Of a stretch of DNA of 64,000 nt, positions 1 to 64,000 are shown in pieces (the stretch's first letter is position 1; each line of letters starts with the position of its first letter). The notes below the pieces were generated by a model. That model ran no database searches. It had not been told where the DNA came from and saw only the letters and a program-made list of their open reading frames with translations. The stretch comes from Mucilaginibacter oryzae (GTDB taxonomy: Bacteria; Bacteroidota; Bacteroidia; Sphingobacteriales; Sphingobacteriaceae). The DNA lies in NCBI RefSeq assembly GCF_003148845.1, contig NZ_QGHA01000005.1, forward strand, positions 180,795 through 244,794. The letters run 5' to 3'. The translations under genes and the position numbers were made by a program.

Positions 1-264
1 GATTATGCTGTTACTGGCCCTGGCCCAAAACGCGACTTAGGCTCTGCCGATTTTACTAACGCTGGTCCAAAAAGAGATTTGGGTTCCGCTGATTTTACCG
101 AAGCTGGTCCGAAACGTGATTTAGGTTCTGCAGATTATGCTGTTACTGGCCCTGGCCCAAAACGCGACTTAGGTTCTGCGGATTTTACTAACGCCGGTCC
201 AAAAAGAGATTTGGGTTCTGCGGATTTTACCGAAGCCGGTCCGAAACGTGATTTAGGTTCTGCG
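1..264 (+). repeat. 132-bp tandem super-repeat (44 residues)
   Basis: The DNA repeats with a period of 132 bp: the stretch starting GATTATGCTGTTACT at base 1 recurs at 133. Each super-repeat holds three sub-units of 16, 14 and 14 codons. Copies differ mainly at third codon positions (ggc/ggt, gct/gcc, gcc/gcg), so the amino-acid repeat is kept while the DNA drifts. The array continues past the left edge. Confidence 0.85.
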
Positions 265-279
265 GACTTCACTGCATAA
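1..279 (+). CDS. Tandem-repeat protein with DLGSAD motifs (5' end outside window)
   Basis: This is the 3' end of an open frame that enters from the left edge; the real start and any signal peptide are not visible. All visible residues are repeats: DLGSADFT(N/E)AGPKR units of 14 residues and one 16-residue variant (DLGSADYAVTGPGPKR), ending in DLGSADFTA and a stop. Each unit ends in a dibasic KR just before the next DLGSAD. I do not recognise a family. The gene 42 bp downstream encodes a short exported protein ending in the same DLGSAD motif, so the two are probably paralogues in one transcript, and this protein is probably exported too (inference). An internal TTG at 79 is not a credible start because the frame is open to base 1. 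Confidence 0.75.
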   Translation, partial: DYAVTGPGPKRDLGSADFTNAGPKRDLGSADFTEAGPKRDLGSADYAVTGPGPKRDLGSADFTNAGPKRDLGSADFTEAGPKRDLGSADFTA

Positions 280-320
280 TAGTCTACGGGTTAGGTCAGC
301 AAACTTCAAAATAAAACATC

Positions 321-485
321 ATGAAAAAAATCCTGATTATAGCGGTAGCCCTGGTAGCAACCGGGCTCACAGCGGTTTCTTTAACCCATAAAGAATCTAA
401 AACCGAAGCTAAAGTTCAGATAATAAAAGCAGATTTTGTTAGAAGCCCAAATGCGCCAAAATCAGATTTGGGTTCGGCGGATTAA
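321..485 (+). CDS. Small exported protein with C-terminal DLGSAD motif
   Basis: A 54-residue protein. The N-terminus MKKILIIAVALVATGLTAVS is a typical signal peptide. The mature part is short and ends PNAPKSDLGSAD, matching the repeat unit of the gene just upstream (AGPKRDLGSADFT) and stopping right after the motif. The start is ATG with little else possible. It looks like a single-copy version of the repeat protein: signal peptide, spacer, one motif. No known family is recognised. It could be a precursor of a secreted peptide or a small surface protein; the sequence does not decide. Confidence 0.7.
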   Translation: MKKILIIAVALVATGLTAVSLTHKESKTEAKVQIIKADFVRSPNAPKSDLGSAD

Positions 486-564
486 GTGGGTAAAGTACTG
501 CTCATGATCGTCAAAATTTAACGGCGATTAATGTTATGACATAAAGTGTCAATAACCTAATGAC

Positions 565-572
565 TATATTTG
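565..572 (+). promoter_or_regulatory. Bacteroidota -7 element (TATATTTG)
   Basis: Exact match to the TAnnTTTG consensus, 18 nt before the ATG at 591. It places the transcript start downstream of the TTG at 570, which supports ATG 591 as the real start of the peptidase gene. No good -33 element is seen. Confidence 0.6.
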
Positions 573-590
573 CTGCAAACCATAATTATT

Positions 591-1958
591 ATGCAGCACA
601 TAAAGCAATATGTTGAGCAAAACAAACAGCGTTTATTAGACGAATTATTCGATCTGTTACGTTTAGCATCGGTTAGTGCCGATCCACAATACAAACCTGA
701 AGTACTAAAAACTGCCGATTATGTAGCCACAAAGCTCCGCGAGGCCGGGGCTGAAAATGTTGAAATTTGCCAAACCGCAGGGTACCCTATTGTATACGGG
801 GAAAAGATCATCGACCCGTCAAAACCTACCGTGTTGGTTTATGGCCATTATGATGTTCAACCGCCCGATCCACTGGAACTTTGGCATACCCCGCCGTTCG
901 AGCCTACTGTACGCGACGGAAAAATTTATGCCCGCGGCGCCTGCGATGATAAAGGCCAGTTTTATATGCATGTAAAAGCTTTTGAGCTGATGATGCAAAC
1001 CGGCACATTGCCCTGCAATATTAAATTTATGATTGAGGGCGAGGAAGAAGTAGGCTCTTCCAACCTGGGCATTTTTGTTAAAGCAAACAAAGAGAAACTG
1101 AAAGCCGATGTGGTGCTCATCTCCGATACATCGATGATCAGTATGGAGCACCCCTCGCTCGAAACCGGCCTGCGCGGCCTTTCCTACCTTGAGGTTGAAG
1201 TAACCGGCCCTAACCGCGATCTGCATTCGGGCGTTTACGGCGGCGCTGTTGCCAATCCAATTACTATCCTGGCTCAAATGATTGCCAGCCTTCATGACGA
1301 AGACAACCATATCACCATTCCCGGATTTTATAACGACGTAGTTCCGTTAACTCAAGATGAGCGTAATGCCCTGAACAGCGCACCTTACAACGAAGCCGAG
1401 TATAAAAAAGACCTGGACATTGCCGAACTATGGGGAGAAAAAGGATATAGCACATTCGAGCGTACCGGCACCCGCCCTACCCTCGAGGTAAACGGTATAT
1501 GGGGTGGTTATACCGGCGAAGGCGCTAAAACTGTGCTGCCATCAAAAGCTCATGCAAAAATTTCTATGCGCCTGGTTCCTAACCAAACTTCGGAGGCTAT
1601 TACCAAACTGTTTACTGATCATTTTTTAAGCATAGCCCCACCCTCTGTAAAAGTAAAAGTTACCCCGCACCACGGCGGCGAACCGGCAGTTACACCAACA
1701 GATAGCATAGCTTACAAAGCTGCACAAAAAGCCATAGCCGAATCATTTGGGAAAGAGCCCATTCCAACACGCGGTGGCGGCAGCATCCCTATTGTGGCGC
1801 TGTTTGAAGCCGAACTTGGTTTAAAAACCGTGCTTATGGGTTTTGGCCTGGATAGCGATGCATTGCATTCGCCAAATGAGAAATACGATATATACAATTA
1901 TTATAAGGGTATCGAAACAATCCCGCTATTTCACAAATATTTCGCCGAATTATCATAA
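591..1958 (+). CDS. M20 family dipeptidase / peptidase
   Basis: A 455-residue M20 zinc peptidase, expected to cleave dipeptides or acyl-amino acids in the cytoplasm (no signal peptide). The metal site is complete: GHYDVQ with H86 and D88, GACDDKGQ around D119, and EGEEEVGS around E151-E153 supplying the catalytic and bridging glutamates. The dimerisation (lid) domain lies around residues 190-330, and a late histidine (ALHSPNE) gives the last ligand. The longer frame from TTG 570 adds only seven residues and begins inside the promoter element, so ATG 591 is preferred. The subfamily resembles cytosolic non-specific dipeptidases. Exact substrate unknown. Confidence 0.9.
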   Translation: MQHIKQYVEQNKQRLLDELFDLLRLASVSADPQYKPEVLKTADYVATKLREAGAENVEICQTAGYPIVYGEKIIDPSKPTVLVYGHYDVQPPDPLELWHTPPFEPTVRDGKIYARGACDDKGQFYMHVKAFELMMQTGTLPCNIKFMIEGEEEVGSSNLGIFVKANKEKLKADVVLISDTSMISMEHPSLETGLRGLSYLEVEVTGPNRDLHSGVYGGAVANPITILAQMIASLHDEDNHITIPGFYNDVVPLTQDERNALNSAPYNEAEYKKDLDIAELWGEKGYSTFERTGTRPTLEVNGIWGGYTGEGAKTVLPSKAHAKISMRLVPNQTSEAITKLFTDHFLSIAPPSVKVKVTPHHGGEPAVTPTDSIAYKAAQKAIAESFGKEPIPTRGGGSIPIVALFEAELGLKTVLMGFGLDSDALHSPNEKYDIYNYYKGIETIPLFHKYFAELS

Positions 1959-2065
1959 ACATGCTATAAAGTATTAAAAAGGAGGTTGCAGCCGTTTTAT
2001 TTTCATTTATTGCCAAACAAATATTATACTAATGTTATTATCTATTAAAAACAAACTCTACCGTT

Positions 2066-2203
2066 ATGGCAACTAAAGAATTGGAAAAGGAAAAGACCGA
2101 AGCATCGAAACAGTTGCACGATCTTAAATCATCGAAACAGGAAAAAAACAGCACAGGTAAGGCGGCAGCCATGAACCGTGCAAAGCGGAAACCCCTGTTA
2201 TAA
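2066..2203 (+). CDS. Small basic hypothetical protein (45 aa)
   Basis: ATG-started frame encoding 45 residues rich in Lys, Glu and Ala (begins MATKELEKEKTEASK, ends AKRKPLL), with no signal peptide or membrane segment and a helical look. It sits alone between the M20 gene and a strong stem-loop directly downstream, which is what one expects of a real short transcript. No family recognised. Confidence 0.5.
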   Translation: MATKELEKEKTEASKQLHDLKSSKQEKNSTGKAAAMNRAKRKPLL

Positions 2204-2217
2204 AATATTTTATAACA

Positions 2218-2260
2218 ACCAAACAAGCCGGTGAGGATAACTTACCGGCTTGTCTGGTTT
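2218..2260 (+). terminator. Stem-loop terminator
   Basis: ACAAGCCGGT (2223-2232) pairs perfectly with ACCGGCTTGT (2244-2253) around an 11-nt loop, and the stem extends outward through AACC/GGTT. It lies just after the small basic gene and before the convergent GNAT gene, so it probably serves the + strand transcript. Confidence 0.65.
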
Positions 2261-2305
2261 ATAGCTAATATCAATTGATTGGCTTTGACGCGGGCAACTG
2301 CTATT

Positions 2306-2761
2306 TTACAATCTCATCCGCATCTCAATCATCCGTTTTTTAAACCCGGCTTTTTCATAAGCCTTAATGGCGCCCGTATTATCGTTATATACTTCAAGCT
2401 TAATTTCATTCAGCCCCTGTTCAAGCACCCATTGCTTAAGTTGTTGGATGATAGCCAGGTTTACCCCCAGCCCTCTGAACCGGGGCAGTACATACATAAA
2501 ACCGAGATAGGCATACCTTTCAAAATCGTGGTATGTTTTTGAATTTTCTTTAATGCGTGCGTAACCGCTGCCAGCCACGTCGCAATCAATTTCTGCTACC
2601 AGGAGCTCAACATCGGGCGCGTCAATAAAAGCCCTTAATTCATAGTAACTTATAGGGTCGGGCAATAGTGTGTCATCAAACGGCCGCTCGGCGCTGATAA
2701 TCCCCTGCTCAAACTGCAAAAGTACAGGCAGGTCCTGAAGGGTTGCTTTTCGGATAATCAT
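2306..2761 (-). CDS. GNAT family N-acetyltransferase
   Basis: A 151-residue GNAT-fold acetyltransferase, transferring acetyl from acetyl-CoA to an unknown amine. The acetyl-CoA loop is seen as VLPRFRGLGVNLAI (R/Q-x-x-G-x-G/A type) around residue 95, followed by the usual LEVYNDNTGAIKAYEKAGF C-terminal motif. Starts at ATG 2761, nine bases after the stop of the upstream epimerase gene, so the two form an operon. The link to dipeptide metabolism suggests a peptide or amino acid substrate, but this is inference. Confidence 0.85.
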   Translation of the reverse strand: MIIRKATLQDLPVLLQFEQGIISAERPFDDTLLPDPISYYELRAFIDAPDVELLVAEIDCDVAGSGYARIKENSKTYHDFERYAYLGFMYVLPRFRGLGVNLAIIQQLKQWVLEQGLNEIKLEVYNDNTGAIKAYEKAGFKKRMIEMRMRL

Positions 2762-2770
2762 GGCTATTCG

Positions 2771-3928
2771 TTAAATCGTAAAACGTTCGCATCCGGCCAG
2801 GAATAGTTCATCGGCGTCCGCGCCAATACCTGGCGCATCATCGATATCAAGATGATAACCTTCATAACGCGCGCCGCCGATACAGGGATCAACCAGGTGG
2901 CCCAACTTGCAGGTGTCCATATCGTAAAAACCTATATTATGACTTGCATAAACAAAATGCAGTTTGGCGCTGAGGGCGATCCTGCTTTCCAGCATCCCTC
3001 CCATCATACAGGCAATGCCCCTGGAGGCGGCCAGGTCGTGGATCTTTCTTGCCTCGTAAATACCACCCGATTTAGCCATTTTAATATTGATATAATTACA
3101 CGAACCGCTGTTGATCTGCTTACGGGCATCATGGTGGTTATACACACTTTCGTCGGCCATAATTTTTACCGGCGATAGCTGCATCAGCTCGGGCAGGCGG
3201 TCGTCATACCAGGTGCGCATGGGTTGCTCGCAAAATTCGATATCGTATTGGCCTATTGCCTGGAGTGCGAAAACTGCCTCATTAAAGCTCCAGCCCTGGT
3301 TGGCATCTATGCGGATGCGCATACCCGGCCCAACTGCGCCACAGATCTGCTTGATCCGTTCAACGTCATCCTTCGCATTTTTACCCAGTTTTATCTTCAA
3401 TATCCTGGCGCCCGATGCCTGGAAATCCAGCGCTTTTAAAGCCATGGTATGATGCCCGGCTATACCTATAGTAATATCCGATTCTACAGGGCGTTTCGAT
3501 CCGCCCAAAAACCGGTATAAAGGCAAACCCGCGTTTTTGGCCGTGAGATCAAAAAGGGCCATATCAAACGCGCTTTTAATAGTGGTATTACCGGCTGTAA
3601 AACTATGCAGGTCATTTAAGCGCGCTTCAATATCGAGGGCGTCTTTACCTTTCCAAAGTCGGGCAAACTCACGGGCCATAAGCAGGCAGGTATCCTGGGT
3701 TTCGCCAACAATCATCGGGAAGGCCGAACACTCGCCCACGCCGTAAAAACCAGCATATGTATGCACACGAATAAAAACATTCTGTGCATGATCCATTGTG
3801 CCGGTGGCGATGGTAAACGGCTCCATCGGGATACTGAAGCGGTAAATATCTATATGGGTGATAATTAATTGCTGATTTTCCAAATTGCGGATGTTTAATA
3901 GCCAAATTAAAACAAATATTTGTAACAT
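2771..3928 (-). CDS. Dipeptide epimerase (L-Ala-D/L-Glu epimerase type, enolase superfamily)
   Basis: Enolase-superfamily enzyme expected to epimerise dipeptides such as L-Ala-D-Glu from murein turnover. N-terminal capping domain (about 25-140) then barrel. The catalytic pair is visible: LKIKLG (K178, K180) and NIKMAK (K283). Metal ligands are D208 (RIDANQGW), E234 (EFCEQP) and D259 (MADES). Numbers use ATG 3928, which gives 385 residues with an unusual 20-residue hydrophobic leader (MLQIFVLIWLLNIR). Homology seems to begin near ITHIDIYRF, so the real start may be internal (a TTG before ENQQ). Followed by a GNAT gene. Confidence 0.85.
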   Translation of the reverse strand: MLQIFVLIWLLNIRNLENQQLIITHIDIYRFSIPMEPFTIATGTMDHAQNVFIRVHTYAGFYGVGECSAFPMIVGETQDTCLLMAREFARLWKGKDALDIEARLNDLHSFTAGNTTIKSAFDMALFDLTAKNAGLPLYRFLGGSKRPVESDITIGIAGHHTMALKALDFQASGARILKIKLGKNAKDDVERIKQICGAVGPGMRIRIDANQGWSFNEAVFALQAIGQYDIEFCEQPMRTWYDDRLPELMQLSPVKIMADESVYNHHDARKQINSGSCNYINIKMAKSGGIYEARKIHDLAASRGIACMMGGMLESRIALSAKLHFVYASHNIGFYDMDTCKLGHLVDPCIGGARYEGYHLDIDDAPGIGADADELFLAGCERFTI

Positions 3929-3941
3929 TTGGTTTATGTAA

Positions 3942-3972
3942 TTTGCACATTGTAAGTATTACCTTATATTTG
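3942..3972 (+). promoter_or_regulatory. Promoter for the DUF4290 gene
   Basis: TTTG at 3942-3945, a 19-bp spacer, and TATATTTG at 3965-3972: both Bacteroidota sigma elements at normal spacing. ATG 4080 lies 107 bp downstream, so the mRNA has a leader of about 100 nt. Confidence 0.65.
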
Positions 3973-4079
3973 CACAACTCCAATACAGGTAACAATTCAA
4001 TTTTAGCCTCATTTGCCCTCTCCGCTCAGGGAAATTTGTCTGGCTAACTTTCAAACTTTCTTAAAACATTACAACTAAC

Positions 4080-4826
4080 ATGGCATTAGATAAAGCGCCT
4101 GCAAATTTTGATTATAATTCAACCAGGAATAAACTGATCCTGTCTGAATATGGCCGCAACGTACAAAATATGGTTAAATACATTGTTGCGCTCCCAACCA
4201 AAGAAGAACGTAACCGCTACGCACAGGTAGTGATTGACCTGATGGGCTTTTTAAACCCGCACCTGCGTGATGTGGCCGACTTTAAACACAAACTGTGGGA
4301 CCACCTGCACATCATTTCTGATTACCAGATTGATGTAGATTCGCCCTACCCAAAACCATCGCCAGAGGCTGTGCATATTAAACCGGCGCCCTTAAATTAT
4401 CCGCATCAGCGTATTAAATATAAACACTATGGCAAAACCATCGAGCTGATGATCGAGAAAGCCAAGGCAATTGAAGAACCGGAGCGTAAACGCCACATGG
4501 TACAGGCCATTGCCAATTTCATGAAAATGGCTTATGTACAATGGAACAAGGATTCGGTAAGCGATGAAAGCATCCTTTCGGATCTTTACGCCTTATCCGG
4601 CGGTACATTAAAACTGGAAGAAAACATCAACCTTAACCGTGTTGATTTTCGCCCTAATAACTTCCAGCAAAATGCGGGCAGTAACAACAACCGCGGCCGC
4701 AACAATAACCAAAACAATCAAAACCGCGGCGGTGGTAACGGCGGCAGGCAAAACAACAACCAAAACAACCGCAACAACAATCAAAACAACCGCAATCGTA
4801 ATAACAGCGGCGCTAAAAAATATTAA
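4080..4826 (+). CDS. DUF4290 domain protein with Asn-rich tail
   Basis: A 248-residue protein. Residues 1-180 match what I know of DUF4290, a conserved Bacteroidota family of unknown function (FDYNSTRNKLILSEYGRNVQ near the start). From about residue 195 the protein becomes a low-complexity tail of Asn, Gly, Arg and Gln (GRNNNQNNQNRGGG), resembling RGG/N-rich disordered tails of RNA-binding proteins; RNA binding is only an inference. No signal peptide. It has its own promoter and terminator, so it is monocistronic. Confidence 0.85.
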   Translation: MALDKAPANFDYNSTRNKLILSEYGRNVQNMVKYIVALPTKEERNRYAQVVIDLMGFLNPHLRDVADFKHKLWDHLHIISDYQIDVDSPYPKPSPEAVHIKPAPLNYPHQRIKYKHYGKTIELMIEKAKAIEEPERKRHMVQAIANFMKMAYVQWNKDSVSDESILSDLYALSGGTLKLEENINLNRVDFRPNNFQQNAGSNNNRGRNNNQNNQNRGGGNGGRQNNNQNNRNNNQNNRNRNNSGAKKY

Positions 4827-4834
4827 GCCCACTC

Positions 4835-4865
4835 AACGCCTCCCTTTAAGGAGGCGTTTTTATTT
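4835..4865 (+). terminator. Rho-independent terminator after DUF4290 gene
   Basis: AACGCCTCC and GGAGGCGTT form a 9-bp GC-rich stem with a short CTTTAA loop followed by a T run. Confidence 0.9.
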
Positions 4866-5004
4866 AAACTTCTTGCCGATATTTCTATCACCTCAACAAT
4901 CCAGAGTTACGCGAGTACACCGGCCGATACTTAAACAATAAAACCTACGCGCGTCTTATTAAATAAAAATAAGCTGAATGGCTATTTTCTCATAAGTTTT
5001 CTTG

Positions 5005-5035
5005 TTGTTTTAAAAAGCTCTTTTACATATATTTG
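5005..5035 (+). promoter_or_regulatory. Promoter of the four-gene protease operon
   Basis: TTG at 5005-5007, a 20-bp spacer and TATATTTG at 5028-5035, 19 bp before ATG 5055. No other good promoter is seen between here and 9153. Confidence 0.65.
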
Positions 5036-5054
5036 AAACAATTAACCTTATTGC

Positions 5055-5843
5055 ATGTTTATGCCCGGTAGATATTTTTTGCTTACAACCTTATTATGCC
5101 TATTATTAATTGGGCGGGTAAGTTCTCAATCTGTTATCCCTAATCGTATCGCGCTAAGGAAGGCATTGTCCAAACAGGATGCCGGTTATTCCATGCGGCC
5201 TGATGATGAGCGTTACGAAGGTTTTTACAACAAAGAAAAAGGAGAAGAGGATTTCAGCGTGTTTTCGTTACTTAAAGGCAAGCTGGATTATGTGATGAGC
5301 GGGAAAGAGAAATTAATTATAATAGCCCCAAAAATTCCGGGTGTTGATTCGGCTTTCATAGCCGGTGCCAGCTTTAATTTTTGGCCTGATTACCGACTTG
5401 ATATTCATTTAAAAAGCGGAGACGAAGCCCATGTCCCTCTTAATGCAGCCATAAAAACAAAAAACCTTTTCAAAGATCACCTGGGCATTTATGGCTATAC
5501 CGGATTGGTAGGTTCACCAATTTGTTATATACCTGTCGAAGTTCGGTCTTCTGTTAATGCCAAAAATAATTCTGAGTACGTTTTAACGCTTATTTCGATA
5601 AAGAGCGTTGCCGATGTTACCTGGGATTATCTGCCTGCCAATTCGGGTTTGTTAACTGAACCAACAGTTGGGGATGATACCATAGCTTCCGTTTCCGAAA
5701 GAAGTCCGATCACTATTCCATTGAAGTTTAAGCAAAAATTTGCACCAGGTACTACTGTTATTATCCAGGTTTGGGGTAAAATTAATGGGGGAAAGAGTAA
5801 GGAACGTTTGCAGAAGCTGAAAATCATCATTCCAAAAGCATGA
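5055..5843 (+). CDS. Exported hypothetical protein, first gene of protease operon
   Basis: A 262-residue protein with a clear signal peptide (hydrophobic FLLTTLLCLLLIG, then RVSSQ). The rest is predicted soluble and beta-rich, with no motif I recognise. A second ATG two codons on is equally possible. Its last codons overlap the next gene by 4 bp, indicating translational coupling. It should be periplasmic or surface-exposed. The three genes after it encode a two-helix membrane protein, a trypsin-like protease and a pseudoprotease/barrel protein, so it may be a substrate, chaperone or regulator of that proteolysis (inference). Confidence 0.75.
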   Translation: MFMPGRYFLLTTLLCLLLIGRVSSQSVIPNRIALRKALSKQDAGYSMRPDDERYEGFYNKEKGEEDFSVFSLLKGKLDYVMSGKEKLIIIAPKIPGVDSAFIAGASFNFWPDYRLDIHLKSGDEAHVPLNAAIKTKNLFKDHLGIYGYTGLVGSPICYIPVEVRSSVNAKNNSEYVLTLISIKSVADVTWDYLPANSGLLTEPTVGDDTIASVSERSPITIPLKFKQKFAPGTTVIIQVWGKINGGKSKERLQKLKIIIPKA

Positions 5844-7033
5844 ATTTCCTCAGGTGGATCTCAGAAATATTTAAGCGGCCGGTAAATAAGATTAAGGATA
5901 TTAATTTCTTCCCTAATTTATATTTTACAAAACAAGGGCGAGTTATTGGCAAATTAAGGGCTAAGCACCTAAAGCTAACCCGCGATTCAACAAACCGGGT
6001 ATTAGCCAATTTGCCCGTAACGGAAGCCGAGCAATCGCGCCTGAAATTGGTGGATGAGTTGATTGTACATAATGTAGCTATCTTGTACCGTAGGTTTTGG
6101 ATTTTGATATTAATTCTTGGAGCTTTTATTATCGCGCTTAGCGTTTTGCGCAGCCGGGAAACTCCGGTTTATGTAGATGTAAAGGCAACCAACGTAATGT
6201 GGCAAATATCAAATCCCGACGCTGGCACCACACTCGACAGGCATGATTGGCATATGCTTGCCAATGAGAAAGATAGCTTTACAGACGATGTTTTGCTCGA
6301 GCCGGATAAGAACCCCGATAAAATTGAAAAAAAGCTCGAATTATTTTCCTGCGCTACAAGCCAACCTCTTGAAATTTACAAACTGCCATTGCCCGATAGA
6401 TGCTACATGGGGATTGGTTTTACAGACAGTATTAGCGCAACAATCAATTACCTATGGCGGGATCCCCTGGCGCCTCCACCCGTAATCAACTGGGATATCA
6501 AAATTAGCGACAGGAAAATTAAATATGGAGGCAGTATGTTATCTGATACATGTTTGAACGAACGCATTTTTAATTTGCAAAAGAAACTCAGGCTCGGTTC
6601 GCTATATAATATACGGTTAACCAGGGTAAATAAATGGCGTTTGCGTCGTCCTATCCGTGTTAGCGAACTCAGTTTTGAGGCTAATCCCGATATGCCACAG
6701 AGTGGTCCTTCAATAGTGTCGGGAAAGGTTTCGCTGATTAATATCAAAGATAAAGACTCTTTAAATGTATTAAATGAGGGCGACCGGCTATCGTTAAAGT
6801 TTAAAGATCCCGTTGAAGTTTATTTATCAGCAGACCAGGGATACGTAAGGTTACGCACAAATGGTGTAGTTACCAGTTTGGAATGTGGCCCCGAAGCACT
6901 TGGCGAAAACATGAACAAGATGCCCCGGATGCTCAAGAGCATCACCGACGAATCGCCGTATTTACTAACAGTGGTAAGTATTATTGTGCCCTTGCTGATA
7001 GCAATGTTAGTGCGTCAAAAAAAATCGATATGA
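5840..7033 (+). CDS. Two-helix membrane protein of protease operon
   Basis: A 397-residue protein. Residues 1-80 are soluble; a membrane helix (FWILILILGAFIIALSVL) follows at about 87-104; a large loop of about 250 residues comes next; a second helix (LLTVVSIIVPLLIAMLV) lies at the C-terminus, ending RQKKSI. The middle loop is probably extracytoplasmic. No family recognised. It overlaps the upstream gene by 4 bp and its stop overlaps the start of the protease gene (ATGA), so all three are translated together. It might anchor or control the protease; no direct evidence. Confidence 0.75.
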   Translation: MNFLRWISEIFKRPVNKIKDINFFPNLYFTKQGRVIGKLRAKHLKLTRDSTNRVLANLPVTEAEQSRLKLVDELIVHNVAILYRRFWILILILGAFIIALSVLRSRETPVYVDVKATNVMWQISNPDAGTTLDRHDWHMLANEKDSFTDDVLLEPDKNPDKIEKKLELFSCATSQPLEIYKLPLPDRCYMGIGFTDSISATINYLWRDPLAPPPVINWDIKISDRKIKYGGSMLSDTCLNERIFNLQKKLRLGSLYNIRLTRVNKWRLRRPIRVSELSFEANPDMPQSGPSIVSGKVSLINIKDKDSLNVLNEGDRLSLKFKDPVEVYLSADQGYVRLRTNGVVTSLECGPEALGENMNKMPRMLKSITDESPYLLTVVSIIVPLLIAMLVRQKKSI

Positions 7034-7680
7034 GAATTTTGCTCCTGATAATAGTATTTTTATTTATTGTCCTCATCGTAAATGCCCAGGATACCACAGC
7101 AATTAAGCGCATGGTTTGCCGATTTAAAGTTACACGGACCAGCGGCTCTCCTGAATATGGAACCGGGTTTATTTTAGGACACCAAAACGATACGCTTTAT
7201 CTGGCCACAGCAGGTCACGTGCTTCGTTATCGCGCGAAAAACGCACCAATTATTGTCACGATCGGTGATAGTGCAGATACCTTGCACGCGTGTATTAAAC
7301 TTTATCGCGACACAGATAATGGAGATAGCGAGGACCTCGCCATATGCAGCGTAGTAGCAAAGGGCTATGAGTATCCAAAATTTATCGCGCTTGACACTCT
7401 CAGGACTAATATGCCTGTTTTTTATTATCACAATGAACACCTGTATGCAGAATCTGGCGAGGGAGATCAGTTACTTATTACACGAAATAAAAAGGCCCAT
7501 ACCTATAAGGTATATATGCCCGATGTGCAAGGCGGCGATTCGGGAGGCCCAGTATTTACCAGCGGAGCAAGCCCTTACCTTACTGGTATTGTTATAAGCG
7601 GCGACCGTTCTTGCGAAGTTTTATGTATTTCTCAAATACTCGATATTGTAAAAAAAGAGCTCCCTCCCCTAAACCCTTAA
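7030..7680 (+). CDS. Exported trypsin-like serine protease
   Basis: A 216-residue protein using ATG 7030, which overlaps the previous stop. Signal peptide 1-19 (LLLIIVFLFIVLIVNAQ). Trypsin-fold with a plausible full triad: H63 in ATAGHV, D102 in EDLAICS, S171 in GGDSGGPVF. The mature domain of about 195 residues is near the minimal size for the fold, with no PDZ or other extra domain. A longer frame from 6883 only adds sequence that overlaps the upstream gene and lacks a signal peptide. Acts in the periplasm or outside; substrate unknown. The next gene encodes a degenerate relative. Confidence 0.85.
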   Translation: MRILLLIIVFLFIVLIVNAQDTTAIKRMVCRFKVTRTSGSPEYGTGFILGHQNDTLYLATAGHVLRYRAKNAPIIVTIGDSADTLHACIKLYRDTDNGDSEDLAICSVVAKGYEYPKFIALDTLRTNMPVFYYHNEHLYAESGEGDQLLITRNKKAHTYKVYMPDVQGGDSGGPVFTSGASPYLTGIVISGDRSCEVLCISQILDIVKKELPPLNP

Positions 7681-7692
7681 ATTATTCTTATC

Positions 7693-9153
7693 ATGAAAAA
7701 AACAATACTTTTTTTATCTTTAGTATTCGCGAGCGTGATTGTATCAGCACAAACAACAAGCGATTTTAGCTATAATATGGTGCGAATGACGGATGCCACC
7801 AGTAACGGTAATGCACCACAATATGGTTTTATTACGGGGACAGATAAAAGCAACGAAAATTTTTATTTTGTGATGATCTATCCGCAAAACATAGATCCCG
7901 TGCCTGCCGTGAATATTAAATATATTACTGAGGGATTTGAAAAAAACAAAATGCGGTCTGTTCGTGCTTCATTAATACCTTACAGCGGTATTGTACTTAT
8001 TGGGAGTTATCGTATCGCAGTTTACCAGGCGGCCGGACGTACCAGTATACGCCGTAAATATGTTCAGGATCCAGCAATAGGTAACCGTGCAAATTTCAGG
8101 ATATTCATTAATCGCAATACCGAAGAGAATGAGTTTGAACCCGACTTTTTTGATAGCCATCCGGTTGAAATGAATACCAAGCGCTTTGATCCTGAAAATA
8201 ATGATCCTGTTAGCTTTCGCCTTCTACAAAAAATACCTGATATTATTGCATCTGGTTACCCTGTTGTTGACGCGGATGGCTATTTTAACGGTTTAATTGC
8301 TTCATCAAAAGGAAATGAAATCTTTGATGTGATCACCACATATATCATCAAGCAAAAGTTATCGGCCATGAGCGATAATGGTTACGATTGTAAGTACTTT
8401 AACCTGATATATAAAGGTCATGAAGCTACCGATTGTGACGAACCTTACAAAAATGATTCGGTTCGCATTGCCCGAAAACGAAACCTCGAAAAACGTATAG
8501 TTGCAAAAAAGCATGATGTAAACTATCCTTTTGCCGTTAGCGTTAAAGCAGGCGGATCCGGACATTATATGAACATTGGTGGTACTGTTACGCCTGGAAT
8601 AGGCTATTATGGAGGCCTTAATCTGCACTTATTTCCAGATACTGGTTTCTTTGCTTTCTCTATAACACCCCAATATGGCCAGTATCGGTACAATCCACGT
8701 TATTCGGATTACAATGCCACAGGTGGTAGCCAAGGATATGATGTTACGCGAGCCGAAAGAAAACAAGTAGAATTACAATTTATGGCCGAATTCAGATTTA
8801 ACCGTAGGTTGGTTGGACAAAATTATTTAGGTATTGGTTATTCACGGATTTTTACACAACAGCAAAGCTACCGTGTTACCATGCCCGATGGAACTAATAC
8901 AACTTATATATTGCCCAACGGTAAAAAAGGCCTTAACGCTCTTAGTTTAGAAATTGGTTGGGATCTAAGTAAAATGCGTTATGCTATAAGTACCACCTAT
9001 CTTTCAAACTCAGTTTTTCCTGTTGATTATAGCCAAACCGTCAATAACACCTTGCTTACTCCTTTTCAGGGTATAAACCAACGTACTTTCTTACTCAATT
9101 TTGAGGTAGCATTTCGACTTTGGGGGCACTGGCGTAATGGAATAAAAGGATAA
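7693..9153 (+). CDS. Pseudoprotease domain fused to a probable outer-membrane beta-barrel
   Basis: A 486-residue protein with a signal peptide (MKKTILFLSLVFASVIVSAQ). Residues 25-230 resemble the upstream protease in layout: PQYGFITGT matches PEYGTGFILG, but where the protease has ATAGHV this protein has VMIYPQN, so the catalytic His is gone; the Asp region is not kept; IIASGYPVVDADGYFNG matches GDSGGPVF...LTG with only a Ser-Gly-x-Pro core. After a Lys/Arg-rich linker (about 255-275) the C-terminal 200 residues alternate like beta-strands, with Gly and Tyr-rich segments typical of small barrels. Starts 12 bp after the protease stop. Probably a non-catalytic partner. Confidence 0.7.
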   Translation: MKKTILFLSLVFASVIVSAQTTSDFSYNMVRMTDATSNGNAPQYGFITGTDKSNENFYFVMIYPQNIDPVPAVNIKYITEGFEKNKMRSVRASLIPYSGIVLIGSYRIAVYQAAGRTSIRRKYVQDPAIGNRANFRIFINRNTEENEFEPDFFDSHPVEMNTKRFDPENNDPVSFRLLQKIPDIIASGYPVVDADGYFNGLIASSKGNEIFDVITTYIIKQKLSAMSDNGYDCKYFNLIYKGHEATDCDEPYKNDSVRIARKRNLEKRIVAKKHDVNYPFAVSVKAGGSGHYMNIGGTVTPGIGYYGGLNLHLFPDTGFFAFSITPQYGQYRYNPRYSDYNATGGSQGYDVTRAERKQVELQFMAEFRFNRRLVGQNYLGIGYSRIFTQQQSYRVTMPDGTNTTYILPNGKKGLNALSLEIGWDLSKMRYAISTTYLSNSVFPVDYSQTVNNTLLTPFQGINQRTFLLNFEVAFRLWGHWRNGIKG

Positions 9154-9166
9154 TATAAACCATCTG

Positions 9167-9194
9167 AAAGCCTTGCGGTAAGTAGGGCTTTTTA
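9167..9194 (+). terminator. Terminator of protease operon
   Basis: AAAGCC and GGGCTTT form a short stem followed by a T run, 15 bp after the last gene of the operon. Stem is short, so moderate confidence. Confidence 0.55.
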
Positions 9195-9277
9195 CACCCG
9201 ATAAAAGTATTTTACCAACCTCCATTATTAGCCGATTTTTCCATTAATTTTCTAATCTTTGCCCCGTAAAAATTATT

Positions 9278-9304
9278 TAACAAAACCGATGGATGGTTTT
9301 GTTA
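9278..9304 (+). promoter_or_regulatory. Perfect 10-bp inverted repeat in murA leader
   Basis: TAACAAAACC (9278-9287) and GGTTTTGTTA (9295-9304) are exact inverted copies around a 7-nt loop, 40 bp before the murA ATG. No long T run follows. It could be an operator or a 5' UTR hairpin. A weak -7-like TAATCTTTG (9253-9261) precedes it, which would put it in the mRNA leader. Confidence 0.5.
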
Positions 9305-9344
9305 GTTTATTGATGGTGATCTTATCAATTATCTGAAAATCCGC

Positions 9345-10652
9345 ATGACTAACGCATTTGTAATAAATGGCGGCAAGCCGCTAAAAGGTGAAATAACCCC
9401 ACAGGGTGCAAAAAACGAAGCTTTACAGGTTATATCAGCCGTTTTGCTTACCGACCAAAAGGTAACCATCAGCAATATCCCCGATATAAAAGATGTTAAC
9501 AAGCTGATAGAGCTTCTTGGCGATATGGGCGTTAGTGTTGAGCGCATAAACGGGCACACCTACACCTTCGAGGCTAAAGATATTAACCAGGACTTTTTCG
9601 CTTCAGAAACCTTTAAGGCTAAGGGCGGCGGTTTACGCGGTTCGATCATGATTGTTGGTCCGCTGCTGGCCCGTTTTGGCAAAGCATCCATCCCGAAACC
9701 AGGAGGTGATAAAATTGGCCGCAGGCGCTTGGATACCCATTTTTTAGGCTTTGAAAAACTGGGCGCCCGATTTCACTATAACACCGCAGATGGTTTCTTT
9801 AATGTAGACGCATCTAACTTACAGGGAACCTATATACTGCTTGATGAAGCCTCGGTAACAGGTACCGCTAACGTGGTAATGGCCGCAGTATTAGCCAAAG
9901 GCACCACCACCATTTATAACGCCGCCTGCGAGCCGTACCTGCAGCAGCTTTGCAAAATGCTGAGCCGCATGGGCGCTAAAATCAGCGGGATAGGTTCAAA
10001 CCTGCTTACCATTGAAGGGGTTGAAAAACTGGGTGGTACCGAGCACCGTTTACTGCCTGATATGATTGAGATAGGTTCATTCATTGGGTTAGCAGCGATG
10101 ACCGGCTCCGAGATTACCATTAAAGATGTTCAATACAAGGAGTTGGGCATGATTCCGGATGTGTTCAGAAGGCTGGGCATTAAACTGGAACTGCGCGGCG
10201 ATGATATCTTTATCCCCGCACAAGATCATTACGAGATAGAAACCTTTATTGACGGTTCGATCATGACGATAGCGGATGCCCCATGGCCTGGCTTTACACC
10301 CGATTTATTGAGTATTGTTCTGGTAGTAGCTATACAAGCCAAAGGTTCGGTACTGATCCATCAAAAAATGTTCGAGAGCCGCTTGTTCTTTGTTGATAAG
10401 CTGTTGGATATGGGCGCCCAGATCATCCTTTGCGATCCGCACCGCGCCACCGTTATCGGTTTGGATAACCAGGTAAAGCTGCGGGGCATATCCATGACAT
10501 CGCCGGATATCCGTGCGGGGGTTTCTTTACTGATTGCCGCCCTATCGGCGCAGGGCCAGTCCACAATCTATAATATCGAACAAATTGAGCGTGGCTACCA
10601 GCACATCGATACCAGGCTTAAAGCCCTTGGCGCAGATATAACCCGGATATAA
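9345..10652 (+). CDS. murA: UDP-N-acetylglucosamine 1-carboxyvinyltransferase (Asp-type active site)
   Basis: A 435-residue MurA, which transfers enolpyruvate from PEP to UDP-GlcNAc in the first committed step of peptidoglycan synthesis, in the cytoplasm. Family signs include QGAKNEAL at 20-27 (K23, N24 of the substrate site) and RGSIMIVGPLLARFG around 98-112. In the active-site loop the usual PGGC is PGGD, with D122 (codon GAT at 9708-9710) replacing the cysteine alkylated by fosfomycin. Enzymes with Asp here are active and known to be fosfomycin-insensitive in other phyla. Length is normal for the family. Monocistronic, with a hairpin in its leader. Confidence 0.95.
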   Translation: MTNAFVINGGKPLKGEITPQGAKNEALQVISAVLLTDQKVTISNIPDIKDVNKLIELLGDMGVSVERINGHTYTFEAKDINQDFFASETFKAKGGGLRGSIMIVGPLLARFGKASIPKPGGDKIGRRRLDTHFLGFEKLGARFHYNTADGFFNVDASNLQGTYILLDEASVTGTANVVMAAVLAKGTTTIYNAACEPYLQQLCKMLSRMGAKISGIGSNLLTIEGVEKLGGTEHRLLPDMIEIGSFIGLAAMTGSEITIKDVQYKELGMIPDVFRRLGIKLELRGDDIFIPAQDHYEIETFIDGSIMTIADAPWPGFTPDLLSIVLVVAIQAKGSVLIHQKMFESRLFFVDKLLDMGAQIILCDPHRATVIGLDNQVKLRGISMTSPDIRAGVSLLIAALSAQGQSTIYNIEQIERGYQHIDTRLKALGADITRI

Positions 10653-10654
10653 TT

Positions 10655-10794
10655 GAGGTGAAAGCTGAAAGGCAAAAGGTTAAAGGCAACTGCGATTCGC
10701 AAGTGCTTTTAACCTTTTTTATTTTAATGCCTGGCTCATCATTTTAGTACTTCTTCAACAAACCTTTTACCTTTCGCCTTTATCCTTTCACCTT
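10655..10794. repeat. Inverted pair of degenerate A/G-rich repeats around a terminator
   Basis: The left arm 10655-10690 is a run of AAGG-type units (GAGGTGAAAGCTGAAAGGCAA and on). The right arm 10761-10794 is its imperfect reverse complement; read on the other strand it begins AAGGTGAAAGGATAAAGGCG. Between them sits a separate hairpin, AAAAGGTTAAAGGCA (10674-10688) with TGCTTTTAACCTTTTTT (10704-10720), which can end murA transcription. The whole fills the murA/GT39 gap and looks like a small intergenic palindromic element. Confidence 0.65.
10674..10720 (+). terminator. murA terminator
   Basis: AAAAGGTTAAAGGCA pairs with TGCTTTTAACCTTTT around a 15-nt loop, ending in a T run, 21 bp after the murA stop. 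Confidence 0.8.
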
Positions 10795-10830
10795 AAAAAA
10801 CACTACCTTTAAAAAACCATTTTAAAAACA

Positions 10831-12393
10831 ATGCCCTACAAAAACAGGAAGCCTACTTACGTTTATTTCGTACTGATTTTTGTATTGATTAAAATTGTTT
10901 TAAACCTGTTTGCCATATCTCATTTCGGCTTTCACCGCGATGAGTTCCTGCATTTGGTACTTGCCGATCATATGGATTGGGGTTACAAGGAGGTACCACC
11001 GTTTATAGCCTTACTGGCTAAAATATCCATTACATGTTTTGGTAATTCGGTTTTCGCGGCACGTTTGTTCCCTACCCTTTTTGGTGGGTTAATAGTTTGG
11101 TTAACCGGGCTCATTGTGATTGAGTTTGGCGGTAAAAAATTCGGCATTACGGTAGCTTGCCTATCCATGTTATTCGCCCCTGCGTTTGTGGCCAGCGAGT
11201 ACCTTTTTCAGCCGGTAGTATTTGATCAGTTTTGGTGGGTATTAACCGTATGGCTGCTTATCAGGTACCTTAACACAACCGATGTACGCTATTTGTACTG
11301 GTTGGGCGCTGCAGTTGGCTTAGGCGTACTGACCAAGTATACGATGCTGTTTTTCACCGGATCGTTAATTATCGGCATTCTTATCAGTAAACAGCGTAAG
11401 CTTTTGTTTAACAGGCATATTTTAGGCGCGGCTGCACTAACCTTTCTGATCGTTTTGCCTAACCTGATCTGGCAGCTCACACACCATATGCCCGTATTCA
11501 CCCACATGAAGGCACTTCGAGAACAGCAACTTGATTATATCAGCCCGACCGATTTTATCAAACAACAGCTACTGGTTAACGGGGTTGCGCTTTTTGTATG
11601 GCTTAACGGACTCGTGTTTTTAATTTTCTCGTTCAGGCTGCGCAATTTCCAGTTTCTGGCGCTGGCTTACGCGCTTATATTTCTTTTTTTGCTGCTGATG
11701 GATGGTAAAAGCTATTACCTGTTCGGCGCTTATCCGATGTTGTTTGCGGCGGGAGGTTTTGGTTTTGAACGGCTTTTAAAAGCAAACGGTTATCCCCTCC
11801 GAATAGCGCTGGCACTTGTTTTCACGCTTCCTAATATCCTGTTGCTGCCCATGCTGTTACCGGTTTTACCATTGAACCAAACACTGAACTTTTTCAGCTT
11901 CGCGGATAAACACATGCCCGCACTGCGATTTTTGATGACCTGGGAAGATGGTAAAACACATGCTACCTCGCAGGATTATGCCGATATGCTGGGCTGGGAA
12001 GATATGGCCGTCCTGGTTGCCAAGGCTTACCAAAGCCTTAGCCCGACCGATCAAAAACAAACCATTGTTTATGCCGATAATTACGGCGAGGCGGGAGCCC
12101 TGCACCACTACCGTAAGCAATACGGCTACCCGGAAGTAATCTCATTAAACAGCAGTTTCACCCTTTGGGCACCCGACAGCCTGAAATGCAGGTACATGAT
12201 TTATGTTGATGATAACGGCGGGGAAAACATCCGGCAATTTGTAGCCGGGAAAATGATTGACAGCTATCACAAAATTGGCGAAGTAACCAATCCGCTGGCA
12301 AGGGAAAAAGGCACGGCAGTGTTTATGATAATGCCTAACCAAAGATTGAATGAACGATACTCGCCTGAACTGGCAAAGAAGCGATTGGAGTAG
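10831..12393 (+). CDS. ArnT/PMT-like GT39 family glycosyltransferase
   Basis: A 520-residue multipass membrane protein with about ten hydrophobic helices. The N-terminal loop after helix 1 carries HFGFHRDEFLHLVLADHMDWGY, the acidic motif in the first periplasmic loop that binds polyprenyl-phosphate sugar in PMT/ArnT enzymes (FHRDEF). The last 170 residues form a soluble periplasmic domain. It should move a sugar from a lipid carrier onto a lipid or protein on the outer face of the inner membrane. Acceptor not deducible; no linked glycan genes. Confidence 0.85.
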   Translation: MPYKNRKPTYVYFVLIFVLIKIVLNLFAISHFGFHRDEFLHLVLADHMDWGYKEVPPFIALLAKISITCFGNSVFAARLFPTLFGGLIVWLTGLIVIEFGGKKFGITVACLSMLFAPAFVASEYLFQPVVFDQFWWVLTVWLLIRYLNTTDVRYLYWLGAAVGLGVLTKYTMLFFTGSLIIGILISKQRKLLFNRHILGAAALTFLIVLPNLIWQLTHHMPVFTHMKALREQQLDYISPTDFIKQQLLVNGVALFVWLNGLVFLIFSFRLRNFQFLALAYALIFLFLLLMDGKSYYLFGAYPMLFAAGGFGFERLLKANGYPLRIALALVFTLPNILLLPMLLPVLPLNQTLNFFSFADKHMPALRFLMTWEDGKTHATSQDYADMLGWEDMAVLVAKAYQSLSPTDQKQTIVYADNYGEAGALHHYRKQYGYPEVISLNSSFTLWAPDSLKCRYMIYVDDNGGENIRQFVAGKMIDSYHKIGEVTNPLAREKGTAVFMIMPNQRLNERYSPELAKKRLE

Positions 12394-12625
12394 TTTAGCT
12401 GGCATATCACCTAATCAATAGATTTACTTTAAAATAAAACGACTATATAACTACTGTGCTATAGCTTAAATTTCCATGCCCTTATGCTTACTGATCGGTT
12501 TTTTATCTCCACTGATTATTTCCGTGAAACTATAAAACAATAGAACATGCGTATGAACACGCAACCTGCAACAAACAGATCAGAAGATAGCATATCCATC
12601 ACCTGGTAAAAAAAATTTCAGGCAC

Positions 12626-12662
12626 AAAAAAATCCCGATCAAAACTGACCGGGATTTTTTAT
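12626..12662 (-). terminator. Terminator of the rplU-rpmA operon
   Basis: AAAAAAATCCCG...TCA / TGA...CGGGATTTTTT forms a strong stem with A and T tracts on both sides, so it can work in both directions. It lies 20 bp beyond the rpmA stop on the minus strand. The rest of the gap to the GT39 gene (12394-12625) shows nothing I can identify. Confidence 0.85.
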
Positions 12663-12681
12663 ATCCTAATTGATTAACTGA

Positions 12682-13104
12682 TTACTCAGCTACAACTTCT
12701 TCAGCAGCATCAGCAGCTTCTTCTTTTTTTGCTTTTGGAGCAGCTTTCTTTTTAGGAGCTTCTTCAGCAGCAGGAGCTTCTACCTCAACAGCTTTAGCTT
12801 CCTTTTTTGCTTTCGGTGCAGGTGCAGCAACTTCTTCAACTTCAGCAGCCTCAAAAGGAACTACTGAAACATATGAACGGTTATCTGCTTTCTTTTTGAA
12901 AACTACGATACCCTCTGCAAGAGCGAATAAAGTATGATCTTTACCCAAACCTACGTTTAAACCCGGGTTATGTTTGGTACCACGCTGACGAACGATGATG
13001 TTACCTGCGATAGCAGGCTGACCACCGAAAATTTTGATACCTAAACGTTTGCTATGCGACTCGCGGCCGTTTTTGGAACTACCGGCCCCTTTTTTGTGTG
13101 CCAT
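12682..13104 (-). CDS. rpmA: 50S ribosomal protein L27 with long Lys/Ala/Glu tail
   Basis: The first 85 residues are canonical L27 ([20 protein letters not shown], ending NRSYVSV). It reaches the peptidyl-transferase centre of the 50S subunit with its N-terminus; there is no Firmicutes-type cleaved leader. Residues 86-140 are an added low-complexity tail of Ala, Glu, Lys and Pro ([18 protein letters not shown]), which most L27 proteins lack. The tail is probably disordered and outside the conserved core. Second gene of the L21-L27 pair, 51 bp after rplU. Confidence 0.95.
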
Positions 13105-13155
13105 TTTTTATATCTTTTATGGAATTGCGAAACAACTCCTTGGTTCAACCTTTAA

Positions 13156-13464
13156 TTATAATGTGATACCGGTGATCTCGATCTTGGTAAATTGCTGACG
13201 GTGACCGTTTTTCTTTTTGTAACCTTTTCTTCTTTTCTTTTTGAAGATAATTACTTTATCACCTTTTAAATGAGACAGGATCTTAGCCGATACTTTAGCG
13301 CCTTTTAAATCAGAACCTAATTTAAATGAACCTTCGTTTTCTGCTAACAATACATTGTCAAATTCAATATTAGCGCCCTCATCGCCTTGTAACCTGTGTA
13401 CAAAGATCTGCTGGTCTTTAGCAACTTTAAATTGCTGTCCTGCTATACTTACTATTGCGTACAT
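13156..13464 (-). CDS. rplU: 50S ribosomal protein L21
   Basis: A 102-residue L21 of normal length (MYAIVSIAGQQFKVAKDQQI at the start; KKRRKGYKKKNGHRQ rRNA-binding stretch near 77-91). It binds 23S rRNA in the 50S subunit. First gene of the rplU-rpmA operon, the usual order, with its own promoter 35 bp upstream. Confidence 0.97.
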   Translation of the reverse strand: MYAIVSIAGQQFKVAKDQQIFVHRLQGDEGANIEFDNVLLAENEGSFKLGSDLKGAKVSAKILSHLKGDKVIIFKKKRRKGYKKKNGHRQQFTKIEITGITL

Positions 13465-13498
13465 GTTTTGTTAATTATTTGTTTTAAATTTCGAGGTG

Positions 13499-13529
13499 CA
13501 AATATAGGGATTGCCTATTTAATAAACAA
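13499..13529 (-). promoter_or_regulatory. rplU promoter
   Basis: On the minus strand, TTG (13527-13529), a 20-bp spacer and TATATTTG (13499-13506), the same TTG-N20-TATATTTG arrangement as the promoter at 5005-5035. About 35 bp before the rplU ATG. Confidence 0.7.
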
Positions 13530-13542
13530 CACACCCGGCATT

Positions 13543-14049
13543 TTATTTTTTCTCCCGGTTTTCTACGTCGGTAAGTTTTTTCTGGATCTCAGCTATCAGC
13601 CTTTGGTTAGCATCCACCAGTTTAGGATCGCCGAAATAATCGCTGTCGAAAATTACGCGTTTGGTTTTCTCTTTATACTTAAACTGTATCACATAACGCA
13701 CTGCTTTTTTTGAGGCGGCGGCGGTGGTATCACCTATCTCGTTAGACGGGAAATCCCAAAAACCCAAATCGGCAGCTTTACGGTGCAGGTACAGCAGGTC
13801 GTCTTTGGTTAAACGGATATGCTCTTTCACCAGCGAGTCTTTCCTGTCGAGGTACTGGAACATGCCGGTATGCGAGTCGTATTTATTTAAAAGGCTATCC
13901 TTGTGGCCATACTCAAAACTGAGGGACTGAAAATCGACAAAACGATATGGGGCGTTTTTGATCATCATACCATAATAATAAACGCAGTACAAAATGAATG
14001 GTACTACCACAGTCATGATCAGGAATACCTTTTTTAATCGGGGAGACAT
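13543..14049 (-). CDS. Membrane-anchored hypothetical protein
   Basis: A 168-residue protein with a single N-terminal membrane helix (VFLIMTVVVPFILYCVYYYGMM) and a soluble domain of about 140 residues, likely outside the cytoplasm. The domain has regular charged beta-strands (RYVIQFKYKEKTKRVIFDSDYF) and a C-terminal helix. I do not recognise it with certainty. It stands alone, 80 bp from the L21 gene and reading the same way, with repeat-rich DNA upstream. Confidence 0.7.
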   Translation of the reverse strand: MSPRLKKVFLIMTVVVPFILYCVYYYGMMIKNAPYRFVDFQSLSFEYGHKDSLLNKYDSHTGMFQYLDRKDSLVKEHIRLTKDDLLYLHRKAADLGFWDFPSNEIGDTTAAASKKAVRYVIQFKYKEKTKRVIFDSDYFGDPKLVDANQRLIAEIQKKLTDVENREKK

Positions 14050-14050
14050 A

Positions 14051-14100
14051 TGTAATTAATTAGTGAATTATTGAATTAGTGATTTAATGAATTAAATCGG
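14051..14100. repeat. Left arm of inverted degenerate repeat flanking the four-helix gene
   Basis: Short units of the type GAATTAGTGATTTAAT repeated imperfectly. The stretch at 14520-14567 on the far side of the four-helix-bundle gene is its imperfect reverse complement (both contain AATTAATTAG.GAATTA and GATTTAATGA). Confidence 0.6.
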
Positions 14101-14109
14101 TGTAATTTT

Positions 14110-14475
14110 TTATGATACTGTTTTTCTTGATGCCGAGGTTATTTTTAAGATCTGGATGGCCTCGTCCAACAAGCCCGCTAATGCTGATTGTTTTACTATC
14201 TCAGCCTCAATCAACACCTCCATCCAAAATGCCGATTCATCTGCTTCTTCCACAACTATTGATAATTTCGCATGGAATTCGGCCTGGGATCGTGCTCTGC
14301 AAGCGGCGCGATAGTTGGCTCCTACTGAGGATGACGATCTTAACAATTGCCGTCCGATAATTTTCGCTTCTTCCGTTTTTGGTAAGGTTTTGAAAAACTT
14401 AATATTATCTACTACGAATTTCTTAGTACGATTTCTAAATTTTTCGGCAAAATCCGTTTTACTTATGTCTTTCAT
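14110..14475 (-). CDS. Four-helix bundle protein (23S rRNA intervening-sequence protein family)
   Basis: A 121-residue all-helical protein of the IVP/S23 family. Family signs are FRNRTKKFVVDNIKFFKTLP near residues 12-31, RQLLRSSSSVGANYRAACRA at 42-61 and EADESAFWMEVLIEAEI at 77-93. Despite the family name, most members are stand-alone chromosomal genes of unknown function. Here the gene lies between two inverted degenerate repeat arms, like cargo of a small element. The start is ATG 14475. Confidence 0.85.
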   Translation of the reverse strand: MKDISKTDFAEKFRNRTKKFVVDNIKFFKTLPKTEEAKIIGRQLLRSSSSVGANYRAACRARSQAEFHAKLSIVVEEADESAFWMEVLIEAEIVKQSALAGLLDEAIQILKITSASRKTVS

Positions 14476-14519
14476 ATACGGGCTTAATTATTGACAAGGT
14501 GTTTAATCTGAAAGCGAAA

Positions 14520-14567
14520 ATAACTAAATCACTAACTCATTAAATCGCTAATTCGCTAATTAATTCC
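14520..14567. repeat. Right arm of inverted degenerate repeat flanking the four-helix gene
   Basis: Imperfect reverse complement of 14051-14100, made of TAAATCACTAACTCATTAAATC-type units. It runs into the 3' end of the symporter gene, so the last codons of that gene may derive from the repeat. Confidence 0.6.
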
Positions 14568-15929
14568 TTCCCCCTCCCACTTGCTTACTACTGCCGTTGC
14601 CATGGCATTCCCAAGTACGTTAGTGGCTGAACGCCCCATATCTAAAAGCGGATCGATACCTATTAAAAGGAACAAACCAGCTTCAGGGATATTGAACATA
14701 GATAAAGTACCAGCAATTACCACCAACGAAGCCCTCGGCACACCCGCCACTCCCTTACTGGTAAGCATCAGCACCAATAACATCGATAATTGGGAAGCGA
14801 ACGAAAGATGAATATCATACGATTGTGCCAGGAATAACGACGCGAACGTCATGTACATCATTGAGCCGTCCAGGTTAAAAGAATATCCTAATGGCAATAC
14901 AAAACTTACAATTTTATTGCTACAGCCAAATCGCTCCAGCTCTTCCAGAACCTTAGGATAAGCGGCCTCGCTTGTTGAGGTGCTAAAGGCTATCAGCATG
15001 GCATCCTTAATCCTGTTAATAAGTCTGAATACCGGTTTCCTCAAAACAATATAACCGGCCAATATGATCACCGACCAAAGCACAATCAGCGAAAAATAAA
15101 ATTCGCTGATAAATATGCCGTATGTTGAAAGCACCCCTACCCCCTGTTTAGCTACCACAGCGGTAATAGCGCCAAATACAGCCAATGGAGCAAGCTTCAT
15201 TACGTAGCCGGTAATTTTCATAATCACATGTGCAAAGGCGTCCATCGCCTTGATCACAATTTTTCCCTGTTCGCCTATAGCCGCGGTGGCCACGCCAAAA
15301 AACAACGAGAACACCACGATCTGCAAAATCTCGTTATTGGCCATAGCCTCGATAAAACTTTTCGGAAATACGTGGCCAATAAACTCGGTTAATGAGAGTG
15401 CCGATTTTTTAATACCCGTACTTAAATGGCTATCCGGCAATGGCAAATGCATGGTTTTGCCGGGCTCAAACAGGTTTACCAGCAACATGCCCAGCAACAG
15501 CGAAACCAATGTAGCACTGATAAACCAAAGCATAGTTTTGCCACCTATGCGGCCTACCGCTTTAATATCGCCCACTTTAGCAACGCCCACCACCAGTGTA
15601 GTAAACACCAGCGGAGCAACAATCATCTTTATTAAATTAAGGAAAATCTTACTTAAGATATTGAATAGTTCAAGCTTACCCTCACGGGCATCTGTAGCGG
15701 TAGATTGTGCTTTAAGCTGTACGGCTTTTTGTATTTTAAGATCTTTAAAAGCAGCACTCGTAGTATCGGTTAAAGCTTCGATACTTTTATTGATAGTTTT
15801 AATATTTGTGCCGGCAGTGCTGATTTGTTTATTCAAATCGGCAAATACATAGGTATTATAAATATAACCGGCAACCACGCCTGCTACCAGCGCGATAAAA
15901 ATGAAGAGCGTCAGTCTGCTTTTTTTCAT
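14556..15929 (-). CDS. Dicarboxylate/cation symporter (DAACS family)
   Basis: A 457-residue inner-membrane symporter of the GltP/DctA type, importing C4-dicarboxylates or glutamate with Na+ or H+. Visible family motifs include MIVAPLVFTTLVVGVAKVGD (near 105-124), the helical hairpin STSTSEAAYPKVLEELERFG and the substrate-site region SFNLDGSMMYM. Between helix 1 and helix 2 there is an added hydrophilic stretch of about 60 residues (roughly 30-90), predicted to form an extracytoplasmic coiled coil, not found in the classical E. coli proteins. Monocistronic. Confidence 0.9.
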   Translation of the reverse strand: MKKSRLTLFIFIALVAGVVAGYIYNTYVFADLNKQISTAGTNIKTINKSIEALTDTTSAAFKDLKIQKAVQLKAQSTATDAREGKLELFNILSKIFLNLIKMIVAPLVFTTLVVGVAKVGDIKAVGRIGGKTMLWFISATLVSLLLGMLLVNLFEPGKTMHLPLPDSHLSTGIKKSALSLTEFIGHVFPKSFIEAMANNEILQIVVFSLFFGVATAAIGEQGKIVIKAMDAFAHVIMKITGYVMKLAPLAVFGAITAVVAKQGVGVLSTYGIFISEFYFSLIVLWSVIILAGYIVLRKPVFRLINRIKDAMLIAFSTSTSEAAYPKVLEELERFGCSNKIVSFVLPLGYSFNLDGSMMYMTFASLFLAQSYDIHLSFASQLSMLLVLMLTSKGVAGVPRASLVVIAGTLSMFNIPEAGLFLLIGIDPLLDMGRSATNVLGNAMATAVVSKWEGEGIN

Positions 15930-16193
15930 TTAGTTCAATAAGCCTGCAAAACTACAAAATTAAGCGTTGTTTAAACAGTCCCTGGGATATTGTATTTTAT
16001 GATGAAGTTAAATGAAGAACAAAATTATAACGGACGGGAGATCGTGTTTTAATTTCTTCACTAATTATTCGAATTAAAATGAACACGAATGAGTCGTAGA
16101 TCAGTATTCGTGTAATTCGTTTTAATCTTATTGAACTGCTAAGGCAATTCGTTAAAAATTTAAACAATTACTATTTTGTCGGCTTATTACAAC

Positions 16194-16721
16194 ATGAGCG
16201 CTCCAGCCTACGGATTACAACATATCAAAAAGGAAATTCAGCACCTGCCCAATGCGCAACTGGCTGAATTGATGCTGCGCCTGGCCCGCTACAAGAAAGA
16301 AAATAAAGAGCTGCTGGCTTACCTGTTATTTGAAGCCCATAACGAAGCCGCCTTTATTGAAAAAGTAAAAGCCGAAGCCGGTTTTATGTTCAGCCAGTTA
16401 TCATCCATCAGTTACAACGCTGCAAAAGGCATGCGCAAAATTTTAAGGTTGTTAGGAAAGTACAGTAAATTTATGGCCTCGAAGGGTGCGGAAATTGAAC
16501 TGCTCATCAACTTCTGCGAAAATTACCTGGAATATGCCGACAGGCGCACCTCATACAAACCACTGCGACTGATATTGATTAAACAGGTTGATAAAGTGCG
16601 TGGGTTGATAGGCAAGCTACATGAAGACCTGCAGTTTGATTACCAGGATAGCTACAATCAATTAATAAGCGATGCCGAAGATAAACTGGGCTGGTTTAAA
16701 AAGAATGATCACCTGTTGTAA
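16194..16721 (+). CDS. Helical hypothetical protein upstream of ECF sigma gene
   Basis: A 175-residue, almost fully helical cytoplasmic protein (no signal, no membrane helix), rich in Lys, Glu, Leu and Tyr. I prefer ATG 16194 (MSAPAYGLQHIKKEIQ); the longer frame begins at a TTG six codons earlier next to a -7-like TATTTTG. It lies 43 bp before an ECF sigma gene on the same strand and may share its transcript. No family recognised. Confidence 0.65.
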   Translation: MSAPAYGLQHIKKEIQHLPNAQLAELMLRLARYKKENKELLAYLLFEAHNEAAFIEKVKAEAGFMFSQLSSISYNAAKGMRKILRLLGKYSKFMASKGAEIELLINFCENYLEYADRRTSYKPLRLILIKQVDKVRGLIGKLHEDLQFDYQDSYNQLISDAEDKLGWFKKNDHLL

Positions 16722-16764
16722 CATCTAACGCTTAACATCGTCTAAACATAAAATTAACTGACAA

Positions 16765-17262
16765 GTGGCCAACAAGGAAGCAGCGTTCAAGCAGATATAT
16801 GAAGCTAATTCTAAAAAGATATTCCATTTGTGCTATGGTTACACCGGCGATGACGATGCCGCGTACGACCTGGTGCAGGAAACTTTTTTGAAAGTTTGGC
16901 AAAACCTGGATAAATTCAGGAACCAGGCCATGATCTCGACCTGGATTTACCGTATAGCTGTAAATACCTGCCTAACCTATTTGCGATCGGAAAAACGACA
17001 GGCTAAAGACGAACTGACCCCCCAGTTAGCCGAAACCAAACGCGAAGAACTATCGGAAAAAAACGAACAGGTTGCCTTATTATATAAGTGTATTTCAAAA
17101 CTGGAAGAATCGGAAAGGATCATTATAACCATGGTGCTTGACGAAGTACCGTACCCCGAGATCGCCGAGATTTCGGGTATATCAGAAGGGAATTTGAGGG
17201 TGAAAATTTATCGTATTAAACAAAAATTAACGGAGTTATATAACCAGTATGAAAGACTTTGA
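16765..17262 (+). CDS. ECF-type RNA polymerase sigma factor
   Basis: A 165-residue sigma-70 family factor with region 2 (DDAAYDLVQETFLKVWQNLDKF, then STWIYRIAVNTCLTYLR) and region 4 (LDEVPYPEIAEISGISEGNLRVKIYRIKQKL). The start is GTG 16765; no ATG gives a complete region 2. It redirects RNA polymerase to a small regulon. Its 3' end overlaps the next gene by 14 bp, the usual coupling between an ECF factor and its membrane regulator. Confidence 0.92.
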   Translation: MANKEAAFKQIYEANSKKIFHLCYGYTGDDDAAYDLVQETFLKVWQNLDKFRNQAMISTWIYRIAVNTCLTYLRSEKRQAKDELTPQLAETKREELSEKNEQVALLYKCISKLEESERIIITMVLDEVPYPEIAEISGISEGNLRVKIYRIKQKLTELYNQYERL

Positions 17263-17839
17263 TCATTTGATGTCGGTTTGGCAGGGACAGCCAAAACCAG
17301 ATCAGCTTTCAGTTGATGAAGTACTGAAACAGGTAAAAAAAGGGATCAGGAGTATAACCAACAAGTTGTACTGGAGCATTGTTGCTATGGTGGCAACCGT
17401 AGTGTTCGCGTTTATAGTTACCTTTTTCCTGGCGTTTAAATCAGCGGTTACCACAATTGGTATCCTGATTGTTTTGGTAACCATGATTATGGGTTTGGCC
17501 CTCATGGTGCGCCATTACCATATCCTGAGCAAACGCGACGCTACCGTTAATCCCGCCGATTACCTGGATAGCCTGAAAGCTTACCAAAAAAACCGCAGTA
17601 AAGTGATAGGCTGGTTTTATTACACCTACATATTGTTGCTGAGTGCCGGTCTGGCTATGTATTTTGTTGAGATATTGGAGCATTCTTCACTCACGTTTAA
17701 AATAGTTACTTATACATCCATATTGGTATGGTTCCTATTCACCACCTTTTATCTTAAACCGCGTATGTTTAAAAACGAGGAAGAAAAACTGAACCTGATG
17801 ATTGACAGGCTGGTTAGGCTGAAAGAGCAGTTTGATTGA
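17249..17839 (+). CDS. Four-helix membrane protein, likely regulator of the upstream sigma factor
   Basis: A 196-residue protein. The first 40 residues (MKDFDHLMSVWQGQPKPDQL) are cytoplasmic and resemble short sigma-binding regions. Four membrane helices follow in two pairs (about 42-62, 66-87, 123-142, 148-168), and the C-terminus is charged. The 14-bp overlap with the sigma gene implies coupled translation. Anti-sigma function is inferred from position and topology; no zinc-binding motif is seen. Confidence 0.75.
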   Translation: MKDFDHLMSVWQGQPKPDQLSVDEVLKQVKKGIRSITNKLYWSIVAMVATVVFAFIVTFFLAFKSAVTTIGILIVLVTMIMGLALMVRHYHILSKRDATVNPADYLDSLKAYQKNRSKVIGWFYYTYILLLSAGLAMYFVEILEHSSLTFKIVTYTSILVWFLFTTFYLKPRMFKNEEEKLNLMIDRLVRLKEQFD

Positions 17840-17960
17840 GCGATATTGATTGGGCTTGCCACGTCTACCTGAAATAACTGGCGTTAAAGCCCACTTCGTC
17901 CCCCAGGCTATCGGCCGGTAAACCAAACGGTTTGCAAATTGTTAGTGCATAAACATCATT

Positions 17961-18707
17961 ATGCCCGAAGGACCGACCCTAGTAATACTTAAAGAAAAAT
18001 TACAACCATTTATTGGCCAATTGGTAGTATCGGCAAGCGGATACGTAAAAGGTTTTGATCCGGAAATTTTAATCGACCATACAATAAAGGATATCAAATC
18101 ATGGGGAAAATACCTGATCATGCTTTTCGATGGGTTTTCGATCAAAGTCCATTTTGGCTTGTTTGGCAGTTATAAAATAAATGAACGGGGCCGCAACAGG
18201 GCGTCGTTACAGGTCGTCTGCAACGACGGCGAGATCAATTTTTACATCAGTAAAGTAAAACTTATCGAACAACCAATCGACGAGGTTTTCGACTGGTCGA
18301 CCGATGTGATGAGTTCCGGTTTCGATATACGGAAAGCCAGGAAAAAACTACAACTGAAACCGGAAAGGATGATCTGCGATGCGCTGCTTGACCAGGAGAT
18401 TTTTGCCGGATCTGGGAATATCGTTAAAAATGAAGTTTTGTTCAGAACCAGGGTACATCCTGAAAGTAAGATTGCTTTTTTACCGGCGAATAAACAGCGG
18501 GAAATCATCAAAGAAACATTAAACTTTTGTAATGATTTTTACAGGTGGCGCAAAGCTAAAATCTTAAGAGAACACCTCGAAGCACATGAGCAAACCATTT
18601 GTCCGCGTGATCATGTTAACTTCATCAAAGCCGACCTGGGAAAAACAAAACGCCATTGTTATTACTGTACTTTATGTCAGAAGAAATATGACAACAAAAC
18701 ATTTTAG
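17961..18707 (+). CDS. Fpg/Nei family DNA glycosylase (endonuclease VIII-like)
   Basis: A 248-residue bifunctional DNA glycosylase/AP lyase for oxidised bases. It starts MPEGPTL: after Met removal the catalytic Pro1 and Glu2 are in place. The helix-two-turn-helix region is at about 140-160 (DALLDQEIFAGSGNIVKNEV), with the conserved GSGNIVKNE. The C-terminal zinc finger is unusual: a Cys-x4-His-like pair (CPRDHV), 15 residues, then CYYC, with another Cys close by. Monocistronic. Confidence 0.9.
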   Translation: MPEGPTLVILKEKLQPFIGQLVVSASGYVKGFDPEILIDHTIKDIKSWGKYLIMLFDGFSIKVHFGLFGSYKINERGRNRASLQVVCNDGEINFYISKVKLIEQPIDEVFDWSTDVMSSGFDIRKARKKLQLKPERMICDALLDQEIFAGSGNIVKNEVLFRTRVHPESKIAFLPANKQREIIKETLNFCNDFYRWRKAKILREHLEAHEQTICPRDHVNFIKADLGKTKRHCYYCTLCQKKYDNKTF

Positions 18708-19136
18708 TTAGCTCCGGCTCTTTTTACTTTTTATATAGATAATTAAACCGTACAAGCACCTATACCTATAATCGGGACCTTATTACTCACGTAACTCCCG
18801 CATATTTTGCAATATCCGTCTGCCTTATTTAATTTATCTACTACAGTAACAATCGTTCAGATGATGATGCCCATTTAATCCATGGTGAGGAAAGGTGGTT
18901 TATATACGGTTTAAGGTTGTGGATTACACCTGAAAACGTACAGGAAACTACGTGATTAATACCGCTCGCCAACCAATCACAAACACATAAATTGATAACT
19001 ATCAACCAATTAACAGCGAGACAGGCAATTCGAAATAAAATTGGCGCAGTATGGTGTACAAACCGGCGAGGGTACCTGCTGTTTATTTTAAAACGAAAGG
19101 TTAAATCCAACCACGCAATAACTCAAACACATCTAC
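18708..19136. other. Intergenic region without identified gene
   Basis: 429 bp between the glycosylase and a lipoprotein gene. The frames here have no plausible start, ribosome site or family. I see no clear promoter, hairpin or repeat. Confidence 0.5.
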
Positions 19137-19391
19137 ATGAAAAAATTAGTTTATGCACCTTTTATCGTATGCGCAGTAATGCTGTTGTCAGCATCATGTG
19201 ATCAAAATGCAAGCAAAAAAGAAATAGGTAACAGTAAGGATACCAACAATGTTACAAGAGGAGGCGGCCCTCCTATCCGGGATACTTCCAGCATTAATAA
19301 AGACCGGCAAGACTCTGTAAATATGCAGGAAAGCGATTCGACAGGGCGCGGCAACGTTGACCCGGGCGGCCATGCCAATACGCCAAGATAG
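19137..19391 (+). CDS. Small lipoprotein, disordered
   Basis: An 84-residue protein with a lipoprotein signal peptide (hydrophobic VYAPFIVCAVMLL then LSASC; Cys at about 21). The mature part is hydrophilic, rich in Asp, Asn, Ser and Gly, probably disordered, with no domain recognised. It is anchored in a membrane by its lipid. The following gene has a similar style, an exported Asp/Gly/Ser-rich stretch. Confidence 0.7.
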   Translation: MKKLVYAPFIVCAVMLLSASCDQNASKKEIGNSKDTNNVTRGGGPPIRDTSSINKDRQDSVNMQESDSTGRGNVDPGGHANTPR

Positions 19392-19454
19392 ATTTATAAG
19401 ATTTGCGATCAGGCCAATTAATCGTAGCCGATAGTATCCACATAATTTAATCAG

Positions 19455-19835
19455 ATGAAAATAATAAAAACGATGGTCCTGAGCATGTTGGTAAGTGCGC
19501 TCTGGATAAACAGCACACCGGCAACCGCACAAACGCCACGCGACTCGGCTGCTGAGCGTTCCCGCGCTCAAAAAAACTCTTCCCCTACTGATGACCAGGC
19601 TTCACCCGCGGCAAGCCCGGGCGATAGACAAATGTTACAGGATACCGGCGGAAAAAGCGGCACGCAAGGTATTGGCCGGGAAAACAATGACAACACAGGC
19701 AAAAATGCTGATCCCGGCAGAATTTCAAAGGAATATGGTAAAAGAAACACCTATATTATGTGGGGAGTTGTGATACTGATAGCGGCGGTCTTTATTTTGT
19801 TGCTCTCCCGCATAAAAAGAAAAACGAGATTATAG
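19455..19835 (+). CDS. Small exported protein with C-terminal membrane anchor
   Basis: A 126-residue protein: signal peptide (MVLSMLVSALWINSTPATAQ), a disordered middle rich in Asp, Ser, Gly and Pro (about 28-95), a membrane helix (YIMWGVVILIAAVFILLL) at about 99-117 and a basic tail RIKRKTRL. This puts the disordered region in the periplasm. It follows the small lipoprotein gene with 63 bp between them and the two may be co-expressed. No family recognised. Confidence 0.7.
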   Translation: MKIIKTMVLSMLVSALWINSTPATAQTPRDSAAERSRAQKNSSPTDDQASPAASPGDRQMLQDTGGKSGTQGIGRENNDNTGKNADPGRISKEYGKRNTYIMWGVVILIAAVFILLLSRIKRKTRL

Positions 19836-19899
19836 CAAATCTCTTATACTATCGCGCAATTCAGGATGCTGATTTCTTTAAATAGAAGGCGTACCGGGT

Positions 19900-20484
19900 T
19901 CACTTCAATAAACTACTCAAAAGCATAAATATGGCTACATATTTGCGCGAATTTCTTAAATGCTTTAACGCGTGTGTAATTTGATTTTCTACAGTGCGCT
20001 TCGAAATATGTAGTTTTTCTGCTATCTCTCCGTTAGACAGGTGCTCAAGCCTGCTCATTACAAAAATCTCCCTGCACCGTTCCGGCAGTTGCTGCAGCAA
20101 CGTACTTATTTCATATACCAGGTCGGCGGTTAGCAGTGCTTCTTCTCCTTTGTTTTTGTTATTTTCTTCCTCCGGAAAAATATAGTCCTCCACATAACTT
20201 ACCGGCGAAGTTTTTTTTGCATTTAACTGCTTGTAAACGTGATAGCGTGCGGCCGTATTCAGGTATTTTTCAAACGAAATAATCTTCAGTTGCTCCCGCT
20301 TATCCCATAGATATATAAATATATCCTGCACAATTTGTTCGCAGGTATGCTTGTCTTTCAGATAGTGATAAGCCGTGATATAAAGTTTTTTCCAATATCT
20401 TTTAAACAACAAATCATAAGCCCGGCTGTCGCCTGCAACAATGGCATCCCATAAATCCTGGTCGCTATAATTTTTGTTTAACAT
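19900..20484 (-). CDS. ECF sigma-70 factor of the polysaccharide locus
   Basis: A 194-residue ECF sigma factor of the Bacteroidota-expanded type. Region 2 is FKRYWKKLYITAYHYLKDKHTCEQIVQDIFIYLWDKREQL; region 4 ends SNGEIAEKLHISKRTVENQI. I start it at ATG 20484 (MLNKNYSDQDLWDAIVAGD), where homology begins; 29 further upstream residues look non-homologous. It is divergent from the fecR gene 187 bp away. With FecR and the STN-bearing SusC it forms a cell-surface signalling relay that should switch on the downstream operon when the glycan is bound. Confidence 0.92.
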   Translation of the reverse strand: MLNKNYSDQDLWDAIVAGDSRAYDLLFKRYWKKLYITAYHYLKDKHTCEQIVQDIFIYLWDKREQLKIISFEKYLNTAARYHVYKQLNAKKTSPVSYVEDYIFPEEENNKNKGEEALLTADLVYEISTLLQQLPERCREIFVMSRLEHLSNGEIAEKLHISKRTVENQITHALKHLRNSRKYVAIFMLLSSLLK

Positions 20485-20671
20485 AATTGGGTTTTTAAAA
20501 TTATGTGTTTTATCAAAAACAGTATAACAATTATTAAAAATTAAATCACTGAAAAAAAGAGAGTTGTGCAATTAATGAAAAAAAGTTTAAAAAACTATGT
20601 GTGTTACGCATTTGAAATAGTCACTATGTGAGTGTAACCGATTATAATATTTTCATCCCTTAAATTAATTT

Positions 20672-21817
20672 ATGACTCAAGAAGAATATATTGATTTGCA
20701 TGAAAAATTTCTTGCAGGCAATTGTAGTCCTGAAGAGATTGAACTTTTAAATGAGGTTGGCAATGATTTTCTGATTGACGGCAAATGGCAGCCGGAAATG
20801 GGTGATGAAAGGGCGGTGAAACACCGCATACAAAGCCAGATCAGAAAATCGGTTGCGCAGGGCAAGGTTATTCGATTACAATGGTTAAAATGGGTTGCTG
20901 CCGCATGTGTGCTAATTTCTATGTCATATCCCCTGTTCAGATACCTTAGCGCGCCCCCCATAAAAACAGCTATTGTTAGCAGCCAAAACAGCATTGTTAA
21001 AACTGATATTTCTCCCGGCAACAGCAAAGCTATATTAACGCTGGCAAACGGTTCATCTATTGTTTTAAACAATAGCAAAAAGGGCATACTGGCTAAAGCC
21101 GGCAACACTTCTATTATTCAAAAAACAGGCGGCGAGCTTAGTTATCAACCAGATGTTGATATCAAAACTGCAACAAACATTCAATATAATGTTTTAAAAA
21201 CGCCTCCGGGTGGCGAGTACCAGTTACAACTACCAGACGGTACCCGGGTTTGGCTAAACGCGGCGTCATCCATAAAATTCCCCAATGCCTTTGCCGGCGC
21301 TAACCGCCGGGTGGAACTTATGGGCGAAGCTTATTTCGAAGTATCTAAAAATCCGGCTATGCCTTTTATAGTAGCCGCAAACGGTACCGAAACCCGGGTA
21401 TTAGGCACCCACTTTAACGTAATGGCCTACCCCGACGAGCCTGGCGTTACCACTACCCTTTTTGAAGGTTCGGTAAAATTTAGCCGGAATAAAAGCGATG
21501 TGCTTTTAACGCCTGGTAACCAGGCGTTACTGAATAACGCTACAAACCTTATCAAGGTGCAAAAAGCCAATTTGGAAGAAGTGCTTGCCTGGAAAAACGG
21601 CTACTTTAATTTCCAGGACGAGGATATTCACAGCATCATGAGGAAAGTGGCAAGATGGTATAATGTGGAAGTGGTTTATGATGCAGGTTTCGGCGCCATG
21701 CATTTTGATGGCACCTTATCAAGATACAACAACATTTCAGATCTTTTAAAGATGCTGCAATCAACCGGAACAATACACTTTAAAGTTGAAGGAAGGAGGA
21801 TAACTGTGATGAGATAA
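20672..21817 (+). CDS. FecR-family anti-sigma factor
   Basis: A 381-residue inner-membrane regulator. The N-terminal 70 residues bind sigma in the cytoplasm; one membrane helix (WLKWVAAACVLISMSYPLF) lies at about 70-90; the periplasmic part holds the FecR domain (TPPGGEYQLQLPDGTRVWLN around 185-205, then GEAYFEVSKNPAMPFIV) and a C-terminal DUF4974-like domain ending GRRITVMR. It should receive the signal from the STN domain of the SusC protein next door and release the ECF sigma factor encoded divergently. Confidence 0.93.
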   Translation: MTQEEYIDLHEKFLAGNCSPEEIELLNEVGNDFLIDGKWQPEMGDERAVKHRIQSQIRKSVAQGKVIRLQWLKWVAAACVLISMSYPLFRYLSAPPIKTAIVSSQNSIVKTDISPGNSKAILTLANGSSIVLNNSKKGILAKAGNTSIIQKTGGELSYQPDVDIKTATNIQYNVLKTPPGGEYQLQLPDGTRVWLNAASSIKFPNAFAGANRRVELMGEAYFEVSKNPAMPFIVAANGTETRVLGTHFNVMAYPDEPGVTTTLFEGSVKFSRNKSDVLLTPGNQALLNNATNLIKVQKANLEEVLAWKNGYFNFQDEDIHSIMRKVARWYNVEVVYDAGFGAMHFDGTLSRYNNISDLLKMLQSTGTIHFKVEGRRITVMR

Positions 21818-21955
21818 TCTTTACACTCAACTGGCAGTTACCTTAAATTGAACCAGGAGCGTTCGCACCGCCCCTGGTCAATAGCTGTTGCTATGCCAGG
21901 CTAATAAAACAGGCTACTTCTTAAACAACCAATTATTAATTAACCTAACATTCAA

Positions 21956-24900
21956 ATGTATAAAAATTGTACTGCATATAAATGCAGACTGCTTCCCCCT
22001 GTTTCATTTAAATTATTGTTAACCATGAAGCTAACATTTTTTTTTATGATATGTACCTTTTTGCAGCTGAGCGCGACCACTTATGCGCAGAAGATAACCA
22101 TCAGTAAAAACCAGGTGCCGTTAAAGGAAATCTTTAACGACATCAGGCAACAAACCAGCTACAAGATCCTGTACAACTCCGAAATGGTTAAAAACGCGCG
22201 GCCCGTAACCATTGATATTTCGAAAGGTGATGTAAAGGAGGTATTGGATAAATGCCTTTTTAACCAGGACCTCACCTACGAAATCATTGATAATACCATC
22301 ATTATCAAACAAAAAACAAATTTGGCTCCGGGTATTGCACAGGAAATAACCGTATCAGGAAAAGTTACAGATATTAAAGGAGAGCCTATTCCGGGCGTAA
22401 ACATCGTTATCAAGGGCTCCAGGGCTGGCACGATTACAGATACTAAGGGCAATTATAAAATCAAGGTCCCGGATACCAAAAGCACCCTTGTTTTTTCATT
22501 TATAGGATTTGCGACTAAGGAAATTGCCGTTGGTGATCAAAGCAATATCGATGTTATCCTTATAGCGGAAAGTACAAACATAGCTGATGTTGTGGTTATT
22601 GGCTACGGCACACAGAAACGGGGTGATCTTACCGGCGCTATATCCTCTATCAGGGCCAAAGATATCGCCAACAGCCCCCAGGTAAGCGTAGATCAAATGC
22701 TGCAGGGCAAGGCGGCGGGCCTAACCATTAGCCAAAACTCCGGCGCACCGGGTAGCAATACTTCGGTGCGTGTAAGAGGTGTTACTTCACTGAGCGGCAG
22801 CAACGAGCCGCTGTATGTGATTGATGGTGTTCCTATTTCGGGCGATGCCACCAATCAAAGTACAAGCGGCCGGTCTGCCTTGCAAACATCAAACAGCGCC
22901 GCCGGCGGTAATGCGGAGGCGCAAACCTCTGTAAGCCCCTTATCACTGATCAACCCCAGCGACATCGAATCAATAGATGTATTGAAAGATGCTTCTGCAA
23001 CCGCCATATACGGCAACAGGGCATCAAACGGGGTAATCATCATCACCACCAAGCGTGGTAAAACAGGCAAGGCTCACATCAGTTATGACGGCTATGCCGG
23101 GATTCAGAACGTTACACGGCGCATCCAGATGATGGACTTGAGGCAATATGCCACGCTTCAGAACGCGCTGGGCGATGTTTATGGTACCGGCAGGCGTGAT
23201 GAATTTGCAGACCCTACCCTGTTAGGCAAAGGCACTAACTGGCAGGACGCTATTTTCAGGACGGCCATTCAGCAAAGTCACCAGGTTTCCGTTTCGGGCG
23301 GCAAAGACGGCGTTAATTATTACCTGTCTGGCGGTTATCTGAACCAGGACGGTATTATCATCGGCTCCAACTTTAACCGGTACAATCTCAGAACGAATAT
23401 CGACGCCCAGGTAAACGACTGGTTTAAACTCGGTATCTCTTTAACCGGAAGCCACAGCAATGAGCGGGTGGTGGTTGGCGATAATAACGGTATTGTTTAC
23501 AATGCCCTGCTACAGGCACCCGATCTGAGCGTTACCAATCCCGACGGTTCATATACAGGACCTCCCGCTAATGATCCCAGGGCAGCAGGCGGCGTTTTAA
23601 ACCCGGTGGCGCAGGCTTTAAATATTTCCAACATCCTGAACAGGAATAATATCAATACCAATTTATATAACGATATCAGACTGTATAAAGATTTGACCTT
23701 AAGGTCTGAACTTGGAGGAGACTTTAACTTTTCTGACAATAACGCGTTTACACCTACTTATACTTACGGCCGTTTTACCAACCCGACAGCCACGCTTAAT
23801 GAACGCTTCCAGCAAAGCTCATTCATGATCTGGAAGGAATACTTAAACTACACGCATAAGTTCGGGGCAAAAAATGATTTTAATGCTGTTTTAGGTCACG
23901 AGGCGCAAAAGGTGAACTGGCGTGGCATTGAAGCAGGCCGCCAGGGCTTTTACAGCAATGACGTGCAAACGCTTAACCTTGGTCAAGCCATTACCGCTAC
24001 CAACGACGAATACAAAGGTAAACAAACACAAGAGTCATATTATGCGCGCGTTATTTATACTTACAATAATAAATATAGCTTAACCTCAACTATCCGCCAG
24101 GACATCTCATCTAAATTTGCAGCCGGTCACCGAACCGGTTACTTCCCTTCATTCGCCGCCTTTTGGCGTATGTCTGAAGAGCCGTTTATGCGTAACTTTA
24201 AAAACATCGCCGATAACGTAAAAATCAGGTTGGGTTATGGGCAGGTAGGTAACCAGGAAGTGCCTAACAACCTGTACAATGCCATTCTTTCGCCTGCTAT
24301 AACAGGTTTGGGTACCGGGTTCCAATTCACTCAAATCCCAAGTGAGAAACTTAAATGGCAAACATCAATACAATATAATGCCGGTCTGGACTTCAGTATT
24401 TTGAAAGGAAGAGTAGACGCCAGCGTAGATTTTTACGACAAAACATCCAAAAACTTCATATTCCAGCTAACCTTACCAGCTTACGTGTTGGGTGATTTTA
24501 GCTACCTGGGAGGTATAAACGCTCCTTATGTAAACCTTGGTAAACTCGATAATCGCGGGGTTGACATCAGCATCAACTCCCGGAACATCGCAACCGATAA
24601 CTTTAAATGGAATACCTCAATCGTATTCTCCCGTTACAAAAACACTGTAAAAGAATTAGGGAACGGCCTTGATCAGATCCTTGGTTCTGTAACTAACGCT
24701 TATTTAGTGTCTACCGTGTCGCGGACGGTAGTTGGCGGGCCAATTGGCGAGTTTTACGGTTACAAGGTAAAGGGTATTTTTAAAACAACCGATCAGTTAG
24801 CCAACGCCCCCATTCAATTTGGCCGCCCTGTAACCAATACAAGCGCGGGTACCTGGCTGGGCGATGTACAATATGTAGATGTAAACAAAGATGGCAAGAT

Positions 24901-25441
24901 TGATGAGAACGACAGAACAGATTTGGGTAACCCCAATCCAAAATTCACTTACGGCATCACCAATAATTTCAGCTATAAGGCGTTTGATTTAGGCATATTT
25001 TTAAACGGCTCCTACGGTTCAAAAATTTTGAGTTTGATGGACCCTACTTTAGGTGGCCTGGCTTCAACCTATCAAAACCAATATGCTTCGGTTGCCAATT
25101 TCTGGACACCTCAAAATTCACAATCCGACATCCCTGCGCCTAAAAGCGGCATAGATAACCCGAATCTTAAAATTTCCGACCGTTTTATTCATAGCGGTTC
25201 GTATTTGCGCATACAAAACATTAACCTGGGCTGGAAGGTGCCTTCGGCATGGATAAGAAGAGCAAAGCTGAGCAGCTTACGTATATACAGCAGCGTACAG
25301 AACCTTTATACATTTACTTCTTATAAAGGCTTCGATCCGGAACTCGGATCTTATAACCAAAACGCTATTCTCACCAATATCGATATCGGCAGATATCCTA
25401 TTGCCAGAACCGTCACCTTCGGCGTTAATGCTCAGTTTTAA
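21956..25441 (+). CDS. SusC/RagA family TonB-linked outer membrane transporter with STN domain
   Basis: A 1161-residue outer-membrane importer. Order: signal peptide (about 20-45), STN signalling domain (about 50-120, VPLKEIFNDIRQQTSYKILY), carboxypeptidase-like beta-sandwich (about 133-205, VSGKVTDIKGEPIPGVNIVI), plug (VVIGYGTQKRGDLTGAI, YVIDGVPISG) and beta-barrel ending in FGVNAQF with a terminal Phe. It imports oligosaccharides with TonB energy and, through STN, signals to FecR. SusD partner 20 bp downstream. Confidence 0.96.
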   Translation: MYKNCTAYKCRLLPPVSFKLLLTMKLTFFFMICTFLQLSATTYAQKITISKNQVPLKEIFNDIRQQTSYKILYNSEMVKNARPVTIDISKGDVKEVLDKCLFNQDLTYEIIDNTIIIKQKTNLAPGIAQEITVSGKVTDIKGEPIPGVNIVIKGSRAGTITDTKGNYKIKVPDTKSTLVFSFIGFATKEIAVGDQSNIDVILIAESTNIADVVVIGYGTQKRGDLTGAISSIRAKDIANSPQVSVDQMLQGKAAGLTISQNSGAPGSNTSVRVRGVTSLSGSNEPLYVIDGVPISGDATNQSTSGRSALQTSNSAAGGNAEAQTSVSPLSLINPSDIESIDVLKDASATAIYGNRASNGVIIITTKRGKTGKAHISYDGYAGIQNVTRRIQMMDLRQYATLQNALGDVYGTGRRDEFADPTLLGKGTNWQDAIFRTAIQQSHQVSVSGGKDGVNYYLSGGYLNQDGIIIGSNFNRYNLRTNIDAQVNDWFKLGISLTGSHSNERVVVGDNNGIVYNALLQAPDLSVTNPDGSYTGPPANDPRAAGGVLNPVAQALNISNILNRNNINTNLYNDIRLYKDLTLRSELGGDFNFSDNNAFTPTYTYGRFTNPTATLNERFQQSSFMIWKEYLNYTHKFGAKNDFNAVLGHEAQKVNWRGIEAGRQGFYSNDVQTLNLGQAITATNDEYKGKQTQESYYARVIYTYNNKYSLTSTIRQDISSKFAAGHRTGYFPSFAAFWRMSEEPFMRNFKNIADNVKIRLGYGQVGNQEVPNNLYNAILSPAITGLGTGFQFTQIPSEKLKWQTSIQYNAGLDFSILKGRVDASVDFYDKTSKNFIFQLTLPAYVLGDFSYLGGINAPYVNLGKLDNRGVDISINSRNIATDNFKWNTSIVFSRYKNTVKELGNGLDQILGSVTNAYLVSTVSRTVVGGPIGEFYGYKVKGIFKTTDQLANAPIQFGRPVTNTSAGTWLGDVQYVDVNKDGKIDENDRTDLGNPNPKFTYGITNNFSYKAFDLGIFLNGSYGSKILSLMDPTLGGLASTYQNQYASVANFWTPQNSQSDIPAPKSGIDNPNLKISDRFIHSGSYLRIQNINLGWKVPSAWIRRAKLSSLRIYSSVQNLYTFTSYKGFDPELGSYNQNAILTNIDIGRYPIARTVTFGVNAQF

Positions 25442-25461
25442 TCCATCAAAATAAAAATATC

Positions 25462-27018
25462 ATGAAAAAACACACCAAATATTTCACTGGTTTGATGATG
25501 GCTCTTACAGCAATCATTTCGGGCTGTAAAAAAGACTTTTTTGACACACCACCGCAAGATAAGCTTACGCTTGACAATTTCTATCAAACAGCAGATCAGG
25601 TACAGGCAAGTACGCTTATACTCTATAACTCTCCGTGGTTTGATTGGAATAATAAATCATCATGGTGTATAACCGAGTTATTGAGCGGCAACGCGTTTTC
25701 ATATTCGCCGGATGTAATCAACTTCAGTAATTTTTCAGTAACAGGAGATAATACCCAGATTTTGGCTGCGTGGAGCTCGATGTACACAGTTGTTGCACAA
25801 GCGAACGCGCTTATTAATAATTTACCGGCTAAAGTACCGTCTTCAGTTCCGGCAAGTGTGGTTAATAACGCGCTTGGCGAAGCGCATTACATGCGGGCCT
25901 TAGCTTATTTCCATCTTACCCGCATTTGGGGAAATGTGCCTATCGTAACTAACAGTATAGATATGGTAAGCAATTACCAGGTAAATACTAACCCGGTAAC
26001 AGACATTTACAAATTCATTATTAACGACCTGAAGTTTGCCGAAGCTAACTGCACAAGCACCATCAGAACCGGGGCCAACACGCAGGGCCATGTTTCCAGT
26101 GGTTCGGCATCAGCCCTTTTGGCCAAGGTTTACCTGTATATGCAGGATTACACCGATGCGCGTGCCGAAGCAGAAAAAGTGATCAACAGCGGCGAGTTTA
26201 AACTTTATGGTGTAGATATACCGGGGAAGACCTATAACGATTTGTTTAAAACGGCAAATAACAACAACGAAGAATCTATTGCTGCCATGCAGTGGCAGGG
26301 CGGTTCGCCTTACGGGCATGGCAATTCTTTACAAGGTTTTTTTGCTTTCACGCCTCAAATCACCGGTACCGGCGATGGCTTTGGCTCGGTAGTAGGAAGT
26401 ATAGATCTGCTGAACACCTATGAGGCCGGTGATGAAAGACGGAAAGCCACCCTGATGATTCCGGGCGACTATTACGCGGAAATCAACCAGGCGCAGGGCG
26501 GCTTTACAGTGCCCGCCAATGCGGTAACACAGGGCTCTACCATCTTTCTTAAAAAGTATGTTGTGGGTACACCTGCAGACAATGGTGGTAAGGGTGGTTT
26601 TTTATCCGCAGCCAACAATACTTACCTGATGCGCTACGCCGAGGTTTTATTAATTGAGGCCGAAGCTGTTTTAGCCGGGCAAGCAAGCACTGCAAACGCA
26701 GCGGCAATTGTACCCTTCAATAAAGTACGCCAGCGTGCAGGTTTACCGCCACGTACATCGATAACGCTTAATGACATCATGCACGAACGCAGGGTTGAAC
26801 TGGCCTTTGAAGGCGATTACTGGTTTGATCTGGGTCGGATGGACGGTTTCAATTCCAAATCACATCCAAAAGCCATTGCCATTATCAGCAATCAGCAAAG
26901 AGGGCAGTATGTTCCGAAATACACACCGACAGATGCTAATTTTTTGATGCCCTACCCTACTACCGAGGTGGCTTTAAATCCTAAATTATTGGAGCCGCCG
27001 GTTGCCTTTAAGTTTTAA
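25462..27018 (+). CDS. SusD/RagB family glycan-binding lipoprotein
   Basis: A 518-residue lipoprotein (IISGC lipobox, Cys22) that caps the SusC barrel and binds the oligosaccharide. The N-terminal part has TPR-like helices (ANALINNLPAKVP...EAHYMRALAYFHLTRIWGNVPI) and the C-terminal SusD signature is MHERRVELAFEGDYWFDLGRM. It follows susC at 20 bp and shares its transcript. Length is normal. Confidence 0.96.
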   Translation: MKKHTKYFTGLMMALTAIISGCKKDFFDTPPQDKLTLDNFYQTADQVQASTLILYNSPWFDWNNKSSWCITELLSGNAFSYSPDVINFSNFSVTGDNTQILAAWSSMYTVVAQANALINNLPAKVPSSVPASVVNNALGEAHYMRALAYFHLTRIWGNVPIVTNSIDMVSNYQVNTNPVTDIYKFIINDLKFAEANCTSTIRTGANTQGHVSSGSASALLAKVYLYMQDYTDARAEAEKVINSGEFKLYGVDIPGKTYNDLFKTANNNNEESIAAMQWQGGSPYGHGNSLQGFFAFTPQITGTGDGFGSVVGSIDLLNTYEAGDERRKATLMIPGDYYAEINQAQGGFTVPANAVTQGSTIFLKKYVVGTPADNGGKGGFLSAANNTYLMRYAEVLLIEAEAVLAGQASTANAAAIVPFNKVRQRAGLPPRTSITLNDIMHERRVELAFEGDYWFDLGRMDGFNSKSHPKAIAIISNQQRGQYVPKYTPTDANFLMPYPTTEVALNPKLLEPPVAFKF

Positions 27019-27070
27019 GGGCCATTGGCAGTAAAGAACAAATTATATAGTTAGACTAATAATAACTATC

Positions 27071-28237
27071 ATGAAAAAGATCATAGACAAAATATATTAT
27101 ACCATTTACGCCGTTTGCATTACATTAACGGTTTTTAATTCTTCCTGTAAAAAGGATAATGATGGCGGTAAAGGCGCGCCGGTTATTACGCGCGTACGCA
27201 CGGTTAGTAAACAGGATAGTGCCAGTGTGGTTCACCAGGTTACGCTAACAAGTTCTTATACATCTGTAGATGTAAAGCCGGTGGCTTTTGATTCGACGGT
27301 TACGGCAGGCAGGGCCAACGGGCTATATGCCATTATAGGGCAAAATTTGTTAACCACCAGCAGTATCACCATTAATGGCACCCCTGTTATATTTAACAAA
27401 GCCCTTATTAATGATAATGCCGTTATCTTCACCATACCTTTAAATATCCCCTTTCAATCTGCTAATAGTAAAATTACGCTGGTTACCAGTTATGGTACCA
27501 CAACCTTCGGCTTTAGTATTCTTCAACCGCCGCCAACAATAACGGATGCAAGCCAGTTTGCAGGTAACCCCGGCGATATCATTACATTAACAGGCACGGC
27601 GTTCGATAACGTATCGTCAGTGAAATTTGGTACGGCCGCAGGGCAGGTAACAGCAAGCACATCAACACAAATTACAGTAAAAGTACCTGCTAATGCATCG
27701 GGCTTAATTAGCGTAACCACCCCGGGCGGAACGGTAACAGGGCCTGCTGTATCTTATGATGGTATTGCCAAAGCTTATGTAATTCCTTTTGGTTTTAACG
27801 GCATGCTGTATGATGACGCCGTGAATAGCGGAGGCTTTGAATTTAACTTTAATGGTGTAGTGGTAAATAATCAAAGTACCGACATTGTTAAACGAGGAAC
27901 CCACTCTATCATGGTTCAGTACAATGGTAATTATGCCGGTTATGCGGTTGGCGGCAATATCGATCTCACCGGAAAAACGTATGTAAAGTTTTCAATTTAC
28001 GGAGCCAGTACCGGCACCGAAGGGCGGGTGATTAAAGTTGCTTTAAACGATTTTGATAACCGCGCCGTAAACGTGATACTGCACGAGAAAAAATGGTCCA
28101 CTTACGTTATTCCTCTCAGTTTGTTTCAGAATGACAAAGCGCCCGGTATACCCGCTGCCGTAAGCTACATCGGCTTCCAGGATCTGAGCGGCAAAGCGCC
28201 CGAAACCATTTACCTGGATGATATAGGTGTGTTTTAA
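27071..28237 (+). CDS. IPT/TIG-domain surface glycan-binding lipoprotein
   Basis: A 388-residue lipoprotein (Cys after FNSS). An N-terminal Ig-like region is followed by an IPT/TIG domain at about 154-228 (PPPTITDASQFAGNPGDIIT to the VTTPGG strand). The last 150 residues form a beta-sandwich like a carbohydrate-binding domain (GGFEFNFNGVV to IYLDDIGVF). Its place after SusD matches the SusE/F-like surface glycan-binding protein. It should hold polysaccharide at the cell surface for the GH9 enzyme encoded downstream. Confidence 0.88.
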   Translation: MKKIIDKIYYTIYAVCITLTVFNSSCKKDNDGGKGAPVITRVRTVSKQDSASVVHQVTLTSSYTSVDVKPVAFDSTVTAGRANGLYAIIGQNLLTTSSITINGTPVIFNKALINDNAVIFTIPLNIPFQSANSKITLVTSYGTTTFGFSILQPPPTITDASQFAGNPGDIITLTGTAFDNVSSVKFGTAAGQVTASTSTQITVKVPANASGLISVTTPGGTVTGPAVSYDGIAKAYVIPFGFNGMLYDDAVNSGGFEFNFNGVVVNNQSTDIVKRGTHSIMVQYNGNYAGYAVGGNIDLTGKTYVKFSIYGASTGTEGRVIKVALNDFDNRAVNVILHEKKWSTYVIPLSLFQNDKAPGIPAAVSYIGFQDLSGKAPETIYLDDIGVF

Positions 28238-28250
28238 AATATTAATGGTT

Positions 28251-28289
28251 GCAGATGCTGCTATTTTAAAATAGCGGCATCTGCTTTTT
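28251..28289 (+). terminator. Strong intrinsic terminator inside the polysaccharide locus
   Basis: GCAGATGC-T-GCTATTTT pairs with AAAATAGC-G-GCATCTGC: a 16-bp stem with one mismatch and almost no loop, then TTTTTA. It lies between the IPT protein gene and the CBM gene. It should lower expression of the CBM and GH9 genes relative to susCD, or mark the end of the susCD transcript. Confidence 0.88.
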
Positions 28290-28316
28290 ATTTAACAGTG
28301 AAATTATAAAAGTACG

Positions 28317-28856
28317 ATGAAAGCATCGATATGGATACTGGGGTTTATTTTATTAATCTCCGTTAATAAAGTTTCTGCTCAAAAAAACCTGGTGACTAAC
28401 GGAGGTTTTGAGGATGACACAGAGGGATGGGTGAACTATGGCGGCACCGTTACCCCTTACGATTTTAAAGAAGGAAAAAACAGCTGCGCGATCATTGCCC
28501 CCAATACCGAAAAATGGTTAGGATTACACCAGGTTATCAACATACCTAAAAAGGCACCGGCGCTGGAGGTTAGCGCCTGGCTCAAAACAATTAACGTAGT
28601 AAAAGGCTTTGATGACTGGAACGGAGCTATTTTAAACGTGGAGTTCCTGGATGGACGGGAACAAAAAATTGGCGAGTCGGTAAGTGTTGCCCGGCTGGTT
28701 GGCGACCAAAGCTGGCAATTCATCAGTAAAAAGGTAACAATACCTTCGGGGGCTGTAAAGTTTAAAATATTGGCAGCTATGGGCTATGCATCCGGCACTT
28801 TGTTTATTGATGCCGTATCTGCCGAAGTGGTGGTTGCCGACAGCGTGGGGCAATAA
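28317..28856 (+). CDS. Exported carbohydrate-binding module protein (CBM4/9-like)
   Basis: A 179-residue exported protein: signal peptide (WILGFILLISVNKVSAQ), then one jelly-roll domain beginning NLVTNGGFEDDTEGWVNYGG, the typical opening of CBM4/9/22-like modules, and ending GTLFIDAVSAEVV. It has no catalytic domain. It is followed 36 bp later by the GH9 gene, so it probably works with that enzyme as a separate binding protein. It begins 27 bp after a strong terminator. Confidence 0.8.
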   Translation: MKASIWILGFILLISVNKVSAQKNLVTNGGFEDDTEGWVNYGGTVTPYDFKEGKNSCAIIAPNTEKWLGLHQVINIPKKAPALEVSAWLKTINVVKGFDDWNGAILNVEFLDGREQKIGESVSVARLVGDQSWQFISKKVTIPSGAVKFKILAAMGYASGTLFIDAVSAEVVVADSVGQ

Positions 28857-28892
28857 TTCAATTTACTAACTTTAATATAAAGCGTAATAAAA

Positions 28893-30644
28893 ATGATAAA
28901 ACACATTTTCGCTCTGCTCTTGCTTGCTGCGTTAATCAATACCGGCTACGCGCAACAGGAGGCGAATAATATCAGGCTTAATCAGGTCGGTTTTTACCCC
29001 AATACCGCAAAAACGGCCATTGTATATACCGATAAAGAAGCGGATTTTACCATCAAAGCACCGGATGGCACCACTGCATTTTCCGGCAAATTAAAAAAGG
29101 CCTTAAAGCCCGACCTGGAAGGGAAAACTACCTGGATAGCAGACTTTACTTCATTAACTCAACCAGGCACTTATACACTAATGGTGGATGGAGCAGGGCG
29201 GTCATACCCTTTCGTGATACAAGCTGATGCCTATCAAAAATTGGCCAAAGCTTCAATCAAGGCGTTTTATTTTCAGCGGGCTTCAACGCCTCTTCCGGAG
29301 AAATACGCGGGCATCTGGCATCGAAACGAGGGGCATCCGGATACTGCTGTCTTGGTACATCCGTCGGCAGCCGGTAAAACCCGGCCTGCCGGCAGTTTAA
29401 TTTCATCACCGCGGGGCTGGTATGATGCCGGCGACTACAATAAATACATTGTAAACAGCGGGATTACAATGGGCACCTTATTATCGCTTTATGAAGATTT
29501 TCCGGCACAAATGAAATCGGTGCAGCTTGATATACCCGAAACCGGCAACCAATTGCCTGATGTGCTTAACGAAGTTTTGTGGAACCTGAGATGGATGTTC
29601 ACCATGCAGGATCCTGATGACGGGGGTGTATATCACAAACTCACCAACGCCGACTTTGATGGCATGCTGATGCCCGACAAATGCGTTTCGCCGCGATATG
29701 TTGTACAAAAAAGTACTGCCGCCGCTTTGGAGTTTGCAGCCGTGATGGCGCAATCTGCACGCATATTTAAAAACTTCGGGAGTGTTTGTCCGCATCTTTC
29801 CGACTCTTGTTTAACCGCGGCCACCAAAGCATGGCAATGGGCTATGACCAACCGGCAGGTTGCGTACGATCAGGATGAAATAAACCGGAAGTTTGAGCCC
29901 CGCATAACCACGGGCACTTATGGCAGTTTCAGCTTTGGCGAAGAATTTTTTTGGGCAGCCTGTGAACTGTATGTAACCACTAAAGATGAAAACTATTTTA
30001 AAATAACCAGGCTGATCCATGACAATTCTATCGGTGTCCCATCGTGGGGAAAGGTTAAATTGCTGGGTTATTATTCACTGATACGGAACAAAAAAGATGT
30101 TGACGGAATAGCTGAAAGCGATTTACCGGGAATGACCAGCCAATTATTAAATTTTGCTGATGCCATGCTTGAACGTGCCGGAGGATCCGCGTACGGTACT
30201 GTAATGGGATCATCAGCAACAGACTTTAATTGGGGAAGTAACAGCTTTGCTGCAAATGAAGGTATACTTTTAATCCAGGCCTATTTAATTACCCAAAAAG
30301 CAAAATACCTGGCCGGGGCTATCACTAACCTTGATTATCTTTTGGGGAGAAACGGAACGGGATATTGTTATGTAACGGGCTTCGGCACTAAAAACCCGAA
30401 GCACCCGCATCACCGGCTTTCAGTTGCCGACGGTATTACGGAGCCGGTTCCCGGTTTGTTGGTTGGAGGCCCCAACCCAGGCGTACAGGATGGGCAAAAA
30501 TATCCTTCTGCCGTGGCAGACCAGGCATATTTGGATGATGATAAAGCCTATGCATCCAACGAGATCGCTATTAACTGGAACGCGCCGCTGGCTTACCTGG
30601 TTAATACCATCGAGATACTTCGTACCGGTTACAAACCGAATTAA
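28893..30644 (+). CDS. Glycoside hydrolase family 9 endoglucanase
   Basis: A 583-residue exported enzyme. Signal peptide 1-20 (TGYA-QQ), N-terminal Ig-like cellulase domain (about 25-110), then an (alpha/alpha)6 GH9 domain. Catalytic signs: SSPRGWYDAGDYNKYIVNSG with D178 and D181 (base), the HPHHRLS histidine region, and YASNEIAINWNAP with the acid Glu at about 557. It should cut beta-1,4-glucans: cellulose, mixed-linkage glucan, xyloglucan or glucomannan. It is the only hydrolase in this locus, so final breakdown must use enzymes encoded elsewhere. Confidence 0.94.
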   Translation: MIKHIFALLLLAALINTGYAQQEANNIRLNQVGFYPNTAKTAIVYTDKEADFTIKAPDGTTAFSGKLKKALKPDLEGKTTWIADFTSLTQPGTYTLMVDGAGRSYPFVIQADAYQKLAKASIKAFYFQRASTPLPEKYAGIWHRNEGHPDTAVLVHPSAAGKTRPAGSLISSPRGWYDAGDYNKYIVNSGITMGTLLSLYEDFPAQMKSVQLDIPETGNQLPDVLNEVLWNLRWMFTMQDPDDGGVYHKLTNADFDGMLMPDKCVSPRYVVQKSTAAALEFAAVMAQSARIFKNFGSVCPHLSDSCLTAATKAWQWAMTNRQVAYDQDEINRKFEPRITTGTYGSFSFGEEFFWAACELYVTTKDENYFKITRLIHDNSIGVPSWGKVKLLGYYSLIRNKKDVDGIAESDLPGMTSQLLNFADAMLERAGGSAYGTVMGSSATDFNWGSNSFAANEGILLIQAYLITQKAKYLAGAITNLDYLLGRNGTGYCYVTGFGTKNPKHPHHRLSVADGITEPVPGLLVGGPNPGVQDGQKYPSAVADQAYLDDDKAYASNEIAINWNAPLAYLVNTIEILRTGYKPN

Positions 30645-30691
30645 AAACTGTTAAGCATCAGCGCTTACCTATCTAATCAATACTTTCCAGG

Positions 30692-30740
30692 TAAAAAAGC
30701 CGTAGTCAGAACGAAAATTATGCTGATTACGGCTTTTTTA
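30692..30740 (+). terminator. Terminator after GH9 gene
   Basis: TAAAAAAGCCGTA (30692-30704) and TACGGCTTTTTTA (30728-30740) form a perfect stem with an inner GTCAG/CTGAT extension. It can act in both directions and closes both the locus and the minus-strand gene that follows. Confidence 0.9.
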
Positions 30741-30790
30741 CTTAAATATGTCGGCTAAAAACAAACATTCTTTGATTATATTCTCATGAT

Positions 30791-30952
30791 TTATCCGGCG
30801 CTACTGTCATCCTGCAAGTCGTCTGCTGGATAAACCTTGTCTGTTCCGCTGTCAAGTTTCACAGTAACCTTGTCGCCTATCGCATCGGTTACTTCGCCCT
30901 GCCCGTCGGGTGTAACTACACGCTGGCCTTTTAAAAATTCCTGCTCGTTCAT
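30791..30952 (-). CDS. Small hypothetical protein (53 aa), KOW-like
   Basis: ATG 30952 to TAA 30791 encodes MNEQEFLKGQRVVTPDGQGE and on, a 53-residue acidic protein with a short beta-barrel look: RVVTPDGQGEVTDAIGDKVTVKL resembles KOW/SH3-like modules that sense sequence around VxxxxGxGxV. It is cytoplasmic. It lies 30 bp from the broken alcohol dehydrogenase fragment. Function not known. Confidence 0.65.
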   Translation of the reverse strand: MNEQEFLKGQRVVTPDGQGEVTDAIGDKVTVKLDSGTDKVYPADDLQDDSSAG

Positions 30953-30982
30953 ATCAACTAATTTGGGGTTTAGAAACCTGGA

Positions 30983-31234
30983 TTACTCATCGTCTAATGT
31001 CAGCGCGACAAACACCGCCTGTGTCGATTCCTTTTGCTCGGCTGTATCGAAAGCCTCATTGATTTTGGAAAGCGGGAAGCGGTGGCTGATCATCTTCTTC
31101 GTGTTCATCTTCCCTTTACTCAGCAGGTCAAGGCAAATCTGCATTTCCGGGTAAATATCCCAGTAGGAATAACTCGCGCTTGGGATGAGCCTGATCTCAG
31201 TTAACTGGATGTGGGCCCAGTCCAGTTGTATGGA
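30983..31234 (-). pseudogene. C-terminal fragment of zinc alcohol dehydrogenase
   Basis: An open frame ending at TAA 30983-30985 encodes about 83 residues typical of the C-terminus of a medium-chain zinc dehydrogenase (IRLIPSASYSYWDIYPEMQ, then KKMISHRFPLSKINEAFDTA). It has no start and no N-terminal part; its upstream end is joined to a cytochrome c frame near 31229-31236. The matching N-terminus lies at 31706-31858, so both belong to one gene whose middle has been replaced. Confidence 0.8.
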
Positions 31235-31617
31235 TGGGGTGTCATAGCGATATTACCCCAATGCCCGCTGCCTCCAGTAATAACCTTTTTGGCAAGCATG
31301 GAAATATTGGCCTTCGATGCCGGGTACCTGGAAGCCACGTCCTGGAAGGCAGGCCCGATTAGTTTTGAATCTGTATGGTGACAGGTATTACAATCAGACG
31401 AGGCCATCAACTTCTGTCCCATGGCAGAGCCTGCCTCCCCTCCTGTCGGCTCTGTTCCGATTTTCATGACATTGGTATCGGCATCAGAGTTTCTTGCCTT
31501 CGCCGTTACATTCACGGCTTTAGCGCTGTCGCTACCTCCTTTGTTCTCATCGGAAGAGTTGCCCTTACAGGCCGCTACCAAAGCAAGCGGCAACATCAGG
31601 TAATATATTTTTTTCAT
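31201..31617 (-). CDS. c-type cytochrome lipoprotein, C-terminus replaced
   Basis: A 138-residue exported cytochrome c with a lipobox (LALVAAC), a disordered linker and a haem domain: CNTCH (C76, C79, H80) and a likely axial Met at 125 (NIAMTPHP). Authentic sequence appears to stop at MTPHP near base 31231. The final residues YNWTGPTSS come from reading the alcohol dehydrogenase fragment in another frame. The usual last helix of a class I cytochrome is therefore missing, and the protein is probably non-functional or weakened. Confidence 0.75.
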   Translation of the reverse strand: MKKIYYLMLPLALVAACKGNSSDENKGGSDSAKAVNVTAKARNSDADTNVMKIGTEPTGGEAGSAMGQKLMASSDCNTCHHTDSKLIGPAFQDVASRYPASKANISMLAKKVITGGSGHWGNIAMTPHPYNWTGPTSS

Positions 31618-31646
31618 AGTGGTTGGTTTTAATCGGTTTAGATGCT

Positions 31647-31733
31647 TTAATCCCTTCGCTTGGTTCTCCTGATGATGAGGAAAAGCGCTATAACAATGAA
31701 TAATCCTATAAATACAAATGCAAATGGTAGTAA
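31647..31733 (-). pseudogene. C-terminal membrane-helix remnant of an unknown protein
   Basis: A frame ending at TAA 31647 encodes about 28 residues, LLPFAFVFIGLFIVIALFLI followed by IRRTKRRD: a membrane helix with a basic end, typical of the C-terminus of a membrane protein. Nothing upstream continues it; it abuts the alcohol dehydrogenase N-terminus. It lies 29 bp before the cytochrome c ATG, so it was probably the gene before the cytochrome in the donor locus. Confidence 0.55.
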
Positions 31734-31858
31734 CTATCAGAACCGCAGATACAACTGCGCGTTACCCGTACTATGGCATCTTCGGGGTGTAAAATTTCGG
31801 GCATTGGCTTATCTACTTTTCTGATGCGGTAAGGGCCCCGGTAATTCATTGCTAACAT
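31706..31858 (-). pseudogene. N-terminal fragment of zinc alcohol dehydrogenase
   Basis: Starts ATG 31858. The 41 residues from MLAMNYRGPYRIRKVDKPMP through VTRSCICGSD match the N-terminus of zinc-dependent medium-chain dehydrogenases, including the Cys of the catalytic zinc site. After GSD (base 31736) the sequence changes to the membrane-helix remnant and stops at TAG 31706. The catalytic and most of the NAD-binding part is gone. Confidence 0.75.
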
Positions 31859-32289
31859 ATAGGTGGTTTTAACTTTTGTTTAAATATTATTATAGTAGTA
31901 ACTGAATTTATCTAACGTCATAATTACAATGCCATTTACTTTAAGTTAATTAGGTTAAACAAAAAGAAATCAAAACAATACAGTTATAAATAGGTAGAAT
32001 GATTGAATTTTTAGGGGCCAAAACATCGGATATCTGATATGACTTTATTACTAAACAATATTCATATACTGTTGCGCTTGCGTAAATTACGTTAAATAGC
32101 GGTGTTAAGTACCCGATTTCATAAGCCCGGCGCAACAGAAAAAAATACAAACAATTGATTTTAAAATACTTAATCAAAGTAAACCAATAATGGCACGCCT
32201 GTTTCATCGCCTGTTTGGTATACTTCCAAAACTGCATGAGCGATGCCGGTGTTATTTAAACCGAATCCAACAGACAGAAATTATAAATT
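31859..32289. other. Intergenic region without identified gene
   Basis: 431 bp of AT-rich DNA between the divergent broken adh gene and the carbamoyltransferase gene. It must carry the promoter of the glycan cluster, but I see no exact TAnnTTTG element. A minus-strand frame across 31950-32237 lacks any plausible protein features. Confidence 0.45.
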
Positions 32290-34095
32290 ATGTATACCTT
32301 AGGAATAAACGCTGTATTTCACGATTCGGCGGCGTGTTTAATAAAAGACGGACGGCTTATCGCGGCAGCGGAAGAGGAAAGGTTCACTCACTTCAAACAC
32401 GGCAAAAGGCCGGTACCATTTTCAACCTGGGAACTACCCTTTCATGCCATTGATTATTGCCTGCGCGTAGCCGACATCCATATCAATGATCTAGATCATG
32501 TAGCTTATTCGTTCGATCCTTATCTTCTGATAGGCGAACAATATCGTGGCAAGCCAACTATAGCGATACCCTTTGAAAACAACGAAAAAATTGATAGCAA
32601 TGATTGGTTGAACGTATGGGACCCGCTGTTTTTGTCTTCCATTATTAACGCGCGTGCGCAGCTTAATGATGGTTACCCCCATCATTTGCAAAAACGCTTT
32701 ATAGGCGCAAACATACAACCGGAGCAATGGCATTATGTGGAGCACCATGTGGCTCATGCCGCAAGCGCCTTTAACTGTTCGCCTTTTAATGAGGCCGCGG
32801 TAATGACGGTTGACGGGCGTGGTGAACTGGCTACAACAACTTATAATTTGGGCAGCGGCCAGCAGCTAACACGCATAGGCCAGGTAAACATGCCGCATTC
32901 TTTAGGTTTACTTTACGAACAGGTAACAACTCACCTCGGCTTCCTGCACTCGTCGGACGAGTACAAGGTTATGGCTTTGGCGTCTTATGGGAATACCGAT
33001 TTTGTGAAAGACTTTCGGGAGATGATCAATTTAAGCGGCCAGGGGCAATACACCATTACCAATCAAAATTTCACGGAGCGTTTTGGTGCCCAACGGTTGC
33101 GCCACCAGGAATTTACCGCCCATCATTTCAATATCGCGCACTCGCTGCAACTGGTATTGGAAGAAACTTTGCTTGATATTACCGGTTGGCTGCAAAAAGA
33201 AACCGGCTCGGCAAACTTGTGCATGGCAGGCGGTGTAGCCCTTAACTGTGTGGCTAACGCACGTATCAGAGATGCGAAAGCTTTCAGTAACATTTGGGTG
33301 CAGCCCGCATCCGGCGATGATGGTACTGCCTTAGGTTCAGCATTATGGATAGATGCCCAGCAAAGAAAAAGTAATGAACGCGAATTTGTGATGAATCACG
33401 CCTACTGGGGGCCGGAATACAACGACGATGAAATTGAAAAATTCATGAAGTGGTGCAAGGTGCCTTACCGCCGCATGCAAGATATAGCCGAAGAAACGGC
33501 CGAAGTGCTTGCGCAGGATAAAATAATAGGCTGGTACCAAAACCGGATGGAGTTTGGCCCCCGGGCTTTGGGCAGCCGCTCCATATTAGCATCTCCCATT
33601 AATCCGGAAATGCAGGCGCGCCTGAATGAGGTAAAAGACCGTGAAGATTTCCGTCCGGTGGCGCCGGTTGTGCTTGAAGAGGAAGCCGCCAACTGGTTTG
33701 AAGGTGCGGAATATTCGCCGTTTATGTTATTTATATACGATGTAAAGGCCGATAAAGCCGACCGCATCCCCGCAGTACGGCATACCGATGGCACAGCGCG
33801 GATCCAAACGGTAAACGAACAGCAAAACAAAAAATATTATGATCTGCTAAAGGCCTTCTACCGCAAAACCGGTGTTCCGGTATTGATCAACACTTCGTTC
33901 AACACGCTTGGCAAACCTATAGTTTGTACGCCGCGCGATGCTATCGAGTGTTTTTGGAGCTCCCCTTTTGATGCTTTGATCATTGGTTCATTTATAATCG
34001 AAAAAAATGCAGATATCCGTAATTATACCAACATACAGGCGGCCGCAGTTACTCAGGAATTGCTTGAAAGCGCTGCAGCAGCAGTTGCTGAATAA
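32290..34095 (+). CDS. NodU/CmcH-type carbamoyltransferase
   Basis: A 601-residue enzyme that carbamoylates a hydroxyl, usually of a sugar, using carbamoyl phosphate and ATP. The N-terminal Kae1-like domain starts GINAVFHDSAACLIKDG and has the metal-site histidines in EHHVAHAASAF (H152, H153, H156); ASGDDGTALGSALW follows. The C-terminal domain has EFGPRALGSRSILASP and LINTSFNTLGKPIV. About 25 residues extend past the usual C-terminus, and these codons overlap the next gene by 89 bp. It heads a cluster of glycosyltransferases, so the target is probably a surface sugar or a glycosylated metabolite. Confidence 0.93.
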   Translation: MYTLGINAVFHDSAACLIKDGRLIAAAEEERFTHFKHGKRPVPFSTWELPFHAIDYCLRVADIHINDLDHVAYSFDPYLLIGEQYRGKPTIAIPFENNEKIDSNDWLNVWDPLFLSSIINARAQLNDGYPHHLQKRFIGANIQPEQWHYVEHHVAHAASAFNCSPFNEAAVMTVDGRGELATTTYNLGSGQQLTRIGQVNMPHSLGLLYEQVTTHLGFLHSSDEYKVMALASYGNTDFVKDFREMINLSGQGQYTITNQNFTERFGAQRLRHQEFTAHHFNIAHSLQLVLEETLLDITGWLQKETGSANLCMAGGVALNCVANARIRDAKAFSNIWVQPASGDDGTALGSALWIDAQQRKSNEREFVMNHAYWGPEYNDDEIEKFMKWCKVPYRRMQDIAEETAEVLAQDKIIGWYQNRMEFGPRALGSRSILASPINPEMQARLNEVKDREDFRPVAPVVLEEEAANWFEGAEYSPFMLFIYDVKADKADRIPAVRHTDGTARIQTVNEQQNKKYYDLLKAFYRKTGVPVLINTSFNTLGKPIVCTPRDAIECFWSSPFDALIIGSFIIEKNADIRNYTNIQAAAVTQELLESAAAAVAE

Positions 34096-34966
34096 ACAGG
34101 CTTTTGAGATATTGGTAGTAAGCGACGGTCCCGATCAGGAAACTGAGCAGGCAGTAAATGAATTTAACGGACTGTTAAATATCAGGTATTTCTGCCTGCC
34201 GGAAAAAAAGGGGCCGGCTGCGGCGCGAAACTTGGGCTGGCTTAATGCAAAAGCTGCGGTTGTAGCCTTTACCGACGATGATTGCCAGCCCGACAAGAAT
34301 TGGCTTAGGGCCATACTTGCAGAAGCTGACCCCACTAAGCCGCAGGCGTTTACCGGTCGTGTTTTTGTTCCCCGTGGACAGCGCCCTACCGACTATGAAC
34401 TTAACACAGCGGGCCTTGAAACCGCCGATTTTGTTACCGCTAATTGTGCCTGTACAAAGCAAGCCCTATTTATTACCGGCGGCTTTGATGAACGGTTTAG
34501 CATGGCCTGGCGGGAAGACAGCGACCTGGAGTTTAAACTAATCCGGTACAATATAGATATCAAAAAGATAGATCAGGCATTAGTAGTTCATCCCGTACGG
34601 CAGGCAACCTGGGGTATCAGCCTTAAAGAGCAAAAGAAAACTTTGTTTAATGCTTTACTTTATCAAAAGTTTCCATCACTTTATCGTGCTAAAATCCAAC
34701 CGCAGCCACCTGTTTTGTATTACCTGATCATTGCCTGTTTTATGATCTTTATTGCAGGATTATTTTCAGCTTCTTCTTTGCTTACCGTAATCGGGGCTAC
34801 AGGTTGGTTTGTACTTACTGCTTATTTCATTTACAGGCGGTTATACCATACCAGCCGCTCATTAAGGCATGTGGCTGAAATAGTTTTTACATCAATACTC
34901 ATCCCCTTTTATTCCATCTATTGGCAATGGTATGGCGCCTTTAAATACCGCGTTTTATTTATTTAA
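34007..34966 (+). CDS. Family 2 glycosyltransferase with C-terminal membrane helices
   Basis: A 319-residue GT2 enzyme. It starts MQISVIIPTYRRPQLLRNCL, the classical GT-A beginning, so ATG 34007 is right although it lies 89 bp inside the carbamoyltransferase gene in another frame. The DxD-type site is AFTDDDCQPD (about 87-96), and GGFDERFSMAWREDSDLEF carries the acceptor/base region. Two membrane helices (about 238-276) fix it to the inner membrane. It adds a sugar to a growing surface glycan; the donor is unknown. Confidence 0.9.
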   Translation: MQISVIIPTYRRPQLLRNCLKALQQQLLNKQAFEILVVSDGPDQETEQAVNEFNGLLNIRYFCLPEKKGPAAARNLGWLNAKAAVVAFTDDDCQPDKNWLRAILAEADPTKPQAFTGRVFVPRGQRPTDYELNTAGLETADFVTANCACTKQALFITGGFDERFSMAWREDSDLEFKLIRYNIDIKKIDQALVVHPVRQATWGISLKEQKKTLFNALLYQKFPSLYRAKIQPQPPVLYYLIIACFMIFIAGLFSASSLLTVIGATGWFVLTAYFIYRRLYHTSRSLRHVAEIVFTSILIPFYSIYWQWYGAFKYRVLFI

Positions 34967-34968
34967 AC

Positions 34969-35961
34969 ATGAAGTTACCCGTTCAGGAAATTAAGAAAAT
35001 CGGCATTTTCAGGGCGCTTCAGTTAGGCGATCTGTTATGTACCATTCCAGCCATCCGCGCGCTGCGCAATGCTTATCCCCACGCTAAAATCATTTTATTA
35101 GGTTTGCCCTGGGCTAAAGGCTTTACCGGGCGTTTCGACCGTTATTTTGATGGCTTTATCCATTTTCCGGGCTTTCCCGGATTGCCGGAACAGGATTTTG
35201 ACGCAAAGATATTTCCTGCTTTTATTGAACAAATGCAGGCAGAACAATTTGATTTGTTATTGCAGATGCAGGGTAATGGATCTGTTGTGAACCCAATGAT
35301 GGAATTATTAGGGGCAAAGCATGTAGCCGGATTTAAAACCGCCGGGCACTATGCGCCGGATAACGGGCTATTTTTAGATTATCCTGATCATGGCCCGGAA
35401 ATAGACCGGCATATCAGCTTAGTGGAGCACTTAGGATGTGCTCCGCTGGGTAATGAACTCGAGTTCCCGTTATCAGAAGCAGATATGGCTGATTTACGCA
35501 GCTTGAGTTTACCGATAGAACCGCAACGATACGTTTGTATCCATCCCGGTTCCCGCGGATCATGGCGGCAATGGCCTGTAAATTATTTTGCGGCACTTGC
35601 TGATTTTTGCATCGACCAGGGTTACAAGGCGGTAATAACCGGCATAAGGGACGAAACAGACGTCACCAATGCAGTAATCAGCCAGATGAAAAACACACCT
35701 ATCGACACCACCGGGAAAACATCGCTGGGCGCGGTTGGCGCCTTGATCAGTAACGCCGCCTTGCTTGTTTCAAACTGCACCGGCGTATCACATATCGCGG
35801 CGGCATTTAAAACCCGCAGTGTGGTGATCAGTATGGATGGCGAGCCCCATCGCTGGGGACCAATAGATACCTTCCACCACCGTACGATCAATTGGCTTAA
35901 AGTTCCTGATTTTCATGTGGTGTTCCGTGAAACTGCCGACCTGATACAGCAGACGACCTGA
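34969..35961 (+). CDS. Family 9 glycosyltransferase (heptosyltransferase type)
   Basis: A 330-residue GT-B enzyme of the GT9 family, which use ADP-heptose donors in LPS core synthesis. Signs: KIGIFRALQLGDLLCTIPAI near the start, IHPGSRGSWRQWPVNYFA mid-protein and LLVSNCTGVSHIAAAF near 270. It begins 2 bp after the GT2 stop. Its last 65 bp overlap the end of the convergent GT9 gene on the other strand. Confidence 0.92.
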   Translation: MKLPVQEIKKIGIFRALQLGDLLCTIPAIRALRNAYPHAKIILLGLPWAKGFTGRFDRYFDGFIHFPGFPGLPEQDFDAKIFPAFIEQMQAEQFDLLLQMQGNGSVVNPMMELLGAKHVAGFKTAGHYAPDNGLFLDYPDHGPEIDRHISLVEHLGCAPLGNELEFPLSEADMADLRSLSLPIEPQRYVCIHPGSRGSWRQWPVNYFAALADFCIDQGYKAVITGIRDETDVTNAVISQMKNTPIDTTGKTSLGAVGALISNAALLVSNCTGVSHIAAAFKTRSVVISMDGEPHRWGPIDTFHHRTINWLKVPDFHVVFRETADLIQQTT

Positions 35962-37030
35962 TTAAGCGGATCACATGATCTGTAATAACCGCAGGTTCGG
36001 GCATCATGGCAGGATTGGCATAAATTGTATCATCTACATAACGGATCACACCATTTTTACTTTTCAAACCATCCGGTACCGGAAATTCAATTACAGTGTT
36101 AGGCACCATCCAGGGCGTATGTTGCGGATTGGTTTGTGCATACAGAACAACTACCGGCGTGCCCACTGCGGCGGAGATGTGCGTGACACCGGTATTGACA
36201 GATAACAATAAAGAAGCACGACTAATAAGCGTTATCAGTTGCCCGATAGGGAAAAGCCCGGCTGCGTTAAAGGCGCCTGCTCCTATTTGGGTTTGCAAAC
36301 GGCTAACCAGTTCCTTTTCCCCGGCTGATCCGGTGAGCAATACCTGGTAACCTTTTGATATTATTTGCAACGCGGTTTCAATCCAAAGTTCTTCCGGAAA
36401 TTGTCTTTTAATTTCGCTTACCCCTGCGTGTAGAATGAGCCATGGCCTACCATTATCCAATCCGGTTTGCTTTAACTTTTCTGTAATTTCAGGCCATCCG
36501 GTTTCATTTACTGTCAGACTCAGACGTTTGCCGACATTTACATTACAAACGTGGTTAACCAGTTTTAAATCGCGGTCGACCTGATGATCAATGTATCGAA
36601 AGGGCTCCTCGTCCGGCACCCAATCTGTGATCAGGCCGTATGGGTTTTCGCGGCAATAGGCCAAAACCCTGGAAATTCCTGCCTGATAAGCGATCATGGC
36701 CGAAGGCAACGGGTTTTGACTGTAAACAGTAAAAATAACGGCGGCATCAAAATGATACTTTTTAAGCCGTTCAACTAATGCAAACAATGCGTCCGGGCGT
36801 TCGGTATTTGCCTGTTTAACCCAGGGCAAATCAAAAATTATGACTTCATCAATCTCAGGGATAAAGGGCGTAATGCCCGCTGCCATAGAAGATGTTAATA
36901 AGGTGATGCGGGCGTTTAACCCTTTTTTAAACTTGCGCAATGCAGGGCCGCTCATGATCAGGTCGCCCATATTATCGGGACGGATGCACAAAATATTTTT
37001 AAAGTTATCCCAGCCCGACATCTGAACCAT
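35897..37030 (-). CDS. Second family 9 glycosyltransferase (heptosyltransferase type)
   Basis: A 377-residue GT9 enzyme beginning with a short leader then NILCIRPDNMGDLIMSGPAL, with ILHAGVSEIKRQFPEELW in the middle and LLLSVNTGVTHISAAVGTPV for nucleotide binding. It is the last gene of the minus-strand arm and overlaps the upstream GmhB-type gene by 26 bp. Two GT9 enzymes together with a heptose phosphatase suggest that this cluster builds a heptose-containing glycan. Confidence 0.92.
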   Translation of the reverse strand: MVQMSGWDNFKNILCIRPDNMGDLIMSGPALRKFKKGLNARITLLTSSMAAGITPFIPEIDEVIIFDLPWVKQANTERPDALFALVERLKKYHFDAAVIFTVYSQNPLPSAMIAYQAGISRVLAYCRENPYGLITDWVPDEEPFRYIDHQVDRDLKLVNHVCNVNVGKRLSLTVNETGWPEITEKLKQTGLDNGRPWLILHAGVSEIKRQFPEELWIETALQIISKGYQVLLTGSAGEKELVSRLQTQIGAGAFNAAGLFPIGQLITLISRASLLLSVNTGVTHISAAVGTPVVVLYAQTNPQHTPWMVPNTVIEFPVPDGLKSKNGVIRYVDDTIYANPAMMPEPAVITDHVIRLIRSSAVSGRQFHGTPHENQEL

Positions 37031-37580
37031 AATTTAAGATGTAAGCAGCCGCTTCGTTAACATTTCTGCAGCTAAATCCCGGTTGCCTGTATGGCCCTTC
37101 AAGCCATTCGGTTTCATTTCCGTTATCAACTAAAATACTTTTGCATCCGGCACGGTTACCGGCTTCCACATCGTTAAGGATATCACCAATCATCCAGCAG
37201 TGATCAAGATCAAGTTGATGGTCCCGGGCCGCCTTTAGCAGCATTCCCGGCATTGGCTTGCGGCAATCGCAGTTTATGCTATAACCGGTGTTGGTTCCTT
37301 CGGGGTGATGCGGGCAGTAATAAAAGGCTTCAAGCCTCACGGCCTCTGCTTCAAAAAGTTTATACAGTCGTTTCATCGCCAATAAAAACTCAGCTTCACT
37401 AAAATATCCCTTCGCGATGCCTGATTGATTGGAAATAACAATTAGTTTATAGCCCGCTGCTGCCAGCATTCGTAAGCCTTCTGTGCAATTATCAGCCAGG
37501 CTGATTTTATCAGGATCGACATTGTAAGGGATATCCGGTATCAGCGTGCCATCTTTGTCTAAAAAAACAGCTCTGTTCAT
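37005..37580 (-). CDS. gmhB: D-glycero-D-manno-heptose 1,7-bisphosphate 7-phosphatase-like HAD enzyme
   Basis: A 191-residue HAD phosphatase of the GmhB/HisB type, needed to make ADP-heptose. Start ATG 37580 gives MNRAVFLDKDGTLIPDIPYN, with the nucleophile in DKDGT. Motif 2 is VISNQSGIAKGYF; the zinc loop is YYCPHHPEGTN and NCDCRKP; the last motif is MIGDILNDVEAGNRAG. A nine-residue longer frame lacks homology. It starts one base away from the stop of the upstream GT4 gene. Histidinol-phosphate phosphatase is an alternative, less likely here. Confidence 0.88.
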   Translation of the reverse strand: MNRAVFLDKDGTLIPDIPYNVDPDKISLADNCTEGLRMLAAAGYKLIVISNQSGIAKGYFSEAEFLLAMKRLYKLFEAEAVRLEAFYYCPHHPEGTNTGYSINCDCRKPMPGMLLKAARDHQLDLDHCWMIGDILNDVEAGNRAGCKSILVDNGNETEWLEGPYRQPGFSCRNVNEAAAYILNYGSDVGLG

Positions 37581-37581
37581 A

Positions 37582-38874
37582 TCACGCAGCTTCAATACGG
37601 GTGGCATTTTTACGGGCGAACGGATTTGCCGTTTTCCTTAATGTAACCTTATAAACCTTTTGAATTTCCTGGGCCACCTTTTTCCAGGTAAAGTTAGCGT
37701 TTACGTGCTTTAATGCATTTCGGCCCATTTCGCTTAAAACACGTTCATCGGTCACAAGTTCATCTATCTTTTGTGCAAGTGCTTCCGCGTTTTTAGGCGG
37801 CACAAGTGCGCCCGTAACGCCATCAATCACACTGTATTTAATTCCCCCTACGTCAGATCCTATAACCGGTGTACCGCAAGCCATAGCCTCAAGCGGTGTA
37901 ATGCCAAAAGGCTCATACCAGGGCGTGGTGATAAAAACATCTGCGGCAGCGTAATAAAACTTTAAATACTCGCGGCTTTTCCTGCCTGCAAACTGTACTT
38001 TATCAGCAACTCCTAAAAAGGCGGCCAGGTCTGATAACCTTTTATACTCGGCGCATGATGATTCGGTCACATCATCCTTATCGCCCCCAACAATAAGCAG
38101 TTTTACTTTTTCAGCGCTTTTATCGCTTAATGAAGCTAACGAGCGGATCACGTTATCGATGCCTTTGCGCGGCACCATACGGCCAAGTTGCAGCAATACT
38201 TTTTCATCAGGGTTTATCTGAAGCATTTTGCGCGCTATATCCCTGTTAACCGGATGAAACTCTGTTTGGCTAAAACCGCATGGTACGATGGCGATTTTGC
38301 CGGGATCGGCCTGGTAAAGTTCAATGAGGTCTTCCCTGTCCTGCGGGCACTCTGCAATGATCTGATCAGCTTCTTTACAAAGCACCGTTTCTATATTGAG
38401 GCGTTCTGCAGGGAACAGATCTTTTTCCTTTTGATGTAAACGCCTTACGCGCCCGAGCGCGTGAAAGGTGATGACAAACGGAATCTGCATTTTCAACTTG
38501 AGTTTCATGGCAACCAGGCCCGACATGAAAAAGTTTGCATGTACAAGATCGTAACTCAATTTTTCTGTATTGATAAAACTGCGCATCCAACCGGCAAATT
38601 CGGGCATATAGGACAGAATCTCTTCTTTCGGAATTACTTTTGCCGGTCCGGCCTGCACATGAATAACCCGGATATTTGGCACCCAATCCACTATGGTTTG
38701 CACGCTGTTATCTTCCCGCCGGGTATAAATATCAATAGAATGCCCCTCGTCGGCCAGGTGTTTTGCCAGTTGTGCCACATATACATTCTGGCCGCCGGTA
38801 TCTACGCCGCCAAGGTAAGCCAATGGCGAGGCATGCTCACTGATAAAGGCTATTTTTTGGGGGTTATTATTCAT
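37582..38874 (-). CDS. Family 4 glycosyltransferase (sucrose-synthase-like)
   Basis: A 430-residue GT-B enzyme. The N-terminal donor-acceptor loop is FISEHASPLAYLGGVDTGGQ, as in GT4 enzymes related to sucrose-phosphate synthase. The C-terminal nucleotide-sugar site is TTPWYEPFGITPLEAMACGTP with the paired glutamates. Cytoplasmic. It overlaps the upstream GT gene by 8 bp and is followed closely by gmhB, so the minus-strand arm is one operon. Confidence 0.92.
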   Translation of the reverse strand: MNNNPQKIAFISEHASPLAYLGGVDTGGQNVYVAQLAKHLADEGHSIDIYTRREDNSVQTIVDWVPNIRVIHVQAGPAKVIPKEEILSYMPEFAGWMRSFINTEKLSYDLVHANFFMSGLVAMKLKLKMQIPFVITFHALGRVRRLHQKEKDLFPAERLNIETVLCKEADQIIAECPQDREDLIELYQADPGKIAIVPCGFSQTEFHPVNRDIARKMLQINPDEKVLLQLGRMVPRKGIDNVIRSLASLSDKSAEKVKLLIVGGDKDDVTESSCAEYKRLSDLAAFLGVADKVQFAGRKSREYLKFYYAAADVFITTPWYEPFGITPLEAMACGTPVIGSDVGGIKYSVIDGVTGALVPPKNAEALAQKIDELVTDERVLSEMGRNALKHVNANFTWKKVAQEIQKVYKVTLRKTANPFARKNATRIEAA

Positions 38875-39841
38875 GATAGATCAGTTTTGTTTCAGTATCT
38901 ATAAGCCCTGAACGGCTGCTTACTTTTTCAAATAACTTCTCCCAATTGGCCGTAAAACGGTTGATATTAAAACGAGCTAATGCTGTTTCACGTCCCTTTG
39001 CACCAATCGTGGCGGCGAGTTCAGGATCATGAAGCAATTGCTGCATTTTTTCAACCAAATAATCCAAATCGGTGTGGATAAAGCCGTTTACACCATTATC
39101 AATTACAGCAGCTAACTCGGTAGTGGCAAGACCTACAACAGGGATGCCCATCATCATGGCTTCGCATATAGCCAACCCCAGGCTTGTGTACCTGATAGGG
39201 TTAAAAAAGAAACGATAATTTGATTGAAATGCCGGAAGTTGAGGGTGCAGCACCTCGCCAAGCCCCCATTCGCCGGTTCCCATACCTACCAGGTCTACAG
39301 GGATCTTCTCTTTTACGGTTTTAAAAACATCAAAACCTAGTAAGCGCCCGCGCGTAGGCAGGTTGTTGATCACTACTATCCCTTTGGCAAGTTCGCCGCT
39401 GTAAATTGCGCCGTGATCTGTAACGCCATGTTCTATAACCATTGTAGGCGTATCGCCGCAATCCCACATCAAACGGTTAAAATGAGTTACATGTACAAGG
39501 GTGATCTCGGGGTTGTTGATTAAATGCCTGGTATCGGTTGGATGCAGGCGCGGCGGATCGTGCTCAAGGTAGATCGCCGGCAACGCACGTTGCTTTTCAG
39601 ACAGGATCTCGTATTGATCCAAAAGATAATTTTGATTGGTTTGAAAAAGGATGCAATCAAATTCATGGAGCTTTACCTCTTCATGCGGTATTTCAATAAC
39701 GTTGGGGCCGAAAGGGAAGGTTTCTCCCCGCCCGTAATACCCCTCTCCCTTTTCGGCCCTCGTAGGGATATAAATGTCATGGTTAACCTGCGATAAATAA
39801 AACAGGTAACTTCCATGTATGTGCCAGGTAAATATCTTCAT
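38867..39841 (-). CDS. Glycosyltransferase (GT4-like)
   Basis: A 324-residue glycosyltransferase, first gene of the minus-strand arm. The N-terminal domain is short and divergent (MKIFTWHIHGSYLFYLSQVN); the C-terminal half has the GT4 donor site in YTSLGLAICEAMMMGIPVVG. The N-terminal oddness may mean an unusual acceptor. A strong hairpin lies 10-49 bp upstream of its ATG. Confidence 0.85.
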   Translation of the reverse strand: MKIFTWHIHGSYLFYLSQVNHDIYIPTRAEKGEGYYGRGETFPFGPNVIEIPHEEVKLHEFDCILFQTNQNYLLDQYEILSEKQRALPAIYLEHDPPRLHPTDTRHLINNPEITLVHVTHFNRLMWDCGDTPTMVIEHGVTDHGAIYSGELAKGIVVINNLPTRGRLLGFDVFKTVKEKIPVDLVGMGTGEWGLGEVLHPQLPAFQSNYRFFFNPIRYTSLGLAICEAMMMGIPVVGLATTELAAVIDNGVNGFIHTDLDYLVEKMQQLLHDPELAATIGAKGRETALARFNINRFTANWEKLFEKVSSRSGLIDTETKLIYHE

Positions 39842-39850
39842 GTCGTTTTT

Positions 39851-39890
39851 TGTCAGAAGCGTTTCTATTTGTTAAAACGCTTCAATGACA
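39851..39890 (-). promoter_or_regulatory. Stem-loop just upstream of glycosyltransferase start
   Basis: GAAGCGTTT (39856-39864) and AAACGCTTC (39875-39883) are perfect inverted copies around a 10-nt loop, extended by TGTCA and TGACA outside. It begins 10 bases before the ATG at 39841, so in the mRNA it could hide the ribosome site, or as DNA it could be an operator. The same core recurs at 40077-40104. Confidence 0.55.
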
Positions 39891-40317
39891 ACATGACATA
39901 AACGGTTACTGTTTGTACGGTATATACGTGAAAACCCGGTGTAAAGTACCTGTTATAGTTTATTTAATTTTGATAGACCGTGACCGGCAGACCGCTTGCC
40001 AATGTCTATCTTCAATTTAATTTTTAACTAAAAATTAAATACTAACAACTGAATTTACCGTGGAATTTTTACCGTGGAAGCGTTCCACATTTTGGGGAAA
40101 CGCTGATTATAGACACCATTAACAGATTTTCATTGTTTAAGCTTACAATGTGGCGTAAATTGTAATAATGGTATTTTTTGGAATTTAGTAAACAATTAAG
40201 AAAAAAATTGATTATCTAATTAATAACACTTCGATTTAATACCATTCCGATACGGGCCGGCTTTCCGGCAATTATTTGCCGAACCAATATTCCAAAAATA
40301 TTTTGTTAAAAAACGAT
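39891..40317. promoter_or_regulatory. Regulatory intergenic region with repeated ACCGTGGAA and GAAGCGTT motifs
   Basis: Divergent promoter region between the glycan cluster and a LuxR-type regulator. TTTACCGTGGAA occurs at 40054 and again, as TTTACCG-like TTTTACCGTGGAA, 16 bp later. GTGGAA-GCG-TTCCAC (40074-40088) is a perfect palindrome, and an overlapping GCGTTCC...GGAAACGC can pair instead. Nearer the regulator, CGGCAA-TTAT-TTGCCG (40266-40281) is another palindrome. No gene fits in this stretch. Confidence 0.5.
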
Positions 40318-41001
40318 ATGATACGTGTGTTAATAGCTGACGGTAATGAACATACTTTAGCCGGTGTAAAAAACTTGTTGAGTGATGAGCCGGAATTTGA
40401 AGTACTTTCCCAGGCATCAGACGGAGAAAGCGTGCTCGAACTGATCAGCGCAGGCGTAACGCCCGATATAGTACTTACCGATGTGCACCTGCCCCGAATA
40501 AATGGCATTTTAATAGCCGAACAGATCAGTCGGCATTTCCCTTTCATCAAAACAATCATGTTTACCACCGAAGACCAGGAACAATACCTTATTGACGGGT
40601 TTAAATCAGGGATAAAAAGCTATTTAAGCAAACTGGTTGGCCGGGAGGAATTAATTTTTGCCATCAGGCAGGTTAACCAGGGCAAATACTATATATGTAC
40701 GCTACTGGCATCAAGGCTTACGCTCCTCTTTTTAAAAGGAACTGAAGCGGCGTCGCTTATAGTTGAGCCAAACATCGAATTTTCGGGACGGGAAATGGAG
40801 GTGTTGCGATTGATTTCTGATGGATGTACCAACCAGGAAATTGCCGACCAACTGTTTACCAGCAGACGAACCGTGGAAGGCCACCGGCAAGCCATGATCA
40901 ATAAAACCGGTGTGCGCAACACGCCCGCACTGGTTAAATATGCTATGCGCTACAATTTGATGAAAACGCGGGAAGACACCACTCGCAGCGCAAGTAGGTA
41001 A
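40318..41001 (+). CDS. NarL/LuxR-family response regulator
   Basis: A 227-residue two-domain regulator. Receiver domain 1-120: phosphorylation site D55 (IVLTDVHLP), switch Thr in MFTTED, Lys in SYLSKL; the N-terminal acidic pair is reduced to IADGNE, with only one Asp. The C-terminal LuxR helix-turn-helix is REMEVLRLISDGCTNQEIAD and on to VEGHRQAM. Start ATG 40318 follows a palindrome at 40266-40281. No partner kinase is adjacent; it may control the divergent glycan cluster. Confidence 0.92.
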   Translation: MIRVLIADGNEHTLAGVKNLLSDEPEFEVLSQASDGESVLELISAGVTPDIVLTDVHLPRINGILIAEQISRHFPFIKTIMFTTEDQEQYLIDGFKSGIKSYLSKLVGREELIFAIRQVNQGKYYICTLLASRLTLLFLKGTEAASLIVEPNIEFSGREMEVLRLISDGCTNQEIADQLFTSRRTVEGHRQAMINKTGVRNTPALVKYAMRYNLMKTREDTTRSASR

Positions 41002-41028
41002 ACTATTGGATATTAGATAGCTATCACT

Positions 41029-41181
41029 ATGAAAACTCTTAAACATAAGATCGCACTCGCTCTTATCGTTGCCTTTGCGTTGCCAATAGCCTTCCTGTCC
41101 GCTCATAATTGGTTCAGAAAAAAAGATGAACAAACAAAAAAGAAGCAGGCAACGGTTTGCGGCCGAACGGCCAAATCCTGA
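41029..41181 (+). CDS. Small membrane or exported protein (50 aa)
   Basis: ATG 41029 encodes MKTLKHKIALALIVAFALPI, a hydrophobic signal or anchor, followed by FLSAHNWFRKKDEQTKKKQ, a basic tail, and ends at TGA 41181. It is 27 bp after the response regulator gene, perhaps in the same transcript. Unknown function. Confidence 0.5.
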   Translation: MKTLKHKIALALIVAFALPIAFLSAHNWFRKKDEQTKKKQATVCGRTAKS

Positions 41182-41283
41182 TTATCAAGAGTACCGAACC
41201 TTTGTCCCTGCCGAAACAGAACAATTCGTTAACATAAAATAAAGACGGCCTTTCGGCAGCCTTTGTTATTTCAAGTAATTCAA

Positions 41284-42018
41284 ATGATTAACTGGCATAT
41301 CGGTTGCTCCGGTTTTTACTATAAACATTGGCGCGGTACATTCTATCCTGATCATTTACCGCAAAGGCGATGGTTTGAGTTTTATGCGGGGAAGTTTAGT
41401 ACGCTTGAACTTAACGTTACCTTTTATCGCTTTCCGCAGGTATCTTTCCTTAAAAACTGGCATGAGCAGGCGCCTGCAGATTTCCGGTTTTCGGTAAAAG
41501 CGCCGAGAGCGATTACCCACTTTAAGCAATTTCATGATACCGCAGATTTGCTGAGCAGTTTTTATGATACCACAAGGGAGGGATTGCAGGAAAAACTCGG
41601 CCCCATTCTCTTTCAGCTGCCGACACGATTGGCTTACGCGGAAGACCGGCTCGAGCGGATCATGAGCCAAATGGATCCGGGCTTCAGCAATGTGATCGAA
41701 TTTCGCCACCCCAGTTGGTGGCAGCCAAAAGTTTATGAACGCCTGGCAAAACAGGATGTAGCATTTTGCGGGATGAGCCATCCCAACCTGCCAAACCAGT
41801 TAATCGCTAATACAGCAACGATTTATTACCGGTTTCATGGTGTTCCGGATTTATACCGCTCGGCATATCCGGAGCAAAGCTTACAACAATTTGCTGATGA
41901 AGTGCAGGAAAATCCAAAGATAAAAGAAGCCTGGTGTTATTTCAATAATGACGCGGCAGTAGCCGCTATCCCGGATGCCTTAAATCTTTCAAGATTTGCG
42001 GTGACGGATAAGCAGTAG
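41284..42018 (+). CDS. DUF72 domain protein (YecE family)
   Basis: A 244-residue TIM-barrel protein of the DUF72/YecE family. It starts MINWHIGCSGFYYKHWRGTF, the family opening, with ELNVTFYRFP and FRFSVKAPRAITHFK following and a late WCYFNNDAAVAAIPDAL. ATG 41284 is preferred; the longer frame uses a TTG seven codons earlier. Its biochemical role is not known. A weak stem (AAGCCT...AGGGCTT, 42076-42093) may end its transcript. Confidence 0.9.
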   Translation: MINWHIGCSGFYYKHWRGTFYPDHLPQRRWFEFYAGKFSTLELNVTFYRFPQVSFLKNWHEQAPADFRFSVKAPRAITHFKQFHDTADLLSSFYDTTREGLQEKLGPILFQLPTRLAYAEDRLERIMSQMDPGFSNVIEFRHPSWWQPKVYERLAKQDVAFCGMSHPNLPNQLIANTATIYYRFHGVPDLYRSAYPEQSLQQFADEVQENPKIKEAWCYFNNDAAVAAIPDALNLSRFAVTDKQ

Positions 42019-42204
42019 CTTGCTCCCGACAGTGTTCTTACCTGTGGCTAAACGCCGCTTCCCTGAAACGGAAACAAGCCTAAAAAAGGGCTTACAATTA
42101 CTTGCATATACTTTAAATTCATTTCGTAACCTGAACTTAATCAATCATTCGCCGAAAAGAAAAAACAACCATACAGCCAATCAACTATTCATTACTTTTA
42201 CAAC

Positions 42205-42666
42205 ATGAAAACAGCGCTTTTCCCTGGGTCGTTTGACCCGATTACCAAGGCACACGTTGATATTGTAAAACGCTCGGTTGAATTATTTGATAAATTTTAT
42301 ATCGGCATTGGTGTAAACAGCAGTAAAAAGGGCCTGCTGACTATCGAACAACGTGAGCAGATGATCAGGGCGGTTTTTGCGCACGACGAGCGCATCCATG
42401 TAATAGCCTATGAGGGGTTAACGGTTGATTTTTGCAAAAGCATAGGTGCCGCCTACATGATCAGGGGAATCCGTACCGTATCTGATTTTGAATACGAAAA
42501 AGCCATCGCCCAGATGAACCACTCGCTGGCACCCGATATCGAAAGCATTTTTATAGTAAGTAAACCAGGCTATTCATCCATCAGTTCAACCATTGTACGC
42601 GAAATAATCCGGTACAGCGGCGATGTAAGCCAGTTTATTCCGAAAGAGGCATTACCTTATTTGTAA
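42205..42666 (+). CDS. coaD: Phosphopantetheine adenylyltransferase
   Basis: A 153-residue CoaD, the fourth step of coenzyme A synthesis (4'-phosphopantetheine + ATP to dephospho-CoA). Nucleotidyltransferase motif FPGSFDPITKAH near the start, RGIRTVSDFEYE around 89-100 and YSSISSTIVREI near 125-136. The motif reads TKAH where many family members have TNGH, keeping the catalytic His. A TACTTTTA element ends 4 bp before ATG. The 3' end overlaps the convergent NUDIX gene by 32 bp. Confidence 0.96.
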   Translation: MKTALFPGSFDPITKAHVDIVKRSVELFDKFYIGIGVNSSKKGLLTIEQREQMIRAVFAHDERIHVIAYEGLTVDFCKSIGAAYMIRGIRTVSDFEYEKAIAQMNHSLAPDIESIFIVSKPGYSSISSTIVREIIRYSGDVSQFIPKEALPYL

Positions 42667-43273
42667 CCAGTTTTTCTTTATGCAGCACATCCATAATGGA
42701 TGGGAAGGTATTATCGATAATAGGTTCGATATGTTCTTTTTCAAACCAGCGCACATCGGTTATGCCTTCCTCTTTCTGCGGTTTTAGCTTGTCTTTAGTT
42801 TTACTTTTCATGGCAAACCAGTGCGTTTTTTTAAGCACTACTTCCCCCCGGTTAACATAAACGTGGTATGTTTTGCAAATTTTTTCGTTAAGCTCGCTCA
42901 CTTTAATACCGCACTCCTCCTCAACCTCACGCACGGCCGCTTCTTTTACACCTTCTTCTTTTTCGATCTTTCCTTTTGGCAAATCCCATTTATCATTACG
43001 GTAAATGAAAAGGTATTGGCCCTTAGTGTTCATAACAAGCCCCCCGGCGGCTTCAATTAGTGTAATGTTTTTCTTCACGGCTTTAAAATACACTTTGGCA
43101 TTGGCTGTTTTGATATAGAAAAGCTTATTGGGGTTAGCAAGGATCCAGGTATATATAATTTTAAGATCAAACATCTCTGCATCAAGCTTTTCAAAATTAT
43201 CCGCGTGTTTTGGTTCAGATTCTGTAATGAGGATAACCTTTTCGTTAATATAAATTCTGTATTTTTGAGCCAT
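42635..43273 (-). CDS. NUDIX hydrolase
   Basis: A 212-residue protein. Residues 1-75 are an N-terminal extension of unclear fold (MAQKYRIYINEKVILITESE). The NUDIX box is close to consensus: GKIEKEEGVKEAAVREVEEECGI gives the G-x5-E-x7-REUxEExGU pattern (about 113-135). It hydrolyses a nucleoside diphosphate linked to an unknown group. The start ATG 43273 shares its bases with the ATG of pyrE on the other strand (CATG). A longer frame to 43348 would lie inside pyrE and is not favoured. Confidence 0.9.
   Translation of the reverse strand: MAQKYRIYINEKVILITESEPKHADNFEKLDAEMFDLKIIYTWILANPNKLFYIKTANAKVYFKAVKKNITLIEAAGGLVMNTKGQYLFIYRNDKWDLPKGKIEKEEGVKEAAVREVEEECGIKVSELNEKICKTYHVYVNRGEVVLKKTHWFAMKSKTKDKLKPQKEEGITDVRWFEKEHIEPIIDNTFPSIMDVLHKEKLVTNKVMPLSE
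43260..43267 (+). promoter_or_regulatory. pyrE -7 element 4 bp before ATG
   Basis: TATTTTTG is an exact TAnnTTTG and is followed by AGCC-ATG. Transcription should start at or within a base or two of the start codon, giving a leaderless mRNA. It lies inside the start of the NUDIX gene. Confidence 0.6.
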
Positions 43274-43928
43274 GTTTACTAATAATGAGATCGAACAACA
43301 AGTAGCCGAATTCCTGCTGCAAATTAAAGCAATTAAATTACAACCCAATAATCCTTTTACATGGGCATCGGGCTGGAAATCTCCGATTTACTGCGATAAC
43401 CGCGTTACACTTTCTCATCCAACTATCCGCACCTATATCAGGCAGCAACTGGTTGCCGCCATACAGGATAAATTTGGCTCGGTTGGCTGCATAGCCGGCG
43501 TGGCAACCGCGGGTATACCGCAAGGTGCCCTGGTAGCGCAGGAAATGGGCCTCCCGTTTATTTACGTACGCTCAAAACCCAAGGAACACGGTACGGGCAG
43601 CATGATTGAGGGCGACGCGGCAACCACATCGGGCAAGCGCGTTGTTGTAATTGAAGATTTACTGTCAACAGGTAAAAGCAGCCTTCAGGCTGTTGAAGCG
43701 CTGCGCAATGCAGGGTATGATGTTGCAGGCCTTGCCGCTATATTCACTTATGGTTTTGATGTTGCCGACTACAACTTTAAACAGGCTAATTGCCCTTATG
43801 TAACATTATCAAACTACAACGCGCTTATTAAATACGCTTCAGAAAATCAATACATCACCGAAAAAGATGTTGACCTGTTAAAGCAATGGCGCGAAAACCC
43901 ATCGGCCTGGGGAGTGGCTTCAAACTAA
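43272..43928 (+). CDS. pyrE: Orotate phosphoribosyltransferase
   Basis: A 218-residue PyrE, joining orotate to PRPP to form OMP in pyrimidine synthesis. Signs: FTWASGWKSPIYCDNR near 29-44, RSKPKEHG with the catalytic Lys (about 97-104) and the PRPP loop VVVIEDLLSTGKSS (about 121-134). Normal length. Divergent from the NUDIX gene with overlapping start codons. Confidence 0.96.
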   Translation: MFTNNEIEQQVAEFLLQIKAIKLQPNNPFTWASGWKSPIYCDNRVTLSHPTIRTYIRQQLVAAIQDKFGSVGCIAGVATAGIPQGALVAQEMGLPFIYVRSKPKEHGTGSMIEGDAATTSGKRVVVIEDLLSTGKSSLQAVEALRNAGYDVAGLAAIFTYGFDVADYNFKQANCPYVTLSNYNALIKYASENQYITEKDVDLLKQWRENPSAWGVASN

Positions 43929-43956
43929 AGCCACTGATTGTTGTTTTGATTAGGTT

Positions 43957-43990
43957 GAAATTTGACCGCCAGCGCAGGCTATCAAATTTC
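43957..43990 (+). other. Perfect inverted repeat after pyrE
   Basis: GAAATTTGA (43957-43965) and TCAAATTTC (43982-43990) are exact inverted copies, with inner GCC/GGC pairing. No T run follows, so it is a weak terminator at best; it could be an operator of the next gene (ATG 44015). Confidence 0.5.
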
Positions 43991-44014
43991 ACGTTTATAA
44001 CCATATCTATCCAA

Positions 44015-44410
44015 ATGAATACATTTACCAGCAAGGTAAGCATCAACAAGCCGCTAAAGGCGGTTTATGATTTTTTAGCCGATTTTAATAATCACCGGCA
44101 ACTGATGCCCGATAATATTCAGGAATGGGCCTCCACTACCGATGAAGCCCGATTCAGCATCCAAAATATGGCTAAGCTGGCTTTAAAAATAAGTGAACGT
44201 GTGCCGGATGAACTGATCACCATTATTCCTGCCGAAAAGCCGCCTTTTGACCTGGAACTAAAATGGTCGTTATCTTTCGACAACGACCATACTGATGTTG
44301 TATTCACAATCGGCGCAGAACTTAGCATGATGATGAAGATGCTGGCATCAGGCCCACTTCAAAAATTAGCCGATCATGAAACGCAAAGCCTGCTTAACCT
44401 GTTAAGCTAA
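44015..44410 (+). CDS. SRPBCC-family (START-like) protein
   Basis: A 131-residue protein starting MNTFTSKVSINKPLKAVYDF, typical of SRPBCC/polyketide-cyclase-like ligand-binding folds, with a C-terminal helix PLQKLADHETQSLLNLL. No catalytic residues are predictable. ATG 44015 is preferred: the longer frame starts inside pyrE and reads through the inverted repeat. Follows pyrE by 86 bp on the same strand. Confidence 0.82.
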   Translation: MNTFTSKVSINKPLKAVYDFLADFNNHRQLMPDNIQEWASTTDEARFSIQNMAKLALKISERVPDELITIIPAEKPPFDLELKWSLSFDNDHTDVVFTIGAELSMMMKMLASGPLQKLADHETQSLLNLLS

Positions 44411-44435
44411 TATTAGATTTTTGCGCCTGTAAGGT

Positions 44436-44516
44436 TTAATATACCTTGCGTTTTTGTATATTGTAAATGCCTATTATCACATTGATGATAATTAAGCCGA
44501 TGATTAGTTCGCCCAT
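44436..44516 (-). CDS. Possible 26-residue membrane microprotein
   Basis: On the minus strand, ATG 44516 to TAA 44436 encodes MGELIIGLIIINVIIGIYNI followed by QKRKVY: one hydrophobic helix with a basic end, the form of many known bacterial microproteins. No clear ribosome site or promoter. May be chance in AT-rich DNA. Nothing else is seen between 44411 and 44765. Confidence 0.3.
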   Translation of the reverse strand: MGELIIGLIIINVIIGIYNIQKRKVY

Positions 44517-44763
44517 GACCAATGTTAATTTATATTAATATTAAATAATTGTGTTATAGTAAGTATTAGTCAAAGGTTATACCATTATGTTATAATTGGC
44601 TGAATGTATGGTATTAACGCAGGTTTAGTACTTTTAGTTTACATTAAATTATCATTTTTGTGTAATTGAATACCCATAAATAATATTGATGGGGAAAGTA
44701 CTTGCCCGTCAAAATTCCATGCCATAATATCGCCGGTATAAATCGTTAAAATGAAGATTTTAG

Positions 44764-46422
<1,659 letters not shown>

Positions 46423-46441
46423 ATAACTTGATGAAGAATGA

Positions 46442-46473
46442 GGCCCGATTATTACTGATAGTCGGGCTTTTTA
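46442..46473 (+). terminator. Terminator after ABC-F gene
   Basis: GGCCCGATTAT and ATAGTCGGGC pair with a short loop, followed by TTTTTA. Also lies at the end of the convergent small gene. Confidence 0.85.
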
Positions 46474-46488
46474 TGTTAACCGTTAAAC

Positions 46489-46665
46489 CTACGCCAAACC
46501 GAAAGCCTGGTTTTCGAGCTGATCAATAGTTGATTCATCGCTATAAAGATAAAAATGATCTTTGGTGTACGAATACTGTACATTTAAACCATGCTGAGAA
46601 ATAAAATCTTTTACAAATTTCTCGTACTGTGATTTGTTTAGTTTAAGTAATTTTCTTTTTTTCAT
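46489..46665 (-). CDS. Small hypothetical protein (58 aa)
   Basis: ATG 46665 to TAG 46489 encodes MKKRKLLKLNKSQYEKFVKD and on, a 58-residue cytoplasmic protein with alternating helix and strand (NVQYSYTKDHFYLYSDES). Convergent to the ABC-F gene, sharing the terminator. Codon use is like neighbours. No family recognised. Confidence 0.55.
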   Translation of the reverse strand: MKKRKLLKLNKSQYEKFVKDFISQHGLNVQYSYTKDHFYLYSDESTIDQLENQAFGLA

Positions 46666-46925
46666 AGCTCAAGGTGTTATTATCCGCAATATAATCACTT
46701 TTTTGTTAATAAAATAATAACAAAACGAAGATTTCGTTAAAAATACCAAAATTTCATTTTTTTGCGTATAACTACGTTATTCTTCCCGGTGAAAACACCT
46801 ATTGCTTAATCAACGATAAATTGACCTTTAATAAACAAACTTCGGTACTGTATTACTGATTTCGACCTTTTAAAACAAAATAAATTCGCATATTTGCAGC
46901 CCGGTATTTAATACCATAACAAAAC

Positions 46926-46998
46926 GACTCCGTAGCTCAGCTGGTAGAGCAAATGACTCTTAATCATTGGGTCGAGAGTTCGAATCTCTCCGGGGTCA
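46926..46998 (+). tRNA. tRNA-Lys (anticodon CTT)
   Basis: 73-nt cloverleaf: acceptor GACTCCG/CGGGGTC with one G-T pair; D stem GCTC/GAGC; anticodon stem AATGA/TCATT with loop CTCTTAA (anticodon CTT at 46959-46961); T stem GAGAG/CTCTC with TTCGAAT; discriminator A. CCA is not encoded. An integrase gene starts 178 bp downstream, so the 3' end of this tRNA is the likely attachment site. Confidence 0.97.
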
Positions 46999-47006
46999 CA
47001 GATTTT

Positions 47007-47041
47007 AAAAGCCCTTTTTTACTTTAAAAAAGGGCTTTTTT
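47007..47041 (+). terminator. tRNA-Lys terminator
   Basis: AAAAGCCCTTTTTT and AAAAAAGGGCTTTTTT form a 13-bp stem with a short ACTTT loop and T run, 9 bp after the tRNA. Confidence 0.92.
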
Positions 47042-47176
47042 AGCACTCCAGGGCCATTTTTCGGCTCTCTCCATTTCCATATCGCCTTGATAGGTCAAAG
47101 GCAGTTAAACAGGTTTTTTTGTTGAATTTGACGTAAATGTTTTACAAAATCTCGCTTTGTTAAACATTTCGTCGCA

Positions 47177-48457
47177 ATGAAAGATGGAATGGCAACCCTT
47201 AAACAAATTATTTTACCTCATCACAAAAAAGAGGACAACACGTGGAACGTAAAGATCAGACTTACCCACAAAAGGAAATCCACCTATATGGATACCAATT
47301 ATTTCGTAAGCTCAAAACAATTGGATAAATCCTTTGCATTAAAGGATACATTCATCCTCAAGAAGGTTCTTGACGAAGTAGAAGCATACCGCAATAAACT
47401 GAACGATTTTGTATCCAAGTATGACTACCTCGACGTTTGGCAACTCGCTGAAAAGCTAAACGAAATAGAAGAAACTAAATTAGGTAACATTAAGCCAGAT
47501 GACATTAATGTGATTTCTTTTGGCCGGAACAGAATAAATGAATTGCGCGAACTAAATCGGACATCAAGTGCAGGTAATATGACGACTGTGGTCAATAGCC
47601 TGGAAGATTATTTTAAATCCGATTTTGTTCCGATCACTGCTATTACCGCCAAAATGCTAACTAAGTATGAGCTCTACTTGAAAAGGCCAAGCGCTTTAAA
47701 ACGTTACAACCAGTTTAGTGAATTGGTGACTACTAATGAACCCGGATTAAGAGACAATGGCATTCACTGTCATTTCAGGGACCTGAGAATTCTTTTCAAT
47801 AACATCAAAGACCACTATAATGATGATGACCACGGCATAGTCGTTGTAAAACACTACCCATTTAAGAAATTTAAGATCAAACGCTACAAACCGCGTAGAA
47901 AAAGGAAATTGACGATCGCGCAAGTACAGGCGATACGAGATTTGGTTGCGCCAAAAGATTCAAGAATCGAACTAGCAAAAGAACTTTTTATGTTAAGCTT
48001 TTATCTCTGCGGCATGAACGCCGTTGACATTTATAAAATGCGCTCTTCGACAACGGCTCCTAAAAGGATTGATTACTCCCGATCCAAAACAGCGTCAAGA
48101 AGGACCGACGACGCATTTATAAGTATAAACCTTATCAAAGAAGCCAGGTCGATATTTATGAAATATGCAGGAGCTTTGTCAGAAAGGTATTCAGATCACA
48201 GGACTTTGGATCAGGCCATCGCATATGGCATGCGCGCCATTGGCAAAATGCTTAAAATAGCCAATTTAGAGTTTTACGATGCAAGGCATGCCTTTGCAGA
48301 TTTCGCCAGAAATAAATGTAGATTCTCAGTCGATGATAAAGCTTTAGCATTGAATCACATTGACGATGACAACTTTGTAACGGACTTATATTTGTCAAAA
48401 GATTGGTCTATCATTGATGAAATACAGGCGTCGGTCATAAGGCTGGTAAAGAATTAG
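47177..48457 (+). CDS. Tyrosine recombinase / integrase
   Basis: A 426-residue site-specific recombinase of the Bacteroidota SAM-like integrase type. N-terminal arm-binding region, SAM-like core-binding domain (about 100-210), catalytic domain from about 235. Catalytic signs: box II YDARHAFADFARNKC, late His in ALNHID, and Tyr in VTDLYLSKDW. In box I the usual Arg position reads YLCGMNAVDIYKMR, as in relatives of this subfamily. Lies just beyond tRNA-Lys, reading away from it, so it probably inserted the island there. Its stop overlaps the stop frame of the convergent gene. Confidence 0.92.
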   Translation: MKDGMATLKQIILPHHKKEDNTWNVKIRLTHKRKSTYMDTNYFVSSKQLDKSFALKDTFILKKVLDEVEAYRNKLNDFVSKYDYLDVWQLAEKLNEIEETKLGNIKPDDINVISFGRNRINELRELNRTSSAGNMTTVVNSLEDYFKSDFVPITAITAKMLTKYELYLKRPSALKRYNQFSELVTTNEPGLRDNGIHCHFRDLRILFNNIKDHYNDDDHGIVVVKHYPFKKFKIKRYKPRRKRKLTIAQVQAIRDLVAPKDSRIELAKELFMLSFYLCGMNAVDIYKMRSSTTAPKRIDYSRSKTASRRTDDAFISINLIKEARSIFMKYAGALSERYSDHRTLDQAIAYGMRAIGKMLKIANLEFYDARHAFADFARNKCRFSVDDKALALNHIDDDNFVTDLYLSKDWSIIDEIQASVIRLVKN

Positions 48458-48600
48458 GAATTTCCATTGACAGTTGGCATTATTGCAATTTTTAAGTAAT
48501 AACTTGCGGGATTAAATGTATCTACAGGGAAGGTGCCAAAGTTTAAATAGGGTATTTCATTTATTTTAGACAAAGCAAAAGTTATACTTACTGACTTTGA
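48454..48600 (-). pseudogene. Displaced 3' end of the 365-residue island gene (possible frameshift)
   Basis: In the +1 frame relative to the upstream gene, 48 codons are open and end at TAA 48454, tail to tail with the integrase stop. The sense is protein-like (KINEIPYLNFGTFPVDTFNP, then YLKIAIMPTVNGNS). There is no start codon. A one-base slip between 48567 and 48600 would add it to the upstream protein. Chance is possible. Confidence 0.4.
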
Positions 48601-49663
48601 TCATTGCTTCCTGAACATACAGGCCTGTAAAATCTGATGGATATCCGGCAGCATCCGCTTCCGGAATATTGGTGGTTTGGCTCAGATCAAGTTTGGCTTT
48701 CTTAATTTCGATAATAAAGCCGGTATTACCGATACGGGAATAGTTAGGGATCAGTGAACCGTCAAACTCGAGTTGCGTGCCGATCCCTACTTCTGTATCG
48801 ATATAAAATGTAGCCTCCCCAAACTTGAACATAGTCTTGGTATTGGGAATGACACTACCATCAAGATTTACAGGCTGCAGAACGCTCGTGGGGAATTCAA
48901 TCCCGGCAGAAAGCGTAAGCGTGGCTTTGGCTTTAGGGGTAAGCAAATCAGAGATATAATTCTCTATTCCATTGGGTGCTATCGTGTTAAAGAAAGTCGA
49001 AAGCCTCTTTCCGCTTATAGCAATGTCCGCGCTCGATATGTATAAATCAAAAATTAAATCAGGGATTACCTTGCTAATATTCGCATTCTGGCTTATTAAC
49101 GTCACCACAGATGCGGCTGTAGGAACCTGACCCGGAGGAAGGTTTAGCCCTGCGGCTGGATAACGCAAATTGACTTCATCGATGAGTTGTTGGTATTTTG
49201 ATTTATCATTTAAGGGATTAATAAATGACTTTACTGCCAGAGCAACGACTTGCTCATTAGTGACATTAAAAAGCTTAAGCCCTAACCCAAAAAAACCATC
49301 TGGAGAGAATGAAAAATTGTGTAAATCAAAAGACCTTAAGAAGGCCAGCACCACCCATTCGTATTGTACGCTAACAGGAAAGGCAGATATAGAAGGATCC
49401 CCATCATCAACCGGGTTCAGCATTAACCGTAACCCGAAAGGAAGATCGATACCTATGTTTTTGGAAACTACGTCGAGGCTATAAAAAGCCGCGTCTCCCT
49501 GATAGCTTTTAGAATATTGAAAATTTCTATAATGAATATTATCTAATAATGTGTTAAGAGGAGACTCGGCAAAATGCAAGAACTCGGGAAGATCGTCAAC
49601 CGACATATGTTCAGACAGCCTTGGGTAATACCTCCTAGTAACCGCTTTATTTAAAGTAGTCAT
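48566..49663 (-). CDS. Unknown island protein (365 aa)
   Basis: ATG 49663 gives MTTLNKAVTRRYYPRLSEHM; the longer frame to 49708 lacks support. No signal peptide. The middle and end are beta-rich (TGFIIEIKKAKLDLSQTTNI near the C-terminus), resembling a repeating all-beta scaffold. I cannot assign a family. It may be truncated or frameshifted at its 3' end. Last of three minus-strand island genes; AT-richer than the flanking core genes. Confidence 0.6.
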   Translation of the reverse strand: MTTLNKAVTRRYYPRLSEHMSVDDLPEFLHFAESPLNTLLDNIHYRNFQYSKSYQGDAAFYSLDVVSKNIGIDLPFGLRLMLNPVDDGDPSISAFPVSVQYEWVVLAFLRSFDLHNFSFSPDGFFGLGLKLFNVTNEQVVALAVKSFINPLNDKSKYQQLIDEVNLRYPAAGLNLPPGQVPTAASVVTLISQNANISKVIPDLIFDLYISSADIAISGKRLSTFFNTIAPNGIENYISDLLTPKAKATLTLSAGIEFPTSVLQPVNLDGSVIPNTKTMFKFGEATFYIDTEVGIGTQLEFDGSLIPNYSRIGNTGFIIEIKKAKLDLSQTTNIPEADAAGYPSDFTGLYVQEAMIKVSKYNFCFV

Positions 49664-49738
49664 AACTGTGTTATATGTGTTATTAATCAAACATTGAACT
49701 CCCCGCACATAGACAAATGATGCGGTATAGCCAGCATT

Positions 49739-50383
49739 TTATAATGGTATTAGTTGATCAGAATGGTAATATATTTGCGTATCCCACGAAAACAAAGGGG
49801 TTATAATTGGATGATTTAAAATATTATCTTCCGCTGTTATGAAATAGGTTTCGTTATTAAAACCAGGCAAGTTGACCTCTACCATGATTTCATTTGGCTC
49901 CCGGTAACCGTAAGTAAATTCAAGTGTTCCGTAATTGCTGATGGTCCCTGAATTCACAAAACTTCCAAGGTTAGCTAAATAGGAATATTTAACCGTATAT
50001 CGGATAGCATGTGTCGATAGATCCATATATTGTTCCGCAATAACTCTTCCCTGATTATCAACTAACCTTTTGCCCTCTTCAAGTTTTGTAGTTTTTTCAT
50101 AAAGTATCCAATCAAATAAAGTGTAATTAGCCGTTTGCTGCACCTTTGTTAAATACACACCGGAATTCCACTCTGACTGAGTTAGCAGCAATGCAGATTG
50201 AATATCTTCACCTTCGGATAAAAAATATTCCCCGTTATCAAGTTGTCCATCTTCAAACAAATCAATTTTCTTCAAAACGCCATCAACGTACAGTTCGTGA
50301 CTATAATCTCCTATTAAAAGATTAGCTTGTTGAGCTGACACTTGCAAACCCAAAGCGTTCTTATACTTTATTTCTGTTGCCAT
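49739..50383 (-). CDS. Unknown island protein (214 aa)
   Basis: A 214-residue, beta-rich, acidic protein (MATEIKYKNALGLQVSAQQA at the start; LEEGKRLVDNQGRVIAEQYM in the middle) without signal peptide or membrane segment. It lies 28 bp after the 353-residue gene and 75 bp before the 365-residue gene. If the upstream gene is a toxin, this may be a partner or immunity protein (inference only). Confidence 0.6.
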   Translation of the reverse strand: MATEIKYKNALGLQVSAQQANLLIGDYSHELYVDGVLKKIDLFEDGQLDNGEYFLSEGEDIQSALLLTQSEWNSGVYLTKVQQTANYTLFDWILYEKTTKLEEGKRLVDNQGRVIAEQYMDLSTHAIRYTVKYSYLANLGSFVNSGTISNYGTLEFTYGYREPNEIMVEVNLPGFNNETYFITAEDNILNHPIITPLFSWDTQIYYHSDQLIPL

Positions 50384-50411
50384 TGTATTATTAATATTAA
50401 AAGATTTATCA

Positions 50412-51473
50412 TCAATATTTAAATTCTAAAAGCGGTTCCAAGCCACCGGTGGCCCCGGATTTAAAAAACTTAAAATTCACATCAGCAGCTGATGGGAGTC
50501 CGGTAATATGTTGAAAACCTGGATTTTTTATTGCATCAAGAGCGTTGCCTTGCTCAGTAGGAATATACATCAGAAAATTATTACTAATTTCACTTTGTTT
50601 ACCTGCATAATTTATCGCGCTGCCTAATTTTGAGTTTAATTTTCCTTGCCCTTTTGCTTTTGCTAGAGCGTTTCCCAGTTCCCTAACAAAGGATTCAAAA
50701 TTTTCCTCATCCATAAAAATCCCAAATTCTATATCTCCAGGAACATCTAATCCGACGTAGTCGCTTGGATCCACCCCCTCCGGAAAAGGATCTGTAAGAA
50801 AGCGCTTGCGCAGTGAGGACCCTTGAATTTTCAACTCGAATTGAATAGATCTAAAATCTGCGTTATACGATTCTCCGAATTTTACCAATATATTATTTAA
50901 CTCTGTTTTGACAGCATTACAGAAATCTTCATATTTCTCAAGAGATGCGAATCCGGCTGGATAGCCCTTCAGCTTAGTCACATTGATAAAATACTTCACC
51001 TGCAATAATAACTGTTCTGATTCTATGAGCTTTCTGTTCTTATAATTAATATGTATCAGATCTGCAATTTCACTGACGGGTGTTTCTTTTTTATAAGCCA
51101 ATTCCAGGAGCTCAGTCATTATCTCCGGACTATGTCTTGGTGTTCCATTCGGGTTGGTAGATGAAAAAGTACCCAACTCATCTAACTTTTCTAAACGTTT
51201 TAACTCCGTTTCGACTTCCTTTTTATATGATTCAAACATTTCTGAAATCGGAACTGTTGCTACACCAGCAATATCATTGAGAGTCTGTCGTGCTTCTGCT
51301 CCCCTGGAATCCGTTTCAAACTCAGCTGGCCAGTTGCGTCCGAATTCGTCTATCAAGTTCTTAGCGCTCGTTTTTAACAACTTATCAGCAAGCACGCTTC
51401 CACTGGCGGACAATAGCTCAATCCAGGTAACTACAGTGACCAGTTTTTTGTACCATGGTTGATCTTTATCCAT
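50412..51473 (-). CDS. Unknown island protein with nucleotidyltransferase-like motif (353 aa)
   Basis: ATG 51473 gives MDKDQPWYKKLVTVVTWIEL; the longer frame to 51641 is antisense to the SulP remnant and is rejected. Residues 1-190 are helical with a charged middle (SYKKEVETELKRLEKLDELG). Residues 205-255 hold FELKIQGSSLRKRF (GSS at 218-220) and, after an insert, GDIEFGIFMDEENF (D247, E249), an arrangement like the GS...DhE motif of nucleotidyltransferase folds found in some polymorphic toxins. Its start touches the junction with sulP, so its own promoter seems missing. Confidence 0.6.
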   Translation of the reverse strand: MDKDQPWYKKLVTVVTWIELLSASGSVLADKLLKTSAKNLIDEFGRNWPAEFETDSRGAEARQTLNDIAGVATVPISEMFESYKKEVETELKRLEKLDELGTFSSTNPNGTPRHSPEIMTELLELAYKKETPVSEIADLIHINYKNRKLIESEQLLLQVKYFINVTKLKGYPAGFASLEKYEDFCNAVKTELNNILVKFGESYNADFRSIQFELKIQGSSLRKRFLTDPFPEGVDPSDYVGLDVPGDIEFGIFMDEENFESFVRELGNALAKAKGQGKLNSKLGSAINYAGKQSEISNNFLMYIPTEQGNALDAIKNPGFQHITGLPSAADVNFKFFKSGATGGLEPLLEFKY

Positions 51474-52062
51474 CCTAATGATCATTCTGTTCGGCGCACC
51501 GATCATTGAGCGTGTGCCGATGGCAGCATTAACCGGTGTAATGATCATGGTGGCCGTAAGCACCTTTGAATGGGTTAGCTTCCGCATCATCAATAAAATG
51601 CCCAGGCAGGACATATTTGTTGGCATTTTAGTGGCTATCATAACAATCCTCCTTCATAACCTTGCTTTAGCTGTACTTATCGGTGTTATCATCTCTGCAC
51701 TGGTATTTGCCTGGGAAAATGCCAAACGAATCCGGGCCCGTAAATACCTGGACGAAAAAGGCGTAAAGCATTACGAGATCTACGGCCCGTTGTTCTTTGC
51801 ATCCGTTACGGCGTTTAATGAAAAGGTCGATGTGCAGCATGACCCTGCCGAAGTGATCGTTGACTTTAAAGAAAGCCGTGTTGCAGATATGTCCGCGATC
51901 GAGGCTTTGAACAAATTGACTGAACGTTATGCTAAAAACAGCAAAAAGCTTCATTTGCGGCACCTCAGCGAGGATTGCCGGATGTTGCTTAAAAATGCGG
52001 ATGAGGTGATCGAGGTGAATATCATCGAAGATCCGACATATCGCGTTGCGACCAATCGGTAA
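51463..52062 (+). pseudogene. 3' remnant of SulP-family transporter (STAS end)
   Basis: From the first Met at 51478 it encodes 194 residues matching the end of SulP anion transporters: two or three last membrane helices (MIILFGAPIIERVPMAALTG; ILVAIITILLHNLALAVLIG) and the STAS domain (EVIVDFKESRVADMSAIEAL). About 330 N-terminal residues are missing; the frame closes at TGA 51460-51462. Broken by insertion or deletion at the island edge. Confidence 0.85.
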
Positions 52063-52268
52063 GACCTACGACAGGTAAGAATAAACCGTCTGTGTTGTCA
52101 GCTAACATTACTTTGGCAGGCATCGATATGCTCGATGGAAAACCATTTCAGGTCCATCAAAATGTCAGATAATAACAGGAACGATGAGTATTTGGTCGGC
52201 CTTCACAAATCTTAATAAAACAATGATTATCAGCTAATTAAATTTAAAGAAAAGTCATCTGACAAACC

Positions 52269-52637
52269 TTAGGCATACTTAACCACCTGTTGAACCAGGT
52301 CATCGATGTCGAATGGCTTCGAGATATAGTGATCCGCTTTACATTTCTTTTCGCTGCTGGTATGTAAACCGTGGGTTGCCGATACGATAATGATCGGAGT
52401 TTTGGAGGTCCGGGGTTCGCTTTTCAAAGCCTTGCAGATATCCCGGCCGTCCATTTCGCCGATCGTCACATCCAGTAAAATGATGTCCGGCGAAAACGAT
52501 TCGACCAATTCGTTAACATTTCGTCCATTATCCGCGGTAAGCACATCATAACCGGAAGAATCCAGTACCATACTGATGATCTCCAATATATCATGATCAT
52601 CGTCAATGACCAGTACTTTCTTTTTTTTGTTATACAT
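52269..52637 (-). CDS. Single-domain response regulator (CheY-like)
   Basis: A 122-residue receiver domain with no output domain. Acidic cluster IDDDHD (11-16), phosphorylation site D56 (IILLDVTIG), Ser and Lys of the switch (VSATHG; ISKPFD). It passes phosphate or binds partners. The close relative at 52899 is divergent from it; a histidine kinase gene lies at 54423. Confidence 0.92.
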   Translation of the reverse strand: MYNKKKKVLVIDDDHDILEIISMVLDSSGYDVLTADNGRNVNELVESFSPDIILLDVTIGEMDGRDICKALKSEPRTSKTPIIIVSATHGLHTSSEKKCKADHYISKPFDIDDLVQQVVKYA

Positions 52638-52864
52638 CTTCGGCTAAGCTACACAAGCTCAACTACAATAACTCCTAATAGTTTTAAATAATGGATTTAT
52701 ATAGCACAATTAACGCGTTGCCGCTCAAAGGCATTACGCAAATGTCCTGTAAATCGAATAAAGCTAATGCTGCCTTTAAGTATCCGAAAATCATGTCATC
52801 CTTCATAATTCAGGAAAAATCAAAGGATATGAAAAAAAATTACGTGAAGGCTATAGATTGGAAA

Positions 52865-52872
52865 TATTTTTG
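52865..52872 (+). promoter_or_regulatory. -7 element for the second response regulator
   Basis: TATTTTTG, exact TAnnTTTG, 26 bp before ATG 52899. Confidence 0.5.
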
Positions 52873-52898
52873 CTTTGTGGTTAAGTAAGTTGTAGCTT

Positions 52899-53258
52899 AT
52901 GAAACGTATCCTTGTAATTGATGATGATGAAGACCTTCTGGATATTTTCAGCATATTATTTCGTGATGCAGGTTATAATGTCATAACTTCGAATCACAGT
53001 GAAACCGCAAACGAGATACTGGAGATCGGACCGGATTTGGTTATTTTAGATATCCGGATCAGCGGCTCGCCGCAAAGCGGGGAAGATATTTGCAGAAATA
53101 TCAAGCAAAAATTTAAAAGTGCAAGGATACCCGTGTTGCTGATATCTGCTGAGACGGATATCAGTGAGATCGCTTTTCGATGCGGTGCTGACGGTTTCGT
53201 CACAAAACCCTTTGACATTCCCAGTCTGCTTATGGAAATCAGGAAATTTTTAAAATAA
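52899..53258 (+). CDS. Single-domain response regulator (CheY-like)
   Basis: A 119-residue receiver domain: VIDDDEDLLD acidic cluster, phosphorylation site D51 (LVILDIRIS), switch residues in LLISAETD and FVTKPFD. The loop after D51 carries a short insertion (SGSPQSGED). The broken DUF892 gene starts 1 bp after its stop, so the two are one operon. Confidence 0.92.
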   Translation: MKRILVIDDDEDLLDIFSILFRDAGYNVITSNHSETANEILEIGPDLVILDIRISGSPQSGEDICRNIKQKFKSARIPVLLISAETDISEIAFRCGADGFVTKPFDIPSLLMEIRKFLK

Positions 53259-53259
53259 C

Positions 53260-53783
53260 ATGGAAGAACAGCCCGGCCCCGCCAATCGCATTAAACTTGG
53301 TGCTAAGAACCTCACAGATTTTTTATTGACCACCTCAACGTGATCTACGCGGCCAAATCGCACCTGGTCAGTAAATTGCCCGAGATCTTGGATGAGGTAC
53401 ATTATCATGATCTGCGGAAAGGGATACTGGAAACGGTAGAAGATGTATTGAAACAGATGGTACGTGTGGAGATGATCTTTGAACTGCTTGGCGAAAAAAT
53501 GACTGCTGAGCGGTGTCCCGGAATGATCGGGATGATCGAGGAGGCTTTCCAGGCGATCAAGCGGCATAAGGGACGCGATCACGGGCTTAGGGATCTGGCC
53601 ATCGCGAATTACATGCAGCAGATCGAAAGTGTAGAGGTCGCATCCTTCCAGATACTGGAAATGGCAGCCGTGAAGATCAGGAATAAACAGATCAGGAAAT
53701 TATTGAAAGAAAATTACGATGAGGCACGCGCGGACCGGACCCTGATGCTGTTGATCGCCACTAAATACATTGTGGCCAAGTAA
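53260..53783 (+). pseudogene. DUF892 (YciE/YciF-like) gene with one-base frameshift
   Basis: ATG 53260 begins MEEQPGPANRIKLGAKNLTD and the frame stops early at TGA 53331. In the next frame the DUF892 helix FIDHLNVIYAAKSHLVSKLP starts at once and continues to TAA 53783, with the ferritin-like four-helix bundle (EVEDVLK-like helices, GMIGMIEEAFQAI, NYMQQIESVEVASFQILEMA). One T is missing from the run at 53319-53324 (six Ts; seven restore the frame). It may be a sequencing error, a true loss or slippage control. A short product could also start at 53340. Confidence 0.8.
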
Positions 53784-54422
53784 CGGCGCATAAATTATTA
53801 TACCGGTAGCAACATTATCAGTCAGTTGCTGTCATCGATTTAATTCAAATGCGACTATCATTTTTTTTTACCCCGGTTAATACCTGTGTTTGAAGATTAT
53901 GATCGTGAAAGACCATCCGTAACAGGCAAATAACTCGCAGTCATTGAAGGTCGATCGAATTGATCAGCTTTACAAGTATAGGATCTCATGCGGCTGAAGC
54001 TTTGCAGTAGATTAAAAACGACACGCTACGCGATGTGGTGGTTTCTGACCGGAAGGAATATGCAGGAGAAGACCAGAATCAAGTTGACAAAGCATATACA
54101 TCATATACCATAGCCGGCAAGTATTCGGCGCGGCCCAACGGTTTTTATATTCATTAATCAGATTTGGGTGAGTTGTAAATGTGTTGTATTGTATTGGTTA
54201 TTATGTTCAGTATTTTTACTCTAAATGGATGGTGTGGATTCGCCAGGGTTCTATCGCTGCTATCAAAAGATTCATCTGCCTCATTTAAAATAACCGGCTT
54301 GATACCATTATTTATATCAGTGATTAAATTTACGATGCAGAATCGCCCCAAGCTTGTTCCTTTTGCGGATAGATCCGTTTCTCATTGCTAACTTTAATAG
54401 TACATTTACTGAAATATATTTT
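53784..54422. other. Intergenic region, mostly featureless
   Basis: 639 bp between the DUF892 gene and a histidine kinase. Apart from the possible gene remnant at 53951-54157 I see no coding signs, strong hairpins or repeats. TACATTTA near 54400 may be a weak -7 element for the kinase. Confidence 0.45.
53951..54157 (+). pseudogene. Possible gene remnant with internal stop
   Basis: A 68-codon stretch ending at TAA 54155 reads like protein (SIELISFTSIGSHAAEALQ, stop TAG, then IKNDTLRDVVVSDRKEYAGE and on to YSARPNGFYIH) with one TAG at about codon 20. No start codon. Family not recognised. Confidence 0.3.
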
Positions 54423-55487
54423 ATGAAACAGGATCAAACCCTAGTCATATCACAGGAACACCTGGACATCGCATTAAACCATACGAAGCTTGGTTTTTGG
54501 GAACTTGATCTTGTGACTACCGCCATGATCTGCACTACACAATGCAAGATCAATGTCGGGGCCGGGGATCAGGAAACAATCAGTTACGAGGACCTGAACA
54601 GCAATATTATTCCTGAGGATCGTGAAAAGATGCGGGCAGATGTGGCTGCTGCCTTAACACCTGGTTGCGGTACTTATCATTCAGAATACCGGGTGATCCA
54701 TCCGGATGGCAGCCTTCACTGGATCGAAGCCAATGGAAAAGTTCTTTATAATAACGAGCAACCGTACGGCATGGTAGGTACTACGCTGGACATTACCGCG
54801 AAGAAGGACTTGGAAATGCTGAAGGATGAGCTATTGAGTACAGCTACTCATGAGCTTAAAACGCCGCTTACCGCCATCAGGGGATATCTTCAGCTACTTC
54901 ATAAATTTATACAGGGGACAGGCAATGAAAAGTTTACAGAGATTTCAAGAAAAAGTCTTTCCGCAACTGAAAGAATGGCCCGGCTGCTTCAGGAGATTTC
55001 TGACCCTGCGCGCCGGAGGGGTGATCAATTGATTTTAGAAAAGCAGCAAATCGACATTCACGCACTTTTAGAGGAAACAGCCGCCAGTATCGCTATGGTT
55101 AGTCCGCTGCATTCGTATCAGTTTCAAGGTAACGGACCTGTTATGATCACAGCTGACCGGGACCGGATCAGCCAGGTACTGATCAATCTTTTAGCCAATG
55201 CGGTAAAATTTTCACCAGCGTCTTCTGCGATCGAGATGGCTGTCCACGAAATGCCGGATCATGTTAAGATCAGCGTTCGTGACCGCGGCATAGGATTGCA
55301 TGAAGCTGAACACGCTAAAATATTTCAGAAGTATTACCGGTCTGAAAACGTCGTTCATAAATTCGAAGGTTCAGGGATCGGTCTTTATTTATCCGGAGAG
55401 ATCATCACGCGCCATGGAGGACGCATATGGGCGGAACAGCCGCAGGATGGACAAGGCAGCCTTTTTGTTTTTACGTTGCCTAAATAG
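54423..55487 (+). CDS. PAS-domain sensor histidine kinase
   Basis: A 354-residue soluble kinase: no membrane helix. PAS domain about 15-130 (GFWELDL start; EYRVIHPDGSLHWIEANGKV), HisKA with H143 in STATHELKTPLTAIRG, ATPase with N box VLINLLANAVKF, G1 VRDRGIGL and G2 EGSGIGLYLS. Start ATG 54423; 23 residues upstream have no homology. It may phosphorylate the nearby single-domain response regulators. Confidence 0.92.
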   Translation: MKQDQTLVISQEHLDIALNHTKLGFWELDLVTTAMICTTQCKINVGAGDQETISYEDLNSNIIPEDREKMRADVAAALTPGCGTYHSEYRVIHPDGSLHWIEANGKVLYNNEQPYGMVGTTLDITAKKDLEMLKDELLSTATHELKTPLTAIRGYLQLLHKFIQGTGNEKFTEISRKSLSATERMARLLQEISDPARRRGDQLILEKQQIDIHALLEETAASIAMVSPLHSYQFQGNGPVMITADRDRISQVLINLLANAVKFSPASSAIEMAVHEMPDHVKISVRDRGIGLHEAEHAKIFQKYYRSENVVHKFEGSGIGLYLSGEIITRHGGRIWAEQPQDGQGSLFVFTLPK

Positions 55488-55692
55488 CCTCGTGACCCCA
55501 GCCAATGACTTAGGCAACGAGATCATTCTTCATAAATAATATCAAACAGGATACCCGCTGAAATACAGTTGCCAGTCGGAGAACTAAATTACCGGCTTAA
55601 CAAAATTTATGAGGGGCGCTGAAGGATCATTGCATTGAGAATAAAAACGGTTGGTGCTATGAAATATTTAAAAACTTCGTCGGCAAATAAAG

Positions 55693-56790
55693 TTATCGCT
55701 GATAGACTTTTTTGAACCAGAGCAAAGCGCCGGTCACCGATAACAATCCCGGTAATAATCCAAGGACTACATATAACCACCGGATCCAATTTCCACCGTA
55801 AGAACCGATATGCAGGTTGTAAACTTCTGTTTCAAAACGCTGATCAAAACTTTGCCTGTCGATATCCGATAGCTTTTTAAACTTCCCTGTCACCGCATCA
55901 AAAAATAACCCGCTTGCTTTTCCCTGCAACAGCAAAAAGCCGGTTGTCGGCATCGAGCCCCTGACCAATACGTCTGCCCCCTTAGTTGTCGGTATAATCA
56001 CCGCGATGGGCTTAAATCCCGGGACGATCGCTTTTGCCCGGGCGACCATCGAATTAATATTGGCAGGTACGGCATACGCCGCCTGGTATCGAGGTAAAGT
56101 CCATTGTGCCGGCGTGAAATATTCTTTGAGCATCCAGAAACCGGTAAAAAACAAAACAGCTGTAAAACCTAAGGACCAGACGCCCAATATGCGGTGCAGC
56201 GATGAAACAGCGGTACGCCTGTTCTTGAAATTTAATCCAGCCTTTAACCTGAAGGCTCGCCAGAAATGTTTACGATAAATGATAGCCCCCGTCAACAGCG
56301 ATACTAACATCCCAAGACCCATTAAGCCGCTGAGTAACATGCCGGGTATGCCCAGTTGTAAACTGTAGTGCAGCGTATATAACCAGCGGAAAAACGAAGG
56401 CGTTACCGATCCGTAACTGCCTTCCCGGATGATCTGCCCGGTATATGGGTTAACAAATACGTAGTACAGGTAATTATCCGTTAGCTTTTGCTGCCGTTTA
56501 TACAGCATAAATTCATAGCAATCCTGTTGATCTGCGGGAAAGTCATGTAAGACCAGTTTCCTTAAGTTAGGGTGCGTACGGAGTACCATCCGGTAAAGCC
56601 GGTCGGCCGGTATTGGCTGACCAATGCGCTTCAATTGATGTAATTCCGGGTTAAAGTAGCGGTCCAGCTGATGTCTGAACATCAGCATGGAACCGGTTAT
56701 GCCGTACAGCAAGAAGAATAAACCCGCAAACAGGCCTACCCAGCCATGCAGCTTAAAAGCCGTTTTCGTTAATTTCTTTCTCCAGGCCAT
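55693..56790 (-). CDS. PepSY-associated membrane protein
   Basis: A 365-residue inner-membrane protein of the PepSY_TM family with four helices (about 13-35, 137-160, 188-210, 337-357) and a large loop containing a PepSY-like domain. These proteins accompany siderophore receptors and are thought to reduce ferric complexes in the periplasm. It lies 8 bp after a TonB siderophore receptor gene and is co-transcribed with it. ATG 56790. Confidence 0.9.
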   Translation of the reverse strand: MAWRKKLTKTAFKLHGWVGLFAGLFFLLYGITGSMLMFRHQLDRYFNPELHQLKRIGQPIPADRLYRMVLRTHPNLRKLVLHDFPADQQDCYEFMLYKRQQKLTDNYLYYVFVNPYTGQIIREGSYGSVTPSFFRWLYTLHYSLQLGIPGMLLSGLMGLGMLVSLLTGAIIYRKHFWRAFRLKAGLNFKNRRTAVSSLHRILGVWSLGFTAVLFFTGFWMLKEYFTPAQWTLPRYQAAYAVPANINSMVARAKAIVPGFKPIAVIIPTTKGADVLVRGSMPTTGFLLLQGKASGLFFDAVTGKFKKLSDIDRQSFDQRFETEVYNLHIGSYGGNWIRWLYVVLGLLPGLLSVTGALLWFKKVYQR

Positions 56791-56798
56791 CTGCCTTG

Positions 56799-58976
56799 CT
56801 AAAAGTTAAATCCTACGTTGAGTCGCAGTTCACGCGGCGGATATGGAACATAGGCATAGGTACCCACAGTGCCGGACGATGGCGTGATCCAGGCGCTGCC
56901 GTAATTGAAGCGGTTCAACAGGTTGTTGACAATCGCGTTTACCGAGTAGCGTCCATTCGTCCAGCCGATACCGCCGTCCAGGCGAAACACCGGGGCCAAC
57001 TGCAATTTCTGCAGTTCATACCGTCCGGCACGGCCCGCCTGTAACTGGTAACCGCCGGAAACCGAAAACCCTTTCAAACTTGCACCGGGCAACTGATAGT
57101 TTAGCCAGGTGTTCTGGATATGCTTCACCCGGAACGGGGTTGCCAGGCCTACACGAAGCGGGTTGGCATCTTTGGAAATATAACTATCCGTGTAGGCGTA
57201 GTTGATCACCGCATTCAGGCCTTTGACAATTTCTCCCTTCAAATCAAATTCCACACCCTTAGACAATGTTTGCCCCAGTTGGCTTTGAATATTAGTGGCC
57301 GGATCGGTCACTTTTACATTGTCGCGAACGATACGATAAACCGAAACCGTCGTATTCCATTTGCCGCCTGCCCAATCTTTCTTTAAGCCGGCTTCCAGGT
57401 TTTTTCCCGTCAATGGTTTAAAAGCTTCGCCGGTGGTGGTGCTCACGCCGCTTTGCGGGGTGAAGGTCTGATCAAAAAGACCATAGGCAGAAAAGTCGGG
57501 CATCAGGGAATAACTTAAACCGATCTTAGGTGTAAAAGCGGTATTGTTGGTGCTGCCCAGCCCTGTTTTTACCGGGTTCTTTTGCACGCCCGTATTGGAA
57601 AAGGTCAGTCTGGCCGCAAGCGTCAGGCGCAGCTTATTGTCCAGCATCCCAAGCTCATCCTGCGCGTAAGCCGCCTGGTAGCTGATGGACTGCTGATCGG
57701 TTGCAATATCAGACAGTTTACCCGTACGGACATTGGCATCAAAGCTGATCCCGTAGACCGGGTTATAGGCATCTAACGGATACAGGGTTTGGTTGGCGGT
57801 GGGATCGTTAGCTCCTGAATAGGAAAGAAAGTGTTTGCGGTTCACATCGATGCCGCTCAGGAAATGATGGCTGATCGCTCCGGTATTCAATTCCCCGCTG
57901 ATATAAGGCTGGATAGCCATTACATCGGTATTCAGCCGCTCATAGGTAGCCCTGCGCATAATCAGGTTGGGCTGTTGGGCATTGTATCTGGAAACAAAGA
58001 AATAAGTGCCTTCCAGGTGGTCTTTCGCGTAGGCCGCCTTTACCGTAAACCGCCAGTGGCTGTTCAACTCGTTATAATAGCTCAGGAAGCCATTGTTTTC
58101 AGTCGATTTATAAGGCTGCTTATTAGGGTCGTTGATGGTAAAATCACGTGGCAGCGAAGCAAATCCGTCCGGCGCAAATACGGTTGCGAAATACTGCTGA
58201 AACCGCTGTGACTGGAAGATATATTCTGCCGAAATGGAGGAGTGCTGATCGATATTGTATTTCAGCACCGGGTCAACCGCTACCTTATCATTGAAGTTAT
58301 ATTTTTGGAATGATTTATCTTTTTGCCCAACGGCATTGAGCCGGTATTGCCACTTACCCGCCTGGTCTAGGTTGCCATCCAGATCGGCGCTGAGCCGGTA
58401 TAGATTGAAGCTTCCGGCCGTAAAACTGAGCTGGTTGGAGCGGGTACCCATCGGCTGTTTGGTCAGCACGTTGAATGAACCGGCAGGATCAAACAGCCCG
58501 TTGATAAAGCTGGATGGTCCTTTGATAAACTCCACGCGACCGATGATAGCCGCATCCTCGGCGCTCGGCCCGGCATAGATCATGGAAATATCCATGCCAT
58601 TACGTAAGGGTGTAATTTGCGCGCCGCGCATATAGACGTAGGGCGTATACAGGTCGGCATTGTTGTTACGCAGGGCGCCGCTCACATTGCGCGTGATGCT
58701 TTCATTGAGTGAAACTGCCTGCTGATCGTTAATAATGCTCTGGTCTATCTCCTGAATATTTTGGGAAAGCTTCAATAACGGCGTATTCACTTTAAGAGAA
58801 TTGGAAGCCCGGTCGGTTTTATATTTTTTATAATACCTGGAGGTTATAATCACCTCTCCCAGGTGATGCGTGGTATCTTTTTTAACAGATGCCGTGTCTG
58901 CCTTTACCGGTTTGACTTGTTGTGCGTAAACACTGCCGGGTAGTAACAGGATGATGATGATTAAAAGTTTATTCAT
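56799..58976 (-). CDS. TonB-dependent siderophore receptor
   Basis: A 725-residue outer-membrane receptor. Signal peptide (LLIIIILLLPGSVYAQQ), then a short region with no carboxypeptidase-like domain, plug (QDIDQSIINDQQAVSLNESI-type start; RVEFIKGPSSFINGLFDPAG), barrel, and terminal Phe (RLNVGFNF). The plug motif fits the FhuE/FpvA siderophore class. Co-transcribed with the PepSY membrane protein, pointing to ferric siderophore uptake. Confidence 0.93.
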   Translation of the reverse strand: MNKLLIIIILLLPGSVYAQQVKPVKADTASVKKDTTHHLGEVIITSRYYKKYKTDRASNSLKVNTPLLKLSQNIQEIDQSIINDQQAVSLNESITRNVSGALRNNNADLYTPYVYMRGAQITPLRNGMDISMIYAGPSAEDAAIIGRVEFIKGPSSFINGLFDPAGSFNVLTKQPMGTRSNQLSFTAGSFNLYRLSADLDGNLDQAGKWQYRLNAVGQKDKSFQKYNFNDKVAVDPVLKYNIDQHSSISAEYIFQSQRFQQYFATVFAPDGFASLPRDFTINDPNKQPYKSTENNGFLSYYNELNSHWRFTVKAAYAKDHLEGTYFFVSRYNAQQPNLIMRRATYERLNTDVMAIQPYISGELNTGAISHHFLSGIDVNRKHFLSYSGANDPTANQTLYPLDAYNPVYGISFDANVRTGKLSDIATDQQSISYQAAYAQDELGMLDNKLRLTLAARLTFSNTGVQKNPVKTGLGSTNNTAFTPKIGLSYSLMPDFSAYGLFDQTFTPQSGVSTTTGEAFKPLTGKNLEAGLKKDWAGGKWNTTVSVYRIVRDNVKVTDPATNIQSQLGQTLSKGVEFDLKGEIVKGLNAVINYAYTDSYISKDANPLRVGLATPFRVKHIQNTWLNYQLPGASLKGFSVSGGYQLQAGRAGRYELQKLQLAPVFRLDGGIGWTNGRYSVNAIVNNLLNRFNYGSAWITPSSGTVGTYAYVPYPPRELRLNVGFNF

Positions 58977-59079
58977 TTAAATAATGCAATAGGTGGATGA
59001 AGCTAACTAGCTAAGGGTTTTAGATCTTGCAGCATTTACTCACCTTCAGTCGTGAACTGTTTGTAAATAAGCTGTGTGA

Positions 59080-60048
59080 TTAGCGTGTATGCAATTCATA
59101 AGCAGTTGGGTTTCTTTGAAAACCCGCTTTGCAACGTGCTGAGCAAAAGCCGATGATCTTGCCTTTGTAATGAACCGTATCCGCATAGCCGGTCAGCGCC
59201 ATGCCGCAAACCGGGTCCTTATCATTGTCGATCCTGGCTTTAGCGGATCGGCGCTCCGGATGCAACAAGGGTTCTAATGCGCTATCGTACATAGCGCGTG
59301 TACTTGCTACGATCGATTTATCTGTATTGTGCTCACTGCCGCCTTTGACCGGCGGCTGCGGATCGTACTCCAGGTCGAGCATGACAGTTTGAGTATACTT
59401 TTCACCCATGATGTCGTTGATCAATCCCAGGCTCATATCGATACCGGCGGAAACGCCCGCACTGGTCCAGTATTTTCCGCTTTTTACATAACGTTCGTCT
59501 TCGGCTTCGATCCCGAATCGGTCTTTGAGGAGCTGCTTTCCATACCAGTGCGTTGTGGCTGGGTGTCCTTTCAGTAAACCTGTCGCCGCCAGTATCCAGG
59601 CACCGGTACAAACGCTTGTGGTGTATTTGGAATGCACATCAATGGCTTTGATCCAGTTTAATAAAGCCGTATCTTTCGTTGCGGCATAGGTCTCGTTCAA
59701 CCCGCCGGGTATCACAAGGATATCCAGTTGTTTCACTTCGCTGATCGAGGTATCACATTGCACCTTCAGGCCATCGCCCGTGGTGATCAAACCTTTATGG
59801 CGCCCCACGAAAAAAACTTTGGCACCCATCAGTTCGCTCAATACATGGTAAGGCCCCATCGCATCTAAAACAGCGTAATTATCATAAAGCAGAATTCCTA
59901 CTGTTTTGATCTGCACTTTTGGCTCCGGAAACATCGTTGCCATTTGTTCTTCATGGCTTTTTGTGGTGTCTATTCCAGTATGGTTCGTCTTGCCTTTACA
60001 GCCAGCCATGATCAAAATGACTGAGGCGGCAATTAATATTTTTTTCAT
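59080..60048 (-). CDS. DJ-1/PfpI lipoprotein fused to a YHS domain
   Basis: A 322-residue lipoprotein (LIMAGC, Cys17). Residues about 48-220 form a DJ-1/PfpI class I amidotransferase-like domain with the nucleophile elbow SVCTGA (C147) and GLNETYAA before it. Residues about 278-317 form a YHS domain: DPVCGM, then FCSARCKAGF (C281, C302, C306), a small metal-binding module often tied to copper or heavy metals. The fusion places both in the periplasm or at the surface. It lies between two TonB receptor genes. Confidence 0.88.
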   Translation of the reverse strand: MKKILIAASVILIMAGCKGKTNHTGIDTTKSHEEQMATMFPEPKVQIKTVGILLYDNYAVLDAMGPYHVLSELMGAKVFFVGRHKGLITTGDGLKVQCDTSISEVKQLDILVIPGGLNETYAATKDTALLNWIKAIDVHSKYTTSVCTGAWILAATGLLKGHPATTHWYGKQLLKDRFGIEAEDERYVKSGKYWTSAGVSAGIDMSLGLINDIMGEKYTQTVMLDLEYDPQPPVKGGSEHNTDKSIVASTRAMYDSALEPLLHPERRSAKARIDNDKDPVCGMALTGYADTVHYKGKIIGFCSARCKAGFQRNPTAYELHTR

Positions 60049-60058
60049 CTCGTTCTGA

Positions 60059-62407
60059 TTAGAATTTAGCGATCAAAGTTGTTCCGTAAGTTCTCGGGCT
60101 GCCTAACAGGAAGGTGCCAAAAGAGCCGTAAGCCACGTATTTTTTATCCGTGATGTTCCGAGCCCAGAAATTCAATTCGAAGTTCCTGGTACTGATACCC
60201 GCTTTGGCATTAAATAAGTTGTAGGCGGGCTGACTTAACCCGTTTACAAAGTCAAAGTAATATTTGTCGATATAGCGATACTCGCCCCGGACGAAAGCCG
60301 CTAACTTTTGTTTGCTGCCGGCGAAATCGTAAGTATATTGGGCGGCCAGCATCGAACTCAGCGGGGGCGTATTGATGGGCTGGTCACCCTTGTAATTTAC
60401 TACGGCTTTAGCATCTGCACTATAAAGCAATAGCGAAGCATAGCGCGCGTGCGAATAACTGGCATTCCAGTCGATCTGCAGGCCTTTTAGCGGAAGTGCC
60501 GAGATCTCCAGTTCCGCGCCTTTGTTGTGCATTTCGCCGACATTGAGGATCAAGGCGTTAATCCCGTCCATGGCGGTGCTGATCTGCTGGTTGTGCTGTT
60601 CCAGGTAGAAGGCGGTCAGGTTAAATTTAAGCTTGTTATCCAGAAAGGTGTTTTTCCAGCCGATCTCATAATTATCTGAATGTTCCGGCTGGTAAGGCAC
60701 TTGTGCCGGATCGGTCGCATTGGTATTTAGTCCGCCTGCACGGAAGCCCCTGGCATAAGAACCGTAAAGCAGCATATTGTCCTGTATCTTGTAACTTAAT
60801 ACGAATTTGGGGGTCACTGCATGAAAGCTGGCCCTGTAATCTGCATTCGGGGTTAATACGGTTGCCGGAGCAGGATCTTTCTGGTAATCGGTATACTGGC
60901 TCAGGCCACGGTTTTCATAATCGTAACGGGTGCCCGCAGTGAAGTCTAATTGCTTAGTCAGCGAATAAGTCGCCTGGCCAAAGAATGCATAGCCTTTATT
61001 GTTGCCGCGGCTATTGCCGATCGTGGTAAATGGTGCACCCGAAGCCGGGTCAAATTGCAGGTAATCCGGCCCATAAAACGTTGGCGTGACCATATGGAGA
61101 TTTTGGGTAAACCCGTAAGTCCCGGCCACCCATTTCCATTTGCTTATACCTGCGGACGGTGATGAAAAACGGATCTCTTGGGTAAAGATATGCTGACGCT
61201 GGTCAGGCGCAGTACTGATGGCATCCAATGGGCTGAAGTCGTAATCAACGCCCCGGCCTTCGTAATACTCGTGCCAGTTGATATACGAAGACACCGAAGT
61301 AAAGTTAAAATCCTTACCGTAATAGTTGGCCGCCAGCGAGGTATTAAAGTTATTGCGGCGTTCTACGTTGGTATTATTGGTGTTCACCTGGTAAGGTTTA
61401 GAAAATACTTCTTCAATTGAGCTTACCCAGGGGAAACTGCCACGGTCATTGTCATTCTCTGTCTTCATGTTCAGGGCAAGCGACCATTTTTTAGACGGCA
61501 GGTACCGTAAATTGAAGTTCCCGGAATAATCCTCTCTGCGGTCGAAACCGCTTTTGGTGAATTCATTATAATAGATCGAGCCGCGGTGATTATAGGTGAA
61601 AGAACCGCTGGCAAACAGCTTGTCTTTAACGACAGGTTCTGAAAGGCTGACCGTATACCGCTGCTGACCATAATTACCAAAGGTCATTTCCGCATAACCT
61701 GAAGCGGTATTTCCGGGCTGTTTAGTGGTGATGTTCACCACACCGCCATAGGCATTACGTCCGTACAGCGTACCCTGCGGTCCGCGTAGGATCTCGATGC
61801 TCTGCACATCATTGAACAAGGGCGGCGCGGAAAAATAATCGAACTGGTAAACACCATCGACATAGGTAGCAACAGCCTGCTCGTTAGAAAAACCCATCAC
61901 TCCGCGGATATTGAAGAAATTGGAGCTTGTGCTGTTGCCGTGTTCCACCACGAATAAACTGGGGGCTATGGCGGTCAGGTTGGTGATGTCCCAAAGCCGG
62001 TAATCCTTGATCTGTTTCGCATCCAAGGCCGTGATCGCTGCCGGGGTTTTTTGTATCGCCTCCTGCCGCTTTTCTGAAGATACAGTCACTTCATTTAATT
62101 GGCTACTACTTTCAGCCAGTTTAAAATCAAGGATCAGCACCTGGCCTTTCTTCAGTTCAAAGGCTTTTAATTGCGAGGCGTAGCCAACGGCCGATACACT
62201 GACAGTGTAGTTGCCGCCATTTAAGTGGTTAATAATATATCGCCCCTCGTTATCAGTTAAGCTCCCATCGTTGGTGTTGAGTAATTTAATGGTTGCTTTA
62301 ACAATGGCTTCGCCGCCGGTCGTCGTCACTGTACCCTGAACCTTTGCGGATTGGGCAAATGTGGGTATGGTAAACAGTATAATAAAAAAAGTATATAAAG
62401 ATTTCAT
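60059..62407 (-). CDS. TonB-dependent receptor with carboxypeptidase-like domain
   Basis: A 782-residue outer-membrane receptor. Signal peptide (FFIILFTIPTFAQSA), beta-sandwich carboxypeptidase-like domain (about 22-105, KVQGTVTTTGGEAIVKATIK), plug (IKDYRLWDITNLTAIAPSLF; EILRGPQGTLYGRNAYGG) and barrel ending TYGTTLIAKF. The plug fits the ferric/vitamin receptor class. It is 10 bp upstream of the DJ-1/YHS gene, so they are one operon and the ligand may be a metal complex. Confidence 0.92.
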   Translation of the reverse strand: MKSLYTFFIILFTIPTFAQSAKVQGTVTTTGGEAIVKATIKLLNTNDGSLTDNEGRYIINHLNGGNYTVSVSAVGYASQLKAFELKKGQVLILDFKLAESSSQLNEVTVSSEKRQEAIQKTPAAITALDAKQIKDYRLWDITNLTAIAPSLFVVEHGNSTSSNFFNIRGVMGFSNEQAVATYVDGVYQFDYFSAPPLFNDVQSIEILRGPQGTLYGRNAYGGVVNITTKQPGNTASGYAEMTFGNYGQQRYTVSLSEPVVKDKLFASGSFTYNHRGSIYYNEFTKSGFDRREDYSGNFNLRYLPSKKWSLALNMKTENDNDRGSFPWVSSIEEVFSKPYQVNTNNTNVERRNNFNTSLAANYYGKDFNFTSVSSYINWHEYYEGRGVDYDFSPLDAISTAPDQRQHIFTQEIRFSSPSAGISKWKWVAGTYGFTQNLHMVTPTFYGPDYLQFDPASGAPFTTIGNSRGNNKGYAFFGQATYSLTKQLDFTAGTRYDYENRGLSQYTDYQKDPAPATVLTPNADYRASFHAVTPKFVLSYKIQDNMLLYGSYARGFRAGGLNTNATDPAQVPYQPEHSDNYEIGWKNTFLDNKLKFNLTAFYLEQHNQQISTAMDGINALILNVGEMHNKGAELEISALPLKGLQIDWNASYSHARYASLLLYSADAKAVVNYKGDQPINTPPLSSMLAAQYTYDFAGSKQKLAAFVRGEYRYIDKYYFDFVNGLSQPAYNLFNAKAGISTRNFELNFWARNITDKKYVAYGSFGTFLLGSPRTYGTTLIAKF

Positions 62408-62534
62408 TGGATCGCTTTGATCGCAATCGGTTAAGCATAGCGTAACAGGCCCGCTTTATCCGAAAGCCAAATAAATAAAAGCACTTTACAGACAAGCTAT
62501 AGTTGTCGTATCATGCATTCAATAGAAAATTGAA

Positions 62535-62921
62535 TTAAGCGATCTGCTTGGGTGGTCTGAAGATAGCGTTCAGATAGCTGCTCTTGTACTGATAGTTGTA
62601 CTCCGGGAAGTTGCTTCTAACGGCTTGTAAAATTTGGGGTGTCACAGGAATAAACCGGTAAGGTTCCTGAAAAAAGGAAACTTCCAGACGGTTCAGGTTG
62701 TCTTTTGCTTCCTGTTTTTTCTCATTTTCTTCGGCCTGATGGATCTTTTTCATGAAATAGCACTTTCCATTACAGTGCATCCAGGGACGGTTTTTGTTTA
62801 CACAAAGCGTTGCTGCAATGTAGTTTCGATTCATTTGAAAACCGGCATACACCATGAACAGCGAAAAGTTGGAACTGATCAGTGTTACAAGTAGCAATAT
62901 GGCGGTGAACCGTTTGAACAT
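62535..62921 (-). CDS. Small Cys-containing exported protein of the metal-uptake locus
   Basis: A 128-residue protein with an N-terminal hydrophobic segment (AILLLVTLISSNFSLFMVYA) and a motif CVNKNRPWMHCNGKCYFMKK with three cysteines, His and Met, then a Lys/Glu-rich helix. Similar small proteins occur next to TonB receptors for metals in Bacteroidota; the cysteines may bind metal. A TACATTTG element ends 5 bp before the ATG. Divergent from the Fur-family gene. Confidence 0.75.
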   Translation of the reverse strand: MFKRFTAILLLVTLISSNFSLFMVYAGFQMNRNYIAATLCVNKNRPWMHCNGKCYFMKKIHQAEENEKKQEAKDNLNRLEVSFFQEPYRFIPVTPQILQAVRSNFPEYNYQYKSSYLNAIFRPPKQIA

Positions 62922-62926
62922 TGGCG

Positions 62927-62934
62927 CAAATGTA
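62927..62934 (-). promoter_or_regulatory. -7 element 5 bp before the small Cys protein gene
   Basis: TACATTTG on the minus strand, followed by CGCCA-ATG. Transcription would begin at or next to the start codon. Confidence 0.55.
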
Positions 62935-63125
62935 AGGCATATTATCCAGCGTTCTTTTAACTTTATTATTTAGAAACGTTATAAATAATTACAAACGTCC
63001 TACCTTGAAATTTTTAATAAACAGATCAAAATGAAGCGTTACTGCTGAAATTGCTAATTAACAATAGCTGTGCTTTTTGGCTTGACCGGAACTATGCCTT
63101 GTCATTCCGTACATCGAATCTTTTA

Positions 63126-63133
63126 TATATTTG
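63126..63133 (+). promoter_or_regulatory. -7 element 4 bp before the Fur-family gene
   Basis: TATATTTG followed by TCTT-ATG (ATG at 63138): exact consensus with only four bases before the start codon, so a leaderless mRNA is expected. Confidence 0.6.
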
Positions 63134-63137
63134 TCTT

Positions 63138-63563
63138 ATGGGAAAGGATTTCACGGGCTTGTTGCAAAAAAATCACCTGCATGTTACGGCACCCCGTTTG
63201 AGTGTGCTGGAACTGATCGACTCGCGCGAAAGCGCTACCTCTCAACCGTATCTGGAAAAAAACATCAACCAGGGTGTAGACCGGGTCACCCTTTACCGGA
63301 TTTTAAAAACTTTCGAAGAAAAAGGTATTTTACACAAAGTAATTGATGCCAACGGCACCGCAAATTATGCGATGTGCAGCGAAGATTGCAGGGAGGGGCA
63401 TCATCATGATGAACATGTGCATTTCAACTGCACCAACTGCCAGCAATTGTATTGCTTAAGGGATTTCGAGCTGCCTCCACTGAAATTACCGCCCGGATAT
63501 ACAGCCGAAAATATCAATATGCTGATTTCCGGTGTCTGTGAACATTGTAAAGGATCTATTTAA
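63138..63563 (+). CDS. Fur-family metal regulator
   Basis: A 141-residue Fur/Zur/PerR-type repressor. Winged helix 1-75 (VTAPRLSVLELI; DRVTLYRILKTFEEKGILHK), then a dimer domain with His-rich HHHDEHVHF (88-96) and two CxxC pairs (C98-C101 and C134-C137) for structural zinc. Start ATG 63138; 29 residues more upstream would lie across the promoter element and are rejected. It is placed to control the divergent metal-uptake genes. Metal specificity cannot be told. Confidence 0.92.
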   Translation: MGKDFTGLLQKNHLHVTAPRLSVLELIDSRESATSQPYLEKNINQGVDRVTLYRILKTFEEKGILHKVIDANGTANYAMCSEDCREGHHHDEHVHFNCTNCQQLYCLRDFELPPLKLPPGYTAENINMLISGVCEHCKGSI

Positions 63564-63575
63564 AAAGCAACATTG

Positions 63576-63605
63576 TTGCGTGTTTTATCAGGTTGATTAT
63601 CTTTG
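63576..63605 (+). promoter_or_regulatory. Promoter of the methyltransferase gene
   Basis: TTG 63576-63578, a 19-bp spacer, and TATCTTTG 63598-63605, 15 bp before ATG 63621. Confidence 0.6.
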
Positions 63606-63620
63606 AGAAAAAGTTAATCA

Positions 63621-64000
63621 ATGAATAATAATCCGGTTTCTTCTAATGTTCCCCACGATATCATTTATCAGGAGCATTGCGCGGTGTATGACCGTCTGCG
63701 TACCTGTATGGATCATAAAGGTAATTTACTCCGACAATTCTTAGCTATTCAAGATCCTTCAGATCAAATAGTCGTGGAGTTTGCGGCCGGTACAGGCCGT
63801 CTTACTAGTCTGATCGCACCGCTGGCCAAAGTAGTTCACGCCTTTGATCTGGCCTCGGATATGGTTAATTATGCCAGGGAAAAATTCAGCGTTTATCCAA
63901 ACGTCACTTTTGATGTAGCAGGAAATCACAGTATTCCGCTGCCAGGAGGCTCCGCAGATATCGTTGTCGAAGGATGGAGCCTGGGTTATCTCGCTTTTGC
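63621..64000 (+). CDS. Class I SAM-dependent methyltransferase (3' end outside window)
   Basis: ATG 63621 starts MNNNPVSSNVPHDIIYQEHC. SAM-binding motif I is VVEFAAGTGRLT, with the acidic end of strand 2 in HAFDLASDMV and motif III-like ADIVVEGWSLGY at the edge. The frame runs off the window after about 126 residues. Substrate unknown. Confidence 0.85.
   Translation, partial: MNNNPVSSNVPHDIIYQEHCAVYDRLRTCMDHKGNLLRQFLAIQDPSDQIVVEFAAGTGRLTSLIAPLAKVVHAFDLASDMVNYAREKFSVYPNVTFDVAGNHSIPLPGGSADIVVEGWSLGYLAF

Follow-up and report, generated by a model that had tools for sequence, protein, structure and literature searches.

From Firmicutes, peptide pheromones encoded beside their receptors are well known, and in the Gram-positive ComD/ComC and AgrC/AgrD pairs a peptide-sensing histidine kinase is linked to a species-variable peptide. 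Multi-copy peptide pheromone precursors are known from the fungal alpha-factor type, and HOP is a carboxylate-clamp TPR protein which binds the EEVD tails of Hsp70 and Hsp90. The RRNPP systems (Rap-Phr, NprR-NprX, PlcR-PapR, AimR-AimP) are recognized by five computational criteria, among them a propeptide of 10-100 aa (PMC10075063). A search of the open-access literature retrieved no report of a receptor-adjacent peptide pheromone in Bacteroidota; the word DLGSAD appeared in none of the papers covered, and the system presented here was not described in them.

We analyzed a locus of Mucilaginibacter oryzae in which four small exported genes, all of them containing DLGSAD, are clustered. The window, that is, the whole stretch of 64,000 nucleotides under analysis (positions 180,795-244,794 of contig NZ_QGHA01000005.1), begins inside this cluster, and features upstream of it are given in the coordinates of locus L003 (L003 position = window position + 6795). 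What makes sense of the locus is the divergent TPR-HisKA sensor gene: on sequence comparison, we read the cluster as coding for the precursors of a peptide signal which is specific to the species, and the divergent TPR-TM-HisKA protein as its putative receptor, with a probability of roughly two in three. The features are as follows.

L003 3633-5072 (outside the window), minus strand: sensor gene P0001, divergent from the precursor cluster.
L003 5610-5771 (outside the window), plus strand: 53-aa precursor ending in KRDLGSAD.
L003 5832-5975 (outside the window), plus strand: 47-aa precursor ending in KRDLGSAD.
Window 1-279, plus strand: 3' end of a multi-unit exported peptide precursor, (DLGSAD..GPKR)n, from ORF reading and TRF.
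Window 321-485, plus strand: exported precursor of 54 aa with one core, at its end, in the form KSDLGSAD, and with a signal-peptide-like start, after a 41-bp gap from the array.
Window 591-1958, plus strand: M20 dipeptidase (NCBIfam PRK08201 equivalog), a neighbour which served as phylogenetic control.

The window is open from its first base to position 279 and reads DYAVTGPGPKR-DLGSADFTNAGPKR-DLGSADFTEAGPKR-..., with units of 14 and 16 residues which all close in KR; TRF gave a period of 42/132. The array gene begins with a signal peptide (MKNLTLIATVLLSTVLSASTLANA) at L003 6195, which is 5' of the window. A scaffold gap of 365 N lies inside the gene, immediately before window position 1, so that the number of units cannot be read from this assembly. 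The complete genome of Mucilaginibacter sp. SMC90 carries the array as a single unbroken ORF of 458 aa with 28 units, which shows that it is not an assembly artefact. The codon pattern of DLGSAD occurred 12 times in the whole genome, always on one strand and at this locus, and the reversed control pattern gave 0/1. Comparison of four arrays (5, 25, 28, and 26 units) showed that the amino acids of the core are constant, with zero variant core words, and that codon changes, all of them synonymous, affect at most nine of its sites, almost exclusively third positions. Since the single-base neighbours of the core comprise 14 synonymous vs. 58 non-synonymous changes, this synonymous-only variation indicates that the peptide is under selection.

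An earlier note on this DNA had described tandem DLGSAD units ending in KR, exported precursors, and selection on the peptide; the reading of the array, the signal peptides, which the array gene shares with all its paralogues, and the codon pattern bear out these three statements, and copy number, whose variation the note had proposed to check, does differ between arrays. It had also pointed to one exported single-core paralogue, the 54-aa protein ending in KSDLGSAD, which proved to be correct as to the protein and incorrect as to the count, there being three such paralogues. The divergent sensor gene and the variation of the motif from species to species, both beyond the window, are not part of the note. 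Orthologues of the 54-aa precursor are found at the same place in other Mucilaginibacter (56, 55, and 54 aa, with the tails KKDLGSAD, KHDLGSAD, and KSDLGSAD, respectively).

The precursor genes lie about 55 bp apart, a spacing which suggests that they are co-transcribed. Because of this short spacing, the words enriched upstream of the precursors are mostly the coding end of the preceding gene (...GCCGACTAA). A shared -7 promoter element, TAnnTTTG, was rejected, as its 11 matches against 13.8 in shuffled sequences showed no enrichment, and an RNA element was likewise rejected, the Rfam search having given no match. The M20 dipeptidase is probably a neighbour and not a part of the system; as a partner it was ruled out, because the sensor-peptide pair is retained in 19 of 19 loci without a dipeptidase within reach. 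On the other side of the sensor gene, all loci in which this side could be seen carry an XRE-family HTH gene (L003 2735-3103, plus strand) and an orphan ORF of about 100 aa (MSNYLISISKN...; L003 3306-3608, plus strand), the latter without a Pfam or NCBIfam match, placed between a UvrD helicase gene and the sensor gene. Within the window, positions 4080-4826 encode a protein of 248 aa whose low-complexity tail is rich in Asn, Arg, and Gly (NNNQNNRNRNN) and which is conserved in synteny near the locus, and a short AT-rich tandem repeat with a period of 8 (TAATGAAT) and about five copies is present at positions 14053-14095.

We compared 108 loci of the sensor and its surroundings within Mucilaginibacter. 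An automatic filter detected exported precursors on the divergent side of the sensor in 105 of them; in two of the others (L153 and L154) precursors are visible by eye, and L140 is interrupted by the contig end. The number of precursors per species ranges from 1 to 12, with a median of 5, and the median number of core copies is 15. The precursors carry Sec or lipoprotein signal peptides, which were called by hydropathy and charge instead of by SignalP. Nearly all core copies of a species have one and the same octapeptide, K-x-x-h-G-x-(A/G)-D, of which 54 versions were found in 97 species, with a mean identity of 0.94 within and 0.585 between species. The words include KRDLGSAD, KRDLGNAD, KKDLGQAD, KKDIGTAD, KKDVGTAD, KKDVSSAD, and KKNTGSAD, and further KHNTGSSD, KRTVGTGD, KNNLATAD, KNDVGNGD, KQDIGQAD, and KGTLSQAD. 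Positions 1 (K/R), 5 (G/A/S), 7 (A/G), and 8 (D, invariant partly by construction of the search expression) are conserved, and positions 2, 3, 4, and 6 are variable. In single-core precursors the octapeptide stands at the very C-terminus, and Asp is the last residue in 251 of 280, a value somewhat inflated because candidates lacking a core were retained only if they ended in Asp; among control ORFs on the opposite strand, the count was 7 of 954.

The first Lys of the core is nearly invariant (49 K and 5 R among the 54 octapeptides), and the second position may be K, N, R, T, G, Q, S, or H. Dibasic KR or KK is found in M. oryzae (G000) and its relatives, and KN, KQ, KH, KG, KT, or KS elsewhere. 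As the second basic residue is not conserved, a dibasic cutter cannot be general, and the KR processing suggested in the earlier note does not hold as a general rule. Its statement that it knew no such family was upheld: searches of Pfam, NCBIfam, and PHROGs gave no credible match for any precursor. The array gene turned out to be neither cytoplasmic nor a member of a known repeat family, outcomes which the note had named as refuting its reading. Matches to the collagen-like adhesin Lcl, PhrK, and DUF6520 were below the cut-off and were discarded as compositional or signal-peptide matches.

The sensor P0001 (479 aa) consists of a hydrophobic N-terminus, a TPR domain (residues 24-335; TPR_12, E = 1.2e-22), a TM segment at about residues 344-365, and a HisKA domain which scored 25.6 bits, just under the cut-off of 26.9. 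The gene is present in 117 of 118 good Mucilaginibacter genomes. All 108 orthologues have an N-terminal hydrophobic segment and one TM segment before HisKA, with positive-inside charge in 103, and the TPR domain is thus predicted to be on the periplasmic side. The phospho-accepting His in SHQIRGP is near-invariant among the orthologues, and HATPase_c is absent from P0001 by profile and from the orthologues by length. A HisKA domain with its phospho-accepting His and without the ATPase must cooperate with another kinase or a phosphorelay. The share of the modal residue over the 108 orthologues was 0.54-0.69 in most of the TPR part vs. 0.91-0.95 at residues 381-440, around the His of HisKA, and mean pairwise distances were 0.497 for TPR, 0.155 for HisKA, and 0.122 for M20.

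AlphaFold2 models of seven orthologues had pLDDT values near or above 90 for the greater part of the TPR domain. Among solved structures, the closest are the TPR domains of LGN/Pins and kinesin light chain (KLC), several of them peptide-bound, and the sequence profile of this part also matches HOP TPR2A as well as NprR and the Rap phosphatases, which rank behind LGN. These models and matches suggest a TPR domain of the peptide-binding kind; descent from RRNPP does not follow. Asn residues at positions 120 and 159, directly before the conserved Gly of the repeat, are near-invariant and resemble the Asn ladder of LGN-type TPRs.

Distances between peptides were correlated with those between TPR domains when M20 distance was controlled for (partial Mantel, r = 0.48, p = 5e-4) and also when the HisKA part of the same protein was used as the control (r = 0.52); the corresponding value for peptide and HisKA given TPR was 0.016. 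In bins of equal M20 distance the peptide-TPR correlation was 0.93, 0.75, 0.67, and 0.59 up to a distance of 0.12, beyond which it fades (0.15) because both peptide and TPR distances saturate. With a stricter rank-based test and quadratic controls, r was 0.13 (p = 0.028); we regard the covariation as real, but weaker than the first test implies. The canonical groove positions 2, 5, 9, 12, and 13 of the TPRs, as taken from other TPR proteins, showed an excess of association with peptide residues (p = 2.5e-4), in a test whose columns are not independent and in which TPR1 allows two repeat registers, with p < 0.001 for either. Groove residues of the sensor are located near positions 85-89, 126-128, 155, 166, and 231-235. 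A helices were more strongly associated with the peptide than B helices (p = 0.0026), a contrast which was matched in 0 of 100 shuffles within clades of 60% identity.

Orthologues of the sensor were found in 11 of 22 genera sampled within Sphingobacteriaceae. In the other genera of the family the layout is the same, the cluster consists mostly of lipoproteins of 44-70 aa (MKK...SCKKE..P...), and the shared tails are different: EKKDMSGWD (three copies), NKKDTTQWD (seven), DQKDNGNWD, GIGDKTYGWD (eight), DKGNLGTWD (six), and GDKKDMGGWD (five). K, G, and the final D persist in many of them. Full-length TPR-kinase paralogues in other Sphingobacteriaceae had no adjoining peptide ORFs. Some additional copies and homologues of the sensor were also seen in the sampled genomes. 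Two tandem extra copies (482 and 492 aa) without adjoining peptides are located at L209 110-3212 (G003), in a genome which has a third copy at a contig end. At L210 6485-9208 (G010) a second copy is truncated (379 aa, HisKA part missing) and lies beside transposase-like genes, without peptide ORFs. An exception to the linkage is the homologue at L219 5636-8193 (G124), whose divergent side encodes an exported protein of 321 aa and no peptide ORF.

Cytophagales MAGs and related genomes encode a full-length TPR kinase that includes HATPase_c, and divergent from it stand genes for one to three lipoproteins and one non-lipidated gene, whose tails are similar within a genome (three copies of TSDKGF with SEGSF; GFERI with GLERI; SERV with SERI). 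In the Cytophagales loci L183, L184, and L228-L231, the full-length TPR histidine kinase is upstream of a methionyl-tRNA-synthetase-like gene, with the small lipoproteins divergent. These kinase-lipoprotein pairs seem to be the same system, but with the kinase intact; the ATPase domain may thus have been lost from the sensor of Sphingobacteriaceae.

Compared with the RRNPP systems, the Mucilaginibacter locus likewise combines a small Sec-exported propeptide, whose active word is C-terminal and of variable specificity, with an adjacent TPR receptor gene of 250-500 aa, here the divergent neighbour of 479 aa. All five computational criteria apply to it; precursor length has a median of 57 aa (n = 483), and the long arrays lie above the 10-100 aa range. 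It differs in that the receptor has a signal peptide and a TM segment, and its TPR domain is predicted to be periplasmic, not cytoplasmic, so that import of the peptide would not be needed; in its HisKA output and Gram-negative Bacteroidota host; in its many precursors per locus, including lipoproteins and arrays; and in a sensor that matches Pfam RNPP_C only below the cut-off (16.1 vs. 26.5 bits). With ComD and AgrC the system shares a membrane sensor whose extracytoplasmic part evolves fast and whose cytoplasmic part is conserved, together with a linked species-variable peptide, whereas its sensor domain is a soluble TPR instead of a polytopic membrane domain and HATPase_c is missing; unlike in Agr, neither an Agr-type maturation gene nor a dedicated peptide exporter was seen at the locus. 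By analogy, the pair would work like RRNPP or ComC/ComD, and we assign it to neither. The array resembles the alpha-factor type as an exported polyprotein of identical units, each preceded by a basic residue and variable in copy number, but it is bacterial, its second basic residue is not conserved, and it is flanked by single-copy lipoprotein paralogues and a cognate sensor. The carboxylate-clamp proteins offer a parallel in the TPR groove, in a ligand with a conserved C-terminal Asp, and in the sequence match to HOP TPR2A; in the present case, however, the TPR is extracytoplasmic, the ligand is species-variable, and the clamp residues are putative.

In the mechanism that we propose, the precursors would be exported, some of them as lipoproteins, after which envelope or extracellular proteases would cut them down to a short peptide whose last residue is Asp. 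Repeats and paralogues would raise the yield of peptide per transcript. The peptide would sit in the concave TPR groove, anchored by its Asp carboxylate, and its binding would switch the HisKA domain, which may signal through a partner kinase or a phosphorelay. The signal would most likely pass between cells of the same species; this intercellular use is the least certain step, because many precursors are lipoproteins that could be read by the same cell. Several points count against our reading: the peptide-TPR covariation is small in the rank-based test, some lipoprotein precursors may stay on the producing cell, the HisKA domain lacks an ATPase, the sensor homologue of G124 and the extra copies in G003 and G010 have no adjoining peptides, and in the arrays a free C-terminal Asp would require cleavage after Asp, for which we know of no enzyme here.

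In a different interpretation, the small lipoproteins and the exported repeat protein would be internal reporters, whose C-terminal tails make contact with the periplasmic TPR domain of their own cell and report for instance on lipoprotein trafficking or proteolysis, with no diffusible signal, and ligand and receptor would drift together. A quarter of the Mucilaginibacter precursors (121 of 483, by lipobox expression) and most of those in other genera are lipoprotein-like, and the sensor domain is predicted in the same compartment, which favours it. Nevertheless, up to 34 core copies per locus and non-lipidated arrays better fit a released product, and the fast divergence of close species (KKDLGQAD vs. 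KRDLGSAD at 2.6% M20 distance) is typical of pherotypes, so that we regard such sensing within one cell as unlikely. Much less probable is a bacteriocin or other antagonistic peptide for which the TPR protein would serve as self-sensor or regulator of immunity: an arms race would also be consistent with hypervariable, multi-copy precursors, but the locus has no conserved gene for a modification enzyme, a dedicated transporter, or immunity, the core word is short and soluble with an acidic end, and near-universal occurrence in the genus is unusual for bacteriocins. That the arrays form a structural or adhesive surface protein beside an unrelated sensor gene is very improbable, since, although repetitive low-complexity exported arrays are often surface or matrix proteins, many species have no array and only single-copy precursors of 45-70 aa that share the tail, the TPR gene stays linked in different genera and in a second order, even where other synteny has gone, and the covariation is specific to the groove.

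The interpretation of the cluster and its divergent sensor as a peptide signal with its receptor, which is in line with the "perhaps signals" of the earlier note, can be extended to a pherotype-diverse peptide communication system in Gram-negative Bacteroidota, with exported multi-copy or lipoprotein precursors, a species-specific peptide, and an extracytoplasmic TPR-histidine-kinase receptor, which would be universal in Mucilaginibacter and widespread among Sphingobacteriaceae and would extend to Cytophagales; for this broader proposal we consider the odds to be even. The presumed loss of the ATPase in one lineage vs. the full kinase in another raises the question of relay partners. If the proposal is true, a periplasmic TPR sensor would have its specificity encoded in a readable groove, ligand-receptor specificity could be tested using short synthetic peptides without modifications, and a major lineage of soil and plants would have a language of at least 54 natural variants.
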